This document shows, one piece after another, positions 1-64,000 of a stretch of DNA of 64,000 nucleotides. The notes beneath the pieces were generated by a model, which saw only the letters and a list, made by a program, of their open reading frames with translations, was not told where the DNA came from and did not search any database. A program made the translations under genes and the position numbers. Source of the stretch: Phytoseiulus persimilis (taxonomy: Eukaryota; Arthropoda; Arachnida; Mesostigmata; Phytoseiidae); contig CM075102.1 of NCBI GenBank assembly GCA_037576195.1, positions 13,264,745 through 13,328,744 of the forward strand, given 5' to 3'. Positions within the stretch are counted from its first letter, which is position 1. Every line of letters starts with the position of its first letter.

Positions 1-755
1 GGAGGCAGAGGAGGGAACGCGTTCTGGACTGTGATAAAGTCCTATTCAATCTCATTGAAAGCGTCGAACTTGACTGACCTGCTCTTCTTCCTACATTGGA
101 GATAGAGGAACTGTCCAACGACTTTGACTCGATGGAAAAAGAAAGCGCCGGTTCCGCTCTCGTTTTCTGCTTTGTGAACGCCCTCACGGTCACACCATAC
201 TGATTTACCGAACTGTTTCCCGTCACATGGGAAGAACGAAGATGGTTTCATCGTTTTGCACTCGAGCCGTGAAGAGTTGGTTTCAGAACTCATCGTGAGT
301 TGAGATTCTGGCTGTGACGGGTGAAGAGCTCTCCCACCAAACTTCCTGCGTCCGACGCTCAAACCAAATCACGATCGTCGCAAACAAAGAGGTGTGATGA
401 TGTGAACACCATGCAAAGAAGTGGTCAAACAGTCGCGTTCGGTTAGGAATTCTTGCTGCGTGCCCATTGGCGCGCTTACGATCAGCGCCGAGAGCCAAAA
501 TCTCCCGGCGCTCCTAATTGCAATCTCATACGTTCTCCTGTATCCTCGGTCGCGGGTGGCAGTTGGAGTCCCTGCTTCCTCGTGTGGTCCGTACTCCTCA
601 CCGGAGCTTCCGATCAAACATACAGTTTCCCTCATACTAAAGGACGGTCCATATGGATAAGACACCCTGATTTTTTTAGCGCAGAAATGCGCTTTTCTTC
701 GGGCGTGTTTACTAGGGTGTAACTGGGAGTGGAACGAAAAAATCGCAGCCGGAGG
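1..755. other. unrecognised sequence at left edge
   Basis: No gene could be recognised on either strand. The open frames are short and overlap each other without motifs. A perfect 6-bp hairpin with a GAAA loop lies at 678-693, followed by a T-rich stretch and CTAG. This loosely recalls a Helitron 3' end, but without the other end it proves nothing. Confidence 0.3.
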
Positions 756-1152
756 CCTTTAAGATTTTTTTCCGGAGCGAGGGAAATTTGAATTCAAGTC
801 GAATTTCATGTGGTAAATCTCGGTGTCTTGTTATAGGTCAATGACAATGAAGTGATGGTAGGTGAAGGAATAGTGAAGATCGGTCCCGGAATCACCCCTC
901 CAGACTTGAAAAGTGAAGGTCAGATTGGTCCCGGAATCACCCCTTAGACCCGGGAAAGTAATGGTAAGATCGGTCCCGGAATCGCCCCTCCAAACTTGAA
1001 ATGTGAGGGTCAGATTGGTCCGGGAATCACCCATCCCAGCCCTTGAGATTTTTTCCAGAGCGAGGGAAATATGAGTTCAAGTTGAATTTCATGCGGTAAA
1101 TCTCGCTGTCTTGTCAGAGGTGAATGACAATGAAGTCATGGTAGGTAAAGTC
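756..1152 (+). repeat. direct repeat of ~112 bp around first satellite block
   Basis: The stretch 756-870 is repeated at 1041-1152 with a few differences. Both copies run from a ccttt/cctt-gagatttttt start, through a shared gagcgagggaaat segment, to a shared caatgacaatgaagt segment. Each copy leads directly into a block of the 45-bp satellite, so leader plus satellite was duplicated as a higher-order unit. Confidence 0.75.
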
Positions 1153-1750
1153 ATGTTCAGATCGGTTCCGGAATCACCCCTCCAGACTTGGTGGTTCTGG
1201 GAAGATCTCAGGAGGAAGTCATTCTCCCCTGCGAGCCTCGGCAAAATATTGTCAGATTGCTCCCGGAATCACTCCACCAGACTTGGCAAAATGTTGTCAG
1301 ATTGGTCCCGAAATCACCCACCAGACTCGGCAAAATATTGTCGAATTGGTCCCGGAATCATCCCTCCAGCCTCGGAAAAATATTGTCGGATTGGTTCCGA
1401 AATAACCCCTCCAGACTCAGAAAAGTATGCTCAGAATGGTGCCGGAATCACCCCCATGTATTCCAGGAGGAATGCGGACAAACTGACAGACGAAGCCGAT
1501 CATAAGTAGTAAGGATCCTCGGATCCAGGGTACGAAAAATCAATTTCCGTACCGGCTGGTACGGGAATTCATTTGCAGTACTACGGAAAATGATGTTTAG
1601 TCTCGGAATCACCTCTCCAGACTTGGGAAGTAATGGTCAGATCGGTCCCGGAATCGCCCCCCAAATCTGGGGAAGTAATGATCAGATCGGTCCCGGAAGC
1701 ACCCCTCCAGACTCGGAAAGTGAAGGTCAGATTGGTCCCGGAATCGCTCC
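871..1750 (-). repeat. 45-bp minisatellite, left array (three blocks)
   Basis: Diverged 45-bp units occur at 871-1036, 1153-1460 and about 1584-1750. The shared core is ggaatcacccctccagactt, followed by a gtcagattggtcc segment. Read on the - strand this is the same family as the long array at the right end of the window (62697-64000), where the core reads ctctggaggggtgattcc. A 45-bp period is 15 codons, so the array keeps long frames open by chance; they are not treated as genes. Confidence 0.85.
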
Positions 1751-1759
1751 AAGAAATCG

Positions 1760-2200
1760 ATGGTCGGTGATCGACCCCCTGGGGCACGGCAGTCCATAAA
1801 CTTCAACGAAGTCGCTCAGGGGGTCCACGTTTCACCCCGTGGTCGACAGGTGGAGTTGCTATTCACGAACGCAGAGGAGCACCTACGCAAGCAACTCCCA
1901 ATTGCCCTCGTCGTGATCATCGTTGGAGTGTTTCCACTCCTTAAATTCATCACCATGGCTGGTGAATTTTTGCTATTATACCACATCGTTCGAGTGTTTA
2001 TCAAATATCGACGATTCTTTTCTGACCCCCAGAGGTTGCAGGACGAGGCCCGACCACCCTCAACACACTCTTACACCCATCGGAGAACAATACGTCGATG
2101 TCGTTCGTTTCGGTGGATCGCAGTATCCCTCCCCGCAACATCCATACATCGCTCCTCATCGTGCCAGCGCGCTCGAGATCCCGTGAGTTGTTTCGGTTGA
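1760..2200 (+). CDS. hypothetical ORF with hydrophobic stretch
   Basis: A 146-residue frame opens with ATG at the edge of the satellite. Its middle (about residues 47-80) is strongly hydrophobic and could span a membrane once or twice. It is preceded by a charged segment (about 17-45) and followed by a basic, Ser-rich tail that looks non-coding. The best part, nt 1790-2050, could be an exon or an old gene fragment. No family was recognised and no clear splice partners were found. Confidence 0.2.
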   Translation: MVGDRPPGARQSINFNEVAQGVHVSPRGRQVELLFTNAEEHLRKQLPIALVVIIVGVFPLLKFITMAGEFLLLYHIVRVFIKYRRFFSDPQRLQDEARPPSTHSYTHRRTIRRCRSFRWIAVSLPATSIHRSSSCQRARDPVSCFG

Positions 2201-3113
2201 AAATCGAGAATTTTCGTGGTTGAGAGCCTCGAGTGCTCATCAGAGGTACGGCTCCAATTCCAATGAGTCGAATGCGCATTCCGGGTCGAACTGTGAGGAA
2301 TAGGCACTGTGCGGGTCGTGTAATTTTTTATGAACTTCACATAGTTCGTGCACACTGAAATGAAATACGAGCTCAATGCATTGAAAGCTGATTATTCTCA
2401 TGCTTCTCCAATCCGGCGCGGTGTCTCTGAAATGCTCTAGAAATGTGGAGTCGTGGAGAGTTCGTTCTGGTTCTATTTCGAAGCCGAATATTCGTTCTCG
2501 GAAATGACACGAGACACAGTTCCCCAATCCTCTTGGAACGGGAACGACATGCAATTCAAGAACACCCATTCCGAACTCCATTCATGAATATTTCTGAGCG
2601 ATATCGTAATTTGAATCTTTAGATCGTTTCTACGCGTTCCATGCCGTTGTGATGATTTCTAGGTATATCCTCAGAAAAAGGCTGACAATCAACAACGGAA
2701 GGATCAAACGATAGACTGCAACGAGTCGAGGAAGGTCCGGCCACCACTGAGCCCAGCTGGATACTCAAGTTCCGTAGCCGTACATACAAGTAAGCCTTCG
2801 CCGGTTCCAACCTTCCAAGATAAACCGCCATCGCAGCTCCTGAGCGAATTTCGCTCCTGTGCTTCTGGAGCTGCATTCCGTGCATCTGGTCTCATGGGAT
2901 GTTCGTGCCGGGGGGAAGGACGGAACCATTCGAACCATAAATGATGAACCTCCACGGGGGTGGGCCAATCCCTGCCTCGCAGCGATGGTGGATCTGAAAT
3001 GTCTCAAGGGAACGCGGCCGTGGGTTCGTATCACAGAACATCGGGCGCAATGCCGTAGACTAGCTCCGATTGCTTACAGGCTGAAGTCAAAGTTTTCCAC
3101 TCCCATGATCAAC
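2201..3113. other. no gene recognised; host flank of Tigger
   Basis: Open frames of 80-113 codons occur in several frames on both strands, but none has a recognisable motif. The right edge is the insertion site of the Tigger element, whose TA duplication is at 3114-3115. Confidence 0.3.
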
Positions 3114-3115
3114 TA

Positions 3116-3139
3116 CAGTCAAGCCTCGCTAACTTGGAA
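3116..3139 (+). repeat. Tigger left terminal inverted repeat
   Basis: This 24-bp end pairs with 26264-26287 in reverse complement with one mismatch (C versus T at the ninth base). TA precedes it. Confidence 0.9.
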
Positions 3140-3162
3140 AATCTGGGAGTCTTGGTCGAAGG

Positions 3163-3476
3163 TGTTGAAATATAGCCATATTTCTGGGTAGCTGGAATTG
3201 GTCTGAAACAATGCAGGGGGAAGACGAGGACATCCTGAGCGAAACCCTTTTCTGTGAGATACTGACAATGCCATCCATAAAGGACCTTCCGGCCTCCATG
3301 GACTGGCTCTTCTTTCGACAGTGGTATATATAACCCCAATAAAGCAACGCTCAGGGAGCTACTCTATTCTAACACCGAATCCCTGTCTCTTTATTGTGTG
3401 CCGTGCTCTTCCCATACTTTACAGATACTTCTAGGTGAGGTGTCACCAACTGAGCTACGTGGACCTTATTCCAACA
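3163..3476 (+). repeat. Copia 5' LTR
   Basis: This 314-bp repeat opens TGTTG and closes CAACA. It shares the last ~158 bp with the 3' LTR with one mismatch (ctcttTattg versus ctcttCattg). It contains 142 bp (about 3174-3315) that the 3' LTR lacks. A possible primer-binding site, ttatcagcac, starts about 5 nt downstream. Near the right end, its - strand carries a tRNA A-box-like tagctcagttggtgacacc. Confidence 0.9.
3325..3343 (+). promoter_or_regulatory. Copia LTR TATA box and poly(A) signal
   Basis: TATATATAA (3325-3333) is followed after four bases by AATAAA (3338-3343). Both are preserved in the 3' LTR. Such tight packing of promoter and polyadenylation motifs is common in LTRs, where the R region starts just downstream of the TATA box. 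Confidence 0.6.
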
Positions 3477-3594
3477 TTCGTTATCAGCACGAGTAATAGC
3501 GGACACCTTCATCTGGACAGTGTACTGTGAAGTGCGTGACTCTCAGAGTGTACAAGTGATCGTTCGGTGCATCGAGTGAAAGAAGTCCTCGTGA

Positions 3595-4800
3595 ATGATG
3601 AATCCATCTGAGAGTCAACGTGGTCAGGCAGATTCCACCAGCTCCCAGGGCTTCAGTGATATAGGCGACGACATGCCCGAGCAATCAGCTAGAAGAGTTG
3701 GCGAACAGCTGGGACAAGGCAAAGACGATGGGACGGATGATGAAGACGGTCTCAACATGACTCCAAGGCATCGTTCCCGTGAAGTGGTGCAGTTGAAGCT
3801 GGACGGCTCAAATTACACGGCTTGAAAAACCCTGATTTCTGCCGCATGGGATGCAGATCCATATGCGCTCGATGTTGCTCTGGGAAATCTGGCACCGCCT
3901 CCCAAAACGAAGACCGACAAACAATCCAAAATCCAGAGGCAGAAGTTCCACGCTGGGAACCGTGCCGCGCGATGCACTCTGTTTGCATCGCTCCAAACTG
4001 CCCTCGCTGTTTCTTTGTTCTCCGGAAGATCCGACACCGTGGAAGCCCCAGAAATGTGGCGTGAGGTAACCGGCAAGTTCACCCTTACAAATGGTGCTCT
4101 GAAACGGTTGGCTCTCACCAAGTTCCACAACTTCGTGTACCAGGCGAACAAGATAGCGGGGACAACCTCTTCCGATTCAAGCAGATAGCGGCTCATGTTG
4201 CGTCTCTTGGCGTCCAACTTCCTGATGATTTGAAGATAACGGTTCTTCTCGATAGTCTTCCCGCATCCTGGGAGGCCTCCAAGCAGGGTTTCAACGCGAG
4301 AGAGGATGCGTCTCAATCTCTGACTCATCCGATGGCAGCTATCGAACTTGAGGCGATCAGAACAGGACGTTTCGACGCTAACGAGGTCACGGCCTTATTC
4401 TCGAGACTCCGTACATCCCGTAACAAACAGCATGGTCAGAAGACCTTCAACAGGACCAGTGTTAACCACACCGTCACTCGAACAACAGAGAGAACCTGCT
4501 ACAAGTGCGGACGGACTGGACATCTCATGGCCCAGTGTCGCGTCCCAGTGCAGGGTGGGCACTCCGGCCGAAATCAACGACAGCACCATCATCGTCCTCA
4601 GCAACAACATCAAAATCACCAGAGACGCCCCGGAAGGCGACCTGGAAACCGGCAAAATCAACAACCCGCAACCGCCAACCACAGCGAAGTCCGCGCCATC
4701 GATTTCTACAATTGTGAGTTAGAGCAGACAGAGACAAACAGCGTGACTCCAGACAATGAGTTCATCGTGGACAGTGGAACGAATTTTCATATGATCAACT
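3595..4800 (+). pseudogene. gag: Copia gag and start of protease (broken)
   Basis: Translation from ATG 3595 gives an acidic leader and then the Copia Gag entry motif ending LDGSNYTA. The expected Trp codon is TGA (3823-3825). Gag-like sequence continues in the same frame to a frameshift near 4150-4170 and then runs in another frame. That frame has a typical Gag helix region, a CCHC zinc knuckle (CYKCGRTGHLMAQC, about 4498-4539) and a Gln/Arg-rich tail. The protease active-site motif VDSGTNFHM (about 4768-4794) follows. The frame is interrupted at 4800, where a non-LTR retrotransposon entered within the protease. Gag would form the particle and protease would cut the polyprotein. Two lesions inside gag plus the insertion make this a pseudogene. 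Confidence 0.88.
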
Positions 4801-4884
4801 CCAAAGATCATGGGGTATGGGTATTTATTGATCCAGATTGGAGCGATTTGTAATTTTACATTGAGCTCTTCTCAGCCTTTCATG

Positions 4885-7800
4885 TCAGGTGCTTTCGCGG
4901 ATCAGATGGACTCCTTTCTCCCAGTTTTCTAGGATTCTTTTCGTTTTGTTCAGCAGAGATGGGTTCTGTTTCTCCTCGAGGAGTCCCAATCGTTCGAGGA
5001 GATCATCTTCTGTGAAGTGGGCGTCGTTGCATTCGAAGATCACGTGTTTTAAGTTTTCTTCGTACACGCCGCACCTTTGGCAGGTACTGCTTTCCTGCCT
5101 ATTGGAAAACATGGAGTGTGCTCTGGTTGGCAGCATGCCTGCTCTTGCCAGAGCTAAGAGAGCATCACCCCGCCGATTTTCGTAGAGGTGGGTTCGTACA
5201 CCGAGAGATAGTTTCCCTTTCCGGTATAGCTCCAGGCTTGGTTTGAAGATCATGTCTTCTCTTTCGTCAGCGTTTCGCGTATTCTCTTCTTGATTTGAGA
5301 ATTGTATGCGTTCAGAGCTGGCTTCCCTTGCGCTGAGAATATTGCTACGAATTGGTCGCAGCCGTATTTCTCGTTCAGCTCTTGGGTTCGTGACACTAGC
5401 TCTGTTTGTATTCCAATGATTTCCAGGAAGTTTAAGATGGCTTTCGGCCACCGGTCGTCGGGCATCGTCTGGACTCTCTTCATGTATCGAAGCTTGCTCT
5501 GGGCTTCTCTCGCGTCAAAGAAGGACCACCCAAGCTCGCCTTGTATGAATTCTTCGGCTACCTTGTATGCAGGTATACCGATCGCCCATCTTCCTGCGTC
5601 TCTTTGGGATTTTTCTAGAAGGCCTCGCAGTTTTTTTGACATGACCGTCACCGCATTACTATATGTTAATTGTGGGACAACTGTCGCCTTCCATTGGGCT
5701 TTCGATATTTCAAATCTGTTATAGCCCCATGTTGCCGTGGCGTGCATTTTATGCAGGGCCGTCGTCGTTTGTCTTTCCCACTTTTCCTCCTGTTCAGCGA
5801 GGTAGTTCTTGTGGTCGGACAGGGTCAATCCCAGATATTTGTATTCGTGGTCTAGTGGTAATGGTCGTCCCTGGATCTCGAGGTTCAGGCACTTCCCCGT
5901 GTTGTGAGGCGAGTATATTACTATTGCACTCTTCGAGGGGTTGAACTTGAGATCCTTCTCAACTCCGAATTCCGAGACGATTCCGAGGAGTTTCTCCATT
6001 TCTTTCTCATTTTTTGCCATCAGGACCAGATCGTCTGCAAAGAGTAGGCCAGGTATCTTGAGTGAGGTATTCTCCTTCAAGTCCCATTGCCATTTCTTTG
6101 TTCGAACCGTGAACCCAGCTCGGCACTCCACGAGTCTGCTTCCGAGGTCCGAAATGTAAAGCATGAACAGTATACTAGATAGGGGGCAGCCTTGTTTGAG
6201 CCCTGTATCTGTGGTCATCCACGCTGATGATGCCTCGCCGCTCACGAGTTTCACCTTGTTGTTTGAGTAAAGCGATTGCAGTATTTCCACCCATGATTGG
6301 TCCATTCCTAAGTCGATCAGGGTTTGCCAGAGTGTTGTCCTGCATACGCGGTCGTAGGCTTTCGTTGCGTCAAGAAAGGCGCAGACTAGTCCTGTCTTTT
6401 CCCTTCTAGATATCTCGATAGCGGCTGTGAGGATAAATATGTTATCATCTCCTCTGCGCTGTCGACGAAACCCGTTTTGCATCTCACCTACAACTTTTTT
6501 TTTCTCCATCCAGTCTTGGATTCTGCTTGCCATGATTCGCGCGAAAACGATGAGATGGAGATCGGGCGATATGTTAGGAGCTGACCTCTTCTCGAATTCG
6601 ATTTTTCGATCACCGATACCCTGCTACACCTCCAGTCAATGGGGAAATCTGATTTTCCCTCAAGGAATTCATTGAAGATTGTTGCTATCTGGTTCAGGCT
6701 ATGTTCTCCTAAGTTTTTAAGAATCCTGGCTGGGATGCCGTCAAGGCCACAGCTAGATCTGGTGTTCATTCGAGAGAGTATATTTTTGATCTCTTCTCGA
6801 GTGGTCCGTATTCCCGATTGGCGAAGTAGTCTTACGGCTTCTGGTTCCGTTTCTGTCGCCACATTCGCCTGTAATAATTCTTTCGCGACTCCCGTGAGGT
6901 GTTCCGGAAGGTCCGTTTCACCAATGGGTCGTCCTTCGTTGTCTCTGACAGACAGCGCCATCGATTTTCTCGGTTTGGCTCGGTTAACGAGCCTCCAGAA
7001 TTTTCGGCAGCGTTCGCCTCTCGGCGCTGAGAGGACCTCTCGCATCGCTTTGTTGTCGCGAGCGTAGATCTCTCTTCCAGCCTCCTCTCTGACTGCTTGT
7101 TGGGCCTGCCGGTATTCTCGCTCAGCGGCGGCCACGCCTAGTTTTGTCCTCCGTGCTAGACGCCACAGCTTGTTCTCATTCCGACGTATCCTCTCCAAGT
7201 CCGATATTCGTTTGGAGTGGATCATGGCGCCGTCGTTGATTTTCGAGAGTCGGTTTGATGCTCTCATGGATCGCCTGATGGTCCCATGCATGGCGCCGTA
7301 GGATATGGTGCCACGAGTTGCTGCGCGCTCGAGTTCCGATTCGATCAAGCTACAAGCTTTCCTGACGTCGAGTCGGGTCACCATTCGCTTTTTTTGATTG
7401 TCGGATCTCGCTGCGCTGCTATATTGCATTCTGAGAAGATTGTGGTCGCTGATCGACGTTATCTCTCTTCTTTCATCAATGTGCATCCAGTTGATGTTCT
7501 CGAGGGCTTTGTTATTGACTATGATGAAATCGATCGCCGATTCCTTCCTAGTGAATCTCCCCTCACACTTTTCGGTTGTGTTGAGGATCGTGAGCCCGAG
7601 TTCTACAGTGAACGCTTCGAGGAGTTTCCCTCTGGGGTTGCTTCTGCCATCTAGTTGAGCCAGGTGGGAGTTTGCGTCTCCGCCTAGAAATAGACAATCG
7701 TAGCTCGCGCTTTTAGTCGTAATGAGGGACCGTAGGGAGTCCAGGAATACCTCATCTTGCTCCTTCGATCCGTGCGCGATGTAGAAAGATATTATTATCC

Positions 7801-8149
7801 ATCTCTGATCCTCTATTTGGGTTGCTTGTGCCAACCAGTCGTTGCCTCTTTCAACCCAGAGTATTTCCAGGTTGATTGAGGTAAGAATTCCGACTCCCCC
7901 GTGGGGGTATCTCTCGCTCGTCTCTCGACGGTTGCTCGAGTTAAACTGGAATCCTTCGATGTTTGGGCAGCTTTCTTCGTTCATGAGTCGTGTTCCTGAT
8001 AAGAGCATTATATTAATATTTTTCGCTATCAGTACGTCTCTTTCCAGGGTGGCCCACTTAGCCTTATTAAATCTAGTTCAATTGATATTCAATACACCGA
8101 AATTAATGAGGGACCCGCCCTCGAATATACGGGGTGAACGTTTATTCAT
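4885..8149 (-). pseudogene. non-LTR ORF2: endonuclease, reverse transcriptase (broken)
   Basis: A likely ATG at 8149 opens the endonuclease, but a TGA at 8078-8080 interrupts it after about 23 codons. The rest is well kept: LGGDANSH and SDHNLL are the APE-type catalytic motifs. Reverse transcriptase motifs follow, with YRPISISS near 6570, then after a frameshift GLKQGCPLS and LFADDLVL. A second frameshift near 5250-5265 leads into the C-terminal part with CQRCGVYEENLKHVIFEC, the zinc-knuckle-like end of such ORF2 proteins. At the first shift a short stretch seems to be missing between YRPIS and FARIMASR. One nonsense and two frameshift lesions mean this copy cannot move itself. Confidence 0.88.
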
Positions 8150-8179
8150 TTTTGGCGGGTTGGTGGGCCAGACTTTTTG

Positions 8180-9724
8180 TCAGTTCTGATTGTAGCCTCC
8201 CTCATTTTTTGAGGCGGCTCCCGATCCTCCTCCTCTTTTAGCAGTCGAAGCTGAAGAGGTGGATGGGTTCGGGGCCGGTTTGCGCGTCAATTTGTACTTT
8301 GGGTCGTACCTGCAGTCGCTCCTCTCGTTCCTACTGGCCGTCGAGGCTCCGGTGGGAGGAGGATGCTGACTGGTCGACGGTCGAGCATCATCTTGGCTCG
8401 TTGATGGCCTTTGATGGTGAGTCTCTGGTCGGGGGGGCTTGCGCTGGTTTGATCGGTCCAGGCTTTGGCGTGGTCTTTTCGCCGGTCTGTCTCCAGACTT
8501 CCTGGGTGATCTTGTCCGTTCGTTTCTCCTGGCGTTGAGCGGAGTTACGTAAGATTCTTGAGAGGGTTTTGGTTTCTTACCTTCCTCTCTCGATTTGCAG
8601 GTCGGACATTTTGGAATTTCTGCGGTGACCTTCGCGATGGCTTCTTCGAGGATCTCTTTCTGTTCTGCAACGAATTCGGCCCTCTTCTTGCTTGCCTCCG
8701 CTCTGTCACCTATAGCTGATTTGAACTCGCATCGCTTTTGTTGCAAGTGATGCTCGTCCGTTTCGCTGAAGTTCAGGGTTTCGTTAATCGCTCTCTTTAG
8801 TCTGTTAAAGATTATTTTGAGACCGATTTGATTATACCTGATGGCCGACGGGTCTTGAGGGTCGAGGGTGTTTGTGTTACGTGAATCGCCTGAGATGAGT
8901 CTCAAGTCTATCGCATTCACTCTCATACTCCTCATTTCGTCGGAGGCCAGGATCTTTTCGTTAACGGCTGCGACGTTGCGCGCAGACTCGCTCTCGATCA
9001 TCGTGCACCATGTGACTGATAGCACCCTCGGGTTATTCCTTAGCGCGGCCATTGGTGCGATGATGAGTTTGGCCGTTTCCTCAACTCCTGATCCATGCTC
9101 TGCATGTTTGATCAGGTCGTTGACTCCCGAGTGGCACAACAGGTGAACGTCTGTGTTCCTGTTGGCCTCGAGGAAGTTGTCTGTTTCGGAGACTATTTTC
9201 GCCGTGTCCATGTCAGCTGTACAGGAGAAACGTCCGAAGACCGTGCGCCCCGCAAATTCGGCATAGAGATCAACCTCAGGATGCTGTAGCTTCAGCTTTC
9301 GGAGACCTCGGTCGCTGAATACTAGTACACAGGGACTTACCGTCTCCTCCGGCGTCGGCAAGCTCTCCTGGATATCCATGCCAATGATGGCATTAGCTGC
9401 CTCTTCGGCTGCTATCTCTATGTCGCTTTTTTTTTGAGAATTGTCAGTTTCTCGGAGTTTCGATCGCAGGGCTTCGATCTGGGTACGGAGTTCTTCGTTC
9501 TGCGTTGAGAGAACTAGAACCCGTTCTTCGCATTTTGCGAGAGCTACTTTCGCATGCTCCGTGTCAATCTGCAGTTGCAAGGCAACTTTCTCTGACGTAC
9601 TTCTAGCCGTTCTTAGATTATCTAATTCGGCTCTCAGTACTCCAGTTACGCAGCAACCGTTCTCCGCCAAAATCAGATTAGCGTAGCCGGCACAGCTCGC
9701 GCACGTGTGTTTCGCAGGGTTCAT
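8180..9724 (-). CDS. non-LTR ORF1 protein with coiled coil and SGNH-like domain
   Basis: This intact frame has 514 residues from ATG 9724; an upstream extension to 9814 has only a GTG start. The N-terminus has a Cys cluster (TCASCAGY), followed by a heptad-rich coiled coil (about residues 30-95). Then comes a segment starting CVLVFSDRGLR with a later HSGVNDL. These resemble blocks I and III (GDS.. and G.ND) of the SGNH/esterase fold found in ORF1 of CR1-like elements, although the nucleophile block reads SDR rather than GDS. The C-terminus is basic and Ser/Pro-rich. The protein would bind element RNA as an oligomer. It lies 30 nt upstream of ORF2 and stays open while ORF2 is broken. Confidence 0.75.
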   Translation of the reverse strand: MNPAKHTCASCAGYANLILAENGCCVTGVLRAELDNLRTARSTSEKVALQLQIDTEHAKVALAKCEERVLVLSTQNEELRTQIEALRSKLRETDNSQKKSDIEIAAEEAANAIIGMDIQESLPTPEETVSPCVLVFSDRGLRKLKLQHPEVDLYAEFAGRTVFGRFSCTADMDTAKIVSETDNFLEANRNTDVHLLCHSGVNDLIKHAEHGSGVEETAKLIIAPMAALRNNPRVLSVTWCTMIESESARNVAAVNEKILASDEMRSMRVNAIDLRLISGDSRNTNTLDPQDPSAIRYNQIGLKIIFNRLKRAINETLNFSETDEHHLQQKRCEFKSAIGDRAEASKKRAEFVAEQKEILEEAIAKVTAEIPKCPTCKSREEGKKPKPSQESYVTPLNARRNERTRSPRKSGDRPAKRPRQSLDRSNQRKPPRPETHHQRPSTSQDDARPSTSQHPPPTGASTASRNERSDCRYDPKYKLTRKPAPNPSTSSASTAKRGGGSGAASKNEGGYNQN

Positions 9725-9900
9725 GGTTTCCACTGACCTAACCTTGCAATGCAGTTGACACTTGCTGTGGTGAAGACTTGCACGGTGATTGTTCACTTTA
9801 GCGCCTAAGACCACCGTTTTTTTCTGCTAATTTCGCCTCTTTTTTTGCTTTTTCGAGAGGCTCTCCGAAACACGCCTTGTTTCCGTCGTAGCAGACGACG

Positions 9901-12900
9901 TTTTCATTTGATCAACTACGTACCATGTCCTCAGGCACGACAGGTCAGACTTGGGGGGTCTAGGACTTTGAGCGCTCCTGGGTCCGGGACTGCATGTGTG
10001 ACCTTTGTGCAGAATGGACAGCCCAAAACTGCTCTCCTGAAGGATGTACTATATGTTCCACGACTCCGTCGGAATCTCTTGTCGGTCTCGAAACTCACTC
10101 ACGATAGCTTCGATATGCGGATCTGTCGGGATTCTATCCTCATGACAAAAGGGAAGATGACCATACGAGCGATTCGTAAAAATGGACTCTACCTTCTGTA
10201 CTCCACTGGAACGGCCGAAGGACTCGAAGCTGAGGGCAAAGAAGAGAAGAAGAAAAAGATCAGCCTAACAAAAGTGCACCGAACATTCGCCCACATAAAC
10301 GTAGGATGGCTTCAGTCAATGTTGGAGAGGCAAGGCTATGAGGTGCTCAAGGATTTTACCAGCTGCGAGAGCTGCGTGAAAGGAAAAATGCATAGAGCGA
10401 GCTGTCGATCAAAGCCGATCAGCTCCCGCGCCCCTCGGATCGGATACATCAGCAGTGATGTCTGTTTTGTGAGCACCATGTCCTACGGAGGACATCAAGC
10501 ATTCCTCACATTGACTGACGACTACAGCCGCTTCCGTAAAACTTTTTTCCTCCGGAACAAAGTGGAAGTCTACGATCGAGTGAAGCACTTCCTCAAATGG
10601 TTCAGGCTCAGAACTGGACAACAAGTGTATCATTTCCACTCGGACGGCGGGAGTGAGTTTGTGAACAGGAGATTGCAGTCACTCCTTACCTCAACAGGAT
10701 GTGACTACTCCTACTCCTTCCCCCCCATACACACCACAGCTCAACTCGATTAGTAAACGCCTCAATCGTACACTACTGAACCTCGCAAGAACGATGATTA
10801 TCGACAGCCAGTTGAAGAAGGGAGTTTGGGGGGAAGCAATTTCGTTTCCGACTTTCTGCCTAAATGTCACGAAATTCCTCGACCCTCCTGGCAAGACCCC
10901 ATTCGAAATCATTACTGGTCACAAGCCCTATCTGGGTGGAGTTCTGAGGTTCGGAACCCGCTGTTGGTTCTATTTACAATATCAAGCCGGACAAAACCAA
11001 GCTGGATCAGAGAGCCATCGCAGGAGCAGTCGTTGGCATCGACGAAGACGGTCTCAGTTACCGTGTACTCGAACTTGGAACGACCAGGATTCATCGTATC
11101 CGAGATATCCTAGTGAAGGAACCAGCACCCCTGTTCGAGGAAGAAAATCAACTTCCCGAAGAACCTTCACAGAATTCCCCATCAACGGATAGCAACGAGA
11201 CTCCAGCGAATGATGAACAACCCTCTCCCAGCGACGCGGAAGGGTTAGCCTTCCTTGCCACTAGTAGCGCTACAGAGTCTAACCAGACAAGCGAAACATT
11301 AGGCAGTTCAGAACAAGAGGTAGACGTACCTTCATGCCCAGCTGATGTTAATCGCTCTAAGTACAAAAAGGATTGGCTCGCCGCAATGGCTTCGGAGCTA
11401 GAATCATTCAAGAGTAATGAAGTTTATCAGCTCGTAGATCCCGAGCCAGGACCGCATGTCCTTTCGAATCATTGGATCTTTTCCTTGAAGTTCGACAAGG
11501 ATGGCCAGATAGTGAGAAGGAAAGCTCGACTTGTCCTTGGAGGACACAGACAGAGAGCCGGACTTGACTATGATACCTTGTTCTCGCCGGTTGCAAAGTA
11601 CGAGACCATTCGTACTGTCCTGTCAATGTGCGCCAGGGAAAGATTGTGGATTTGGCAAGCCGATGTATCCACTGCCTTCCTATCTGCCCCACTGGACCGT
11701 ACTCTTTACATGAAACAGCCATCGGGAATGGAAGATGGAACTGGAAGAGTATGCAAGCTCCTCAAAGCGATGTACGGAGCGGTCCAGAGTCCCCTTTGCT
11801 TCAACAAGAAGCTGAATGACACATTGCTAAACTCGAAATCCGTGAAACTCACGAGGAGCAACCTCGACCCATGCCTCTATTTCTCAAACAAACCCAACAG
11901 AGTTTTTATCTTGGTTTATGTCGATGATTGCCTGATCGCATCCGACAAAGAACAAACCAATGATGAGTTGGTCAAGGAACTCCAGGCGACGTTTGAACTC
12001 ACCGCGAAGCCACTGGAATTCTTCTCGGGAATGAGGATTGAAATCTCCCCAGACCGAGGAACTATCCAGGTCAAGCAGGCTCAATACATAGCAGAATTGC
12101 TAGACCGTTTCAACATGAAGAACTGCAAGGCATCTCCTGTTCCAATCGATGCCACTTCGAAATCTGCCTTCGAGGGGGAAGTCGATCCCAGTCTCCCATA
12201 TAGAGAACTTGTGGGGGGTTTGATGTTCGCTTCCGTGGTAAGCCGAGCAGAAATTTCGTACAGCGTGAACATGTTGGCTCGACATCTGGAGAGGCCTACC
12301 AAACACCTCTGGAACGTTGGTCTTAAAGTATTGAGGTATCTGTCTGGAACACGCTATTTCGGTCCGAAATACACTGGTGATGTCTCTGATGGCATAATCG
12401 CATATAGTGGTTCTGACTGGAGCGGGTGCAAGGCAACCAGAAGATCCACGAGCAGCGCATTCATCCTATTCGGAGGCGCGTGCGTAGTTTGGTCCTCAAA
12501 GAGACAAAACTGCATTTCGCTGAGCTCCATGGAAAGCGAGATCATAGCCTGTAGCGAAATGGGAAAGTCCGTGGTCTGGTTGACCTGCCTTCTGGGAGAG
12601 GTCGGATACCCAGTGCTACCAACCCTTCGAGCGGACAACACAGGTTGTTTGAATCCTTTTCACCACCACCCAGGTCTCCAGAAAAAGTAAGCATATCGAA
12701 ATTCGCTACTTTTGGATGAGAGAAAAGATTGAGGCTGGGGAGTCTAAAATCGAGCATTGTGTGACTGATAAGAACATCGCAGACATAGAAACTAAAGCTC
12801 TGCCTGAAACTCACTTTGTGGCGCTGCGGAATCTTGCAGGCATCCAAAACCATGTGGAGTTTCAAAGCAATCTCGGCTCTTCAGCTCGTGGCAACGGTCA

Positions 12901-12919
12901 CCAGCTTCTTCGAGTATAG
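9901..12919 (+). pseudogene. pol: Copia pol: rest of protease, integrase, RT, RNase H (broken)
   Basis: The protease frame resumes at the target duplication (9901) in the frame in which it was cut at 4800. Next come the pre-integrase zinc finger (HRTFAHIN ... CESCVKGKMHR), the integrase core with TDDYSRF and FHSDGGSEF, and RT with KARLVLGGH, QADVSTAFL and LVYVDDCLIAS. RNase H follows with SMESEIIACSE. Frame changes occur near 10725 (a run of C), near 10970 and near 12670, where the conserved KSKHIEIRYF block continues in another frame to the stop at 12919. The catalytic Glu of integrase, expected as NG..ER, reads NSISKR, so that residue is Lys. The 3' end overlaps the next ORF by about 68 nt. 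Confidence 0.88.
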
Positions 12920-13358
12920 TTCCTGCTGTTTGCCCCTCTGCATACGGTCCAACCAACCATGCATGATCTCAGAGTTGAGTCCGGAACACTTCCCAGTGGA
13001 TTGCATCCTCACGTTGGATGGCTGCAGAGAAAAAGCGACACCAACGGTCGCATTTTTGTTTCCCGAAGGACAGGTGTTTGGAGGCGAAGACATCTGGAAA
13101 GCGTATTACAACTATGCACATCCGAATCCACCAAATCCTGTTCCAAACCCATCAACAAAGACGAACTTCCTCCTACTTTACGCGGGAATCCTCACGACGA
13201 TCGTAGTGATCTATGGCGGTACTAGCTGTTCCCGATGCGTCATTCAAACATGGCGTCGGCAGCAGTACCAGCGTCTCAGCAGAGAAGATCAACCTTCTGC
13301 TGCCGGGGCTAACATGAACACCGGCTCGCCCTATGGCGCCACCACTCAAAACATCTAG
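12852..13358 (+). CDS. env-like small type I membrane protein in Copia element
   Basis: ATG 12852 opens an intact 168-residue frame that overlaps the last codons of pol in a different frame. The layout is a hydrophobic N-terminus that could be a signal peptide (about residues 1-24). A short outer part has five or more Cys and a PNPPNPVPNPS linker. A ~20-residue membrane span (FLLLYAGILTTIVVIYGG) and a basic tail of about 50 residues complete it. No family was recognised. Position after pol and topology suggest an envelope-like or accessory membrane protein; function is inference. AATAAA follows 26 nt after the stop, so it could end a sense transcript here. Confidence 0.6.
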   Translation: MWSFKAISALQLVATVTSFFEYSSCCLPLCIRSNQPCMISELSPEHFPVDCILTLDGCREKATPTVAFLFPEGQVFGGEDIWKAYYNYAHPNPPNPVPNPSTKTNFLLLYAGILTTIVVIYGGTSCSRCVIQTWRRQQYQRLSREDQPSAAGANMNTGSPYGATTQNI

Positions 13359-13384
13359 GATTCGCTCATTCACGGTGATCTCTC

Positions 13385-13390
13385 AAATAA
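13385..13390 (+). terminator. poly(A) signal after env-like ORF
   Basis: A canonical AATAAA lies 26 nt downstream of the stop of the small membrane-protein ORF. It sits 43 nt before the convergent end of the antisense ORF, so sense and antisense transcripts would meet here. Confidence 0.5.
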
Positions 13391-13432
13391 ACGGAAAGCA
13401 ACTTCTAGCCAAATAAGAACACTCTCACTTCC

Positions 13433-15040
13433 TCATGAATAATACTTGACAAAATTTTTACATTGTTGGCCGAACTTGTCATGCTCATCATCAATGGCAA
13501 ATTCTTCATGTCCAACATATAGATGTACAGTCATTGTGTTCCTGAGCGGAGTTGTTCCCCGGACGAAAATGCGAATGTGAATCAGCGACCTACAAATTCG
13601 ATTGTAACTCATGATCGTGCACTGGTACCGATTGACGGGTGTGTACAGAATCATTGGTGGCGGCTCGGTGATAACAACGCCCGGTGTTGTACTGTCAACA
13701 TCATTGACAGCCGGATTGGTCGATGAAGAGGAGAGAAAGGACTCGGAGGATTCATTGTTGGTTGATGACGGTCCTTCTGTAGTTGATGTTTCCAACTTGT
13801 CTTCAACGGTTGTTGGTGTTGAAACGTCGGGAGCCTCTGAGGTAGTCGATGATGAAGCTTTCTTGGCCTGACCAGTGGTTGTCGTTGAGCGAACCGTGGT
13901 GAGGGTTGTGACGACCGGCTTGCGAGAGGTGGTCGATGTTGTGCTCCCGACCGGCCTCAAGGTGGTACGTTGAGCCGGACGTGTCGTAGTCGTGATTCTA
14001 GTGGACACGTTCATACGCACCGGGTTTGTTTCGAGGACGACGAGATCATCCGAGGTCTCAATCATGGCCTCGGGGCCAGATTTGCTCTTCTGTTCATTGA
14101 CAGCCCAAGATTCTGCGATACTCACAACCGATAGTGGTCTGGCGGAAAAGGAACGCACAGACGCTGAGAACGAATGGATGGTGGATGATGGAGAAATCAG
14201 ACTTGTCCAGCTGGTCGTTCTGAGGGAGGATTCAGAGTAGTGAACTCTGTCCCTCAATGATGGAGATGATGACCGGAACAACGCTGGAGTCTGTAGGACC
14301 CGTGTTGGCTGAATCAAGGTCGGCATTATGATACTCCGACGAGGAAGCCTTGGGAAAACTGAAGGCGTGACCACTCTGCGCTCAGAAGAAAGCTCAGCAA
14401 ATCCCGAAGGTGAAACATTGAAAATGTTAGATCTAGAAACAGGTTCAGGGAACTGAGATCTCGTAGACAGAAGATGTCTTGACTTTGATGAATCCACCTC
14501 ACGACGGAGAGAAGCCCCGAGAAGATACCTCTGGTAGGTTAACTTCTGCTCCGTTGTGGAAGTCGTCAAGCTTGCGGAAGTTTCGAGAGTACGGGTAGGC
14601 GAGATCATGGTTGAGATCACAGAAGGAACAGCTGGTTCCGATGCAGAGCTAGATGATGTGAGTTCTGAAGGGACCGGAACCACATGCAGCAGAAAAAGAG
14701 TGGAAGATACCTCAAGCCACGTGGTCGATGGCTCAAGGGAAATTGAAGAACTGTCCATCGAGCGAGATGTAGACAACGAGAAAGACTCAGATAGGCAACA
14801 CGCACTTTGATGATCCTCTGGGCAAAGTGTTTGGTAAAAAGCACTTTCTTCATCCACTGATGAAAAGTCCGGATGTCTCACGGAAGGGAGCACATACGAC
14901 ACGAAGACTCCCCAAACGAGATGAAGACTGAGAGCTAAACTCAGCAGAAAGAGGATGACCCCGGCCACTCGGCTGGCCAGCGACTTGAATTGAGACATCG
15001 AGTTCATCGCGAGTATATTGTGAAATGTGGAAATCCACAT
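13433..15040 (-). CDS. antisense Ser/Thr-rich membrane protein in Copia element
   Basis: ATG 15040 opens an uninterrupted 535-residue frame running against gag-pol. Residues about 24-50 form a long hydrophobic segment near the N-terminus, fitting a signal anchor (type II). The next ~400 residues are very rich in Ser and Thr, with clusters such as TRITTTTRPAQRTTLRP, typical of O-glycosylated mucin-like stalks. The last ~65 residues form a compact end with three Cys and few Ser/Thr. No homologue was recognised. It lies inside the Copia target duplications, so it belongs to the element or was carried in by it. A surface stalk protein is an inference from composition. It remains open although gag and pol are broken. 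Confidence 0.6.
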   Translation of the reverse strand: MWISTFHNILAMNSMSQFKSLASRVAGVILFLLSLALSLHLVWGVFVSYVLPSVRHPDFSSVDEESAFYQTLCPEDHQSACCLSESFSLSTSRSMDSSSISLEPSTTWLEVSSTLFLLHVVPVPSELTSSSSASEPAVPSVISTMISPTRTLETSASLTTSTTEQKLTYQRYLLGASLRREVDSSKSRHLLSTRSQFPEPVSRSNIFNVSPSGFAELSSERRVVTPSVFPRLPRRSIIMPTLIQPTRVLQTPALFRSSSPSLRDRVHYSESSLRTTSWTSLISPSSTIHSFSASVRSFSARPLSVVSIAESWAVNEQKSKSGPEAMIETSDDLVVLETNPVRMNVSTRITTTTRPAQRTTLRPVGSTTSTTSRKPVVTTLTTVRSTTTTGQAKKASSSTTSEAPDVSTPTTVEDKLETSTTEGPSSTNNESSESFLSSSSTNPAVNDVDSTTPGVVITEPPPMILYTPVNRYQCTIMSYNRICRSLIHIRIFVRGTTPLRNTMTVHLYVGHEEFAIDDEHDKFGQQCKNFVKYYS

Positions 15041-15264
15041 CGAGTCAGGTCTTGTATACCTCCGAAATCGATGGGAAAGGGGTCCCCTCTGTCAACACAG
15101 CTTGGAGTGTTGTGAGTGTTGTTGTTTAATCCGACACGGATAGAAAATATGCATCCGTGGTCGTTGGATTACTCTGAGAAGCTGATCGCGCTATCGATAA
15201 CACTCGAAAAGCATAAACAAACTCCTGAGATTGAAAACAAGTGGTTTCTTAGAGGGTTCATGTC

Positions 15265-16739
15265 TCAAGCGCGAACGCACTTGGACGCTGTCCCAGTGGG
15301 ACTGCATGCTGTGGACTTTACTGAAACACTGCATCTCAGAAAATGCGTCACGGGCGCATTGCCATCAACAACCAGACAGGTTTCTTCGTACCGATGTTTA
15401 CAGGCCCAATCATCGTCATGACGCTTGCATTGGAAATACAGCGTAGAGATTCTTTTGCTGGATGGTGGCGCCGCATCAGGGATGAAACTGCGGTCGGTAA
15501 CAAGTTCCGGATCGATCGGATTCTGCGATGGATTCAGATTGCTTCTTGCTCCTGAATCCAGAGTGTGGAACATGAGAGTGTTTCCAGTTCCAGCTGTAAC
15601 AAAGCAGCGAATTAGTCCGTGCGGAGAATATTGTTGAAACTACCATGGGTCTGTGATGCCGTCTCTGATCAAGAGAATTTGTGACTGACGTACCTGTGAT
15701 CAGGAGGAGAAGAAATCCGATGATACATTTGCGTCTCTCCACAATCTTTCGGGCATCCTGACGAATGGAGCTCCAGCGAGCAGTTGGTACATTCGTGCTC
15801 TCCACGTGTTCACACGGAACCCGAGTCGATTCTTCGGTTCGGGCCTCAGTTGACTGCAGGTTTTCGGCAATGGCGAGTCTCACGGAGTTGAGGGAGGACC
15901 GCTGAGATCTCAGTGTAGTTGAGAGCAGGTCCACCTCAGTCTGTTGAGAACGCACGCTGGTAGCAAGGCATGAAACATTCGAGCCTAGTGTGGTGACTGC
16001 AGACGTGAGATTCTTAATCTCCGTGTTCAGGATACACTGCATCGAAACGACGTCGGTAATTTATTTTCCAAACTTCGTGACCGTGGCAGATTGCTGGTCC
16101 TGACGAGTTCGGATGTCCTTGTCTGCTTGGTCCAAGCTTCGATGTCGAAAGGCTGAATCCATCCGAATGAGACGAACTTCGAAGTCTCGTTTACTATCTT
16201 GAACATCCTTGGTCTGTTTCTTCAGTTGGAGTTCTCTTCGGCTTGACTTATGGAACGGTTTAGTTACGATAACTCGGCCCGACTCTCGGGGGACGCTCGG
16301 TTGAGATGAACCGACAGACTGCAGATCAATCGAAATCTTGCCCAGGTCGTCATTAGGAGTGGTTAGCTCTTTTCTGAGACTGGCTGTAACTTCATGCAAG
16401 TAACTGATCTGTTCAGTCGTGGCCATGCTGCTTGCAAAGGCGTCCTGCCGTTCGATCAAAGCCTCTTGAGCTGCTGCGCTCTGGACACTGACTCGGAGAT
16501 GTTTTTGCGATTCCACTTGGAGCTCTTCTATCGAATGAAGAATCGGCTTAGTTTGCTCGGTGGATGCTACAGACTTCGCGAAGAGATCAAGCTGTACCAG
16601 GAGTCGCGAGAAGTTGTCAGCGTTCTGATTCGTCCGGTCCACCAGCTCGCGAATTACTGTTTGCATGTCGCGGGTCGACGAAAGCTGGTTCACGCGGGAA
16701 ATCATGTCGTTCCGATACAGTTCAATGTTGGTTTCCATG
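15265..16739 (-). pseudogene. antisense coiled-coil membrane protein, 3' part (split by Gypsy)
   Basis: This is the downstream part of an antisense gene whose start lies at 24023, beyond the Gypsy insertion. From 16739 downwards the frame encodes ~220 residues of Gln/Glu/Leu-rich coiled coil. A single TAA (16061-16063) then interrupts it; the same frame continues, again coiled-coil, to a membrane span (CIIGFLLLLIT). There a GT-AG intron (15693-15594, 100 bp, gtacgt...ttacag) joins in phase to a last exon (15593-15265) encoding a Cys-rich end. The layout is of a type II protein: inner N-terminus, helical region, span, small Cys-rich outer domain. Two lesions, the TAA and the insertion, make it a pseudogene. 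Confidence 0.6.
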
Positions 16740-17032
16740 TGTAACAGCCAGTTGGATTCTTGAGGAGAGCTAGCTGGAATGTTCTCTGGAGATGCATGTC
16801 GGAGGCGGCAATGCCGGCAGTTCGACATAGGAAAGGGAAGCGGCGTTGACGAGAGAAGCCGCCAGTAGCTAGGAAGAGAGTGTAGAGAGAGTGCCGTGAA
16901 CGGTGTGAAGGACCGTGGCTGCCTATCGAGGAGCCGGTCGAGAAGAAGTGAAATAAAGAGAAGTTGAACTATAAGTGCACTGTCCCTCTTCCCTGAGTGG
17001 ATCCAGGTATAGGTCCCTATCGGCCTGTTACA
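16740..17032 (+). repeat. Gypsy 5' LTR
   Basis: The 293-bp repeat has inverted ends TGTAAC/GTTACA. The only difference from the 3' LTR is G versus A in gtggctGcctatcg. AATAAA occurs in gaagtgaaataaagag near its end. Confidence 0.93.
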
Positions 17033-17133
17033 AAGCAGCGGTGGGATTACTCAGAGTGAAGTGGTGGACGAGTGAGTGACGCAAGGTGCATAGTCATCGA
17101 AGACGAGGTCAAGGTTACGGACCGTAACGGAAG

Positions 17134-20100
17134 ATGGACGCAATGAAGGATCTCAGGGAGGAGATCGAACAGCTCAAGAAGCTCTTGGAGAAGAATAATG
17201 CAGGAGCGACAGACTCCGGAAGGATGGGAGGAGAATGGAAGGAGACCGCGAAAGCTGTTGAGCAGTTCCCGGGAGGAACGATCACTGAGGCGAGCGAGTG
17301 GCTTGAGGACCTCATTGGAGCAAAGGACGCCGGTAAGTGGTCTTGGGAATTCACCCGTTCAGTGCTGCTTGGGAGGATGATTGATTCCGCGAAGTACTGG
17401 CACCGCGAATACGGAACGAAGGCAGTAGATTTTGAGGAATGGGTAGGAGCATTCAAGGAGGCGTACATACCTCAAGAAAATAAGATGGAATTATTAGAGG
17501 AGATTCAAAGAATCAGGCAAGAAAAAGGGGAGACGGTAGAAAGATACGTCCGAAGGAAAGAATCACTCGCGAAGAGGTTAGGCTTAGCTTCGGAGGAAAG
17601 TAGGGACCAGATTCTCAAAGGGTTACGTCCAGAGTATAGATTCTTGATCCACGAAATGCGCGGAAGGGTGCATAAAACCACAGCGGACCTAATTAGAGAT
17701 ATTAATCGGAGTATGGACATCGAGCGAGAAGTCAGGGGAGAACGTTTGCCACCAGCGGACCGACGGGAAACGAGGCCCGGAGCAGGAGTGACTTGCTACA
17801 TTTGTCGGAGGGAAGGACACAAGCAGATGAACTGCCCGGACAGAAGGGAGCGTCGCGCGGTAGAAGGATACCCGAGTCGACCACCAAGGTCGGATTCGTT
17901 CGGAGGATCACCAAGAGGAAATTCCGGAGATTGGCGAAGACAACCGACGGACGATTCGAGACATCGCGGCAGGTACGACACGAGAGGCCAACCAGGCCCA
18001 TCAGGAGGTGGACATCGCGAACTGACGTGGAGAGAGACAGCAACACCGGGACCCGGACCAATCGTTTGTGGTCGATGCAAACTAACTGGTCACCACGCGA
18101 GGGAATGCAGACGAGCTCGCCGAATAACAGCGACAGGAGACCACGAAGGGCGGACACTGCCAGAAGTCGAAGAACCTGCACCAGAAGTTTGCCAGATCCT
18201 AGATGGACCCGCGGGAGTCGAAACTGAAGAGGAAGACAGGGGAAGCAAAACTGTCCGAGTTAATGGAATCGAATGGCAAGCGAGAGTGGACACCGAAGCG
18301 CAGCTGAGCGTCATTCCTCAGAGTGCGGCGGAGGCTCTCAACTTGAAGATCAGCCCAGGAACAGTTCGACGAGTTCGAGGAGTAGGCGGAGGTTGCAACA
18401 CGCTAGGTCAAGCGATAGCAAGTCTAGCGGTGGACGGCATCGAGGCGAAGAAGGTCACGTTGACGGTCTTGCCGAACGAGGCGATGGAAGGAGAAGAAAT
18501 TCTGATAGGGAAGGATTTCCTAGACGATCCAGAGTTGGCGACCGTATATCGTAGGGGAATGGCCTGGGTGGTAGAAGAACGAGCGATCGAAGACATCGCC
18601 AAGCTGCTGCCCCAACAAGGGAAGAAGGTGAAGCTGAAGCTACAGGAGGAAGTTACTCTAGAACCGAGAACAGTGTCACTCGTGACCACCACTCCGATCG
18701 ATGGCGATACAGTGAGGAGTGAAGGGATGATAGTTGTCGGAGACCACAAGGAAGTCACCGAATTCGGAGCCCTGTACGAACTACAGGAGGGAGGCCTGAC
18801 AGTTCCAGTTGCAAACCCGGGAGAATACGAGCTCATCTTGAAGCCAGGGACAATCGTGGCGGGAGGAACCTTAGTGGACGAAGAAGATCTTTTCAGGCTG
18901 AAGAAGAAGACAGGCAAGGGTAAGGAAGCCACCATCGGACAAATAACAACCAACAAACCAACGGAGAAGAATTGGATCAAGGAGAGTGAGATAGACGTCG
19001 GACCCGCACTGCCGGAGGCCGTGCAGGATAGGTTGGTGACGATGGTCAACAAATATCGGGAGGTTGTCGCGACATCGATGGTAGAACTAGGTCGCACGTC
19101 ATGGGCCGAATTTGACATCAACGAAGTGGAAGGAAGTCAGCCGGTCCGAGCCAAGCCATATCGTTTGGCGGCACCGGAGAAGGAAGCGCTCGAAGAAATC
19201 ATCAAGAAGATGAGGGATGCAGACATGATCGCACCATCGCAGTCGCCGTACGCGAGTCCGGTTCTGCTTGTCAAGAAAGCGGACGGAAGTTGGAGGATGG
19301 TCATCGACTATCGGAAGCTGAATGCACAGACGGTGCGACTGAATTTTCCTTTACCGCTCATTGACGAGATCCTAGACGAGATAGGAGGCAGGGAGATGTA
19401 CTCGACATTCGATTTGGCGTGGGGATTCTTCCAAATCCCAATGAAAAAGAAGGCGGCGGAGAAAGCAGCATTCGTGACACCAGGAGGTCACTTTGAACCG
19501 AAGGTGATGATGATGGGACTCTGCAACGCACCAGCAGCATTTCAGGAATTGATGATGAGGGTCAGGGATAGAATCAGGTCCCGGCAGACATTTCCATTCT
19601 TGGATGACCTGATTACAGCATCAGACCTCTACAACGATCATCTTGACAGGATCGAGGAGATTTTCATAGCGCTGAAGGCAGCGGGGCTAACGATAAGATT
19701 GAAGAAATGCAAATTCTTCAGGACATCGGTACAATTCCTTGGATTCACAGTGGCGAAGGATGGAATCAAGCCAGGAACTCAAGGAGTTGCTGAGGAAGGA
19801 AGCGAAGTTCGAATGGACGAAGGATTGCGAAGAGGCGTTCGCGAAGCTGAAGGCGTCGCTGACAGGAGCATCGTTGGCTCGCTTCGAAAGAGGCAGACCA
19901 ACTCAACTACACACAGATGCTTCACTTGTCGGCCTTGGCGCAATACTGATGCAGGAAGCCGAAGGGAAGTGGAGAATGGTCTACGCAATAAGCAGGAAGC
20001 TTTCGGACACGGAGCGAAATTATCATTCGACGAAGTTGGAACAACTTGCGGTAGTCTGGGCAATGGAGAGGTTCCGGCATTACTTGCTGGGGATCCCGTT

Positions 20101-21937
20101 CGTTGTGGTGAGCGACTGTGTAGCGGTCTCAGCCCTGAAGGCAAAAGGAGGATCCGCACAACTGAACCGCTGGCTCAGCCGAATCGCGGAGTTCACGTTC
20201 GAAGTCAAACATCGACCAGGGACAGGCATGGCGCACGTGGATGCTTTGTCACGAGAACCGCATGAAGAAGCTCAAGAAACGGAAGACGTAGACTTACCAA
20301 CAGACGTAGCAACAGTTAACATGGTACGAGCCGAAGAAGATCAGTTTCGAGCGGTGCAAGCAACGGATAAGGACATCCAGAGAAGGATGAAGATTTTGGC
20401 AAAAGAGGAGCAAGACAGAACAAGCCAAGAAAGAGCATTCATTGGAGGAGGATTCGTTTTGCATCAAGGACTTCTATACAAGGAAATGGAAGGCCGAAGG
20501 CTGTACGTGGTTCCGAAGATACTGAGAAAATACATATTGGTGCTGAATCACGACAAAGCTGGACACTTTGGGATGGAAAAGACGATGGAGTTGCTCGAGA
20601 GGAGATATTGGTTCCCGAAAATGAAGAAGTATACGAAGTTTCATCTGCGAGCGTGCTTAGATTGCATCTACAACAAGGAGAAAAGTGGCAAGGCAGAAGG
20701 CCTCACGAACATCATTCGATCGGAGAGACGACCATTTGAGAAGGTTTTCATAGATCACCTTGGACCACTGATAAAGTCAAATAAGAAGGAACACATCATA
20801 GCGTTGGTCGACGGATTCACGAAATTCGTTCTTCTGGGAGCAGTGTCTAGCACTAAGACAAAAGGAGTGATCAAGTTCTTGAAGGATTTCTTCACAATGT
20901 ATGGCAAGCCAGCTAAAATCGTCTCAGACAGAGGATCGGCATTCACATCGAAAGATTTCGAGGAACTGCTGAAGGAGAATGGAGTCACTCACGTCGAAAT
21001 TAGCACACAACATGCATGTGCGAACGGTCAGGTGGAGCGCCTGAACAAGGAGATAGCTAGGTTGTTGAGATCCTTGTGTGAAAAGGAGGATCACAGCGAT
21101 TGGTCATACAAGCTGAAGGACGTGCAGATGTGGCTGAACACAACTATGTCTAGGAGCTTAGGGAAATCTCCATTTGAGGTGTTACATGGATATCTACCGC
21201 GAATAAATAATCATGAGCAAGTGTTTGAGGGGGCTCAGGAAAAGCTTTGGACACCCGCGGAGGAAGTTCAGAACGAAATTAGGGGAGTTCTCAGGAAGAG
21301 TCAGGAACGGTATAAGTATTATAGTGACTTGCGGGAAAGAATACACGTTCGCTTCAACGTAGGGGATGTCGTTTTCGTGAAACGGTTGCCAGTGCCAACG
21401 GGTCAGCCAACCAAACTTCAGCGAAAGTTCAGGGGTCCCATGACCATAACCAAAGTCCTAGCCAAGGATTCGTACGAATTGATGGAGCTTGGAGCGAATC
21501 AAAACTACGTTTGCACAGCTCATAGTTCACAGTTGAAGTGGTTCCAACCTCACAACGAGGAAGACATCGAGGGAGATGAGGAAGACACAGAAGAGGAGGC
21601 GCAGAAGGATGTCGACACAGGAGTCTCCAACGATATCTTGAACGAGAGCGACACGCAGCCCATGGATTGGTCTTCAGTCATGACACCAAGGACACCGATG
21701 CGATTCGAAGGAGGATACCGGGACAGGTCACAGTTGTCATCGGAAGGAGATTCATCACCGAACTCAGTGGAAGTGGAAGCGGACATTCAGACAACACAGC
21801 ATGGAGAACCCAGGAGAACGGTAGATCTAAATTCAGCGAATATAGAGTCTCCTGGCGAGGATAGAGTAGAACCTCAACGTAGGCAGCAACCTTCTAGGCA
21901 GGTCAAGTTTAGACCCGGGTTCAGATACCCTAAGTAG
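17134..21937 (+). pseudogene. gag-pol: Gypsy gag-pol polyprotein (internal deletion and frame change)
   Basis: ATG 17134 starts a 1043-codon frame. It has a coiled N-terminus, a Gag capsid-like region, and two CCHC knuckles (CYICRREGHKQMNC about residue 221; CGRCKLTGHHAREC about 311). The protease follows near 385, where the usual DTG reads DTE. RT comes next with LPLIDEILDEI and FLDD (about 822). Just after LGFTVAKDGIKPG, near 19770, the frame turns to nonsense. The correct continuation (ELLRKEAKFEW) is in another frame from about 19780 to 21937, with RNase H, an integrase HHCC finger (NHDKAGHFG...CLDC) and D-D-E residues in IDHLGP, SDRGSAF and NGQVERLN. The usual ~40 residues between these blocks are missing, so the break is a deletion of roughly 100 nt. 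Confidence 0.88.
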
Positions 21938-22199
21938 TTCTGTTGAGGACAACAGCGTAGGTAGGTGTGCCGAGCGATTAGGTATGAAGTAAACAATGCA
22001 GGAAAATCAGCTGGAAGAACAGCGGCAAGATTCAAATCAGGATGAAAAATCGAGGCGCAAGAGGGCGCGCAAGAAGATGGAGACCGTGACGTGAGAGGGC
22101 GCAGCGATCAATCTCGAGCTTCATCTTGGAAGGAGGGAAGAGCAACGGTCTTTTCCGCTTCGAGTCTTGCCGAGGACACACGCAACCACATAACACGAA

Positions 22200-23387
22200 A
22201 TGGAGCCCTGCAGAGCCTGTGGTGACAACAGGCACCAGACGGGTTTCTCGGCCTGCGCAGCGCTAAGGGCAACATGCTTCTTATGCCGAAGGGTGGGTCA
22301 CTTTGGAAGATTGTGCCCGGATCGACCGCTGCCGAGAAGACCCAGGGCTGCGCGACAAGTGGAGCAACGAGGTGAAGTCGCGACGACGGCGAGGGAGCAG
22401 GAGGAAGATCCTGTTCGCACCACAGAGGAGGACGAGGACGTCGTTCGCACCACAGAGGAGGACGAGGACGTCGTCCGCAACACAGAGGAGGACGAGGACG
22501 TCGTCCGCAACACAGAGGAGGAGGAGGACGTCGTCCGCACCACAGAGGAGAACGAGGCACCGCGGGAACTAGTGCAGGAACAAGCGGAAACATCAGCGAC
22601 GTCGGAGGCAACTGATGAGCTCTCTAGAAGGTTGGTGGAGATTCTGACGTGCCCAATCTGCCTCGAGGTGGCCGGACCCCCGGTGCTGCAATGCATCAAC
22701 GGTCACGGAGTCTGCTCGCAGTGTCGTGCTCGATTGGACAGGTGCGCACAGTGCCGGACGCCATTGGAAGGAGGAGTCCAGAGGAATCGCGCAATCGAGG
22801 CGCTGGCCACAGGGATGACCTTTACCTGCCGACATGAGGAGTTTGGATGCGTGGAGCGGCCAGAGTGGCAACAGAAGGCGTCGCACGAGCAGGAGTGCCG
22901 GATGAGAGGGACGGAGTGCCCGCTTCGCGAAGATGAGTGTCGTTGGCGAGGACCTAGCACGGAGGTCGGAGCACACGCCCAACAACGACACAGGTGCACC
23001 ATGATTCAGGCGGACGCGCAGACGGAGTTCCCAATGCGTAGGATGAGCCGGCCCAACTACGAGGCCAGATGGATCTGGACCCAACATGAGGAGTGGGTGG
23101 TGCTTGGTATCCTGGTGGAGGCTACGTTCGACCTGGAGCCGCAGTTGGTTCTGAGCTTGATGGTGCTAGGAACGGAGGAGCGAGCGTCAGCGTTCCGAGG
23201 GCGCATTTCAGTCATGACGGCCCAAACGCAACTGATTTGGGAAGGGACGCCGCTAAGCTCCGATGTCGAGGTTCGGGAGGCGATTCAAGCCGGGAGCGGC
23301 TTCTACATCGACGGGCGAGCGATGATTCGACTCGATCGAGAGGGAACAATTCGCATCGTGGCGTCAATCGAACGGAGTCATCAATAA
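22200..23387 (+). CDS. RING-SIAH E3 ubiquitin ligase-like protein inside Gypsy element
   Basis: An intact single-exon frame of 395 residues starts 262 nt after pol. Residues 26-39 form a CX2CX4HX4C zinc knuckle as in retroviral nucleocapsids. An acidic 10-residue repeat, TTEEDEDVVR, recurs about four times (about 73-117). Residues 151-188 form a RING of the SIAH type (CPICLE...QCINGHGVCSQCRARLDRCAQC). A SIAH-type double zinc finger follows (about 205-270; CRHEEFGC...H..EC...C...C.W.G....H...H). The C-terminal ~120 residues have no firm assignment; SIAH proteins carry a substrate-binding domain there. SIAH ligases target proteins for degradation. Here the protein may act on host defence or element proteins, which is inference. 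It is more intact than pol. Confidence 0.82.
   Translation: MEPCRACGDNRHQTGFSACAALRATCFLCRRVGHFGRLCPDRPLPRRPRAARQVEQRGEVATTAREQEEDPVRTTEEDEDVVRTTEEDEDVVRNTEEDEDVVRNTEEEEDVVRTTEENEAPRELVQEQAETSATSEATDELSRRLVEILTCPICLEVAGPPVLQCINGHGVCSQCRARLDRCAQCRTPLEGGVQRNRAIEALATGMTFTCRHEEFGCVERPEWQQKASHEQECRMRGTECPLREDECRWRGPSTEVGAHAQQRHRCTMIQADAQTEFPMRRMSRPNYEARWIWTQHEEWVVLGILVEATFDLEPQLVLSLMVLGTEERASAFRGRISVMTAQTQLIWEGTPLSSDVEVREAIQAGSGFYIDGRAMIRLDREGTIRIVASIERSHQ
22418..22552 (+). repeat. in-frame 30-nt coding repeat
   Basis: Four copies and a partial fifth of a 30-nt unit (caccacagaggaggacgagg plus acgtcgtccg) encode TTEEDEDVVR and variants with Asn for Thr or Glu for Asp. The units are almost identical in DNA, so the acidic linker expanded recently by slippage or unequal exchange. 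Confidence 0.9.
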
Positions 23388-23529
23388 AAGCATTGTGATA
23401 GGTTAGCGTACGCTCGCGCACAACTAGAGTCATTATTCAGTAGGTAATTTCTTCTAGGGTTAGCTAGGCTCAGAGAATTCCAGGTTAGCATATGCCAGGA
23501 GGCATTACGACTAGGGTAGCATGGTCGAA

Positions 23530-23822
23530 TGTAACAGCCAGTTGGATTCTTGAGGAGAGCTAGCTGGAATGTTCTCTGGAGATGCATGTCGGAGGCGGCA
23601 ATGCCGGCAGTTCGACATAGGAAAGGGAAGCGGCGTTGACGAGAGAAGCCGCCAGTAGCTAGGAAGAGAGTGTAGAGAGAGTGCCGTGAACGGTGTGAAG
23701 GACCGTGGCTACCTATCGAGGAGCCGGTCGAGAAGAAGTGAAATAAAGAGAAGTTGAACTATAAGTGCACTGTCCCTCTTCCCTGAGTGGATCCAGGTAT
23801 AGGTCCCTATCGGCCTGTTACA
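23530..23822 (+). repeat. Gypsy 3' LTR
   Basis: This 293-bp copy matches 16740-17032 except for one base. The bases after its terminal CA are CATG, the duplicated target. Confidence 0.93.
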
Positions 23823-24023
23823 CATGCGAGCGACATGATCAATGACTAAACGACTTTGGCTTTCAACCCGTGAAATCCCAACGACATTAGAGACGACAAA
23901 CGAGCTTTCTCGTATCGAAGGTCCTACCGGTTGGCCAGCGGACTCTGGGGATGGGGCTGCCTCTGTCGATGTCATTGGATGGTCCTCGGGCACGTTCACC
24001 ATGGAGAGCTGTTCTTCGGACAT
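23823..24023 (-). pseudogene. antisense coiled-coil membrane protein, 5' part
   Basis: ATG 24023 begins an acidic, Ser/Pro-containing N-terminus of about 67 residues that runs straight into the CATG duplication of the Gypsy element. On the far side of the insertion (16739) the reading frame continues in register, so the two parts were one exon before the insertion. No signal peptide is seen, consistent with a cytoplasmic N-terminus. Confidence 0.6.
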
Positions 24024-24056
24024 GATCACAAGCTGAATCTTCGGAACGTAGGACAA

Positions 24057-24421
24057 GTGTACCTCTCAGTTCGTAGACTGAGAAGGGAATGAACAGCACC
24101 GTCAATGCAACGGGTTGGAGACAATCTCAGTCTCTAGCCGCGTTCTCAAATGTCGTGCTTGAAGTTTCAAATGTTGTGCATGTCCGCCTCATGGAGCGGG
24201 GTAGGTATTGAGTTTCTCGTTCGTTTCTTAAGGAAGAAAAATACTTGACATCGAAAACTGTCCCAGTGATGCAAAGCGACGAATATTACTCAAAAGGAAA
24301 TCCTACTAAACTTTGGTGGCAAAGACCGAATTTGTCAGTATCATTGAGATATAGAGGAGAGGAAGTGAATTGTTCACAGTGGAACAAATGCCCTTTCAGA
24401 CTGATTCCATCTTAGGGAGGA
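24057..24421 (+). other. Copia 3' non-coding region with polypurine tract
   Basis: About 365 bp without a recognisable gene separate the start of the antisense gene from the 3' LTR. It would hold the promoter of the antisense transcript if one exists; no clear TATA box was seen. The last eight bases before the LTR, agggagga, are a short polypurine tract suited to plus-strand priming. Confidence 0.5.
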
Positions 24422-24593
24422 TGTTGAAATATCCACAGTGGTATATATAACCCCAATAAAGCAACGCTCAGGGAGCTACTCTATTCTAACACCGAATCCC
24501 TGTCTCTTCATTGTGTGCCGTGCTCTTCCCATACTTTACAGATACTTCTAGGTGAGGTGTCACCAACTGAGCTACGTGGACCTTATTCCAACA
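24422..24593 (+). repeat. Copia 3' LTR (shortened)
   Basis: The 172-bp copy has the same TGTTGAAATAT start and CCAACA end as the 5' LTR but lacks 142 internal bases between the start and cagtggtatatataacc. Because both LTRs are copied from one template, the loss most likely happened after insertion. Confidence 0.88.
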
Positions 24594-24977
24594 GAAGGAA
24601 AAGTTCCAAGTTATAAGTTAGGAGATCTATATTTGAAAGGAATTCAAATACCCTTCAAACGAGTGATCTGTTAGGCGCTCGTGAGCGAGAGATCAAGGGA
24701 AAAACCAAACCGGCATTATGCAGATAATTGTGCGAGGCTGCATTCTTCTGACAGCATGCACTTGGATTTTATTCTTCCTGGCTCGGAATGCATCAGATAT
24801 TAACAAAAAGTCGGTCAAACACTCAAGAGTGACACAATGCTGCACATGAAGTTCATAGATACTCACAGATACAAGCGAACGATATCTACAGGAGTACCTT
24901 GAACGACTCAAGCCCGGTTTGGTCCGGCCCGAACGAAGGGAAAAATAAACGCATAAGTCGAAACTGGAGACCTGAAT

Positions 24978-26067
24978 GGCTTTGGAGAAGTATGAGCGTA
25001 TATCCGCCTGTTTCTTCTTCAAGCAAGATCGACTGCATGGCACTTGAAGTTGTCTAGCAGTAGAAGGATGTGGCGGTTATATTTCCTGAGAACCTCTTCG
25101 AGCTGCAGAAGCCATTCCGTGAAAATCGTACTGTTCATCCAAGTTTTTTTCTGGGATCGGTAATGACGACCAAGCTGCTCGACTCGGTGATGGATCTCGT
25201 TCTTGGACTTTTTCGGAAAGCATCGCGGGGTTCTGCTACGTCCGATAACCAAGGGCGTTAGTTCCTCGGTGCCATCATAGTTCGCGCAAAAGAGGACTGT
25301 GAAGCGATCCTTGCTCTGCTCTCCTCCATGGCACGCCTCACCTTCGAAATGAACCGTTCGATTGGGCAACATTTTGTAGAAGAAACCTGTCTCGTCGGCG
25401 TTGAAGATGTTTTGGAGAGGATATTGCTCCAGAGTTCCGCGATGCTCATCAATCCATCCGTCTATGTCTCTCTGGTCAACCTTCAATGCTTCTCCGCAAT
25501 TTCGCTTCGTTGACAGTTTGAACCGATTTTTGAAGCCTTCCAGCCATGAATTCGAGCCCTTGAAATCGGAAGACTCATTTCGCTCAGCTTCGCTTCTTCT
25601 TTCAACCAGGCCCCGGAAATGGGCAACGACGGGTTCAATCTTCGAGCCATGGGGAAAGCCTTGTAGAGGTTATTTTCCAAATCTTCGAACTTGCACTGTC
25701 TCACCCGTTTCCGCTGTATATCCGGTTCTTGCGCTCGTTGTTGTCTGATTTTCTCCGCGTCTCGCCGCATGTTGTAGACCGTTCCTTGAGAAATTTTCGA
25801 TTTTTTTTGTGATTTCCCTGATCTCCATCTTGGAGTTGAGGTCGTCAAGAACTTGGATTTTCTCCCTGAGGCTGAGGTTTGTAGGCTTCCTTCTTCTCGA
25901 ACCGACCGGGCGAATCGCTTATCAGACAACGCTCCGAAAAGACAATTAGAATGATGATTACGAAATCTCGCTGAACCGTTAGCGAAGCAAGCTCTGCGCG
26001 TCGGTGCGGCCGAGACCCTCTCCAGCAGAGGAAGACGACGCGGTCCAGCAGAAAGAATTGCTCTCAC
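24978..26067 (-). pseudogene. Tigger/pogo transposase (frameshifts, internal deletion)
   Basis: Tigger-type sequence is spread over several frames on the - strand. The N-terminal helix-turn-helix (LREKIQVLDDLNSKMEIREI, then after a frameshift in a run of A, SQGTVYNMRR) is followed by a CENP-B-like region (ISGAWLKEEAKLSE). A further frameshift near 25590 leads to SNSWLEGFKNRFKL. The DDE catalytic domain has the first two Asp (FNADETGFF; LLLLDNFKCHA). Just after the second Asp, at about 25020, it jumps to KKKQADIRSYFSK, which looks like the C-terminal tail of pogo-like transposases and contains a PCNA-binding type motif (QADIRSYF). The stretch with the third acidic residue is gone. The protein is dead. 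Confidence 0.85.
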
Positions 26068-26263
26068 AATCAGTGAAGAATTCAGCTGTTGAAAAGGACC
26101 CTATTTCCCTGTGATTGAGCGCGATATCGTTCCAAGTTGTAAGTCATCGGAGGTTTTACAAGTTATAGACAAACATTAACATCATGCCTACGGACAAAGT
26201 TACGAAAAACTGTGTGGATCTATCCCAAGTTATAAGTTAATGAAGGTTTACAATTTATAAGAG

Positions 26264-26287
26264 TTCCAAGTTAGCGAGACTTGACTG
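26264..26287 (-). repeat. Tigger right terminal inverted repeat
   Basis: This is the reverse complement of 3116-3139 with one mismatch, followed by TA at 26288-26289. Confidence 0.9.
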
Positions 26288-26289
26288 TA

Positions 26290-28317
26290 GTGGAATAATA
26301 GTGAATTACTAGGGGCCGAAGATCCGCGGGCTGTCCGCTCCAAGACAGCACCATGGGAGCGGACTTGCACCGGCGTTACAGGCGCCCTCAACCATATGTA
26401 GGTTCCACGTAGTAATAGAACTTTCTCCATGAAATCTCGAGGAGTCTGAGAATCCTTCCCAAACTTTTTTGAGATGATCGCTCTATCTCAGTGAATCATC
26501 GAATTTAATCGAGCAGAGCCCATGTCGCTCCATTCCCCCGCTGACTCCGGAATATGGGGTGGCCTTATCCGAGCTTCCACCTCTGTATTTCTCAGAAATA
26601 CCGGTTTCAATCACTGATCCCTCACAGCTTCGGTGAACGCGAGCTCTCGGAAACTCTCTTGGCCATGGGACCCAGTCGGGCATTCCGAATCCCCAACCAA
26701 TAGTTTTCCCCTGTCAGCTTCATCAGGTCAATTCGAATGCTTCAAGTCATCGCAGACGCAGACACATCTGGCTGCGGTCACTCCGCTTCCTTTTCGCGGA
26801 GTCGAGTCTCAAGGAGCTCGACTCGCGCGACATATAGCTCTCGATAAGTGGTTATCCACGGGATGATTCCGCAGATCTACTCCTGAAGCTCATGAATCCG
26901 TCGGACTAGATCCTCCCTCTCTCAGCCACTCCCTCGCTCCTTCCAAGCTAAATCAGCTCGAGTTTGGAAGAATATCAGTTGAACATTCTGAAGATCGTTG
27001 CCCCTCGTTGAGTGGAGGTATTCCTGCAGTCTATTCGTTCCTTACTGCGAGGCGGATAATCGCTTCTCATGGTCGGACTCATCGTCCAAGATGCGTTCCC
27101 TCAGTTTACTGCCGGCGCAACCAACACGGAGACGAGCACGGGTTTCGTTTCTCCCTCCCGATCGTGGATTCCGCGCGACCTTCATCAGCGGCAAAAAAAA
27201 ATGTGGGCCAAGATTTCAGCCTTGGTTTCTGAAAATCCACAAACTTCCTCAAGCGCCCAGTATGACTCATCCGACATAATTTCTGGCATGAATCTCCCTG
27301 GCTGAGGTTTTCTCGCCGTACAACACGAGAAAGCGATCTTGAATTCCGACGATGACGTGAGCCGCTGAGATCTGAGAGACTCTGGAGATAGACGAAGTTG
27401 AACGAAACAGTGCTTTCTACACTGACACGAGCTTTCACAATCGAGCGAGAAGGGGGTCTGCGGCGCTCTGATCGGTCGACTTGCCTGATCCATATTACCG
27501 TGTTTCTCAGAAAATAAGCCATCCCCCGGAAATAAGCCATACCTCGATTTTCGAACATTTCGCGGCCGAGGAACCGCATCGTCGACGATGAGCCAGACGC
27601 TGAGAAGCCCTGCCGGAGAAGGAACAGAGACAGCGGGAGGAGCTCCGCTCCACGACGAGAAGCAACGAACTCCTGGAGACTCGAGTCGGGTCTACAACCC
27701 CTCCGACCTACATACTAGACCATCTGTCAACTTATGTCAAGATGTGACTCATCTAGTGTCTGGACTCTAGACCAATCGTTGGAGAGCTACGCGCTCCCTC
27801 TAGGGAGATAAGGACCCTCTTTTTCAAATAAACTCCACTGTGGTACAGGGCCTTCTACTCTGTACGTCTGTACGACCCGAGCTGAACATACCTGGGAATT
27901 AGAGATGGAGTGGCTAAGAGGTAGGAGAGATCTACTTCGACGGATTCGTGAAATTCAGGAGCAGATGCTTGAAATGATTCCGCGGAGTACAACTAACAAA
28001 GAGCTATAGGTCGCGCCAGTCGAGTTATTCGAGACTCCGCGAGAAGGGAGCCGAGTGCCAATATCCATGATGAGTCTGCAATGGCTGAACGCATCCAAAG
28101 AGATAAGGTTCCGATAAGGCCACCTCATCTATCAGAGTTCGCGGGGAAGGGGAGCGGCGTGGGCTCTCTTCGATAATATTCGATGACTCACTCGAATAGA
28201 GCGATCATCTCGTAGAAGTTTGAGGGGATCCTCCGACTCCTCGAGATCTTATTGAGGAAACCTCAATCTCAGGGTGGAGAAGGGAATAAGGCCGCCTCAC
28301 AGAACCGCTGTAGCGCA
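26290..28317. other. no gene recognised; old dispersed repeat at ~26.76 kb
   Basis: About 2 kb without a recognisable gene. Nucleotides ~26760-26866 (+ strand) encode a peptide pattern HLA...LP.RGVES.G..LAR..ALDK that recurs on the - strand at ~36590-36682. A related DNA piece lies at ~28013-28095. The shared peptide suggests an old duplicated coding exon or transposon fragment; the family is unknown. Confidence 0.35.
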
Positions 28318-29011
28318 TCACGTTTCCTCTGGAATGGAAAAAGAGGCTGGGAAGAGTCACATATTCGGATGGAAGGAAGTTCTCGGATAGACCGGATGGT
28401 TTTCGCTATTTTTGGCTTGATCTGTGCAGAGAGGAACGCATTCTGAGGCGAGACTTCGAGTGGAGGGATTCGGTGATGTTTCGGTCAATTGCCGCTGGAG
28501 GTGAATCCCAAATTCCCAGGATTCATTTCCATGAAAGAGGACGCCACGATTCATGGCTCGAAGCTCATGAACAGATGGTTTGAGAGGAATTCCATGAAAG
28601 GGTCTAGCCGGTTAGGTGCCCCACCTCCACGGATTCCCCTGAAAACAGCTATGGGGAAAACGAATCCCTAAATTTAAGGTAACGGAAAAGGCTGAAAACT
28701 TCAGGAATCCGTTCTTTCACATCGGGAACACAATCCTGCTGTTTTTAAGAAGATTCGTCGAGGTGGGGCACCTAACCCTACCTTATCCGGCTAGACCCCT
28801 ATTGGCCCATCTCCCACTTAGTCCTGACCTGGTACCTATTGAGAACTTTTGGGGCATGCTCTCACGCCTAGTTTATGCCGATGGGAAGCAGTGTGGTACA
28901 GTTCAAGAGCTCAAGAAATCTATGAGAGACAATAATGGTAAGCTTTTGCTTTATTTCATGAAGGAGCTCATCGACTCGATACCGATCTTCATGAGAGACG
29001 TCGTCTTCAGC
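28318..29011 (+). pseudogene. Tc1-like transposase relic, interrupted by a MITE
   Basis: The catalytic part of a Tc1-type transposase is recognisable. SDGRKFSDRPDGFRYFWLDL (about 28365) carries the first Asp. After a frame change, KEDATIHGSK..NRWFERNS (about 28535-28600) matches the second Asp block. Past a ~200-bp inverted-repeat insertion, LSPDLVPIENFWGMLSRLVY (about 28815) is the third acidic block. The frame then runs on to the C-terminus and a stop at 29011. The N-terminal DNA-binding half was not recognised. The relic is inactive. Confidence 0.8.
28601..28799. mobile_element. MITE-like inverted-repeat insertion
   Basis: The left end reads ggtctagccggttaggtgcc (28601) and continues ccacctc. 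The right end is its reverse complement with an extra 11 bases inside the arm. The ~200-bp piece has no coding capacity. It sits exactly between two conserved blocks of the Tc1 relic, so the insertion is later than that element. No clear target duplication could be fixed. Confidence 0.65.
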
Positions 29012-29167
29012 TGAGAATTCACGAAAAAGTACTGATATTCAGTGCTTTCATTTTCACTCAGTTCCAGTATTATAGAGAATGAACAAATTAAATAAAAGTA
29101 AAATGAATAAATAAGTAAAAAGTACTGATAGGAGATGTTGTCAATTCATTGTCAGCGTAGAGTATTT

Positions 29168-29543
29168 CTATGGGGCGCCTGATTTCAAAGCATCGCCCGA
29201 GCCTATGGAATATATGTCATGGAGCGCCTCGTGTTCGCGTTGGCTAGCTTCATCGTTTATCAGCGGGATTCTCCAGGGCTGGGAGGCATAGACCGGTCCG
29301 GTGTGCTCCTCCACCGTTGTCTCGTCCGCTCGCGAGAGGCTTCCTTCGGCGCGTTTGGATCTTCGCTTTGTTCTCAGGCCTTGTTGACATCCGGCACCGA
29401 GCTTCCTCTGCATCTTCTTGGATTTAGTTCTTAGTTTTCTCGGATGCCGCTCTCTTGAACTCGCTTCTCTTCTTGCCAGAAGCCGGCTTTTTCGGAAGCT
29501 TCCCTGAAAGGTCGCGTGCCTTGACTCGTTTTTGACCAGCCAT
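29168..29543 (-). pseudogene. Lys/Arg-rich protein family, copy A (decayed)
   Basis: From ATG 29543 the frame starts MAGQKRVKARDLSGKL and keeps the basic N-terminal character. It hits a stop where intact copies continue RSSRKAKK. The second half survives in another frame and keeps the family signature EASQREHEALHD.Y.IG.GDALK near its end. It is the most diverged of six copies in the window. Confidence 0.75.
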
Positions 29544-30811
29544 CATTATGAGCTGAAAAACTTGATGACCTGACTCTACAAGACACTGTGTGAATATGTT
29601 GCGAGCGTCGTGAATTTCATCTTCCTCCACATTAGGAATACCGAAGCCCTTCACCGAGCATATGAGACGAGATTGGAGAATTCCGCATTCGAAAGACTCC
29701 GGACTACACAGGAAGTTTTGAAGTGAAATCGTCCGCTCCTTCGATCGCAGCGCAGCCCTTCCTCCTGAAGTTTACCAATTTGGCTTGAAATCGTCATGCT
29801 CTCGCACCTGCACGACTTTTCTTCTCTGGGGACGGCGATATCCAATCATGCCTCACTGTGGAACTCGGCTGAGCCCCCTCGAAGTCTTCCGCCCTCTTAG
29901 CACCGGAACGACGACCTGCTTGCAATCATCGGTTCGTTCTCCACTATAACGACGACGAAACAAGAAACGTATATTTGTTTGTTCAGCTTGGAACCATCTT
30001 TTATTGGTTGTTGATCCTTTTTGGTTGCCTGTGATTCGAGGACACGTTGAATTGACAAGCACGCCCCCCCTCGCTGAATGTTCGAGAACTACATCAGATC
30101 GAATTGAATAACAGCGGAAAGCCTGGAGCTGTCACAGGGAACGTCATCAGGCAGTCCTTTGAGAGGGAGAGAGGAAGTCGCGCCCAGGATCTGTCACAGA
30201 ATCGGACAAGAAGGTGAGGCGCCTGCGATCGGATTCAAGGAGGCGTTGAGTTGACAAGTACGTATCCTTCCCTGAATGCTTCGGAGACCGCATCAGATCG
30301 AAAGCTTATACACGCGCTGTGATGAGGTCAGAACAGGGTCGCATGAGCCATCCCTACCGAGCTGAGTATCCCATGGGATGTTGACCAGCACCAGGAGTGG
30401 GTACTAGGGAAAGAAGAGACGGACCGGGGAAATCCACTGTTGGAGCGCACACCTCGGAGTACTTCGGAGGATGCAAAGCTAGTGCGCCTCGGTCGTCGTC
30501 GAAGAACCTCGCGGTGTTGACGGAAATCTCGGTCCTCTCGCGGATGGAAAATCATGCTTCGTCATTGACGCAGAATCTAACGTTATGACGGTGTCCCAAG
30601 GAGCCCAATCACAGCTCGGATCCGTGTTGACTGCGTCTGTCAAGCATTGAACCAGACGGATCAAGTCGGGTTTGATGATGTGATGCGGTCTCGAAGCCCA
30701 TCCGATCTACTCCGCGTTTCTTGCGCGAATTTGGTTCGGTCCGACCTGTGGCTCCATCCCGATATCATTCCAACTGAAGAGAACAGTCATGGGCTCGTAG
30801 AAATATTTCAT
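29544..30811. other. flank of duplicated unit, no intact gene
   Basis: This stretch matches, at moderate identity, the sequence around later copies of the Lys/Arg-rich gene. Examples are 29740-30060 versus 44580-44850 and 47590-47850, and 30660-30811 versus 43790-43940. It marks two adjacent old units (copies A and B). Part of 30440-30550 resembles 50480-50570 in the youngest units. No intact gene was seen. Confidence 0.5.
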
Positions 30812-31248
30812 TTATTCCGATTTGGATTCAGCGGCAGACTGCACCAGGCCACGCTTGGCCGACAGTGAAGGAGTTAGTATCTCTATGGGGGCGCCTACTT
30901 TCAACGCATCACCCCAGCCTGTGTTAAATAAGTCGTGTAGCGCCTCGCGTTCATGTTGGCTAGTTTTGTCGTGTATCGGCGGGATTCTCCGGGGCTGGGA
31001 AGAATCAATCGGACTGGAGTGCTCCACCACCGTTGGCACCCGTGCTTGCGGTAGGCTTTCGTCAGCACGCTGGGATGCTTGCTGTGTCCTGAGCACTTGT
31101 TGTCGCTTTCTCTGGGTCTTCTTGGATTTCCGGGATGAGAGCTTGGTTTTCTTGGGGGACGCTCGCTTGAAGTGGCGACTCTTCTTGCCAAGCTCTCCAG
31201 GGACTTACCCGAGAGGTCTCGAACCACGAATCTTTTTTGACCAGCCAT
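30812..31248 (-). pseudogene. Lys/Arg-rich protein family, copy B (frameshift)
   Basis: ATG 31248 begins MAGQKRFVVRDLSGKSLE. A 2-nt gain relative to intact copies then throws it out of frame. The second half, with RTQQASQRADESLPQAR and EREALHDLFNTGWGDALK, is open in the original frame and runs past the usual stop. No TATA box is seen at the position where the intact copies have one: the sequence reads ctttatgagg. Confidence 0.75.
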
Positions 31249-32868
31249 CTTACTGAGACGAAAGACTAGAAAGCCTGGTTCTAGACCAAGCGAATCTGTT
31301 GCGCTCTTGTTTGAGCCAATCTTTATGAGGCTTCAGTGAGCTTCTCTCTCGCTCTCTCCAGTATCGGAATGCAAACGAACTCGGATAGGAACCATCCTTC
31401 CCCCCAGCGGGACTTAAGATGCCGTGAATGCGATGTTCTAAAGACCACCGACAGCAACAGTAGCTTCTTCTCATGCTGCACCGTACCGTTCTTATATCCC
31501 TCGCGCCCCTCAATCATATCCGAACCTCGTTAGAGTATCTGCCAAGCAGATCGTTCAAGACACAGAATCGTCATCCACATAGTATACGGCCGCGACGAAA
31601 CCCATCTTCTGGACCAGGATTGTTCGTAGGAATCTGCGCCCCCTGGGAGCCGGGGTGTTGTTCGAGCGCGACTTTCCGAAAATCCGCGACGAGCTTAAGG
31701 GTGCTTGCGGCCTTTCGGCGCCGATCCCACTGTGCATGCTGCTCGTCTTACAATTAGTCTGGAAGCATTGGCTTCAACCCTCTTGTAGAAACCGACCAGT
31801 CCTCATCAATGGCTGCCCCATACAGCTATCATAAGATACTCGACGAGAGTGAAAAATTCCGCAGCCCAAGGACCCCGGGCTACACACGAAGCCTTGACGT
31901 GAAAATGTCATCCAAGGAATGAGAAATTGAGTTGTGTGATGATTCGTCATTAAAGAAACCAAATCCGATCAAACTTACATCTCGGTTACGTTCTCGAGCA
32001 AGATCTCTGTGGTGCACATAACTATGTCGCTAAGAGGCTGATGAGCAAATCATCGGAATCGATGGAGCATCGAATGATGAAGGTTCACGGGCCTCTGAAG
32101 TTCGGGAGCAAACTGCGGAAGAATGCATTCGTGATAGAAGAAGCCATTCCATCGAATCTGTGGTCGGGAAATCTTCCGAGACGCGCTCTCGAGAGTTACA
32201 GATCTCGGAGCAAGTACTGGGTGCGGGGAATATGTTCGACTCTCTGATGAACTTGGTTTCGGTTCCGAACGATTCTGTCTGCTTCGTCGGACATGTAGCG
32301 ACGCCCTGTCAAAACCGAAGAACCAGGAGGAGCTTCGAATTCCAGATATGCTGCTCCTAGACGTCTGTGAATAATCCGAATGGCGCCGGACGGGGTTTCC
32401 TTAGCATGATGCGTAAAAAGAATCCTCCGATATCGTTACTATATTCATTTAATTGGAGTGACGACAAAATACGGAAACGTGAGGCGACTGGATGACGCGT
32501 GATTGAGAGATCCTATTGTTGATGTGAATCCCAAGTCGAAGCTATCTGGTTCTGCCAATGAGCAGTTTCCTCGCAAACAGAATACCTGAAACCGCGATTG
32601 TGAACCCCCCTTTAACCACAGGGTGCTTAGACCCCGTTATGGCGGTGAGAACAGAAGCGAATACTCGCAAGATAGCAAATTGAAAACTCTCTCCGGAGCT
32701 CCCTCAACTCGATTTCATACAACAAAGCAGATCATCGTCACTTCAATGAAGTTCACATGTCGGCTGAAAGCCACGCTGCTCAAACCGATACTCTCGTTCT
32801 GCTTATTCCAACCAGAATGCGACTGTTCCTTTTGACCAGTGGAGAAAATATCTTCCCCAGTGTTCGTG
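31249..32868. other. upstream half of FCP1 unit 1, no gene recognised
   Basis: Blocks here recur in the other units: 31790-31960 matches 38185-38345 and, more loosely, 49600-49790 and 57330-57540; 32040-32150 matches 38490-38630; 32495-32860 matches 38975-39340, 50870-51250 and 58620-58995. The last block is the probable promoter and 5' leader of the FCP1-like genes. No TATA box was obvious in it. Confidence 0.5.
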
Positions 32869-34589
32869 ATGGCTCCACCTTGTTTCGTGGAGCTGAGCGA
32901 ATCCGAACGCGACGAGGTAAGTCGAATGATTCGAAAATTCCTGAGTCCGCCTCTCTCTCGGAGGTGGAAACGTGACGAATGAGCAGAAGCGTTTTTGGAG
33001 AATTGCACTCAAGGGAGCAGTGTATGCAATGGACCGCTACAATCTGAGCTAACCCATGGGCCCTGATTCCCGCGTGCAACAGCGTTGATGTTCCTCTCCT
33101 GTTGTCACGACAAGCACGAACGCCGCGGGGTAGTCTTGGGTATTTCTCTCTCCTATGCTTGAAATTCTTACTCGCTTTCGTCCTTGTCGTTGATCGAGTT
33201 TCCTGACTCACTCCCGGAAGTACGCAACATCGCATATGATTACAGTGGACAATAGGCACATCGGATGGGACATGTGGAACATGAGATTCAGACGGATGCA
33301 TCCAGCTCCCCTGTGCGCTGAGCCATGCTCGATCCTGATGATCAGACGTCCGGCGGCGTGCGATCCCTACAACCTATCGAACTCCCTATCGGGTGTTAAT
33401 CGGGATTCGGAGCATCATCCCCGCCCGAATCTTCTGAAGGAATTATATTTCATTCAACGTTCGACTGACTCGATGATCTTTTTTCAGGTGATATACAATG
33501 GAAGAACAAGCTGCGTGCACCCGGTCGTAACGGAGTATATGTGCGCCCCATGCAGACCAGAATCAGATCGGTAAGTACTCCTGGGAATAACTGATATCAC
33601 TTGATTGTACACCCTAGATTACTGAAACCCATTTGTGTCCGTCTCACGAGACAAGATCCCGATTCTGCTGTGGTTGCAGCATCTGTTCCGATGGCCCACC
33701 AAGGGCCGGAGGCGTGTCAGCAGAGCACTGGCCCGCTTTGTCGGAAAGGTTGGTTGAGATAGATTCTCCGCCGATACTCGGCGTGTTGTGAGATTCAGGA
33801 GTCAAGGAGATCGATATCGATCCCTAATTGATATCCAAGGTCATTCCAGGAAGAAAAGTTGCGGTTATTGGCACAGAGGAAGATGGTGCTTCTCATCGAT
33901 CTGGACCAGACACTCATACTCACGACGGACAGGCTCGTGAGCAACAAAATCAAGGACGTTCACCGCTCCCTTCTGCCCGGCGATGATGACTGCCTTCACT
34001 CTCGTATCCGCCCTGGAAACGGAACTTTCCTGGAAAATGTGAGTCTTAAGTTTAGCTCAATAGATCCCTCGTCGGCATGATTGGCAGTCGATCGCTCATC
34101 ACGTGGGAGGAGAACGAAGTCATCCTAAGCTTCAAACCCTTCCAGGTCTCCCAGCTCTTCGAGCTACACGTAGTCACGTTCGGGGACCGTGCGTACGCGG
34201 ACAAGATAGTTTCGTTGCTCGATCCAACGAAGAAGTATTTCCAGTCTCGCATTCTGTCTCGCGATGAAAGTATAGACCAAACATCCAAGGCTGCGAACCT
34301 CGGGAACTTGTTCCCCGCTTGCGATGAAATGGTCTATATCATCGATGATCGCGAAGATGTTTGGGAATACGCGTCGAATCCCGTGGCGGTGAAGCCATAC
34401 GTCTTCTTCCGCGGATCTGGGGATATCAATGCGCCCTCAACAGTCCTCGGGGAGTGTCACGCGATGCCTGCAAGCGAAGGAGGGTTCTGCAGTACCGCTC
34501 TATCCCCCGAGAATCCTGAGGCCCTCCTCGCTGATCAGGATATAGTCGTATGCTTGGAGACAGCACATGCACATGACCGCACTTTGTAG
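32869..34589 (+). pseudogene. FCP1-like CTD phosphatase, copy 1 (broken)
   Basis: Exons match copies 2-4: 32869-32916, 33488-33570, 33651-33748, 33850-34038 and 34146 onward. Exon 3 has 98 instead of 100 nt, a 2-nt loss that shifts the frame. In the catalytic exon the motif reads DLDQTLILTT, so the His after the DxDxT loop has become Leu. Exon 5 matches until about 34560, then changes to unrelated sequence and stops at 34589. The exons for the BRCT domain are absent. Fragments of the unit's 3' flank reappear at ~35500-35690. A loss of function is clear. Confidence 0.85.
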
Positions 34590-37500
34590 AGCGCTCGGTG
34601 TCCCGCAGAATGGCAATCTGGTTGGAGGCAGCTCAAACCATGCTGGCCCGGAGCCGCGACCGGACTTTACTTTAGGAAATTTGGATTTACCACGTTTTGC
34701 ATCTGGGCTCTTCATATTGCCATGCACAGCCGCAGAACAATAGCGATACGGAGTGAGTTGTTGTCCGCACCTTGCCGATTGACAAGAAGGGAACAGCGGG
34801 GAGCCGTGTTCCACCGCTAACATTGAACGCCGTGTGGAGTCTCGCTTCGTCCAGACTTCCCAACTTCCCAGGCTGTTGTGAACGAGCTCAGAACGTCTCA
34901 CAGTTGAGACGATGTGCTCCTGATGTATCCATGCTGCTTGGTTCTTCCACCATTTTACTCAATCCTCTCGAGGCATCTTCTAGGGGGGATTCCGACCATC
35001 CTTGCGGAGACCGCTCTCCGAGCACCAGATCCTCCGTTCGGTGAGAACTGATCCTCCCCAATCGATCTCGCCGCCTGTCCATACAGAGTGACATCTTCCG
35101 CTGTGACCGCGTCCAAGCACCGTCTGGGCAGTCATCTGGCGCGTTCCCTAGTGGCATTGTCGAGACTGCCCTCGATACTTCGTTGTGCTCAGTGGAGTGT
35201 ACTGTGATTTTACCGCGCAGCTTCGTTCGACTTCGAAACATGCTCTCCGATAAGCACCGTCTCCATACCAGTCGAGGATGGCCCCATATTCTGAGCGTGG
35301 AGGCTGGTGGTCCCCAGAAGTCAAAACAACCCATCATGGCGCTCCCCCACGGCGCCCATCGGCGTTAAGAACGGATGCTGATAAAGGCACGAAGGCAGAC
35401 TCATTCACCCAGTGTCGCCACGATATTCGTCCCGAGGGCTGAATGACGAAGTGAGAGACCCAGCCGGCGGACACGCCCCGCCTGGAAGTTCGCCACCTTT
35501 TGGAGGCATTCGAGTGCAAAAGACGTGATGACGGCAAAAAAAAGGCACCGGAAGCTGGCTCATTCTCGTGAGCGAGGACGCCGGGCAAGCTTCTCTTGAT
35601 GAGTACTGATCGCTCCTCCTCAGCGTTCATAAGCCTGAGCCGTGAAGCTCATCCATCCGGACTTCTTTGGCAGAGTTACGGAAGTACGGGGCAGAACTTC
35701 CATCGATCTGATTTTGATCCGATATTCCATAGGTATATACAATTCCGCTCGTTCCAGGGGTGAATTGTTTTGCATTCACAAATGATTTTTCTTGGTTCCC
35801 CAATCGACGTGTGGTTGCCTTCGTCCCCCTGATGTCTTTCGGTGTGGAGTCAACGTGACGTCCAATTCGGCACGTGAATTCTCTTGGGTTATACCTGCGT
35901 AATAATGGAATAGTTACGGCACCCAATATAGCCGTCAAAGAATAACTTGAGTGAGTTTGAGAATAAGATCATTGTTATCATTATTGTTCTGAGGGTGAGA
36001 TCGTCGGCGCGCGGAAGTCAAGATCTTGTCACATTAGCAAGATCCGGAAATGACAATCAAGTGCGTGCACAAGAAGCGTTCAAGTGCAGTCCCTGTCGGG
36101 CTCAACTCAAACAGAAACAGATGAAAGACTCGGAAACCACTGGCATTTCATACATGGCGCCCTCAGGGAGTCCGGCTTTGAGTGTATGTAAAGTCCAGTA
36201 CAAGGTGCCTGCCGCGGAGAGCGCCCAACAGCGTAACCTAAGCCTTCTCGTGAGAGACGAAATCGTGAGTACTGCGGAGGATTTTGGGAAAACCAGGAAT
36301 GAAATGCGACAGCTGTGTCAAGAATGTGAGCAGAATAGCTTGAGATGCCTGTCATTGATCGAGTGACGAGAGGCTAGCGGTCCACTGAGGACTTCGTCAC
36401 CAAGAAAGGAAGCGCAGCGACGAAGAGTGCGCGAATTTTCCCCGTGAACATCATTCTCGCAGCACGCGTCAGTACCCCAGATCGCTTCCCCATCTTCTGC
36501 GAAGAGGAAACCTCACTGATAGATAGAGGGATGCGTGAAAACATATCGGATAAGTCATTATTGGTGTTGAAGTTGGAGCTGGAGCACAACTTATCAAGAG
36601 CTCTTTGACGCGCGAGTTGAATCCCTCGGGACTCGACTCCGCGTTGAGGAAGCCGACTGCAAACAGCCAGATGAGTCTGCAATGGCTAACCGAAGAGATC
36701 TGATGAAACTGAAATGGGAAAACTACTGCATCGGATCCAGAACGGCCGACTAGACGACATGGCTAAGAGACATCACCTTGAGCTCGCGCTCACCAAAGCT
36801 CAGTTGGGTACTCAACGGTTGGAAACCGGTATTTTGGGGATATTCCTCCCGAAAATCGATGACCAAGACTAGCGCACCGATCAGGTACCATCAACTATCA
36901 CGTATTTCTTCCAAGATAAATTGTGTTTCCACAATCACACTCGCGCTTCTCTTTTCAAGGAGCAGCACATTCTAGCCGGGTCGCCCTCGCGAAAATTGTC
37001 AATCTTGTGAGACTGGTTGGATGCGGAGGCTGCGTCTCTGATCGTGAGTCAGGGAGAGAAAAGCTTTCGAACAGCTCCCGGAAGAACTTCGGAGATCTGA
37101 AGGCATATCGGTGTCCATGAATTTCCTGCCTCAGAGCCGTATTCGTAAGAATACTCGTACGCTTTGTAAGGCTCGTAAGGCCTTCGTCTGTTTTCTCGGC
37201 GAGAATCCGGGTGACTCTGTCCCTGAGAAACACTGACGGAAGGAGACGTTTGGAATATTCCAGACTAAAGGCCTCCATCCCCTATGGGAGACACGATTCG
37301 AGAGCGAAGATGATGTGGAAAAACAGGAATGGTTCATACGGTACTTGAACCGGAGCTAAGAAATGCGGGCTCCCGACGGAGCGACAAGACGACGATATTT
37401 TAGGGGCTTTATTCCTTTCCCTCGAGAGCATAAAATCCTCCAGTACGTCGAAATCGTAGGCGGCAACACTGGCGGTGACAGCTGCTCCGAATTTCTGTTC

Positions 37501-38180
37501 TGATTCACAGTTTCCGACATTCCGCGGTCTGAGAGGGATCCCCTTCGATCATTCATCCTATCACAGAAGGATATACGTTCAACGGCCGTCAGCGCGAGTT
37601 TCTTCCTTCCCATTGCCCGTTCGCCGCGTCTCGATTCCTGGTCATTCCCTGAATAGACAATATCCACCATCCCGGTTGACGCGCTCTCCGCACCAAGCAT
37701 CGTAGGGTTATTATTGTCGTTCTTCGCCTTCTCGTGAGGAGACTCTTGAGTCAGTCGAGTCCATCGTTTTGATTTTCGAAGCAAGTCTCGAGGAATCCTC
37801 CCCCAGCAATCAAAGGCAACGGGAACTACTCCTGATCTTCGTTGTCGGATGAAACTCCTCATGTAGAGTTTCGCGCGTCCAGTCGGTTATCACTCCCCAA
37901 CTTGGATGTCAGAAGTGCCTCGCATTGTGACTCCACGCAAGTGTGTCTCGAGAGACATCCCATGCAAACGATTGCCCTGCGCTCCGCCATGAGATCGTCT
38001 GGCCACCGAACTGTACCTAGCAAATGTGGTGCTTGATCGCAGGTCCCTCGAACTGACCCGGGAGTCATGGGCTCAGAAATTCGATCTTGCCTCGATAGCA
38101 AAGCCTCGTCACAACTGATAGGATTCGAAAGTATACTGATGGGGTCGTTTCTGCCGCATGAACGCCATGGGGGCTTTTTC
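34590..38180. other. intergenic, unrecognised; fragments of unit flank
   Basis: No gene is recognised. 35510-35690 corresponds to the 3' flank of the intact FCP1 units (54320-54500, 62070-62250). 36590-36690 is an inverted relative of 26760-26866. Frames of 149 codons (35337-34888, -) and 168 codons (37862-37356, -) start with ATG, but neither has a recognisable motif, and both may be chance. The stretch 36000-36360 (+) encodes a Cys-containing segment (CSPCRAQLKQKQ) of unknown meaning. Confidence 0.35.
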
Positions 38181-39345
38181 CTCGTCAATTGCTGCCTCAT
38201 ACAGCTATCATCAGATGCTCGACGAAAGTGAAGAATTCCGCAGCCGAAGGACTCCGGTCCACACACGAAGTTTTGAGTGGAAAATGTCATCCAAGAAATA
38301 AGAAATCGAGTTGTGTGATGATTCGTCATTCACGGAACCAAATCCGATGGAACTTGCATCTCGGTTTTGCTAGCGAGCTTCGCTGAAGTCAGACTCATCC
38401 TGTTCTACTTCCCTCCGAACGCCCGCGGATTCGGCCTCTATTCAATTCAGAACCCACTAAGATCTCTGTGGTGCACATTCCTGTATCGCGAAATGGCTGA
38501 TGAGCAAATTGTCGAGATCGATGAAGGATCGAATGATGGAGATTCACGGGAAGTTCGGGAGCAACTGCGGGAGAATGCATTCGTTATTGGAAGAACGTGG
38601 TAATTCGTGAAACAGGGCCATTCCATAAAATCTGTGGACTGAAAATCTCTCGAGACGCGCTGTTGACAGTAACAGATCTCATAGCAAGTCTAGGCTGCGA
38701 ATGAATATGTTCGACTCTCTGATGAACTCGGTTTCGAATCCGAGCGATTCTGTCTGCGTTGCAGGAGATGATGCAGGAGGAAGTGACGCCCAGCCCAAAC
38801 CGAAGCACCAGAAGAAGCTTTGAAGGAATTCCCAATCTGCTGCTCCTAGACGTCTGTGGGTGATCTGAAAGGCTTCGGACGGAGTTCCTCCAGCATGATG
38901 CGTTGAAAAGAGCTTCCCATATATCCACTCGATTGGAGTGAAGACAAAAGACGGAAACATAAGGCGACTAGATGACGCCTGATTGAGAGATCCTATTGTT
39001 GATATGAATCCCAAGTCGAAGCTATCTGGTTCTGCCAATGGGCAGTTCTCTCGCGAACAGAATACCTAAACCCGCGATCGTGAACCCCCCCCTCAAACCA
39101 CAGTGTGCTGGGACCCCGTTATGGCGGTGAGAACAGACGCGAAGACTCACAAGGTAGAAAGTTGGGAACTCTCTCCGGAGCTCCCTCAACTCGATTTCAT
39201 ACAACAAAGCAGATCATCTTCAATGGAGTTCACATGTCGGCTGAAAGCCTCGCTGCTTAGAGCGATATTCTCGTTCTGCTTATTCCAGCCAGAGTGCGAC
39301 TGTACTTTTTGACCGGTGGCGAAAATACTTTCCCCAGTGCTCGTA
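38181..39345. other. upstream half of FCP1 unit 2
   Basis: This is homologous, block by block and in the same order, to 31780-32868 ahead of copy 1 and to the sequence ahead of copies 3 and 4. It holds no recognisable gene of its own. The final ~370 bp are the best candidate for the promoter and leader of the following FCP1-like gene because they are the most conserved part outside exons. Confidence 0.5.
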
Positions 39346-41760
39346 ATGGCTACACTTTGTTTCGTGGAGCTCAGCGAATCCGAACGCGAGGAGGTAAGTC
39401 GAGTGATTCGAAAATTCCTGTGTCCGTCTGTCGATCGGAGTTGGAAACGTGACGAATGAGCGAGAGCATCCTTGATGGATCGCACTTCAGGGAATAGTGT
39501 ATGCGATGGATCGTTAGAATCTGAGCTAACCCATACGCTCTGATTCCCCGCCCGCAACAGTGTTGATGTGGCTCTTCTCTTGTCGTTCATTGAGTTCTCT
39601 GACTCACACCCGAAAGTACGGGACATTGCACATGATTGAAGTGGACAATGCGCACATCGGATGGGACATCTGGAACATGAGATTCAAACGAATGCATCTT
39701 GCTCCTCCGTGCGCAGAACCATGCTCGATCCTGGTGATCAGACGTCCGGCGCGCCCTACAACCCATCGAGCTTCCCATCGGATGTTAATCGGGACTCGGA
39801 GAATCTCCCTCCCGGATCTTTCGAAGAAATTATATTTTATTCTACGTTCGACTGACCCTATTACTTCTTTCTAGGTGAAATCCAGTGCAAGTACGAGTTG
39901 CGTGCACCAGGTCGTAACGGAGGATATGTGCGTCTCATGCGGAGCCGGATCAGAACCGTAAGTACTTCTGAGAATTACTGAATCAATTTGATGCTGTATC
40001 GGAAACTCCGTAAACCCATTTGTCTCCTTCTCGGCAGACAATATCCCGATTCTGCCGAGGTTGCAGCTTCTGTCTCGATGGCCTACCAAGGACCGGAGGT
40101 GCGAGTCAGCAGAGCACTGGCCCGCTCCGTCGGAAAGGTTGGTCGAGATAGATTCTTCGCCGATACTCGGCGTGTTGCGAGACTCATGAGTCGAGTAGAT
40201 CGATATCAGTTCCAAATTTATATCCAAGGTCAATCCAGGATGAGAAGTTGCGGTTGTTGACACAGAGGAAGATGGTCCTTCTCATCGATCTAGACCAGAC
40301 GCTCATACACACGACGGAAAGGCTCGTGAGCAACAAAATCAAGCGCGTTCACCGCTTCCTTCTGCCCGGCGATGATTACTGCCTCCACACTCGTATCCGC
40401 CCGGGAACCGAAACCTTCCTGGAAAACGTGAGTTGCTCAATGCGGGGCCTGGTTTTGAATCCACAGATTCCTCGTCGGGATGTTTGGCAGTCTATCGCTC
40501 ATCACGTGGGAAGAGAACGAAGTCATCCTAAGCTTCAAACCCTTCCAGGTCTCCCAGCTCTTCGAGCTACACGTAGTCACGTTCGGGGACCGTGCATACG
40601 CGGACAAGATAGTTTCGTTGCTCGATCCAACGAAGAAGTATTTCCAGTCTCGCGTTCTGTCTCGCGATGAAAGTATAGACCAAACATCCAAGGCTGCAAA
40701 CCTCGGGAACTTGTTCCCCGCTGGCGATGAAATGGTCTGTATCATCGATGATCGCGAAGATGTTTGGGAATACGCATCGAATCTCGTGGCGGTGAAGCCC
40801 TACGTCTTCTTCCGCGGATCTGGGGATATCAATGCGCCCTCAACAGTCCTCGGGGAGTGTCACGCGATGCCTGCGAGCGAAGGAGGATTCTACAGTGCCG
40901 CTCTATCCCCCGAGAATCCTGAGGCCCTCCTCGCTGATCAGGATATCGTCGCATGCTTGGAGACGCTCATCGAGGTCACATCCGTGGAGGCTGACGGGGT
41001 CATCGACTTCCATGACAGTGATGATCATCTCACCCACCTCGAGAGGACTCTGCGGAAGGTGGGTGCTCATGACTAAGTCTCAATCTGTATTTTGTGATCG
41101 CTGTCGGGTCGCGGTAAATATCGACGATGCATAGGGATTTCAGAATGACATTGCTTTCGCAGATTCACCGGGCGTACTTCAAGCGGTATGTGCGAAGGAG
41201 GAGCAAAAAACCTGACGGATCGGCTCCGATGTCCGGGCTCCCCAATTCAAGGAAAGTCATCCCGCGTGTGCGGAGGAAAACCCTGAAGGGAGTGGTCGTC
41301 GTCTTCAGCGGCTGTTTTCCGATCAACCAGAGCCCGGAAAGCGTAAAAATCTGCTCTGTGGCTGCTGCGCTTGGCGCAGAAGTCCAGAACAAGATCACTC
41401 CGGCGACAACTCACCTCGTCGCGGCTCGGCCGGGCACAGCGAAGGTCTTCCAGGCTCGAGAGCTCGGAACGGTCGAGGTAGGCTCTCGGGGAGATGGAAC
41501 TCGATTCACGATCAGTTCCACCTTTCACCAAGCTTGTTGATGAACTCGATCTCGGTTTCCAGGTGGTTTCGCCGCAATGGCTCTGGTCGTGCGCCGAACG
41601 ATGGCAAAGGATGCCGGAAGCATTTTTCCCGGTCGCGGATTTCTTCCCGTTCCTCGGTGAGGCGCAGTGCAGGGGAGCCCCGCTCGATCTTGATGAAGAG
41701 CGAGGAAACCATGGTCCTCCGATAAAGAAGTCAAAGCGTGCCCGAGTTGACGACCGATGA
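39346..41760 (+). CDS. FCP1-like RNA polymerase II CTD phosphatase, copy 2
   Basis: Seven exons with GT-AG introns and matching phases give 480 residues: 39346-39393, 39875-39957, 40038-40137, 40239-40427, 40549-41058, 41163-41477, 41563-41760. An N-terminal Cys/His motif (CVHQVVTEDMCVSCG) precedes the FCP1 homology domain with the catalytic loop DLDQTLIHTT (about residue 94) and IIDDREDVW (about 205). A BRCT domain (about 351-430, ending WLWSCAERW) follows. FCP1 removes phosphate from the CTD of RNA polymerase II in the nucleus and binds it partly through BRCT. At 480 residues it lacks the long linker and acidic C-terminal tail (TFIIF-binding) of full-size FCP1. It ends KSKRARVDDR, five residues longer than copies 3 and 4. 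Confidence 0.9.
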
Positions 41761-42189
41761 GTCGTGTGATGTTTTCTCCGCAGCCGACGCACAGAGGGAG
41801 GATCAATCAGGTACTGCGGAATCCATCTCACGGCCCCTCGTCGCAGTTACCATGAAAATTCGGGTCTCAACTCTAACAGAACTGTGATACATGTTATTTA
41901 TCTCTGAACTCGACATTCATGTGCTGGAAAAAAAACTAAGATTTCAGAGGTATCGAAATGGAGTGGTGAATTATCAGGGTGCAGATCGGATTTCCGGCCT
42001 CCGCCGCTTAGATACGGGACAGAATCCCTTATCATCCGAACTGATCATCGGCAAGCCGCGACGACAGCAGTTTTAATTTTTCTGTCAAGATCTGGGTTGA
42101 AATCCCAAGTCTCTGAATCGAGCTCATTTGTAGGCGGGCATAAATTCCGTGGTCTCGAGGTTAGCTGTTCGAGCGTGTTCGACTGTAGA

Positions 42190-42830
42190 GTCAAAGGAAC
42201 CCAAATCGGAAAGGGCCGGGTGATGTTCGACTATCACATCGGAGCCGTCTCGTTGAGGATAAGGTCGCGGCTCTCCGGAGGCCAGTCGAGAAAGCGAACT
42301 CCGCTCTCTCGGAACCAATCTTTGATTATAGCCGCCGTGTGCACGGAGGCGCAAGCTTGCTGGGAGATGAGATCCCTACCAACGTTCCCCTAAGCTAGAG
42401 GTCGCAGGTAGTTTTCGATTAGCAGCTCCACGGGAATCATTGTCTCCCCATGATGATATGGAACGTTCCGCGGCGACTGACCGCTTCCCAGACCAGAACT
42501 GAACCGCTCCCGGGCTGTCTTTTGGAATAGAATCAGGACTCTTTCCGAAGATCGTGACTGCAGGAATGGAATCCATCCGCACCGTCTAGATTGAACTTTT
42601 TGTCATCGCTGAACAGAACTCTATCCCATTCCGGGGCCCAACTCATCCATTCCTTGGCGCAATCGAGCCTGGTGTCTCGGTTTTTTTTCGTCAGCGGGGG
42701 CTTCCCTGCAGCTTTTCCTCCAACTCAAGATTGCACGCACTTCCCGAAACGCTTCAGACAGTCTGTTTGAACACAGGAAGGTTGTTTCAGTCTCCGATTG
42801 GAGTACAAGAGATACTCTTGCTGCTCGCAT
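42190..42830 (-). pseudogene. Tc1-like transposase relic
   Basis: On the - strand PPLTKKNRDTRLDCAKEWMSW runs into VLFSDDKKFNLDGADGF and HDLRKES, the first catalytic block of Tc1-type transposases. Further on, IIKDWFRESGVRFLDWPPES is the block before the third acidic residue. Stops and frame changes, including one in a run of eight A, break it. Even more decayed traces of the same relic lie in the 3' flanks of FCP1 copies 3 and 4 (about 54060-54140 and 61800-61890), so it was present before the units duplicated. Confidence 0.75.
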
Positions 42831-42839
42831 CCTGATTTA

Positions 42840-43558
42840 TTATTTATTTATATCTGACGATCTCAGCAGCTTTTCGCTCCGTTTCCTGTAAGATCTGATG
42901 CCATAATGAGTCAGAGCCGGTCTTTGTTCCATACTAAGGAAATGATTTTTTTCTCACAAATCTTGACGAGCCAGAGTTCTGATTCGACAAGATTTACCAG
43001 TATTTCCTTCGTTCGCACCAACTTGACGCTCTCCGGTATGATCCCCACGAGAGAATACTATAGCTCCAACCGGAATCGGTGATTTCAACGCTGTCGATAA
43101 TTTCGTGTTACAGCTGCATATCGAAATTTCCGCGATCCTGGGCCCGAACATCGTTCTTCTCAGTCGGTTGATATGATCTCACAGGCTGTTGTACATGGTA
43201 GAATATCCATGGCGACACTGACTTCGTTCATTAACCGGGTGCAGGAAGTGTTCACGAAGAATGTGTGTCGATGAATTCGTGTTACGAAGTGGATGAATGG
43301 GTTGCGGGGAATTAATCTATTATTGGAGCTTATTCATGGGAGAACACGAATGAGGGACATGAGACAGTCCATCCCTTTTGTGGTGCTTGGGGTACGTCTC
43401 GTGCAAAGTCGACGTATCGGAGTTGATTGTGTCTGCACATCCTCATATAAAAAAATCTGTAATGGTAGAATTTCATGCCACTGCTTGTTTTGCGTGAAAA
43501 CTCGGAGTTTTCACTTTGTTGTCCTCAGTGAGGTGAGTTGCGAACAAGTGATGATATC
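42840..43558. other. no gene recognised
   Basis: About 0.7 kb between the Tc1 relic and the first of the tandem Lys/Arg-rich units. Frames are short and AT content is locally higher (42835-42860). Nothing recognisable was seen. Confidence 0.3.
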
Positions 43559-43982
43559 CGATCGATTCCAACGGGCCGCCCATGGATGGAGTGCGATTCG
43601 ACGGAAAGAGAGAAATATCTGAACCGCCCAACTCTGGACGGATCGAGTCGGGTTTGATGATATGATATCGTCTCGAAGCCCCAGGCCCCACCGCGAATTC
43701 TTTATGGGGCCTAGACTCATCCATGTGGCCTGCTATAATGTATGCTCCCCTATCAATCTCGTTGCGCGCATCGTCCCGTAAGAACTCGTCCGATCTACTC
43801 CGCGATTCTCCCGCACATTTAGTTCGGTTCGAGCTGTGGCTCCATCTCAATATCATCTCGACTAGAGAGAAAAGTCATGGGGCCGTAGAAATATTTCATT
43901 TATTCCAAATTGGATTCAGCGGAGAGCACCAGGCCACGCTTGGCTGGCAGTGAGACCACAGACTCCTATGGTCAGAGATCAG

Positions 43983-44354
43983 TCAGTGATTCCATGGGGC
44001 GTCTCCTTTCAACGCATCGCCCCAGCCTATGGAATATAGGTCATGGAGCGCCTCGTGCTCGCGTTGGCTAGCCTCGTCGTAAATTGGAGGGATCCTCCGA
44101 GGCTGGGAGGAATCGACCGGTCTTGAGTGCTCCTCGACCGTTGGCTGCTGTGCTCGCGGCAGGCTTTCTTCAGCGCGCTGGGATGCTTGCTGTGTCCTGA
44201 GCTCTTGTTGTCGCTGTCTCTGGGTCTTCTTAGCTTTCCGGTATGAGCGCTTGGTTTTCTTGGGGGCAGCTCGCTTGGAGTGGCGACTCTTCTTGCCACT
44301 CTTCAGGGAGTTCCCCAAGGGGACTCGAACCACGACTCGTTTTTGACCGGCCGT
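43983..44354 (-). pseudogene. Lys/Arg-rich protein family, copy C (start codon lost)
   Basis: The frame is open along the full length, ending WGDALKGDAPWNH as in the intact copies. The position of the initiator ATG (44354-44352) reads ACG. The next methionine is absent from the conserved start region, so normal translation is unlikely. The upstream region also lacks the TATA motif of copies E and F. Confidence 0.7.
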
Positions 44355-45316
44355 CTTACTGGAACGAAAAACGTGACAACCTGGTTCTACAATACACCAA
44401 GTGAATATGCTTCGATCGTGTTCGGGTTCTGTATTTCGTATCCCTCCTCATTCTGAGTACCGACCGCTTTCGCCGAGCTCATCAGACGAGATCGAAAAGT
44501 TTTGCAGTTAAAGGACTCCGGGCTAGATAGGGAGCTTGGATGTTGAAATTTCCGCTTCGAGGACCCCCGCGGAAGCCCTTCTACTAAAGCCCACCATTTT
44601 GGCTGAAAATAATCATGCTTCCGCACCTGCACGACTTCTCTTCACCGGGGACGGCGATATCACACCATGCCTCACTGTGAAATTCGGCTGAGCGTCCTCG
44701 GAATCTTCCGCCCACCAGCACCGAAACAAGAACCTGCTTGCAACCATCGGTCCATTCTCCGCTGATGACGACGGCAAAACAAAGAACCATCGTGTAATGG
44801 TTGTTGATTGTTGTGGTTGCTGGTGATTCGAGGAGACGTTGAGTTGACAAGTACGTTTCCCTCGCTGGATGCTCTTGAAACCACATCAGATCGAATGCTT
44901 TTACACGCGCTCTGAATAGGACAGGATGGGGTCGCATGAGCGATTCTTCCCGAGCTACGGATCCAATATAATGTTGACCAGCTCCAGGATTGGGTATTAG
45001 GGAGAGAAGAGAGTAACCGAAGTGCCGGCTTTGTCTTAAAATGCCTATTTCGTCGACAAATGCCCATTTTGCCCACAGTGAAATCTTCCCCCCTCCCTCG
45101 CGGTTTGCAATCTGACCATACTTTTCCGAGTCTGGGAGGAGGATGGGGGGGGGGGGGTGATTCCGGGACCGATCGATTCCAACGGGCCGCCCATGGATGG
45201 AATGCGATTCGACGGAAAGAGAGAAATATCTGAACCGCCCAACTCTGGACGGATCGAGTCGGGTATGATGATAATGATACCGTCTCGAAGCCCCAGGCCC
45301 CACCGCGAATCCTTGA

Positions 45317-46374
45317 GGTTAGGGTCCGACAAGCCGAAAATTCGAACCCGAAACGCATGAAGCCGAAAAATCGAGCCCGAAAAGCATGAAGCCGAAAAGC
45401 ATGAAGCCGGAAACCTCCTCTCCCAACGGCGGAGTGTTCGGGACTGGTTTGGCGGGATGGGATTTCTGTATCGTTTCGTCGATCTGTACCTTTGTGAGAC
45501 TCATTCGGAACGACTGGGAGACGTTCTCGGATGAAATGATGACAACGGCTCAGTATTACTCCAGAGCACGGCGAAACGATGAAAGAACCTTTTTCCCGAT
45601 TCGCTCTCTGATATAAAACATTTCGCACGAGCGCTTTCCATCAGCGTGTCCATTTACGGGAATGGGTCATTCTTCTAGGCACGCAAAGCGCCCCTGCGCG
45701 CTCATCCTGGGTTTGAGTGTTGTCCTTGGTCAGGGGCGCCTCCATCTCATCATCGTCAAATCATTGACGCCATAGGAACTGATCGTCCGTTTAATAGGAA
45801 CGTATGACTCGTCTGCCGGAGTGCGGGCGATCTTTGTAGATGCTCTAGGGACTGATCGTACTACCACGAGTGGAGCTGACAAACGCGGATTCAGTCGAGT
45901 TCATCTGAGCCTTCAACAGGCAGCGGATGTACTGTGACTGCGGAAGAGGGTTTCCATGCCGGTTTTCCCTTTTCGGTGGGGAAGAACAAGGTGTTGTAAC
46001 AGCGTATTCTGCGAATAGTACTCGAGCTGGAGGTGAAGATTCCTCTTCAGCTCTAGCGAGTTGACCTCGGAAACTTCAAGATTCGCGTTCAGCAGATTGC
46101 TCCCCGTAGCAGCTACACCTTTGGTCAGTTCGAACTAGGGACCGTAGATGCGGAACAGCGAGGACGTAAGCGAGGCAGAAGAAGTAGGTAGGCTGAGCAT
46201 AACGAAGGTGCAATTCCTCCCCGCTAAACCAGTATCGACCGCTCCGCTGTTGGGAGAGGAGGTTTTCGGCTTCACGCTCTTCAACTTCATGCCTTTCAGC
46301 TTCATGCTTTTCGGGCTCGATTTTTCGGCGTCATGCATTTCTGGCTCGATTTTTCGGCATCCAGGGTATACACC
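45317..46374. mobile_element. foldback-like element with long inverted repeats
   Basis: A 1058-bp insertion is flanked by a perfect 8-bp duplication ATCCTTGA (45309-45316 and 46375-46382). The neighbouring units show the uninterrupted site. Its ends are long imperfect inverted repeats (about 45335-45490 and 46190-46357) built of short tandem pieces such as gcatgaagccgaaaa and atcgagcccgaaaa. The ~0.7-kb middle has no recognisable gene. An 8-bp duplication is usual for hAT-like transposases, so a non-autonomous hAT or foldback element is likely. Confidence 0.8.
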
Positions 46375-46636
46375 ATCCTTGATGGGGCCTAGACTAATCC
46401 ATGGGGCCTGCTATAATGTATGCTCCCCTATCGATCTCGTTGCGCGCATCGTCTTATAAGAACCCGTCCGATCTACTCCGCGTTTCTCCCGCGATTTGAG
46501 TTTGGTTCGAGCTGTGGCTCCATCTCGATATCATCTCGACTAGAGAGAAAAGTCATGGGGCCGTAGAAATATCTCATTTATTCCAAATGGGATTCAGCGG
46601 AGAGCACCAGGCCACGCTTGGCTGGCAGTGAAGGAG

Positions 46637-47371
46637 TTAGTGATTCCATGGGGCGTCTCCTTTCAACGCATCGCTTCAGCCTATGAAATATAGGTCGTGG
46701 AGCGCCTCGTGCTCGCGTTGGCTAGCCTCGTCGTAAATTGGAGGGATCCTCCGAGGCTGGGAGGAATCGACCGGTCTGGAGTGCTCCTTGACCGTTGGCT
46801 CCTGTGCTCGCGACAGGGTTTCTTCAGCGCGCTGGGAAGCTTGCTGTGTCCTGAGCTCTTGTTGTCGCTTTTCTCTGGGTCTTCTCGGATTTCCGGGATG
46901 AGCGCTTGGTTTTCTTGGGGGCAGGCTCGCTTGCAGTGGCGACTCTTCTTGCCACTCTTCAGGGGAAGACTTGGAACACTCACCTCAAACAGCTCCATGT
47001 CATTATACGAGAGTTGGGAATCTCGATTCTTCGACTGATTTAGCTCCTTTCGAATGAGGTCTCTATGCAGACCTAACCCTTCGCTTCGATGAAGAAACCG
47101 CAGTTAGCAAAGAAGCCGTTTCGGTTTGCTGTACATGGATACTTGAACACCGCGGTTGAACCGTGAAAAACTGCGTTCGGTCCGATGATAATGTTGTTCA
47201 GATCCATGTAGTGAGTCTCATAGTCGATCACCTGTTTTGGAATTGAGTCCGTTGAGCAGTTGGCATCGGCTCTTTCTCCTCCTCCCAGACATGAAAAAGT
47301 GGTTATGGACCATTTCCCCCAGGGGGATTCCCCGAGGGGACTCGAACCACGACTCGTTTTTGACCGGCCAT
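46637..47371 (-). pseudogene. Lys/Arg-rich protein family, copy D (split by insertion)
   Basis: ATG 47371 starts MAGQKRVVVRVPSG. After 14-15 codons a ~360-bp insertion (46965-47324) separates it from the rest, which resumes LKSGKKSRHCKRA at 46960. Downstream, a further frameshift (CPQENQAL in place of APKKTKRS) is seen. The signature end is still present in the DNA. Confidence 0.75.
46965..47324. other. ~360-bp insertion in copy D
   Basis: The inserted piece is absent from copies C, E and F. It is flanked by caggg on both sides (46960-46964; 47320-47324), which could be a short target duplication. It has no coding capacity and no inverted ends were seen, so its class is unknown. Confidence 0.5.
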
Positions 47372-48522
47372 GTTACTGAAACGAATAACGTGACAACCTG
47401 GTTCTACAATACACTAAGTGAATATGCTTCGATCGTGTTCGGGTTCTGAATTTCGTATCCCTCCTCATTCTGAGTACCGACCGCTTTCGCCGAGCTCATC
47501 AGACGAGATTGAAAAGTTCCGCAGTTGAAGGACTCCGGGCTAGATAGGGAGCTTGGATGTGGAAACTTCCGCTTCGAGGACCCCCGCGGAAGCCCTTCTA
47601 CTAAAGCCCACCATTTTGGCTGGAAACAATCATGCTTCCGCACCTGCACGACTTCTCTACACCGGGGACGGCGATATCACACCATGCCTCACTGTGAAAT
47701 TCGGCTGAGCCTCCTCGGAATCTTCCGCCCACCAGCACCGGAACAAGAACCTGCTTCCAACCATCGGTCCATTCTCCGCTGATGACGACGGCAAAACAAA
47801 GAACCATCGTGTAATGGTTGTTGATTGTTGTGGTTGCTGGTGATTCGAGGAGACGTTGAGTTGACAAGTACGTTTTCCTCGCTGGATGCTCTTAAACCAC
47901 ATCAGATCGAATGCTTATAGACGCGCTGTGATGAGGACAGCATGGGGTCGCATTAGCGATTCTTCCCGAGCTACGGATCCAATATAATGTTGACCAGCTC
48001 CAGGATTGGGTATTAGGTAAAGAATAGAGTAACCGAAGTGCCCGCCTTGTCTTAAAATGCCTATTTCGTCGATAAATGCCCATTTTGCCCACAGTGAAAT
48101 CTTCCCTCCTCCCTAGCGGTTTGCAATCTGACCAAACTTTTCCGAGTCTGGGAGGAGGATGGGGGGGGGGTGATTCCGGGACCGATCGATTCCAATGGGC
48201 CGCCCATGGATGGAATGCGATTCGAAGGAAAGAGAGAAATATCTGAACCGCCCAACTCTGGACGGATCGAGTCGGGTTTGATGATATGATACCGTCTCGA
48301 AGCCCCAGGCCCCACCGTGAATCCTTGATGGAGCCTAGACTAATCCATGGGGCCCGCTATAATGTATGCTCCCCTATCAATCTCGTTGCGCGCATCGTCT
48401 TATAAGAACCCGTCCGATCTACTCCGCGTTTCTCCCGCGATTTGACTTTGGTTCGAGCTGTGGCTCCATCTCGATATCATCTCGACTAGAGAGAAAAGTC
48501 ATGGGGCCGTAGAAATATCTCA

Positions 48523-48528
48523 TTTATT
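48523..48528 (-). terminator. poly(A) signal of Lys/Arg-rich gene E
   Basis: AATAAA on the - strand lies about 58 nt past the TAA of the gene; it is conserved at the same place in the other copies. Confidence 0.6.
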
Positions 48529-48585
48529 CCGAATAGGATTCAGCGGCGGAGAGCACCAGGCCACGCTTGACTGGCAGTGAAGGAG

Positions 48586-48957
48586 TTAGTGATTCCATGG
48601 GGCGTCTCCTTTCAACGCATCGCCCCAGCCTATGAAATATAGGTCGTGGAGCGCCTCGTGCTCGCGTTGGCTAGCCTCGTCGTAAATTGGAGGGATCCTC
48701 CGAGGCTGGGAGGATTCAACCGGTCTTGAGTGCTCCTCGACCGTTGGCTGCTGTGCTCGCGGCAGGCTTTCTTCAGCGCGCTGGGATGCTTGCTGTGTCC
48801 TGAGCTCTTGTTGTCGCTTTTTCTGGGTCTTCTTAGCTTTCCGGGATGAGCGCTTGGTTTTCTTGGGGGCGGCTCGCTTGCAGTGGCGACTCTTCTTGCC
48901 ACTCTTCAGGGAGTTCCCCGAGGGGACTCGACCCACGACGCGTTTTTGACCAGCCAT
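48586..48957 (-). CDS. Lys/Arg-rich small protein, copy E (intact)
   Basis: ATG 48957 opens a 123-residue single-exon frame. Residues 1-60 are very basic (MAGQKRVVGRVPSGNS, then alternating Lys/Arg with Ser), suiting nucleic-acid binding or nuclear entry. The middle is Gln/Glu-rich and possibly helical. The C-terminus is acidic-aromatic with the conserved signature EASQREHEALHDLYFIGWGDALKG. No known family was recognised; a chromatin or protamine-like role is only one guess. A TATA box lies ~85 nt upstream and AATAAA follows. It is divergent from FCP1-like copy 3, 2.3 kb away, as copy F is from copy 4. Confidence 0.6.
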   Translation of the reverse strand: MAGQKRVVGRVPSGNSLKSGKKSRHCKRAAPKKTKRSSRKAKKTQKKRQQELRTQQASQRAEESLPRAQQPTVEEHSRPVESSQPRRIPPIYDEASQREHEALHDLYFIGWGDALKGDAPWNH

Positions 48958-49037
48958 GTTACTGAGACGAAAGACTTCTGGTTCTACAACGTGATTCTAC
49001 AAGACACCAAGTGATCTCGCGATCGTGTTCGGGCCAG

Positions 49038-49048
49038 TTTATATAAGG
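49038..49048 (-). promoter_or_regulatory. TATA box of Lys/Arg-rich gene E
   Basis: CCTTATATAAA on the - strand lies ~85 nt upstream of the ATG, a distance that fits a start site about 30 nt downstream and a ~50-nt leader. The same motif precedes copy F; it is lost in copies A-D. Confidence 0.5.
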
Positions 49049-50032
49049 CTTCAGTGCGCCTATCCCTCGCTCTCTACAGTATCGAAATGCAAACGAGCTG
49101 TGATGAGTGCTGAGAACCGATCTTGGTGCGTCCACATCTCTTGCACGGAAGAGATGAGGATCTCCCCGTTCGATCGCGTCGCTGTTGTAGTTTTGGGTGT
49201 GGATCACGTTCGCTCCCTGGCACTTCGGAGACCCCTAGAGGCGGCAGGGAGAAAAGCTCTCGACGTGGACTGGTAAAGCCTCTCGAGGCCTCTCGTTAGA
49301 GACGTTGATGCAGGAAGATTTTCCGAACTTTTATTAGCCGTGATGGGACCCTGTTGATTGATTAACACCGCGTTTACAGACTCGAATGTGACCTTAAGTG
49401 TTGGAATTTCCCAAAATATTCATCCGGAAGCGCGGACGTTTGCGTGAGGGGGGCAGGATTGCTCGCATAAATCTTTGGTCCCTGCAGGCTGAGGTGTGAC
49501 TCGAGCGCGACTTTCCAAGAATCCGGAAATAGTTCAAGGGTACTCGTTGCCTCTTGAGGGCGGATCCACTGCTCCAACCCTCTTGCTACAACACGACTAG
49601 CTATTTTCCGTCTTTCTTTTCATTCTGAGTATCGACGGCCCTCTTTGGATGCTCGAAGAGATTGAAGGATTTCGTAGCCGGAGAACTCCGGGCTACACAC
49701 GAAGTTTTGACGTAAAAATGTCTTCTCGGGAGCGAGAGATTCAGTTGTGTGATTATTCCTGATCCACGGAACGGAATCCAATGGAACTTGTAACTCATCT
49801 TTGCTGTTGAGCTTTGCTGAAGTCAGGCTCAGCCTGTTCTAGTAACCCCCAAAAGCCTGCGAATCTACGGGACGATAATCCACTGCGGACGAACCGTAAG
49901 TCGCTTGGCATAGGCGAGACATTCTCGCGCAAGACACCGGCAATATCTCCGATACTTCAGTCCTGATCTTTTCCAGTCGGAAGGTTCTTCGGTCTAGAGG
50001 TTCTCAATGCGAATCGACATTGTTGGAATCTT

Positions 50033-50533
50033 ATGTTTCTTCGTGCGTGTCTATCCGGGATAGGGAAAGAAACAGAGCGTGAACTCTGCTCCCAGAGCAG
50101 CCGAGCTTGCTTCCGCAATCTCATTGCTGTCTTCTCTCTCATTCTGAGTCCTCCCTCCGTGCATCTCAGATTGAAGAGGTTATCGATCGAGAGGTTCTGT
50201 CATCATCCTTATCAAGAACCATGGGCCTTGAGAAACGGCTATCGCGTGCCGGGAAAGTTCGAGAACAAACTCGTGATGGTTCGTTACCGAGACAGTTCAG
50301 ACTGGATTACCAGCGAGAACGAACACTCCAGTAAACTGTCAGAACCAGTTCGCCTCAAGTATTTGTCTGTCGTTACTCGCTGGCGTTCCAAAAAATGTCA
50401 GCCAAGCCAAAGAGGGAATGAGAGATATCATTACCACGCATACAGGACTCGGAGTCATCCAACGTTCCAGCGACATCTCGGGAATACTTCGGAGCATGCA
50501 AGAGGTCATTTTCGAACAACCTCAGAATCGTGA
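50033..50533 (+). other. uncertain 166-codon ORF in unit 3
   Basis: An ATG-started open frame (MFLRACLSGIGKETERELCS...) is matched in unit 4 at 57779-58279, but the units are so similar that conservation carries no weight. A competing frame through 50367-50586 looks equally protein-like. The segment also has an older relative at ~30440-30550. Probably an exon relic; no function can be assigned. Confidence 0.2.
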
Positions 50534-51253
50534 CGTAAATCTCGCTTTCGCGGCGCTCGGCTCTCCGCCCAAGACGCGCTCTTGAGAGCAACGGGTTTCC
50601 AAGCGAGTCTTCGCTAGGGGTCGCAGAGCCGGGTCTGATACCCGGTTCCGAATCCGGTTATCCAAGGCTGGCCCGATGCCCGACTACCGATTTAAAGAGT
50701 TGACTCCGGGGTCAATCCGACCATGTTATCTGGAGTCCGTTGACCCGGGCATTCGAGGCCGGACCCGGGTATTTGCGACCCCTGATCTTGGCTGCTTTGG
50801 AGATGTTCGACGCTCTGATGAACTCGGTTCTGGATCCGAGCGGACCCGAGAGGTTCTGTCTGCCTTACCGATCATGATTGAGAGATCTTTTCGTTGATGG
50901 GAACCCCGAGTCAACGATATCTTGTTCTGCCAATCAGCAGATTCCTTGTAAACAGAATACCTAAATCCACCATTGTGAACCCCCCTCAAACCACAGGGTG
51001 CTGCGACCCCGTAATGGCGGTGAGAACAGACGCGAATACTCGCAAGATAGCAAATTGAAAACTCTCTCCGGAGCTCTCGCAACTCGATTTCATACAACAC
51101 AGCGGATCATCTTCACTTCAATGAAGTTCACAAATCGGCTGAAAGCCTTAGACCGATAGACTGCTTAGACCGATATTCTCGTTCTGCTTATTCCAGCCAG
51201 AGTGCGACTGTGCTTTTTGGAAAGTGGACAAAATATATTCCCCAGTGTTCGTA

Positions 51254-53614
51254 ATGGCTCCACCTTGTTTCATGGAGCTGAGCGAATCCGAACGCGACGA
51301 GGTAAGTCGAATGATTCGGAAATTCCTGTGTCCGCCTCTCGCTCGGAGGTGGAGACGTGATGAATGAGCAAAAGCGTTTCTCGAGAATCGCACTTGAGGG
51401 AATAGTGTATGCAATGGATCGCTAGAATCTGAGTCAGCGTATAGGCTCTGATTCCCGCGTCCAACGGTGTTGATGTGGCTCTTCTTGTGTTGTTGATTGA
51501 GTTTCCTGACCCACTCCCGAGAGTACGGGGCATCGTGCATGATTTCTAAGGACAATACGCACATCCGATGAGACATGTGGGACATGAGATTCAGACGGAT
51601 GCATCCAGTTCCCCTGAGCGCTGAGCCATGCTCGATCCTGATGATCAGACGTCCGGTAACCCCCGATCCCTACCGCCCATCGAGCATACCCCTCCCGAAA
51701 CTCCCGAAGGAATGATATTTCATCTAACGCTCGACTGACTCAATGATTCCTTTCCAGGTGAAATCCAATGGAGTTACGAGTTGCGTGCACCCGGTCGAAA
51801 CGGAGGATATGTGCGCCTCATGCGGAGCCGAATCAGAGATGTAAGTACTTCTGAGAACTACTGACTCCATTTGATGCTGTAACGGAAATTCCTGAAACCC
51901 ATTTGTCTCCTTCTCGGCAGACAAGATCCCGATTCTGCCGAGGTCGCAGCTTTTGTTTCGTTGGCCTACCAACGACCGGAGGTGCGAGTCAGCAGAGCAC
52001 TGGCCCGCTCCGTCGGAAAGGTTGGTTGAGATAGATTCTCCGCCGATACTCGGCATGTTGCGAGACTCATGAGTCGAGGAGGTCGATATTGATCCCAAAT
52101 TGATATCCAAGGTCATTCCAGGAAGAAAAGTTGCGGTTGTTGGCACAGAGGAAGATGGTCCTCCTAATCGATCTGGACCAGACCCTCATACACACGACGG
52201 ACAGGCTCGTGAGCAACAAAATCGAGGGCGTTCACCGCTTCCTTCTGCCCGGCGATGATTACTGCCTTCACACTCGTATCCGCCCGGGAACCGAAACTTT
52301 CCTGGAAAATGTGAGTTCAAAGTTTAGCTCAACAGATCCCTCGTCGCGATGATTGGCAGTCGATCGCTCATCACGTGGGAAGAGAACGAAGTCATCCTAA
52401 GCTTCAAACCCTTCCAGGTCTCCCAGCTCTTCGAGCTACACGTAGTCACGTTCGGGGACCGTGCATACGCGGACAAGATAGTTTCGTTGCTCGATCCAAC
52501 GAAGAAGTATTTCCAGTCTCGCGTTCTGTCTCGCGATGAAAGTATAGACCAAACATCCAAGGCTTCAAACCTCGGGAACTTGTTCCCCGCTGGCGATGAA
52601 ATGGTCTGCATCATCGATGATCGCGAAGATGTTTGGGAATACGCGTCGAATCTCGTGGCGGTGAAACCTTACGTGTTCTTCCGCGGAGCTGGGGATATCA
52701 ATGCGCCGTCAACAGTCCTAGCGGAGTGTCACGCGATGCCTGCGAGCGAAGGAGGGTTCTGCAGTGCCGCTCTATCCCCCGAGAATCCTGAGGCCCTCCT
52801 CGCTGATCAGGATATAGTCGCATGCTTGGAGACGCTCATCGAGGTCACATCCGTGGAGGCTGACGGCGTCATCGACTTCCATGACAGTGATGATCATCTC
52901 ACCCACCTCGAGAGGACTCTGCGGAAGGTGGGTGCTAAAGACTGAGTCTCAATCTGTATTTTGTGATCGCTGTCGGGTCGCGGGAAATATCGACGATGCA
53001 TAGGGATTCCAGAATGACATTGCTTTCGCAGATTCACCGGGCGTACTTCAAGCGGTATGAGCGGAGGAGGAGCAAAAAGCCTGAGAGATCGGCTCCGATG
53101 TCCGGACTCCCCAATTCAAGGAAAGTCATTCCGCGTGTGCGGAGGAAAACCCTGAAGGGAGTGGTCGTCGTCTTCAGCGGCTGTTTTCCGATCAACCAGA
53201 GCCCGGAAAGCGTGAAAATCTGCTCTGTGGCTGCTGCGCTTGGCGCAGAAGTCCAGAACAAGATCACCCCGGCGACAACTCATCTCGTCGCGGCTCGGCC
53301 GGGCACAGCGAAGGTCTTCCAGGCTCGAGAGCTCGGAACAGTCGAGGTAGGCTCTCGGGGGGATGAAACCCGATTCACGATCAGTTCCACCTTTCACCAA
53401 GCTTGTTGGTGACCTCGATCTCGGTTTCCAGGTAGTCTCGCCGCAATGGCTGTGGTCGTGCGCCGAACGATGGCAGAGGATGCCGGAGGCGTTGTTCCCG
53501 GTTGCGGATTTCTTCCCGTTCCTCGGTGTGGCGCAGTTCAGGGCAGCTCCGCTCGATGTTGATGAACAGCGGGGGAATCATGGACCCCCGATGAAGAAGT
53601 CGAAGCGCGCCTGA
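51254..53614 (+). CDS. FCP1-like RNA polymerase II CTD phosphatase, copy 3
   Basis: Seven exons (51254-51301, 51758-51840, 51921-52020, 52122-52310, 52418-52927, 53032-53346, 53432-53614) join with correct phases into 475 residues. Features are the Cys/His motif CVHPVETEDMCASCG (about residue 25), the FCP1 domain with DLDQTLIHTT at 94-103 and IIDDREDVW at 205-213, and a BRCT domain at about 351-430. The end is MKKSKRA. The DxDxT loop supplies the nucleophile and acid Asp for removing phosphate from Ser in the polymerase CTD. Compared with copy 4 only a silent CTG/CTT change was noticed in the exons. The long linker and acidic tail of full-size FCP1 are missing, so it is either a reduced paralogue or a lineage form. 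Confidence 0.92.
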
Positions 53615-54558
53615 GATGACGACCAATGAGGCCCGTGATGTTTTCTCCGCAACCGACGCACAGCGGGAGGAAGTGATCCAGTCTCAACTCTGACATAACT
53701 GTGATATATATTTTATTCATCTATCAACCCGACATTCAGATGCTGGAAAAATAAGAATTGGGATGATTCCGAATGGATTGGAAAACTGGCACGGTGCAAT
53801 CTTCCTTTCATGAGATGGGATTTTCGGCCTCTGCTGCTTAGATTCGTGGGATGGAACCCCATCATCATCCGAGAAAAAGGATTGGTGGCGAGTCGCGACA
53901 CCAGCAGATTTGATTTTTATGTCCCAATCCAGGGTGTTTTCCGAAGTTTCTGAATCGATACCATGAATAGGCGGGCAGATACTGCGTGGTCCCGAGGTCG
54001 GCTGTTCGAGCGTGTTTGAACATAGTGTCCGAGAAGCCCATGTTTGAGAGGGCCTGGTGACGTCTAGCCACGAAATTGAACCGTCTCGTGGAGGATGAGT
54101 CACGGCAGCGAAACGACAGAGATTCCGAATTCCAATAAGCTGTGGTAGCTGAGGAGCAGGTGTCCGGGTGAGACGCGGAATAATCGTTCGAGCTGAAGGC
54201 TTCTATCTTCGAGCGATGCGAATACTTGTTGCTTGTGTCCTGTTGGTGGTTCATGATCCAGCATAGACCATGAGCTTGCAAACGGCAGGCTCAAATAGAT
54301 CTGCATTTCAGAGGCATTCGAGTGCGAAAGACGTGATGCCGGCGGAAAAACGCACCGGAAGCTGGCTCATTCTTGTGAGCGAGGACGCCAGGCAAGCTCC
54401 CCTTAATGAGTAGCGGTCGCTACTCCTCAGCGTCCATCAGCCTGAGCCGTGAACCTCATCCATCCGGACTTTCTTGGCAGAATTACGGAAGTAAGGGACG
54501 GAAGTTCTCTTTATTTGCTTCCATTCCGATCTCCGGTGTCCGGCAAAATTTTCATAAT

Positions 54559-55876
54559 TAGCATAAGGAGGCCCCGGGATCGATCTGATCCGATTTTTTG
54601 GGGACCACGAAGGTGCTGCCAGAACAGATCAGACCATACTTTTAAGAGTCTGAGGAATCAGTTTCTCAACATGTACTGACCATAATTTTTGAACGTCGAT
54701 TTGACGTCCTCGGGAGCTCACAAGACTGTCTACGATTGCAAGTTTCAAGAGAGCCTCAGGAAAATCCGAAAGAGCAGTTCGATGTCGGATCCAAGGAGCT
54801 GATACGCAATCCCCAAGACAGGCTTCAGGAACATCCGAAGAAACGATTCAACGTCGTTTTAGAGCAGCTGAAGCGCAAACCACAAAACGCGCTCCTCGAA
54901 AGCACCATGAAGCGAGTCAATTTCATGTGAATGCAGCTGGAGCAAACCCTCCGAAGTGGGATCCAGAAAAAGCCTAAGACATTTTCCGATCTGCTACGAT
55001 ACTCGCCGACGGCCTTCACCGAGCTCATCAGACGAAACTGAAGAATTCCGCAGTCGAAGGACTCCGGGCTATACGAGAAGTTCCGGAACCTCGAGGTTCC
55101 CCGCGTTCACCATTTTGGCCGTAAACCGCCATGCTGTCGCAGCTGAACGAATTTTCTTCGCCGGGGGCGGCGATATCACGTTATGCCCCGATGTTGGATT
55201 CGGGTACGCCTCTTCGGAATCTTCCGCCCACTAGCATCGGAACGGGGACCTGCTTGCAACCATCGTCACATTCTCCGCCAATAACGACGACAAAACAAAA
55301 AACATGTAGTTGTTTGTTCAGTTCAGAACCATCGTTTAATGGTTGTTGATTGTTGTGGTTGCAGGTGATTCGAGAAGACGTTGAGTTGACAAGCACGTTC
55401 CCCTCGCTGAATGTTTGGGAAGCATGTCAGATCGAGCGGAAAGCCTGGAGCCGTCTCAGAGATGGTTATCACGCAGTCCTTCCAGAGGAAAAGAGGAAGT
55501 CGCGCCGAGGATCTGTCACAAAATCGGTCAAGAAGGTGAGGCGACTACAATCGAAGGAAAAGTTGTGAAACCCTGCTTGCTAGACGCCGCTGCTAGATGC
55601 TGCAAGAGAAATGGATTGAGCAGATTCAGCTCGGAACCAGAACCGTGCGAAACGGTTATGAGTTGTTGTGAATGTGCTCGACGGCGCTTCAAGGAGGCGT
55701 TGAGTTGACAAGTACGTTTCCCTCGCTGGATGCTCTTAAACCACATCGGATCGAATGCTTTTACACGCGCTTTGAAGAGGACAGGATGGGGTCGAATCAG
55801 CGATCCCTCCTGAGCTGAAGATCCAGTGGAATGTTGACCAGTTCCAGGATTGGGTATTAGGGAAAGAAGAGAGGAA
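54559..55876. other. spacer between units 3 and 4, remnants of flank
   Basis: The left 300 bp are not matched elsewhere. 54980-55430 and 55690-55870 are diverged relatives of the flank of the tandem units (compare 44450-44850 and 47860-48010). No intact gene. The stretch 54750-54930 repeats short Gln/Pro/Lys-coding motifs in one frame (QEHPKKRFNV, RKPQNALLE), possibly an internal tandem repeat. Confidence 0.4.
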
Positions 55877-56217
55877 CCGATCGATTCCAACGGGCCGCCC
55901 ACGGATGGAATACGACTCGACGGAAAGAGAGAAATATCTGAACCGCCAAACGCTGGACGGATCGAGTCGGGTTGGATGATATGATACCGTGCCGAAGCCC
56001 CAGGCCCCACCGCGAATCATTTATGGGGCCTAGACTAATCCATGGGGCCTGCTATAATGTATGCTCCCCTGTCAATCTCGTTGCGCGCATCGTCTTATAA
56101 GAACCCGTCCGATCTACTCCGCGTTTCTCCCGCGATTTGACTTCGGTTCGAGCTGTGGCTCCATCTCGATATCATCTCGACTAGAGAGAAAAGTCATGGG
56201 GCCGTAGAAATATCTCA

Positions 56218-56223
56218 TTTATT
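56218..56223 (-). terminator. poly(A) signal of Lys/Arg-rich gene F
   Basis: AATAAA on the - strand lies about 55 nt past the stop, at the position equivalent to copy E. Confidence 0.6.
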
Positions 56224-56277
56224 CCAAATGGGATTCAGCGGAAAGCACCAGGCCACGCTTGACTGGCAGTGAAGGAG

Positions 56278-56649
56278 TTAGTGATTCCATGGGGCGTCTC
56301 CTTTCAACGCATCGCCCCAGCCTATGAAATATAGGTCCTGGAGCGCCTCGTGTTCGCGTTGGCTAGCCTCGTCGTAAATTGGAGGGATCCTCCGAGGCTG
56401 GGAGGAATCAACCGGTCTTGAGTGCGCCTCGACCGTTGGCTGCTGTGCTCGCGGCAGGGTTTCTTCAGCGCGCTGGGATGCTTGCTGTGTCCTGAGCTCT
56501 TGTTGTCTCTTTTTCTGGGTCTTCTTAGCTTTCCGGGATGAGCGCTTGGTTTTCTTGGGGGCGGCTCGCTTGCAGTGGCGACTCTTCTTGCCACTCTTCA
56601 GGCAGTTCCCCGAGGGGACTCGACCCACGACTCGTTTTTGACCAGCCAT
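56278..56649 (-). CDS. Lys/Arg-rich small protein, copy F (intact)
   Basis: ATG 56649 opens 123 residues that differ from copy E at only a handful of positions: N17C, E95-equivalent Thr, Ala for Glu in the Gln/Glu region, and Gln for His in EALQDLYF. All changes keep the frame, the basic N-terminal half and the WGDALKGDAPWNH end. TATA box and AATAAA are kept. The gene is divergent from FCP1-like copy 4. Function unknown, as for copy E. Confidence 0.6.
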   Translation of the reverse strand: MAGQKRVVGRVPSGNCLKSGKKSRHCKRAAPKKTKRSSRKAKKTQKKRQQELRTQQASQRAEETLPRAQQPTVEAHSRPVDSSQPRRIPPIYDEASQREHEALQDLYFIGWGDALKGDAPWNH

Positions 56650-56729
56650 GTTACTGAGACGAAAGACTTCTGGTTCTACAACGTGATTCTACAAGACACC
56701 AAGTGATCTCGCGATCGTGTTCGGGCCAG

Positions 56730-56740
56730 TTTATATAAGG
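56730..56740 (-). promoter_or_regulatory. TATA box of Lys/Arg-rich gene F
   Basis: CCTTATATAAA on the - strand lies ~85 nt before the ATG, as in copy E. Confidence 0.5.
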
Positions 56741-57778
56741 CTTCAGAGCGCCTATCCCTCGCTCTCTACAGTATCGAAATGCAAACGAGCTGTGATGAGT
56801 GGTGAGAACCGATCTTGGTGCGTCCACATCTCTTGCACGGAAGAGATGAGGATGTCCCCGTTCGATCGCGTCGCTGTTGTAGTTTCGGGCGTGGATCACG
56901 TTCGCTCCCTGGCTCCCTGGCACTTCGGAGACCCCTAGAGGCGGCAGGGAGAAAAGCTCTCGACGTGGACTGGTGGAGCCAAGGCCTCTCCTTAGAGACG
57001 TTGATGCGGGAAGATTTTTCGAACTTTTGTTAGCCGTGATGGGACCCTGTTGATTGATTAACACCGCGTTTACAGTCTCGAATGTGACCTTAAGTGTTGG
57101 AATTTCCCAAAATATTCACCCGGAAGCGCGGACGTTTGCGTGAGGGGGGCAGGATTGCTCGCATAAATCTTTGGTCCCTGCGGGCTGAGGTGTGACTCGA
57201 GCGCGACTTTCCAAGAATCCGGAAATAGTTCAAGGGTGCTTGTTGCCTCTTTAGGTCGGACCCACTGTGTAACCTGGTCGTCACGATTGCAAAGCACAGG
57301 CTCCAAACCTCTTGCTACAAGACGACTAGCCATTTTCAAGCGGCGTCTGAATTCCGTCTTTCTTCACATTCTGAGTATCGACCGCCCTCATTGAATGCTC
57401 GAAGAGAGTGAAGGATTCCGTAGCCGAAGAACTCCGGGCTACACACGAAGTTTTGACGTGAAAATGTCTTCTCGGGAGCGAGAGATTCAGTTGTGTGATT
57501 ATTCCTGATCCACGGAACGGAATCCAATGGAACTTGTAACTCATCTTTGCTGTTGAGCTTTGCTGAAGTCAGGCTCAGCCTGTTCTAGTAACCCCCAAAA
57601 GCCCGCGAATCTACGGGACGATAATCTACTGCGGACGAACCGTAAGTCGCTTGACATAGGCGAGACATTCTCGCGCAAGACACCGGCAATATCTCCGATA
57701 CTTCAGTCCTGATCTTTTCCAGTCGGAAGGTTCTTCGGTCTAGAGGTTCTCAATGCGAATCGACATTGTTGGAATCTT

Positions 57779-58279
57779 ATGTTTCTTCGTGCGTGTCTAT
57801 CCGGGATAGGGAAAGAAACAGAGCGTGAACTCTGCTCCCAGAGCAGCCGAGCTTGCTTCCGCAATCTCATTGCTGTCTTCTCTCTCATTCTGAGTCCTCC
57901 CTCCGTGCATCTCAGATTGAAGAGGTTATCGATCGAGAGGTTCTGTCATCATCCTTATCAAGAACCATGGGCCTTGAGAAACGGCTATCGCGTGCCGGGA
58001 AAGTTCGAGAACAAACTCGTGATGGTTCGTTACCGAGACAGTTCAGACTGGATTACTAGCGAGAACGAACACTCCAGTAAACTGTCAGAACAAGTTCGCC
58101 TCAAGTATTTGTTTGTCGTTACTCGCTGGCGTTCCAAAAAATGTCAGCCAAGCCAAAGAGGGGATGAGAGATATCATTACCACGCATACAGGACTCGGAG
58201 TCATCCAACGTTCCAGCGACATCTCGGGAATACTTCGGAGCATGCAAGAGGTCATTTTCGAACAACCTCAGAATCGTGA
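57779..58279 (+). other. uncertain 166-codon ORF in unit 4
   Basis: This is the counterpart of 50033-50533. The competing frame here has a stop where unit 3 reads CAG (gattacTAGcg near 58058), which argues against that frame being coding across the junction. Confidence 0.2.
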
Positions 58280-58999
58280 CGTAAATCTCGCTTTCGCGGC
58301 GCTCGGCTCTCCGCCCAAGACGCGCTCTTGAGAGCAACGGGTTTCCAAGCGAGTCTTCGCTAGGGGTCGCAGAGCCGGGTCTGATACCCGGTTCCGAATC
58401 CGGTTATCCAAGGCTGGCCCGATGCCCGACTACCGATTTAAAGAGTTGACTCCGGGGTCAATCCGACCATGTTATCTGGAGTCCGTTGACCCGGGCATTC
58501 GAGGCCGGACCCGGGTATTTGCGACCCCTGATCTTGGCTGCTTTGGAGATGTTCGACGCTCTGATGAACTCGGTTCTGGATCCGAGCGGACCCGAGAGGT
58601 TCTGTCTGCCTTACCGATCATGATTGAGAGATCTTTTCGTTGATGGGAACCCCGAGTCAACGATATCTTGTTCTGCCAATCAGCAGATTCCTTGTAAACA
58701 GAATACCTAAATCCACCATTGTGAACCCCCCTCAAACCACAGGGTGCTGCGACCCCGTAATGGCGGTGAGAACAGACGCGAATACTCGCAAGATAGCAAA
58801 TTGAAAACTCTCTCCGGAGCTCTCGCAACTCGATTTCATACAACACAGCGGATCATCTTCACTTCAATGAAGTTCACAAATCGGCTGAAAGCCTTAGACC
58901 GATAGACTGCTTAGACCGATATTCTCGTTCTGCTTATTCCAGCCAGAGTGCGACTGTGCTTTTTGGAAAGTGGACAAAATATATTCCCCAGTGTTCGTA

Positions 59000-61360
59000 A
59001 TGGCTCCACCTTGTTTCATGGAGCTGAGCGAATCCGAACGCGACGAGGTAAGTCGAATGATTCGGAAATTCCTGTGTCCGCCTCTCGCTCGGAGGTGGAG
59101 ACGTGATGAATGAGCAAAAGCGTTTCTCGAGAATCGCACTTGAGGGAATAGTGTATGCAATGGATCGCTAGAATCTGAGTCAGCGTATAGGCTCTGATTC
59201 CCGCGTCCAACGGTGTTGATGTGGCTCTTCTTGTGTTGTTGATTGAGTTTTCTGACCCACTCCCGAGAGTACGGGGCATCGTGCATGATTTCTAAGGACA
59301 ATACGCACATCCGATGAGACATGTGGGACATGAGATTCAGACGGATGCATCCAGTTCCCCTGAGCGCTGAGCCATGCTCGATCCTGATGATCAGACGTCC
59401 GGTAACCCCCGATCCCTACCGCCCATCGAGCATACCCCTCCCGAAACTCCCGAAGGAATGATATTTCATCTAACGCTCGACTGACTCAATGATTCCTTTC
59501 CAGGTGAAATCCAATGGAGTTACGAGTTGCGTGCACCCGGTCGAAACGGAGGATATGTGCGCCTCATGCGGAGCCGAATCAGAGATGTAAGTACTTCTGA
59601 GAACTACTGACTCCATTTGATGCTGTAACGGAAATTCCTGAAACCCATTTGTCTCCTTCTCGGCAGACAAGATCCCGATTCTGCCGAGGTCGCAGCTTTT
59701 GTTTCGTTGGCCTACCAACGACCGGAGGTGCGAGTCAGCAGAGCACTGGCCCGCTCCGTCGGAAAGGTTGGTTGAGATAGATTCTCCGCCGATACTCGGC
59801 ATGTTGCGAGACTCATGAGTCGAGGAGGTCGATATTGATCCCAAATTGATATCCAAGGTCATTCCAGGAAGAAAAGTTGCGGTTGTTGGCACAGAGGAAG
59901 ATGGTCCTCCTAATCGATCTGGACCAGACCCTCATACACACGACGGACAGGCTCGTGAGCAACAAAATCGAGGGCGTTCACCGCTTCCTTCTGCCCGGCG
60001 ATGATTACTGCCTTCACACTCGTATCCGCCCGGGAACCGAAACTTTCCTGGAAAATGTGAGTTCAAAGTTTAGCTCAACAGATCCCTCGTCGCGATGATT
60101 GGCAGTCGATCGCTCATCACGTGGGAAGAGAACGAAGTCATCCTAAGCTTCAAACCCTTCCAGGTCTCCCAGCTCTTCGAGCTACACGTAGTCACGTTCG
60201 GGGACCGTGCATACGCGGACAAGATAGTTTCGTTGCTCGATCCAACGAAGAAGTATTTCCAGTCTCGCGTTCTGTCTCGCGATGAAAGTATAGACCAAAC
60301 ATCCAAGGCTTCAAACCTCGGGAACTTGTTCCCCGCTGGCGATGAAATGGTCTGCATCATCGATGATCGCGAAGATGTTTGGGAATACGCGTCGAATCTC
60401 GTGGCGGTGAAACCTTACGTGTTCTTCCGCGGAGCTGGGGATATCAATGCGCCGTCAACAGTCCTAGCGGAGTGTCACGCGATGCCTGCGAGCGAAGGAG
60501 GGTTCTGCAGTGCCGCTCTATCCCCCGAGAATCCTGAGGCCCTCCTCGCTGATCAGGATATAGTCGCATGCTTGGAGACGCTCATCGAGGTCACATCCGT
60601 GGAGGCTGACGGCGTCATCGACTTCCATGACAGTGATGATCATCTCACCCACCTCGAGAGGACTCTGCGGAAGGTGGGTGCTAAAGACTAAGTCTCAATC
60701 TGTATTTTGTGATCGCTGTCGGGTCGCGGGAAATATCGACGATGCATAGGGATTTCAGAATGACATTGCTTTCGCAGATTCACCGGGCGTACTTCAAGCG
60801 GTATGAGCGGAGGAGGAGCAAAAAGCCTGAGAGATCGGCTCCGATGTCCGGACTCCCCAATTCAAGGAAAGTCATTCCGCGTGTGCGGAGGAAAACCCTG
60901 AAGGGAGTGGTCGTCGTCTTCAGCGGCTGTTTTCCGATCAACCAGAGCCCGGAAAGCGTGAAAATCTGCTCTGTGGCTGCTGCGCTTGGCGCAGAAGTCC
61001 AGAACAAGATCACCCCGGCGACAACTCATCTCGTCGCGGCTCGGCCGGGCACAGCGAAGGTCTTCCAGGCTCGAGAGCTCGGAACAGTCGAGGTAGGCTC
61101 TCGGGGGGATGAAACCCGATTCACGATCAGTTCCACCTTTCACCAAGCTTGTTGGTGACCTCGATCTCGGTTTCCAGGTAGTCTCGCCGCAATGGCTTTG
61201 GTCGTGCGCCGAACGATGGCAGAGGATGCCGGAGGCGTTGTTCCCGGTTGCGGATTTCTTCCCGTTCCTCGGTGTGGCGCAGTTCAGGGCAGCTCCGCTC
61301 GATGTTGATGAACAGCGGGGGAATCATGGACCCCCGATGAAGAAGTCGAAGCGCGCCTGA
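59000..61360 (+). CDS. FCP1-like RNA polymerase II CTD phosphatase, copy 4
   Basis: Exons 59000-59047, 59504-59586, 59667-59766, 59868-60056, 60164-60673, 60778-61092 and 61178-61360 total 1428 nt and encode 475 residues, apparently identical to copy 3. Intron sizes are 456, 80, 80, 101, 107, 104 and 85 nt-class, all GT-AG. The phases (0, 2, 0, 0, 0, 0) agree at every joint, which supports the model strongly. The FCP1 catalytic domain and BRCT domain are complete. Copies 3 and 4 have identical 5' leaders, so both may be expressed. Whether a full-length FCP1 exists elsewhere in the genome cannot be seen here. Confidence 0.92.
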
Positions 61361-62308
61361 GATGACGACCAATGAGGCCCGTGATGTTTTCTCCGCAACC
61401 GACGCACAGCGGGAGGAAGTGATCCAGTCTCAACTCTGACATAACTGTGATATATATTTTATTCATCTATCAACCCGACATTCAGATGCTGGAAAAATAA
61501 GAATTGGGATGATTCCGAATGGATTGGAAAACTGGCACGGTGCAATCTTCCTTTCATGAGATGGGATTCTCGGCCTCTGCTGCTTAGATTCGTGGGATGG
61601 AACCCCATCATCATCCGAGAAAAAGGATTGGTGGCGAGTCGCGACACCAGCAGATTTGATTTTTATGTCCCAATCCAGGGTGTTTTCCGAAGTTTCTGAA
61701 TCGATACCATGAATAGGCGGGCAGATACTGCGTGGTCCCGAGGTCGGCTGTTCGAGCGTGTTTGAACATAGTGTCCGAGAAGCCCATGTTTGAGAGGGCC
61801 TGGTGACGTCTAGCCACGAAATTGAAACGTCTCGTGGAGGATGAGTCACGGCAGCGAAACAACAGAGATTCCGAATTCCAATAAGCTGTGGTAGCTGAGG
61901 AGCAGGTGTCCGGGTGAGACGCGGAATAATCGTTCGAGCTGAACGCTTCTAACTTCGAGCGATGCGAATACTTGTTGCCTGGCGTCCCGTTGGTGGTTCA
62001 TGGTCCAGCATGGACCATGAGCTTGCAAACGGCAGGCTCAAATAGATCTGCATTTCAGAGGCATTCGAGTGCGAAAGACGTGATGCCGGCGGAAAAACGC
62101 ACCGGAAGCTGGCTCATTCTTGTGAGCGAGGACGCCAGGCAAGCTTCCCTTAATGAGTAGCGGTCGCTACCCCTCAGCGTCCATCAGCCTGAGCCGTGAA
62201 CCTCATCCATCCGGACTTTCTTGGCAGAATTACGGAAGTAAGGGACAGAAGTTCTCTTTATTCGATTCCATTCCGATCTCCGGCGTCCGGCAAAATTTTC
62301 ATAATTCG

Positions 62309-62696
62309 CTCTCGTCAGTTTGTTTGTCAGTTCGGCCCTCCTAATCTATATATATAAAAATCCAGGGTCTGTTTGTTTGTTTGTTTGTTTGTTTGTTTGT
62401 CCTCAATAGGCTCCTCTGGGATTGATCGGATCGACTTGGAACAAACTGCATAATGTGGGGCGGCTCACCGGGAAGGACATAGGCCACCCACCCCTCCCCT
62501 CCTCCCCCTCCCCTCCTCCACCCCTCGCGATTTACCCCAACTTTGACCCCCTCCATACTGTCACCCGCATCCAAATTCTGACGATAAGGTGCACCGCCCC
62601 GTTATGACGCCAGCCAGACTCTTAGGCCTCATCCCATCGTCATCGGATATCCTTCCCTACCCCCTCTCTTATACATCTATCATAAAAATCTATCAT
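62309..62696 (+). repeat. possible Helentron-type head with (GTTT)n and pyrimidine-rich tract
   Basis: tatatatataaaaatccagg (62347) leads into (GTTT)7 at 62371-62400, then cctcaataggctcctctggg, a gatcggatcgacttgg segment, and ggaaggacataggccaccc. From memory, this order resembles a conserved block seen in many arthropod Helentron-like rolling-circle elements. A pyrimidine-rich run (62486-62530) follows, then the satellite. Ends of an element were not found. Confidence 0.4.
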
Positions 62697-64000
62697 GAAA
62701 ATATCTGGAGGGGTGATTCTGAGAACAATAAGGCCACTACTTCCCAACTCTGGAGGGGTGATTCCGAGACAAATCTGGCCATTAGTTTCCAACTCTGGAG
62801 GGTTGATTACGAGACAAATCTGGCCATTACTTTCCAACTCTGGAGGGGTGATTACGAGACCAATCTGGACATTACTTTCCAACTCTGGAGAGGTGATTCC
62901 GGTGCCAATCTGGCCATTACTTTCCAACTTTAGGGGGGTGATTCCGAGACCAATCCGGCCATTACTTTCCAACTCTGGAGGGGTGATTCCGAGACCAATC
63001 TGGACATTACTTTCCAACATTAGAGGGATGATTCCGAGACCAATCTGGCCATTACTTTCCAACTCTGGAGGAGTGATTCCGGGACCAATCTGGCCATTAC
63101 TTCCCAACTCTGGAGGGGTGATTCCGGGACCAATCTGGCCATTACTTTCCAACTCTGAAGGGGTGATTCCGGGACCAATCTGGCCATTACTTTCCAACTC
63201 TGGAGGGGTGATTCCGAGACCAATCTGGCCATTACTTTACAACTCTGGAGGGGTGATTCCGAGACCAATCTGGCCATTACTTTCCAACATTAGAGGGGTG
63301 ATTCCGAGACCTATAAGGCCATTACTTACCAACTCTGGAGGGTTGATTCCGAGACCAATCTGGCCATTACTTTCCAACTCTGGAGGGGTGATTCTGAGAC
63401 CAATCTGGCCATCACTTTCCAACTCTGGAGAGGTGATTCTGAGACCAATCTGGCCATCACTTTCCAACTCTGGAGGGGTGATTCCGGTATCAATCTGGCC
63501 ATTAGTTTCCAACTCTGGAGGGGTGATTCCGGTACCAATCTGGCCATTAGTTTCCAACTCTGGAGGGGTGATTCCGGTATCAATCTGGCCATTAGTTTCC
63601 AACTCTGGAGGGGTGATTCCGGTATCAATCTGGCCATTAGTTTCCAACTCTGGAGGGGTGATTCCGGTGCCAATCTGGCCATTAGTTTCCAACTCTGGAG
63701 GGGTGATTCCGGTATCAATCTGGCCATTAGTTTCCAACTCTGGAGGGGTGATTCCGGTACCAATCTGGCCATTACTTTCCAACTCTGGAGGGGGGATTCT
63801 GAGACCAATCTGGCCATTACTTTCCAACTCTGGAGGGGTGATTCCGGTATCAATCTGGCCATTAGTTTCCAACTCTGGAGGGGTGATTCCGGTACCAATC
63901 TGGCCATTACTTTCCAACTCTGGAGGGGGGATTCTGAGACCAATCTGGCCATTACTTTCCAACTCTGGAGGGGTGATTCCGAGACCAATCTGGCCATTGG
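62697..64000 (+). repeat. 45-bp minisatellite, right array (runs off window)
   Basis: About 29 units of 45 bp, with core ccaactctggaggggtgatt followed by ccgagaccaatctggccatt and acttt. Two subtypes alternate: one with ccgagaccaatc and attacttt, one with ccggtatcaatc and attagttt (mostly 63480-63900). Blocks of the second subtype suggest recent local expansion. The family also forms the left array (871-1750) in inverse orientation. Long open frames through it are a result of the 15-codon period. Confidence 0.95.

Follow-up and report, generated by a model that had tools for sequence, protein, structure and literature searches.

A SIAH-type RING and zinc-knuckle ORF kept, and apparently traded, by retroelements of Phytoseiulus persimilis

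In bdelloid rotifers, LTR and Penelope-like elements share ORF3s for a GDSL esterase and a DEDDy exonuclease; the excerpted text of that report indicates that its authors propose exchange by template switching, and that the departure of these ORF3s from neutrality was not significant (PMC5408684). Orchid Ty3/Gypsy elements carry an ORF for an AlkB m6A demethylase, the activity of which was, according to the excerpt, demonstrated in vitro (PMC9289625), and Cer1, a Gypsy-type element of C. elegans, is described in its abstract as encoding CERV, a protein acting in genomic RNA export (PMC10309623). The sharing of an ORF3 by different retroelement classes is thus already known from bdelloid rotifers, and in the open-licence PMC literature searched, as represented by partial texts, no LTR retrotransposon was found to carry an E3 ligase ORF, of SIAH type or otherwise.

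The DNA stretch analysed (hereafter, the window) comprises 64,000 nucleotides of Phytoseiulus persimilis (assembly GCA_037576195.1, contig CM075102.1, positions 13,264,745 to 13,328,744). It contains a Ty3/Gypsy retrotransposon at 16740-23822, both LTRs of which enclose an additional ORF (ORF3), and the features of this element are as follows.

16740..17032, plus strand: 5' LTR, 293 bp, TGTAACA...TGTTACA (direct repeat; preceded by CATG)
17134..20265, plus strand: gag, protease and reverse transcriptase, frame 1 of the broken gag-pol (Pfam Retrotrans_gag, gag-asp_proteas, RVT_1)
19739..21937, plus strand: RNase H and integrase, frame 2 of the broken gag-pol (Pfam RT_RNaseH, Integrase_H2C2, rve)
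22200..23387, plus strand: ORF3, 395 aa, in the order knuckle, acidic linker, SINA RING, SINA zinc fingers, TRAF-like part (ORF, Pfam, SIAH1 alignment)
22209..22316, plus strand: two CCHC-like zinc knuckles, aa 4-39 (sequence motif)
22395..22557, plus strand: acidic 30-nt tandem repeat (repeat family D2)
22650..22754, plus strand: SINA-type RING, aa 151-185 (Pfam Sina_RING)
22806..23009, plus strand: SINA double zinc finger, aa 203-270 (Pfam Sina_ZnF)
23010..23384, plus strand: TRAF-like C-terminal part, aa 271-395, divergent (sub-threshold Sina_TRAF; SIAH1 alignment)
23530..23822, plus strand: 3' LTR, followed by CATG (direct repeat)

The two LTRs agree at 292 of 293 bases, with a CATG target duplication on each side, and the element is a young retrotransposon. 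Its assignment to Gypsy was made from the Pfam domains and their order (Retrotrans_gag, gag-asp_proteas, RVT_1, RT_RNaseH, Integrase_H2C2, and rve), which extend across two frames. The pol region is broken: 125 nt present in another copy (L031) are absent, and the break in the frame falls between RT and RNase H. A spliced intron was rejected as the source of this gap because the absent stretch lacks GT...AG ends. ORF3 begins with ATG and contains no internal stops, and the earlier note was thus right to place an ORF that is intact, while pol is not, in the env position inside both LTRs. Elsewhere in the window, the remains of a DDE_1 (pogo/Tigger-like) DNA transposase were identified on the minus strand at 25019-26067 (Pfam match, 25019-25486), and an inverted repeat (26460-26572 and 28110-28222; arms of 113 nt, 79% complementary, 1537 nt apart) possibly represents the ends of another transposon.

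The RING and double zinc finger of ORF3 follow the SIAH/SINA pattern, as had been claimed from the sequence. Both Pfam matches exceed their cut-offs (Sina_RING, 8.2e-12, 45.5 bits versus 29.3; Sina_ZnF, 1.1e-13, 51.7 bits versus 32), and all eight RING Cys/His residues and those of the zinc finger are retained. The matches to Sina_TRAF (23.6 bits; cut-off, 24.8) and zf-CCHC (14.2 bits; cut-off, 20.8) fall slightly below threshold, and the TRAF-like end alone gave a weak match to SIAH in a profile comparison (7% probability). The closest solved structures are those of human SIAH1, namely 9g0l (1.1e-18, aa 143-239) and 4c9z (3.7e-12, aa 202-368). An Arg residue directly follows the last RING Cys in the window, in a BEL copy and in a second Gypsy family (both described below), a position which we take to be that of the RING ligase linchpin. 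The nucleocapsid-type CX2CX4HX4C knuckle previously noted at the N-terminus corresponds to C26-C39, and the same Gag-type motif recurs at another place in the genome, within the Gag portion of a 1393-aa gag-pol frame that also contains an integrase. A second CCHC-like knuckle with wider spacing, absent from the earlier note, lies further upstream (C4-C19). The linker (aa 47-133) has a net charge of about -21. No envelope-type hydrophobic transmembrane segment was found in ORF3, the highest 19-residue hydropathy value being 1.62 and lying within the RING, and an envelope protein identity was rejected on hydropathy.

A search of the genome (181 Mb in 127 contigs) yielded at least 79 matches to ORF3. 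ORF3 sequence adjoins the integrase in all six of the best copies with a full-length integrase (91-100% identical, the window's included), so that the search for further Gypsy copies proposed earlier was positive. Among these six, ORF3 is both whole and free of interruptions in the window copy alone; that of L031 starts near the RING, that of L033 starts at aa 189, and those of L032, L034, and L035 are broken. An unbroken gag-pol together with a complete ORF3 is present in none of the six, L033 having a 1588-aa frame yet a truncated ORF3. Three further LTR-flanked copies carry other 4-bp target duplications (TATC, CGTC, and GAGG). Sina_ZnF was detected at 17 places in the genome, one being an intron-bearing host gene and 16 being in retroelements; as assigned by flanking LTR, integrase, and ORF3 matches, the latter comprise 11 places in the window family, three in the second Gypsy family (L052, L053, and L054), and two of BEL/Pao type (L051 and L056). 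Sina_RING was detected at 19 places, including the host gene. These data indicate that ORF3 is a feature of the Gypsy family. Of the two outcomes that the earlier note had named as refuting its claim, neither was observed: other copies carry the ORF, and it is no read-in of a host exon.

The next most complete ORF3, that of L036, has one stop and two altered RING Cys residues (C151S and C185F), and its RING is predicted to be dead. Four copies of the window family (L040-L043) share an in-frame loss of the RING, the zinc finger, and part of the TRAF-like region, and the frame of this short form is open in three of them. Its interpretation as a splice product is not favoured, as the junction resembles a short-homology deletion. 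In the deleted copy L042 (C1:8773761-8774237), the short ORF3 lies within one 953-aa open frame behind gag-pol, which is an accidental gag-pol-ORF3 fusion. A 1.85-kb LTR-flanked derivative was also identified at C3:23233213-23235064; its LTRs match that of the window at 99 and 98% identity, and it retains the end of ORF3 alone (aa 213-395) in a 342-aa frame.

In comparisons of the window with eight of the 14 aligned copies, the dN/dS of aa 134-395 was 0.06-0.23 when read in the true frame; the two wrong frames gave 1.08-4.71. Selection on the RING Cys/His residues, which the earlier note had proposed to measure, was assessed with the Cys/His codons of ORF3 across 14 copies: these were altered in 6 of 233 cells, versus 177 of 1416 for the remaining codons of their domains. 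The Cys/His replacements were C19R (in two near-identical copies), C4R, C151S, C185F, and H212P, and H212 is probably no zinc ligand. Random shuffling of the observed changes across codons mostly produced more replacements than were actually seen, this test being uninformative for pairs with few differences, such as the knuckle part of L032. Higher dN/dS values were obtained for pairs that do not include the window (0.62 in the RING and zinc finger of L036-L039, and 0.68 over the last 71 codons of L038-L041) and for RING-less copies compared among themselves (0.31-0.74 or more, with 10 replacement and no silent changes in the C-terminal part of one pair), as expected of decaying copies. For the integrase of the same copies, dN/dS was 0.22-0.44, with a value of 0.81 for L031 based on 12 differences. 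Between window-like copies, the constraint on the RING, zinc-finger, and TRAF-like parts equals that on the knuckles. ORF3 was therefore under purifying selection while the copies multiplied.

ORF3-like sequences were also identified in other Gypsy families. In the second family, the integrase is 72-73% identical to that of the window family, and ORF3 has three knuckles. Older, broken copies (L050, L052, L053, and L054) retain RING or zinc-finger pieces; in L045 and L047, which are younger (LTR identities of 99.6 and 98.9%, respectively), a stop truncates the RING, and the first RING Cys is missing. A third family (L048 and L049; integrase 62-64% identical to the window family's) encodes a knuckle-only ORF3 of 263 aa behind an unbroken 1688-aa gag-pol, and the LTRs of L048 are 99.6% identical over 245 bp. 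No ORF3 match was found in the approximately 2 kb after pol in four remoter elements (L058, L059, L060, and L062). The RING part has evidently been lost at least twice with the knuckles retained, and it appears to be dispensable, being missing from the short-form sub-family and, in the second Gypsy family, from the youngest copies. A minisatellite, with the translated motifs LWRGDSETNLSITFQ or ITPPELESNAQI, lies beside several elements at different places:

L048:8198-9502, L061:1923-2261, L062:1080-2321, L064:1-150, and L045:1-582: tandem minisatellite

An ORF of the same type was found in a BEL/Pao copy (L051).

C3:24824398-24825129, minus strand: ORF3 of the BEL/Pao copy, 244 aa

This ORF encodes a double knuckle, a RING, and a SINA zinc finger in the same order as the window ORF3; the RING scores 20.6 bits, under the cut-off of 29.3, and the zinc finger is above its cut-off (3.0e-10). 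It matches the window ORF3 both from the RING to the TRAF-like part (2e-19) and in the knuckles (1e-7, 48% over 40 aa). Its knuckles resemble those of LIN-28 (4.8e-4) and, weakly, retroviral Gag knuckles (0.0069). In both L051 and L064, four residues separate the first two Cys of the RING (C-x4-C in place of C-x2-C), and L064 has a stop there. DUF5641 (1.5e-10), part of the integrase end, lies directly upstream of the ORF, and no rve match was found for the integrase fragment of L051. Integrases 72% identical to this fragment share frames of 1860 and 1849 aa with Peptidase_A17, which we take to be a mark of BEL/Pao; the class of L051 is thus assigned from DUF5641 and the Peptidase_A17 of its relatives, its own RT not having been seen. 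The N-terminus of this ORF3 was detected at eight places (57-100% identity), six of which lie 282-433 bp downstream of a match to the L051 integrase; with the same query, no ORF3 match was found beside the two intact relatives with 1860- and 1849-aa frames. The knuckle-RING-SINA fusion is common to two Gypsy families and one BEL/Pao family, and this type of ORF3 is therefore shared by different retroelement superfamilies.

A tree of 35 rows (nine Gypsy and two BEL modules, 15 animal SIAHs, and nine plant proteins), in which several rows are short pieces, long branches meet, and four Gypsy rows have an odd residue make-up, placed the element modules in one clade (98/96), apart from the animal SIAHs (97/88) and the plant proteins. 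The host sina gene (L055), which has several exons, was compared with 14 hand-picked animal SIAHs and grouped with Varroa (100/99) inside them, which makes a mesostigmatid mite the likely host. In the SIAH tree that the earlier note had called for to find the donor, and in the recurrence of the same build in the second Gypsy family and in BEL/Pao elements, the module thus does not look recently taken from the host sina, and the idea of a host ligase joined to an element-derived piece is not supported in that form. As the element clade is separate from the animal SIAHs and its branches are long, the capture of a SIAH-type module by the elements looks old. In other species, the protein search returned no element-borne relatives and nine plant SINA-like matches among the 8000 best word-sharing candidates, a weak search given that element ORFs are often unannotated and the word filter is strict. 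The sole profile-search match, P0010, is a RING-zf-TRAF protein and was rejected as an element ORF3, and viral contigs gave no match.

The synonymous divergence of ORF3 from the window was at least twice that of the integrase in all six copies allowing the comparison (e.g. 0.346 versus 0.131 in L034). Of the six copies with data for 22140-22740, five show a peak of 10-20% in nucleotide difference from the window in this interval; outside it, pol differs by about 3-7% and the LTR by 3-8%. The closest copy, L032, differs by 1.7-4.3% within the same interval. Exchange of ORF3 between lineages best explains the raised dS together with the local divergence peak and is probably its source.

On balance, and with modest confidence, we regard ORF3 as a long-standing accessory gene of these retrotransposons that would encode an RNA-tethered E3 ligase, captured once long ago, exchanged thereafter, and helpful without being essential. 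The knuckles would hold the protein on the element RNA or on Gag particles, the RING, with its linchpin arginine, would recruit an E2, and the zinc-finger/TRAF-like part would dimerise and bind the substrate. Ubiquitination of a nearby protein would then help the element; this target could be a factor with which the host silences or restricts it, or else Gag or integrase of the element itself. The cassette would have been captured from a SINA-type gene and exchanged between element lineages through template switching. That the cassette may be helpful and non-essential is suggested by the several lineages that dropped the RING part yet kept the knuckles. The motif PxAxVxP, presumably the SIAH degron, was not found in the Gag or Pol frames of the window. 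In a bolder version, arthropod retroelements would use the knuckle-RING-SINA cassette as a mobile tool of counter-defence: after a single capture, Gypsy and BEL/Pao elements would have traded it at the env position, and it would place a ubiquitin ligase on the RNA or particles of the element, where a host silencing factor is then degraded. This version is speculative and rather doubtful.

A complete, uninterrupted ORF3 in the window alone among the copies examined is what would be expected of a local chimera, with a host exon read into a single retrotransposon copy. The presence of ORF3 in copies with the target duplications TATC, CGTC, and GAGG, the purifying selection acting on it, and the location of the intron-containing host sina at another locus led us to reject this reading as practically impossible. 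Gypsy and BEL/Pao elements may instead have captured SINA-type genes separately, or taken them from a lost host gene that already joined knuckles to SINA, with no exchange between superfamilies. The placement of the Gypsy modules with the animal SIAHs was not rejected (p-AU 0.117), long branches meet in the tree, and fusion to a knuckle could happen more than once given how common the Gag type is. Against this stand the single element clade (98/96), the similarity and collinearity of both the knuckle and SINA parts between the window and L051, and the same position of ORF3 behind the integrase in the two superfamilies; we consider separate capture unlikely, although its chance is appreciable. 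A single old capture followed by later exchange would be the simplest reading of these data and is unproven.

Concerning function, ORF3 might chiefly be an RNA-binding or RNA-export/packaging protein similar to CERV in its position and perhaps in its role, with the E3 module as an optional add-on. Knuckles are common to every ORF3 form (the two Gypsy families, BEL, and the RING-less short forms), the third family combines its knuckle-only ORF3 with an unbroken gag-pol and nearly identical LTRs, and CERV is, according to the abstract, required for the export of Cer1 genomic RNA. The E3 parts are, however, constrained as strongly as the knuckles, which argues that the E3 module is not idle, and we hold this account to be rather unlikely. 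SIAH proteins dimerise through the zinc-finger/TRAF-like region, and the TRAF-like end is retained even in the RING-less short forms, so that the SINA part could serve as a decoy or adaptor that binds host SIAH or its clients without ligase activity. Such a role appears very improbable, given that the RING Cys/His residues are intact in every readable window-family copy except L036 and that the C-terminal constraint is weak among the short forms (dN/dS, 0.31-0.74). The RNA-tethered ligase is the reading that we retain.

These results suggest that mobile elements retain, and pass among themselves, a tool for tagging proteins. Exogenous viruses often counter the defence of their hosts with ubiquitin ligases that they bring along or hijack, and a retrotransposon-borne ligase would place this arms race inside the genome; an element with its own ligase would also give a direct route to the host factor that it removes. 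The occurrence of one cassette in both Gypsy and BEL/Pao elements is a case of accessory genes crossing retroelement superfamilies, with selection that can be measured.

Compared with SIAH/SINA E3 ligases, ORF3 has the same RING and double zinc finger over the Pfam cut-offs and a collinear alignment with SIAH1; unlike them, it has N-terminal knuckles, an acidic repeat, and a divergent TRAF-like end, is encoded by an LTR element, and lies outside the animal SIAH clade (98/96 versus 97/88; alternative placement, p-AU 0.117). CERV is likewise an additional element-encoded protein next to gag and pol, although its abstract names neither a RING nor a SINA part (PMC10309623). The orchid AlkB elements, as described in the excerpt, similarly carry a host-type enzyme as an extra ORF in a Gypsy element; the enzyme and the host are different, and ORF3 is a ligase predicted from its sequence (PMC9289625). 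The ORF3s of bdelloid rotifers, as far as the excerpted text describes them, are closest in being non-envelope, enzyme-like ORFs behind pol that are common to different retroelement classes, whereas the ORF3 described here combines a SIAH-type RING ligase module with Gag-type knuckles, is shared by Gypsy and BEL/Pao elements, and is under strong constraint (PMC5408684).
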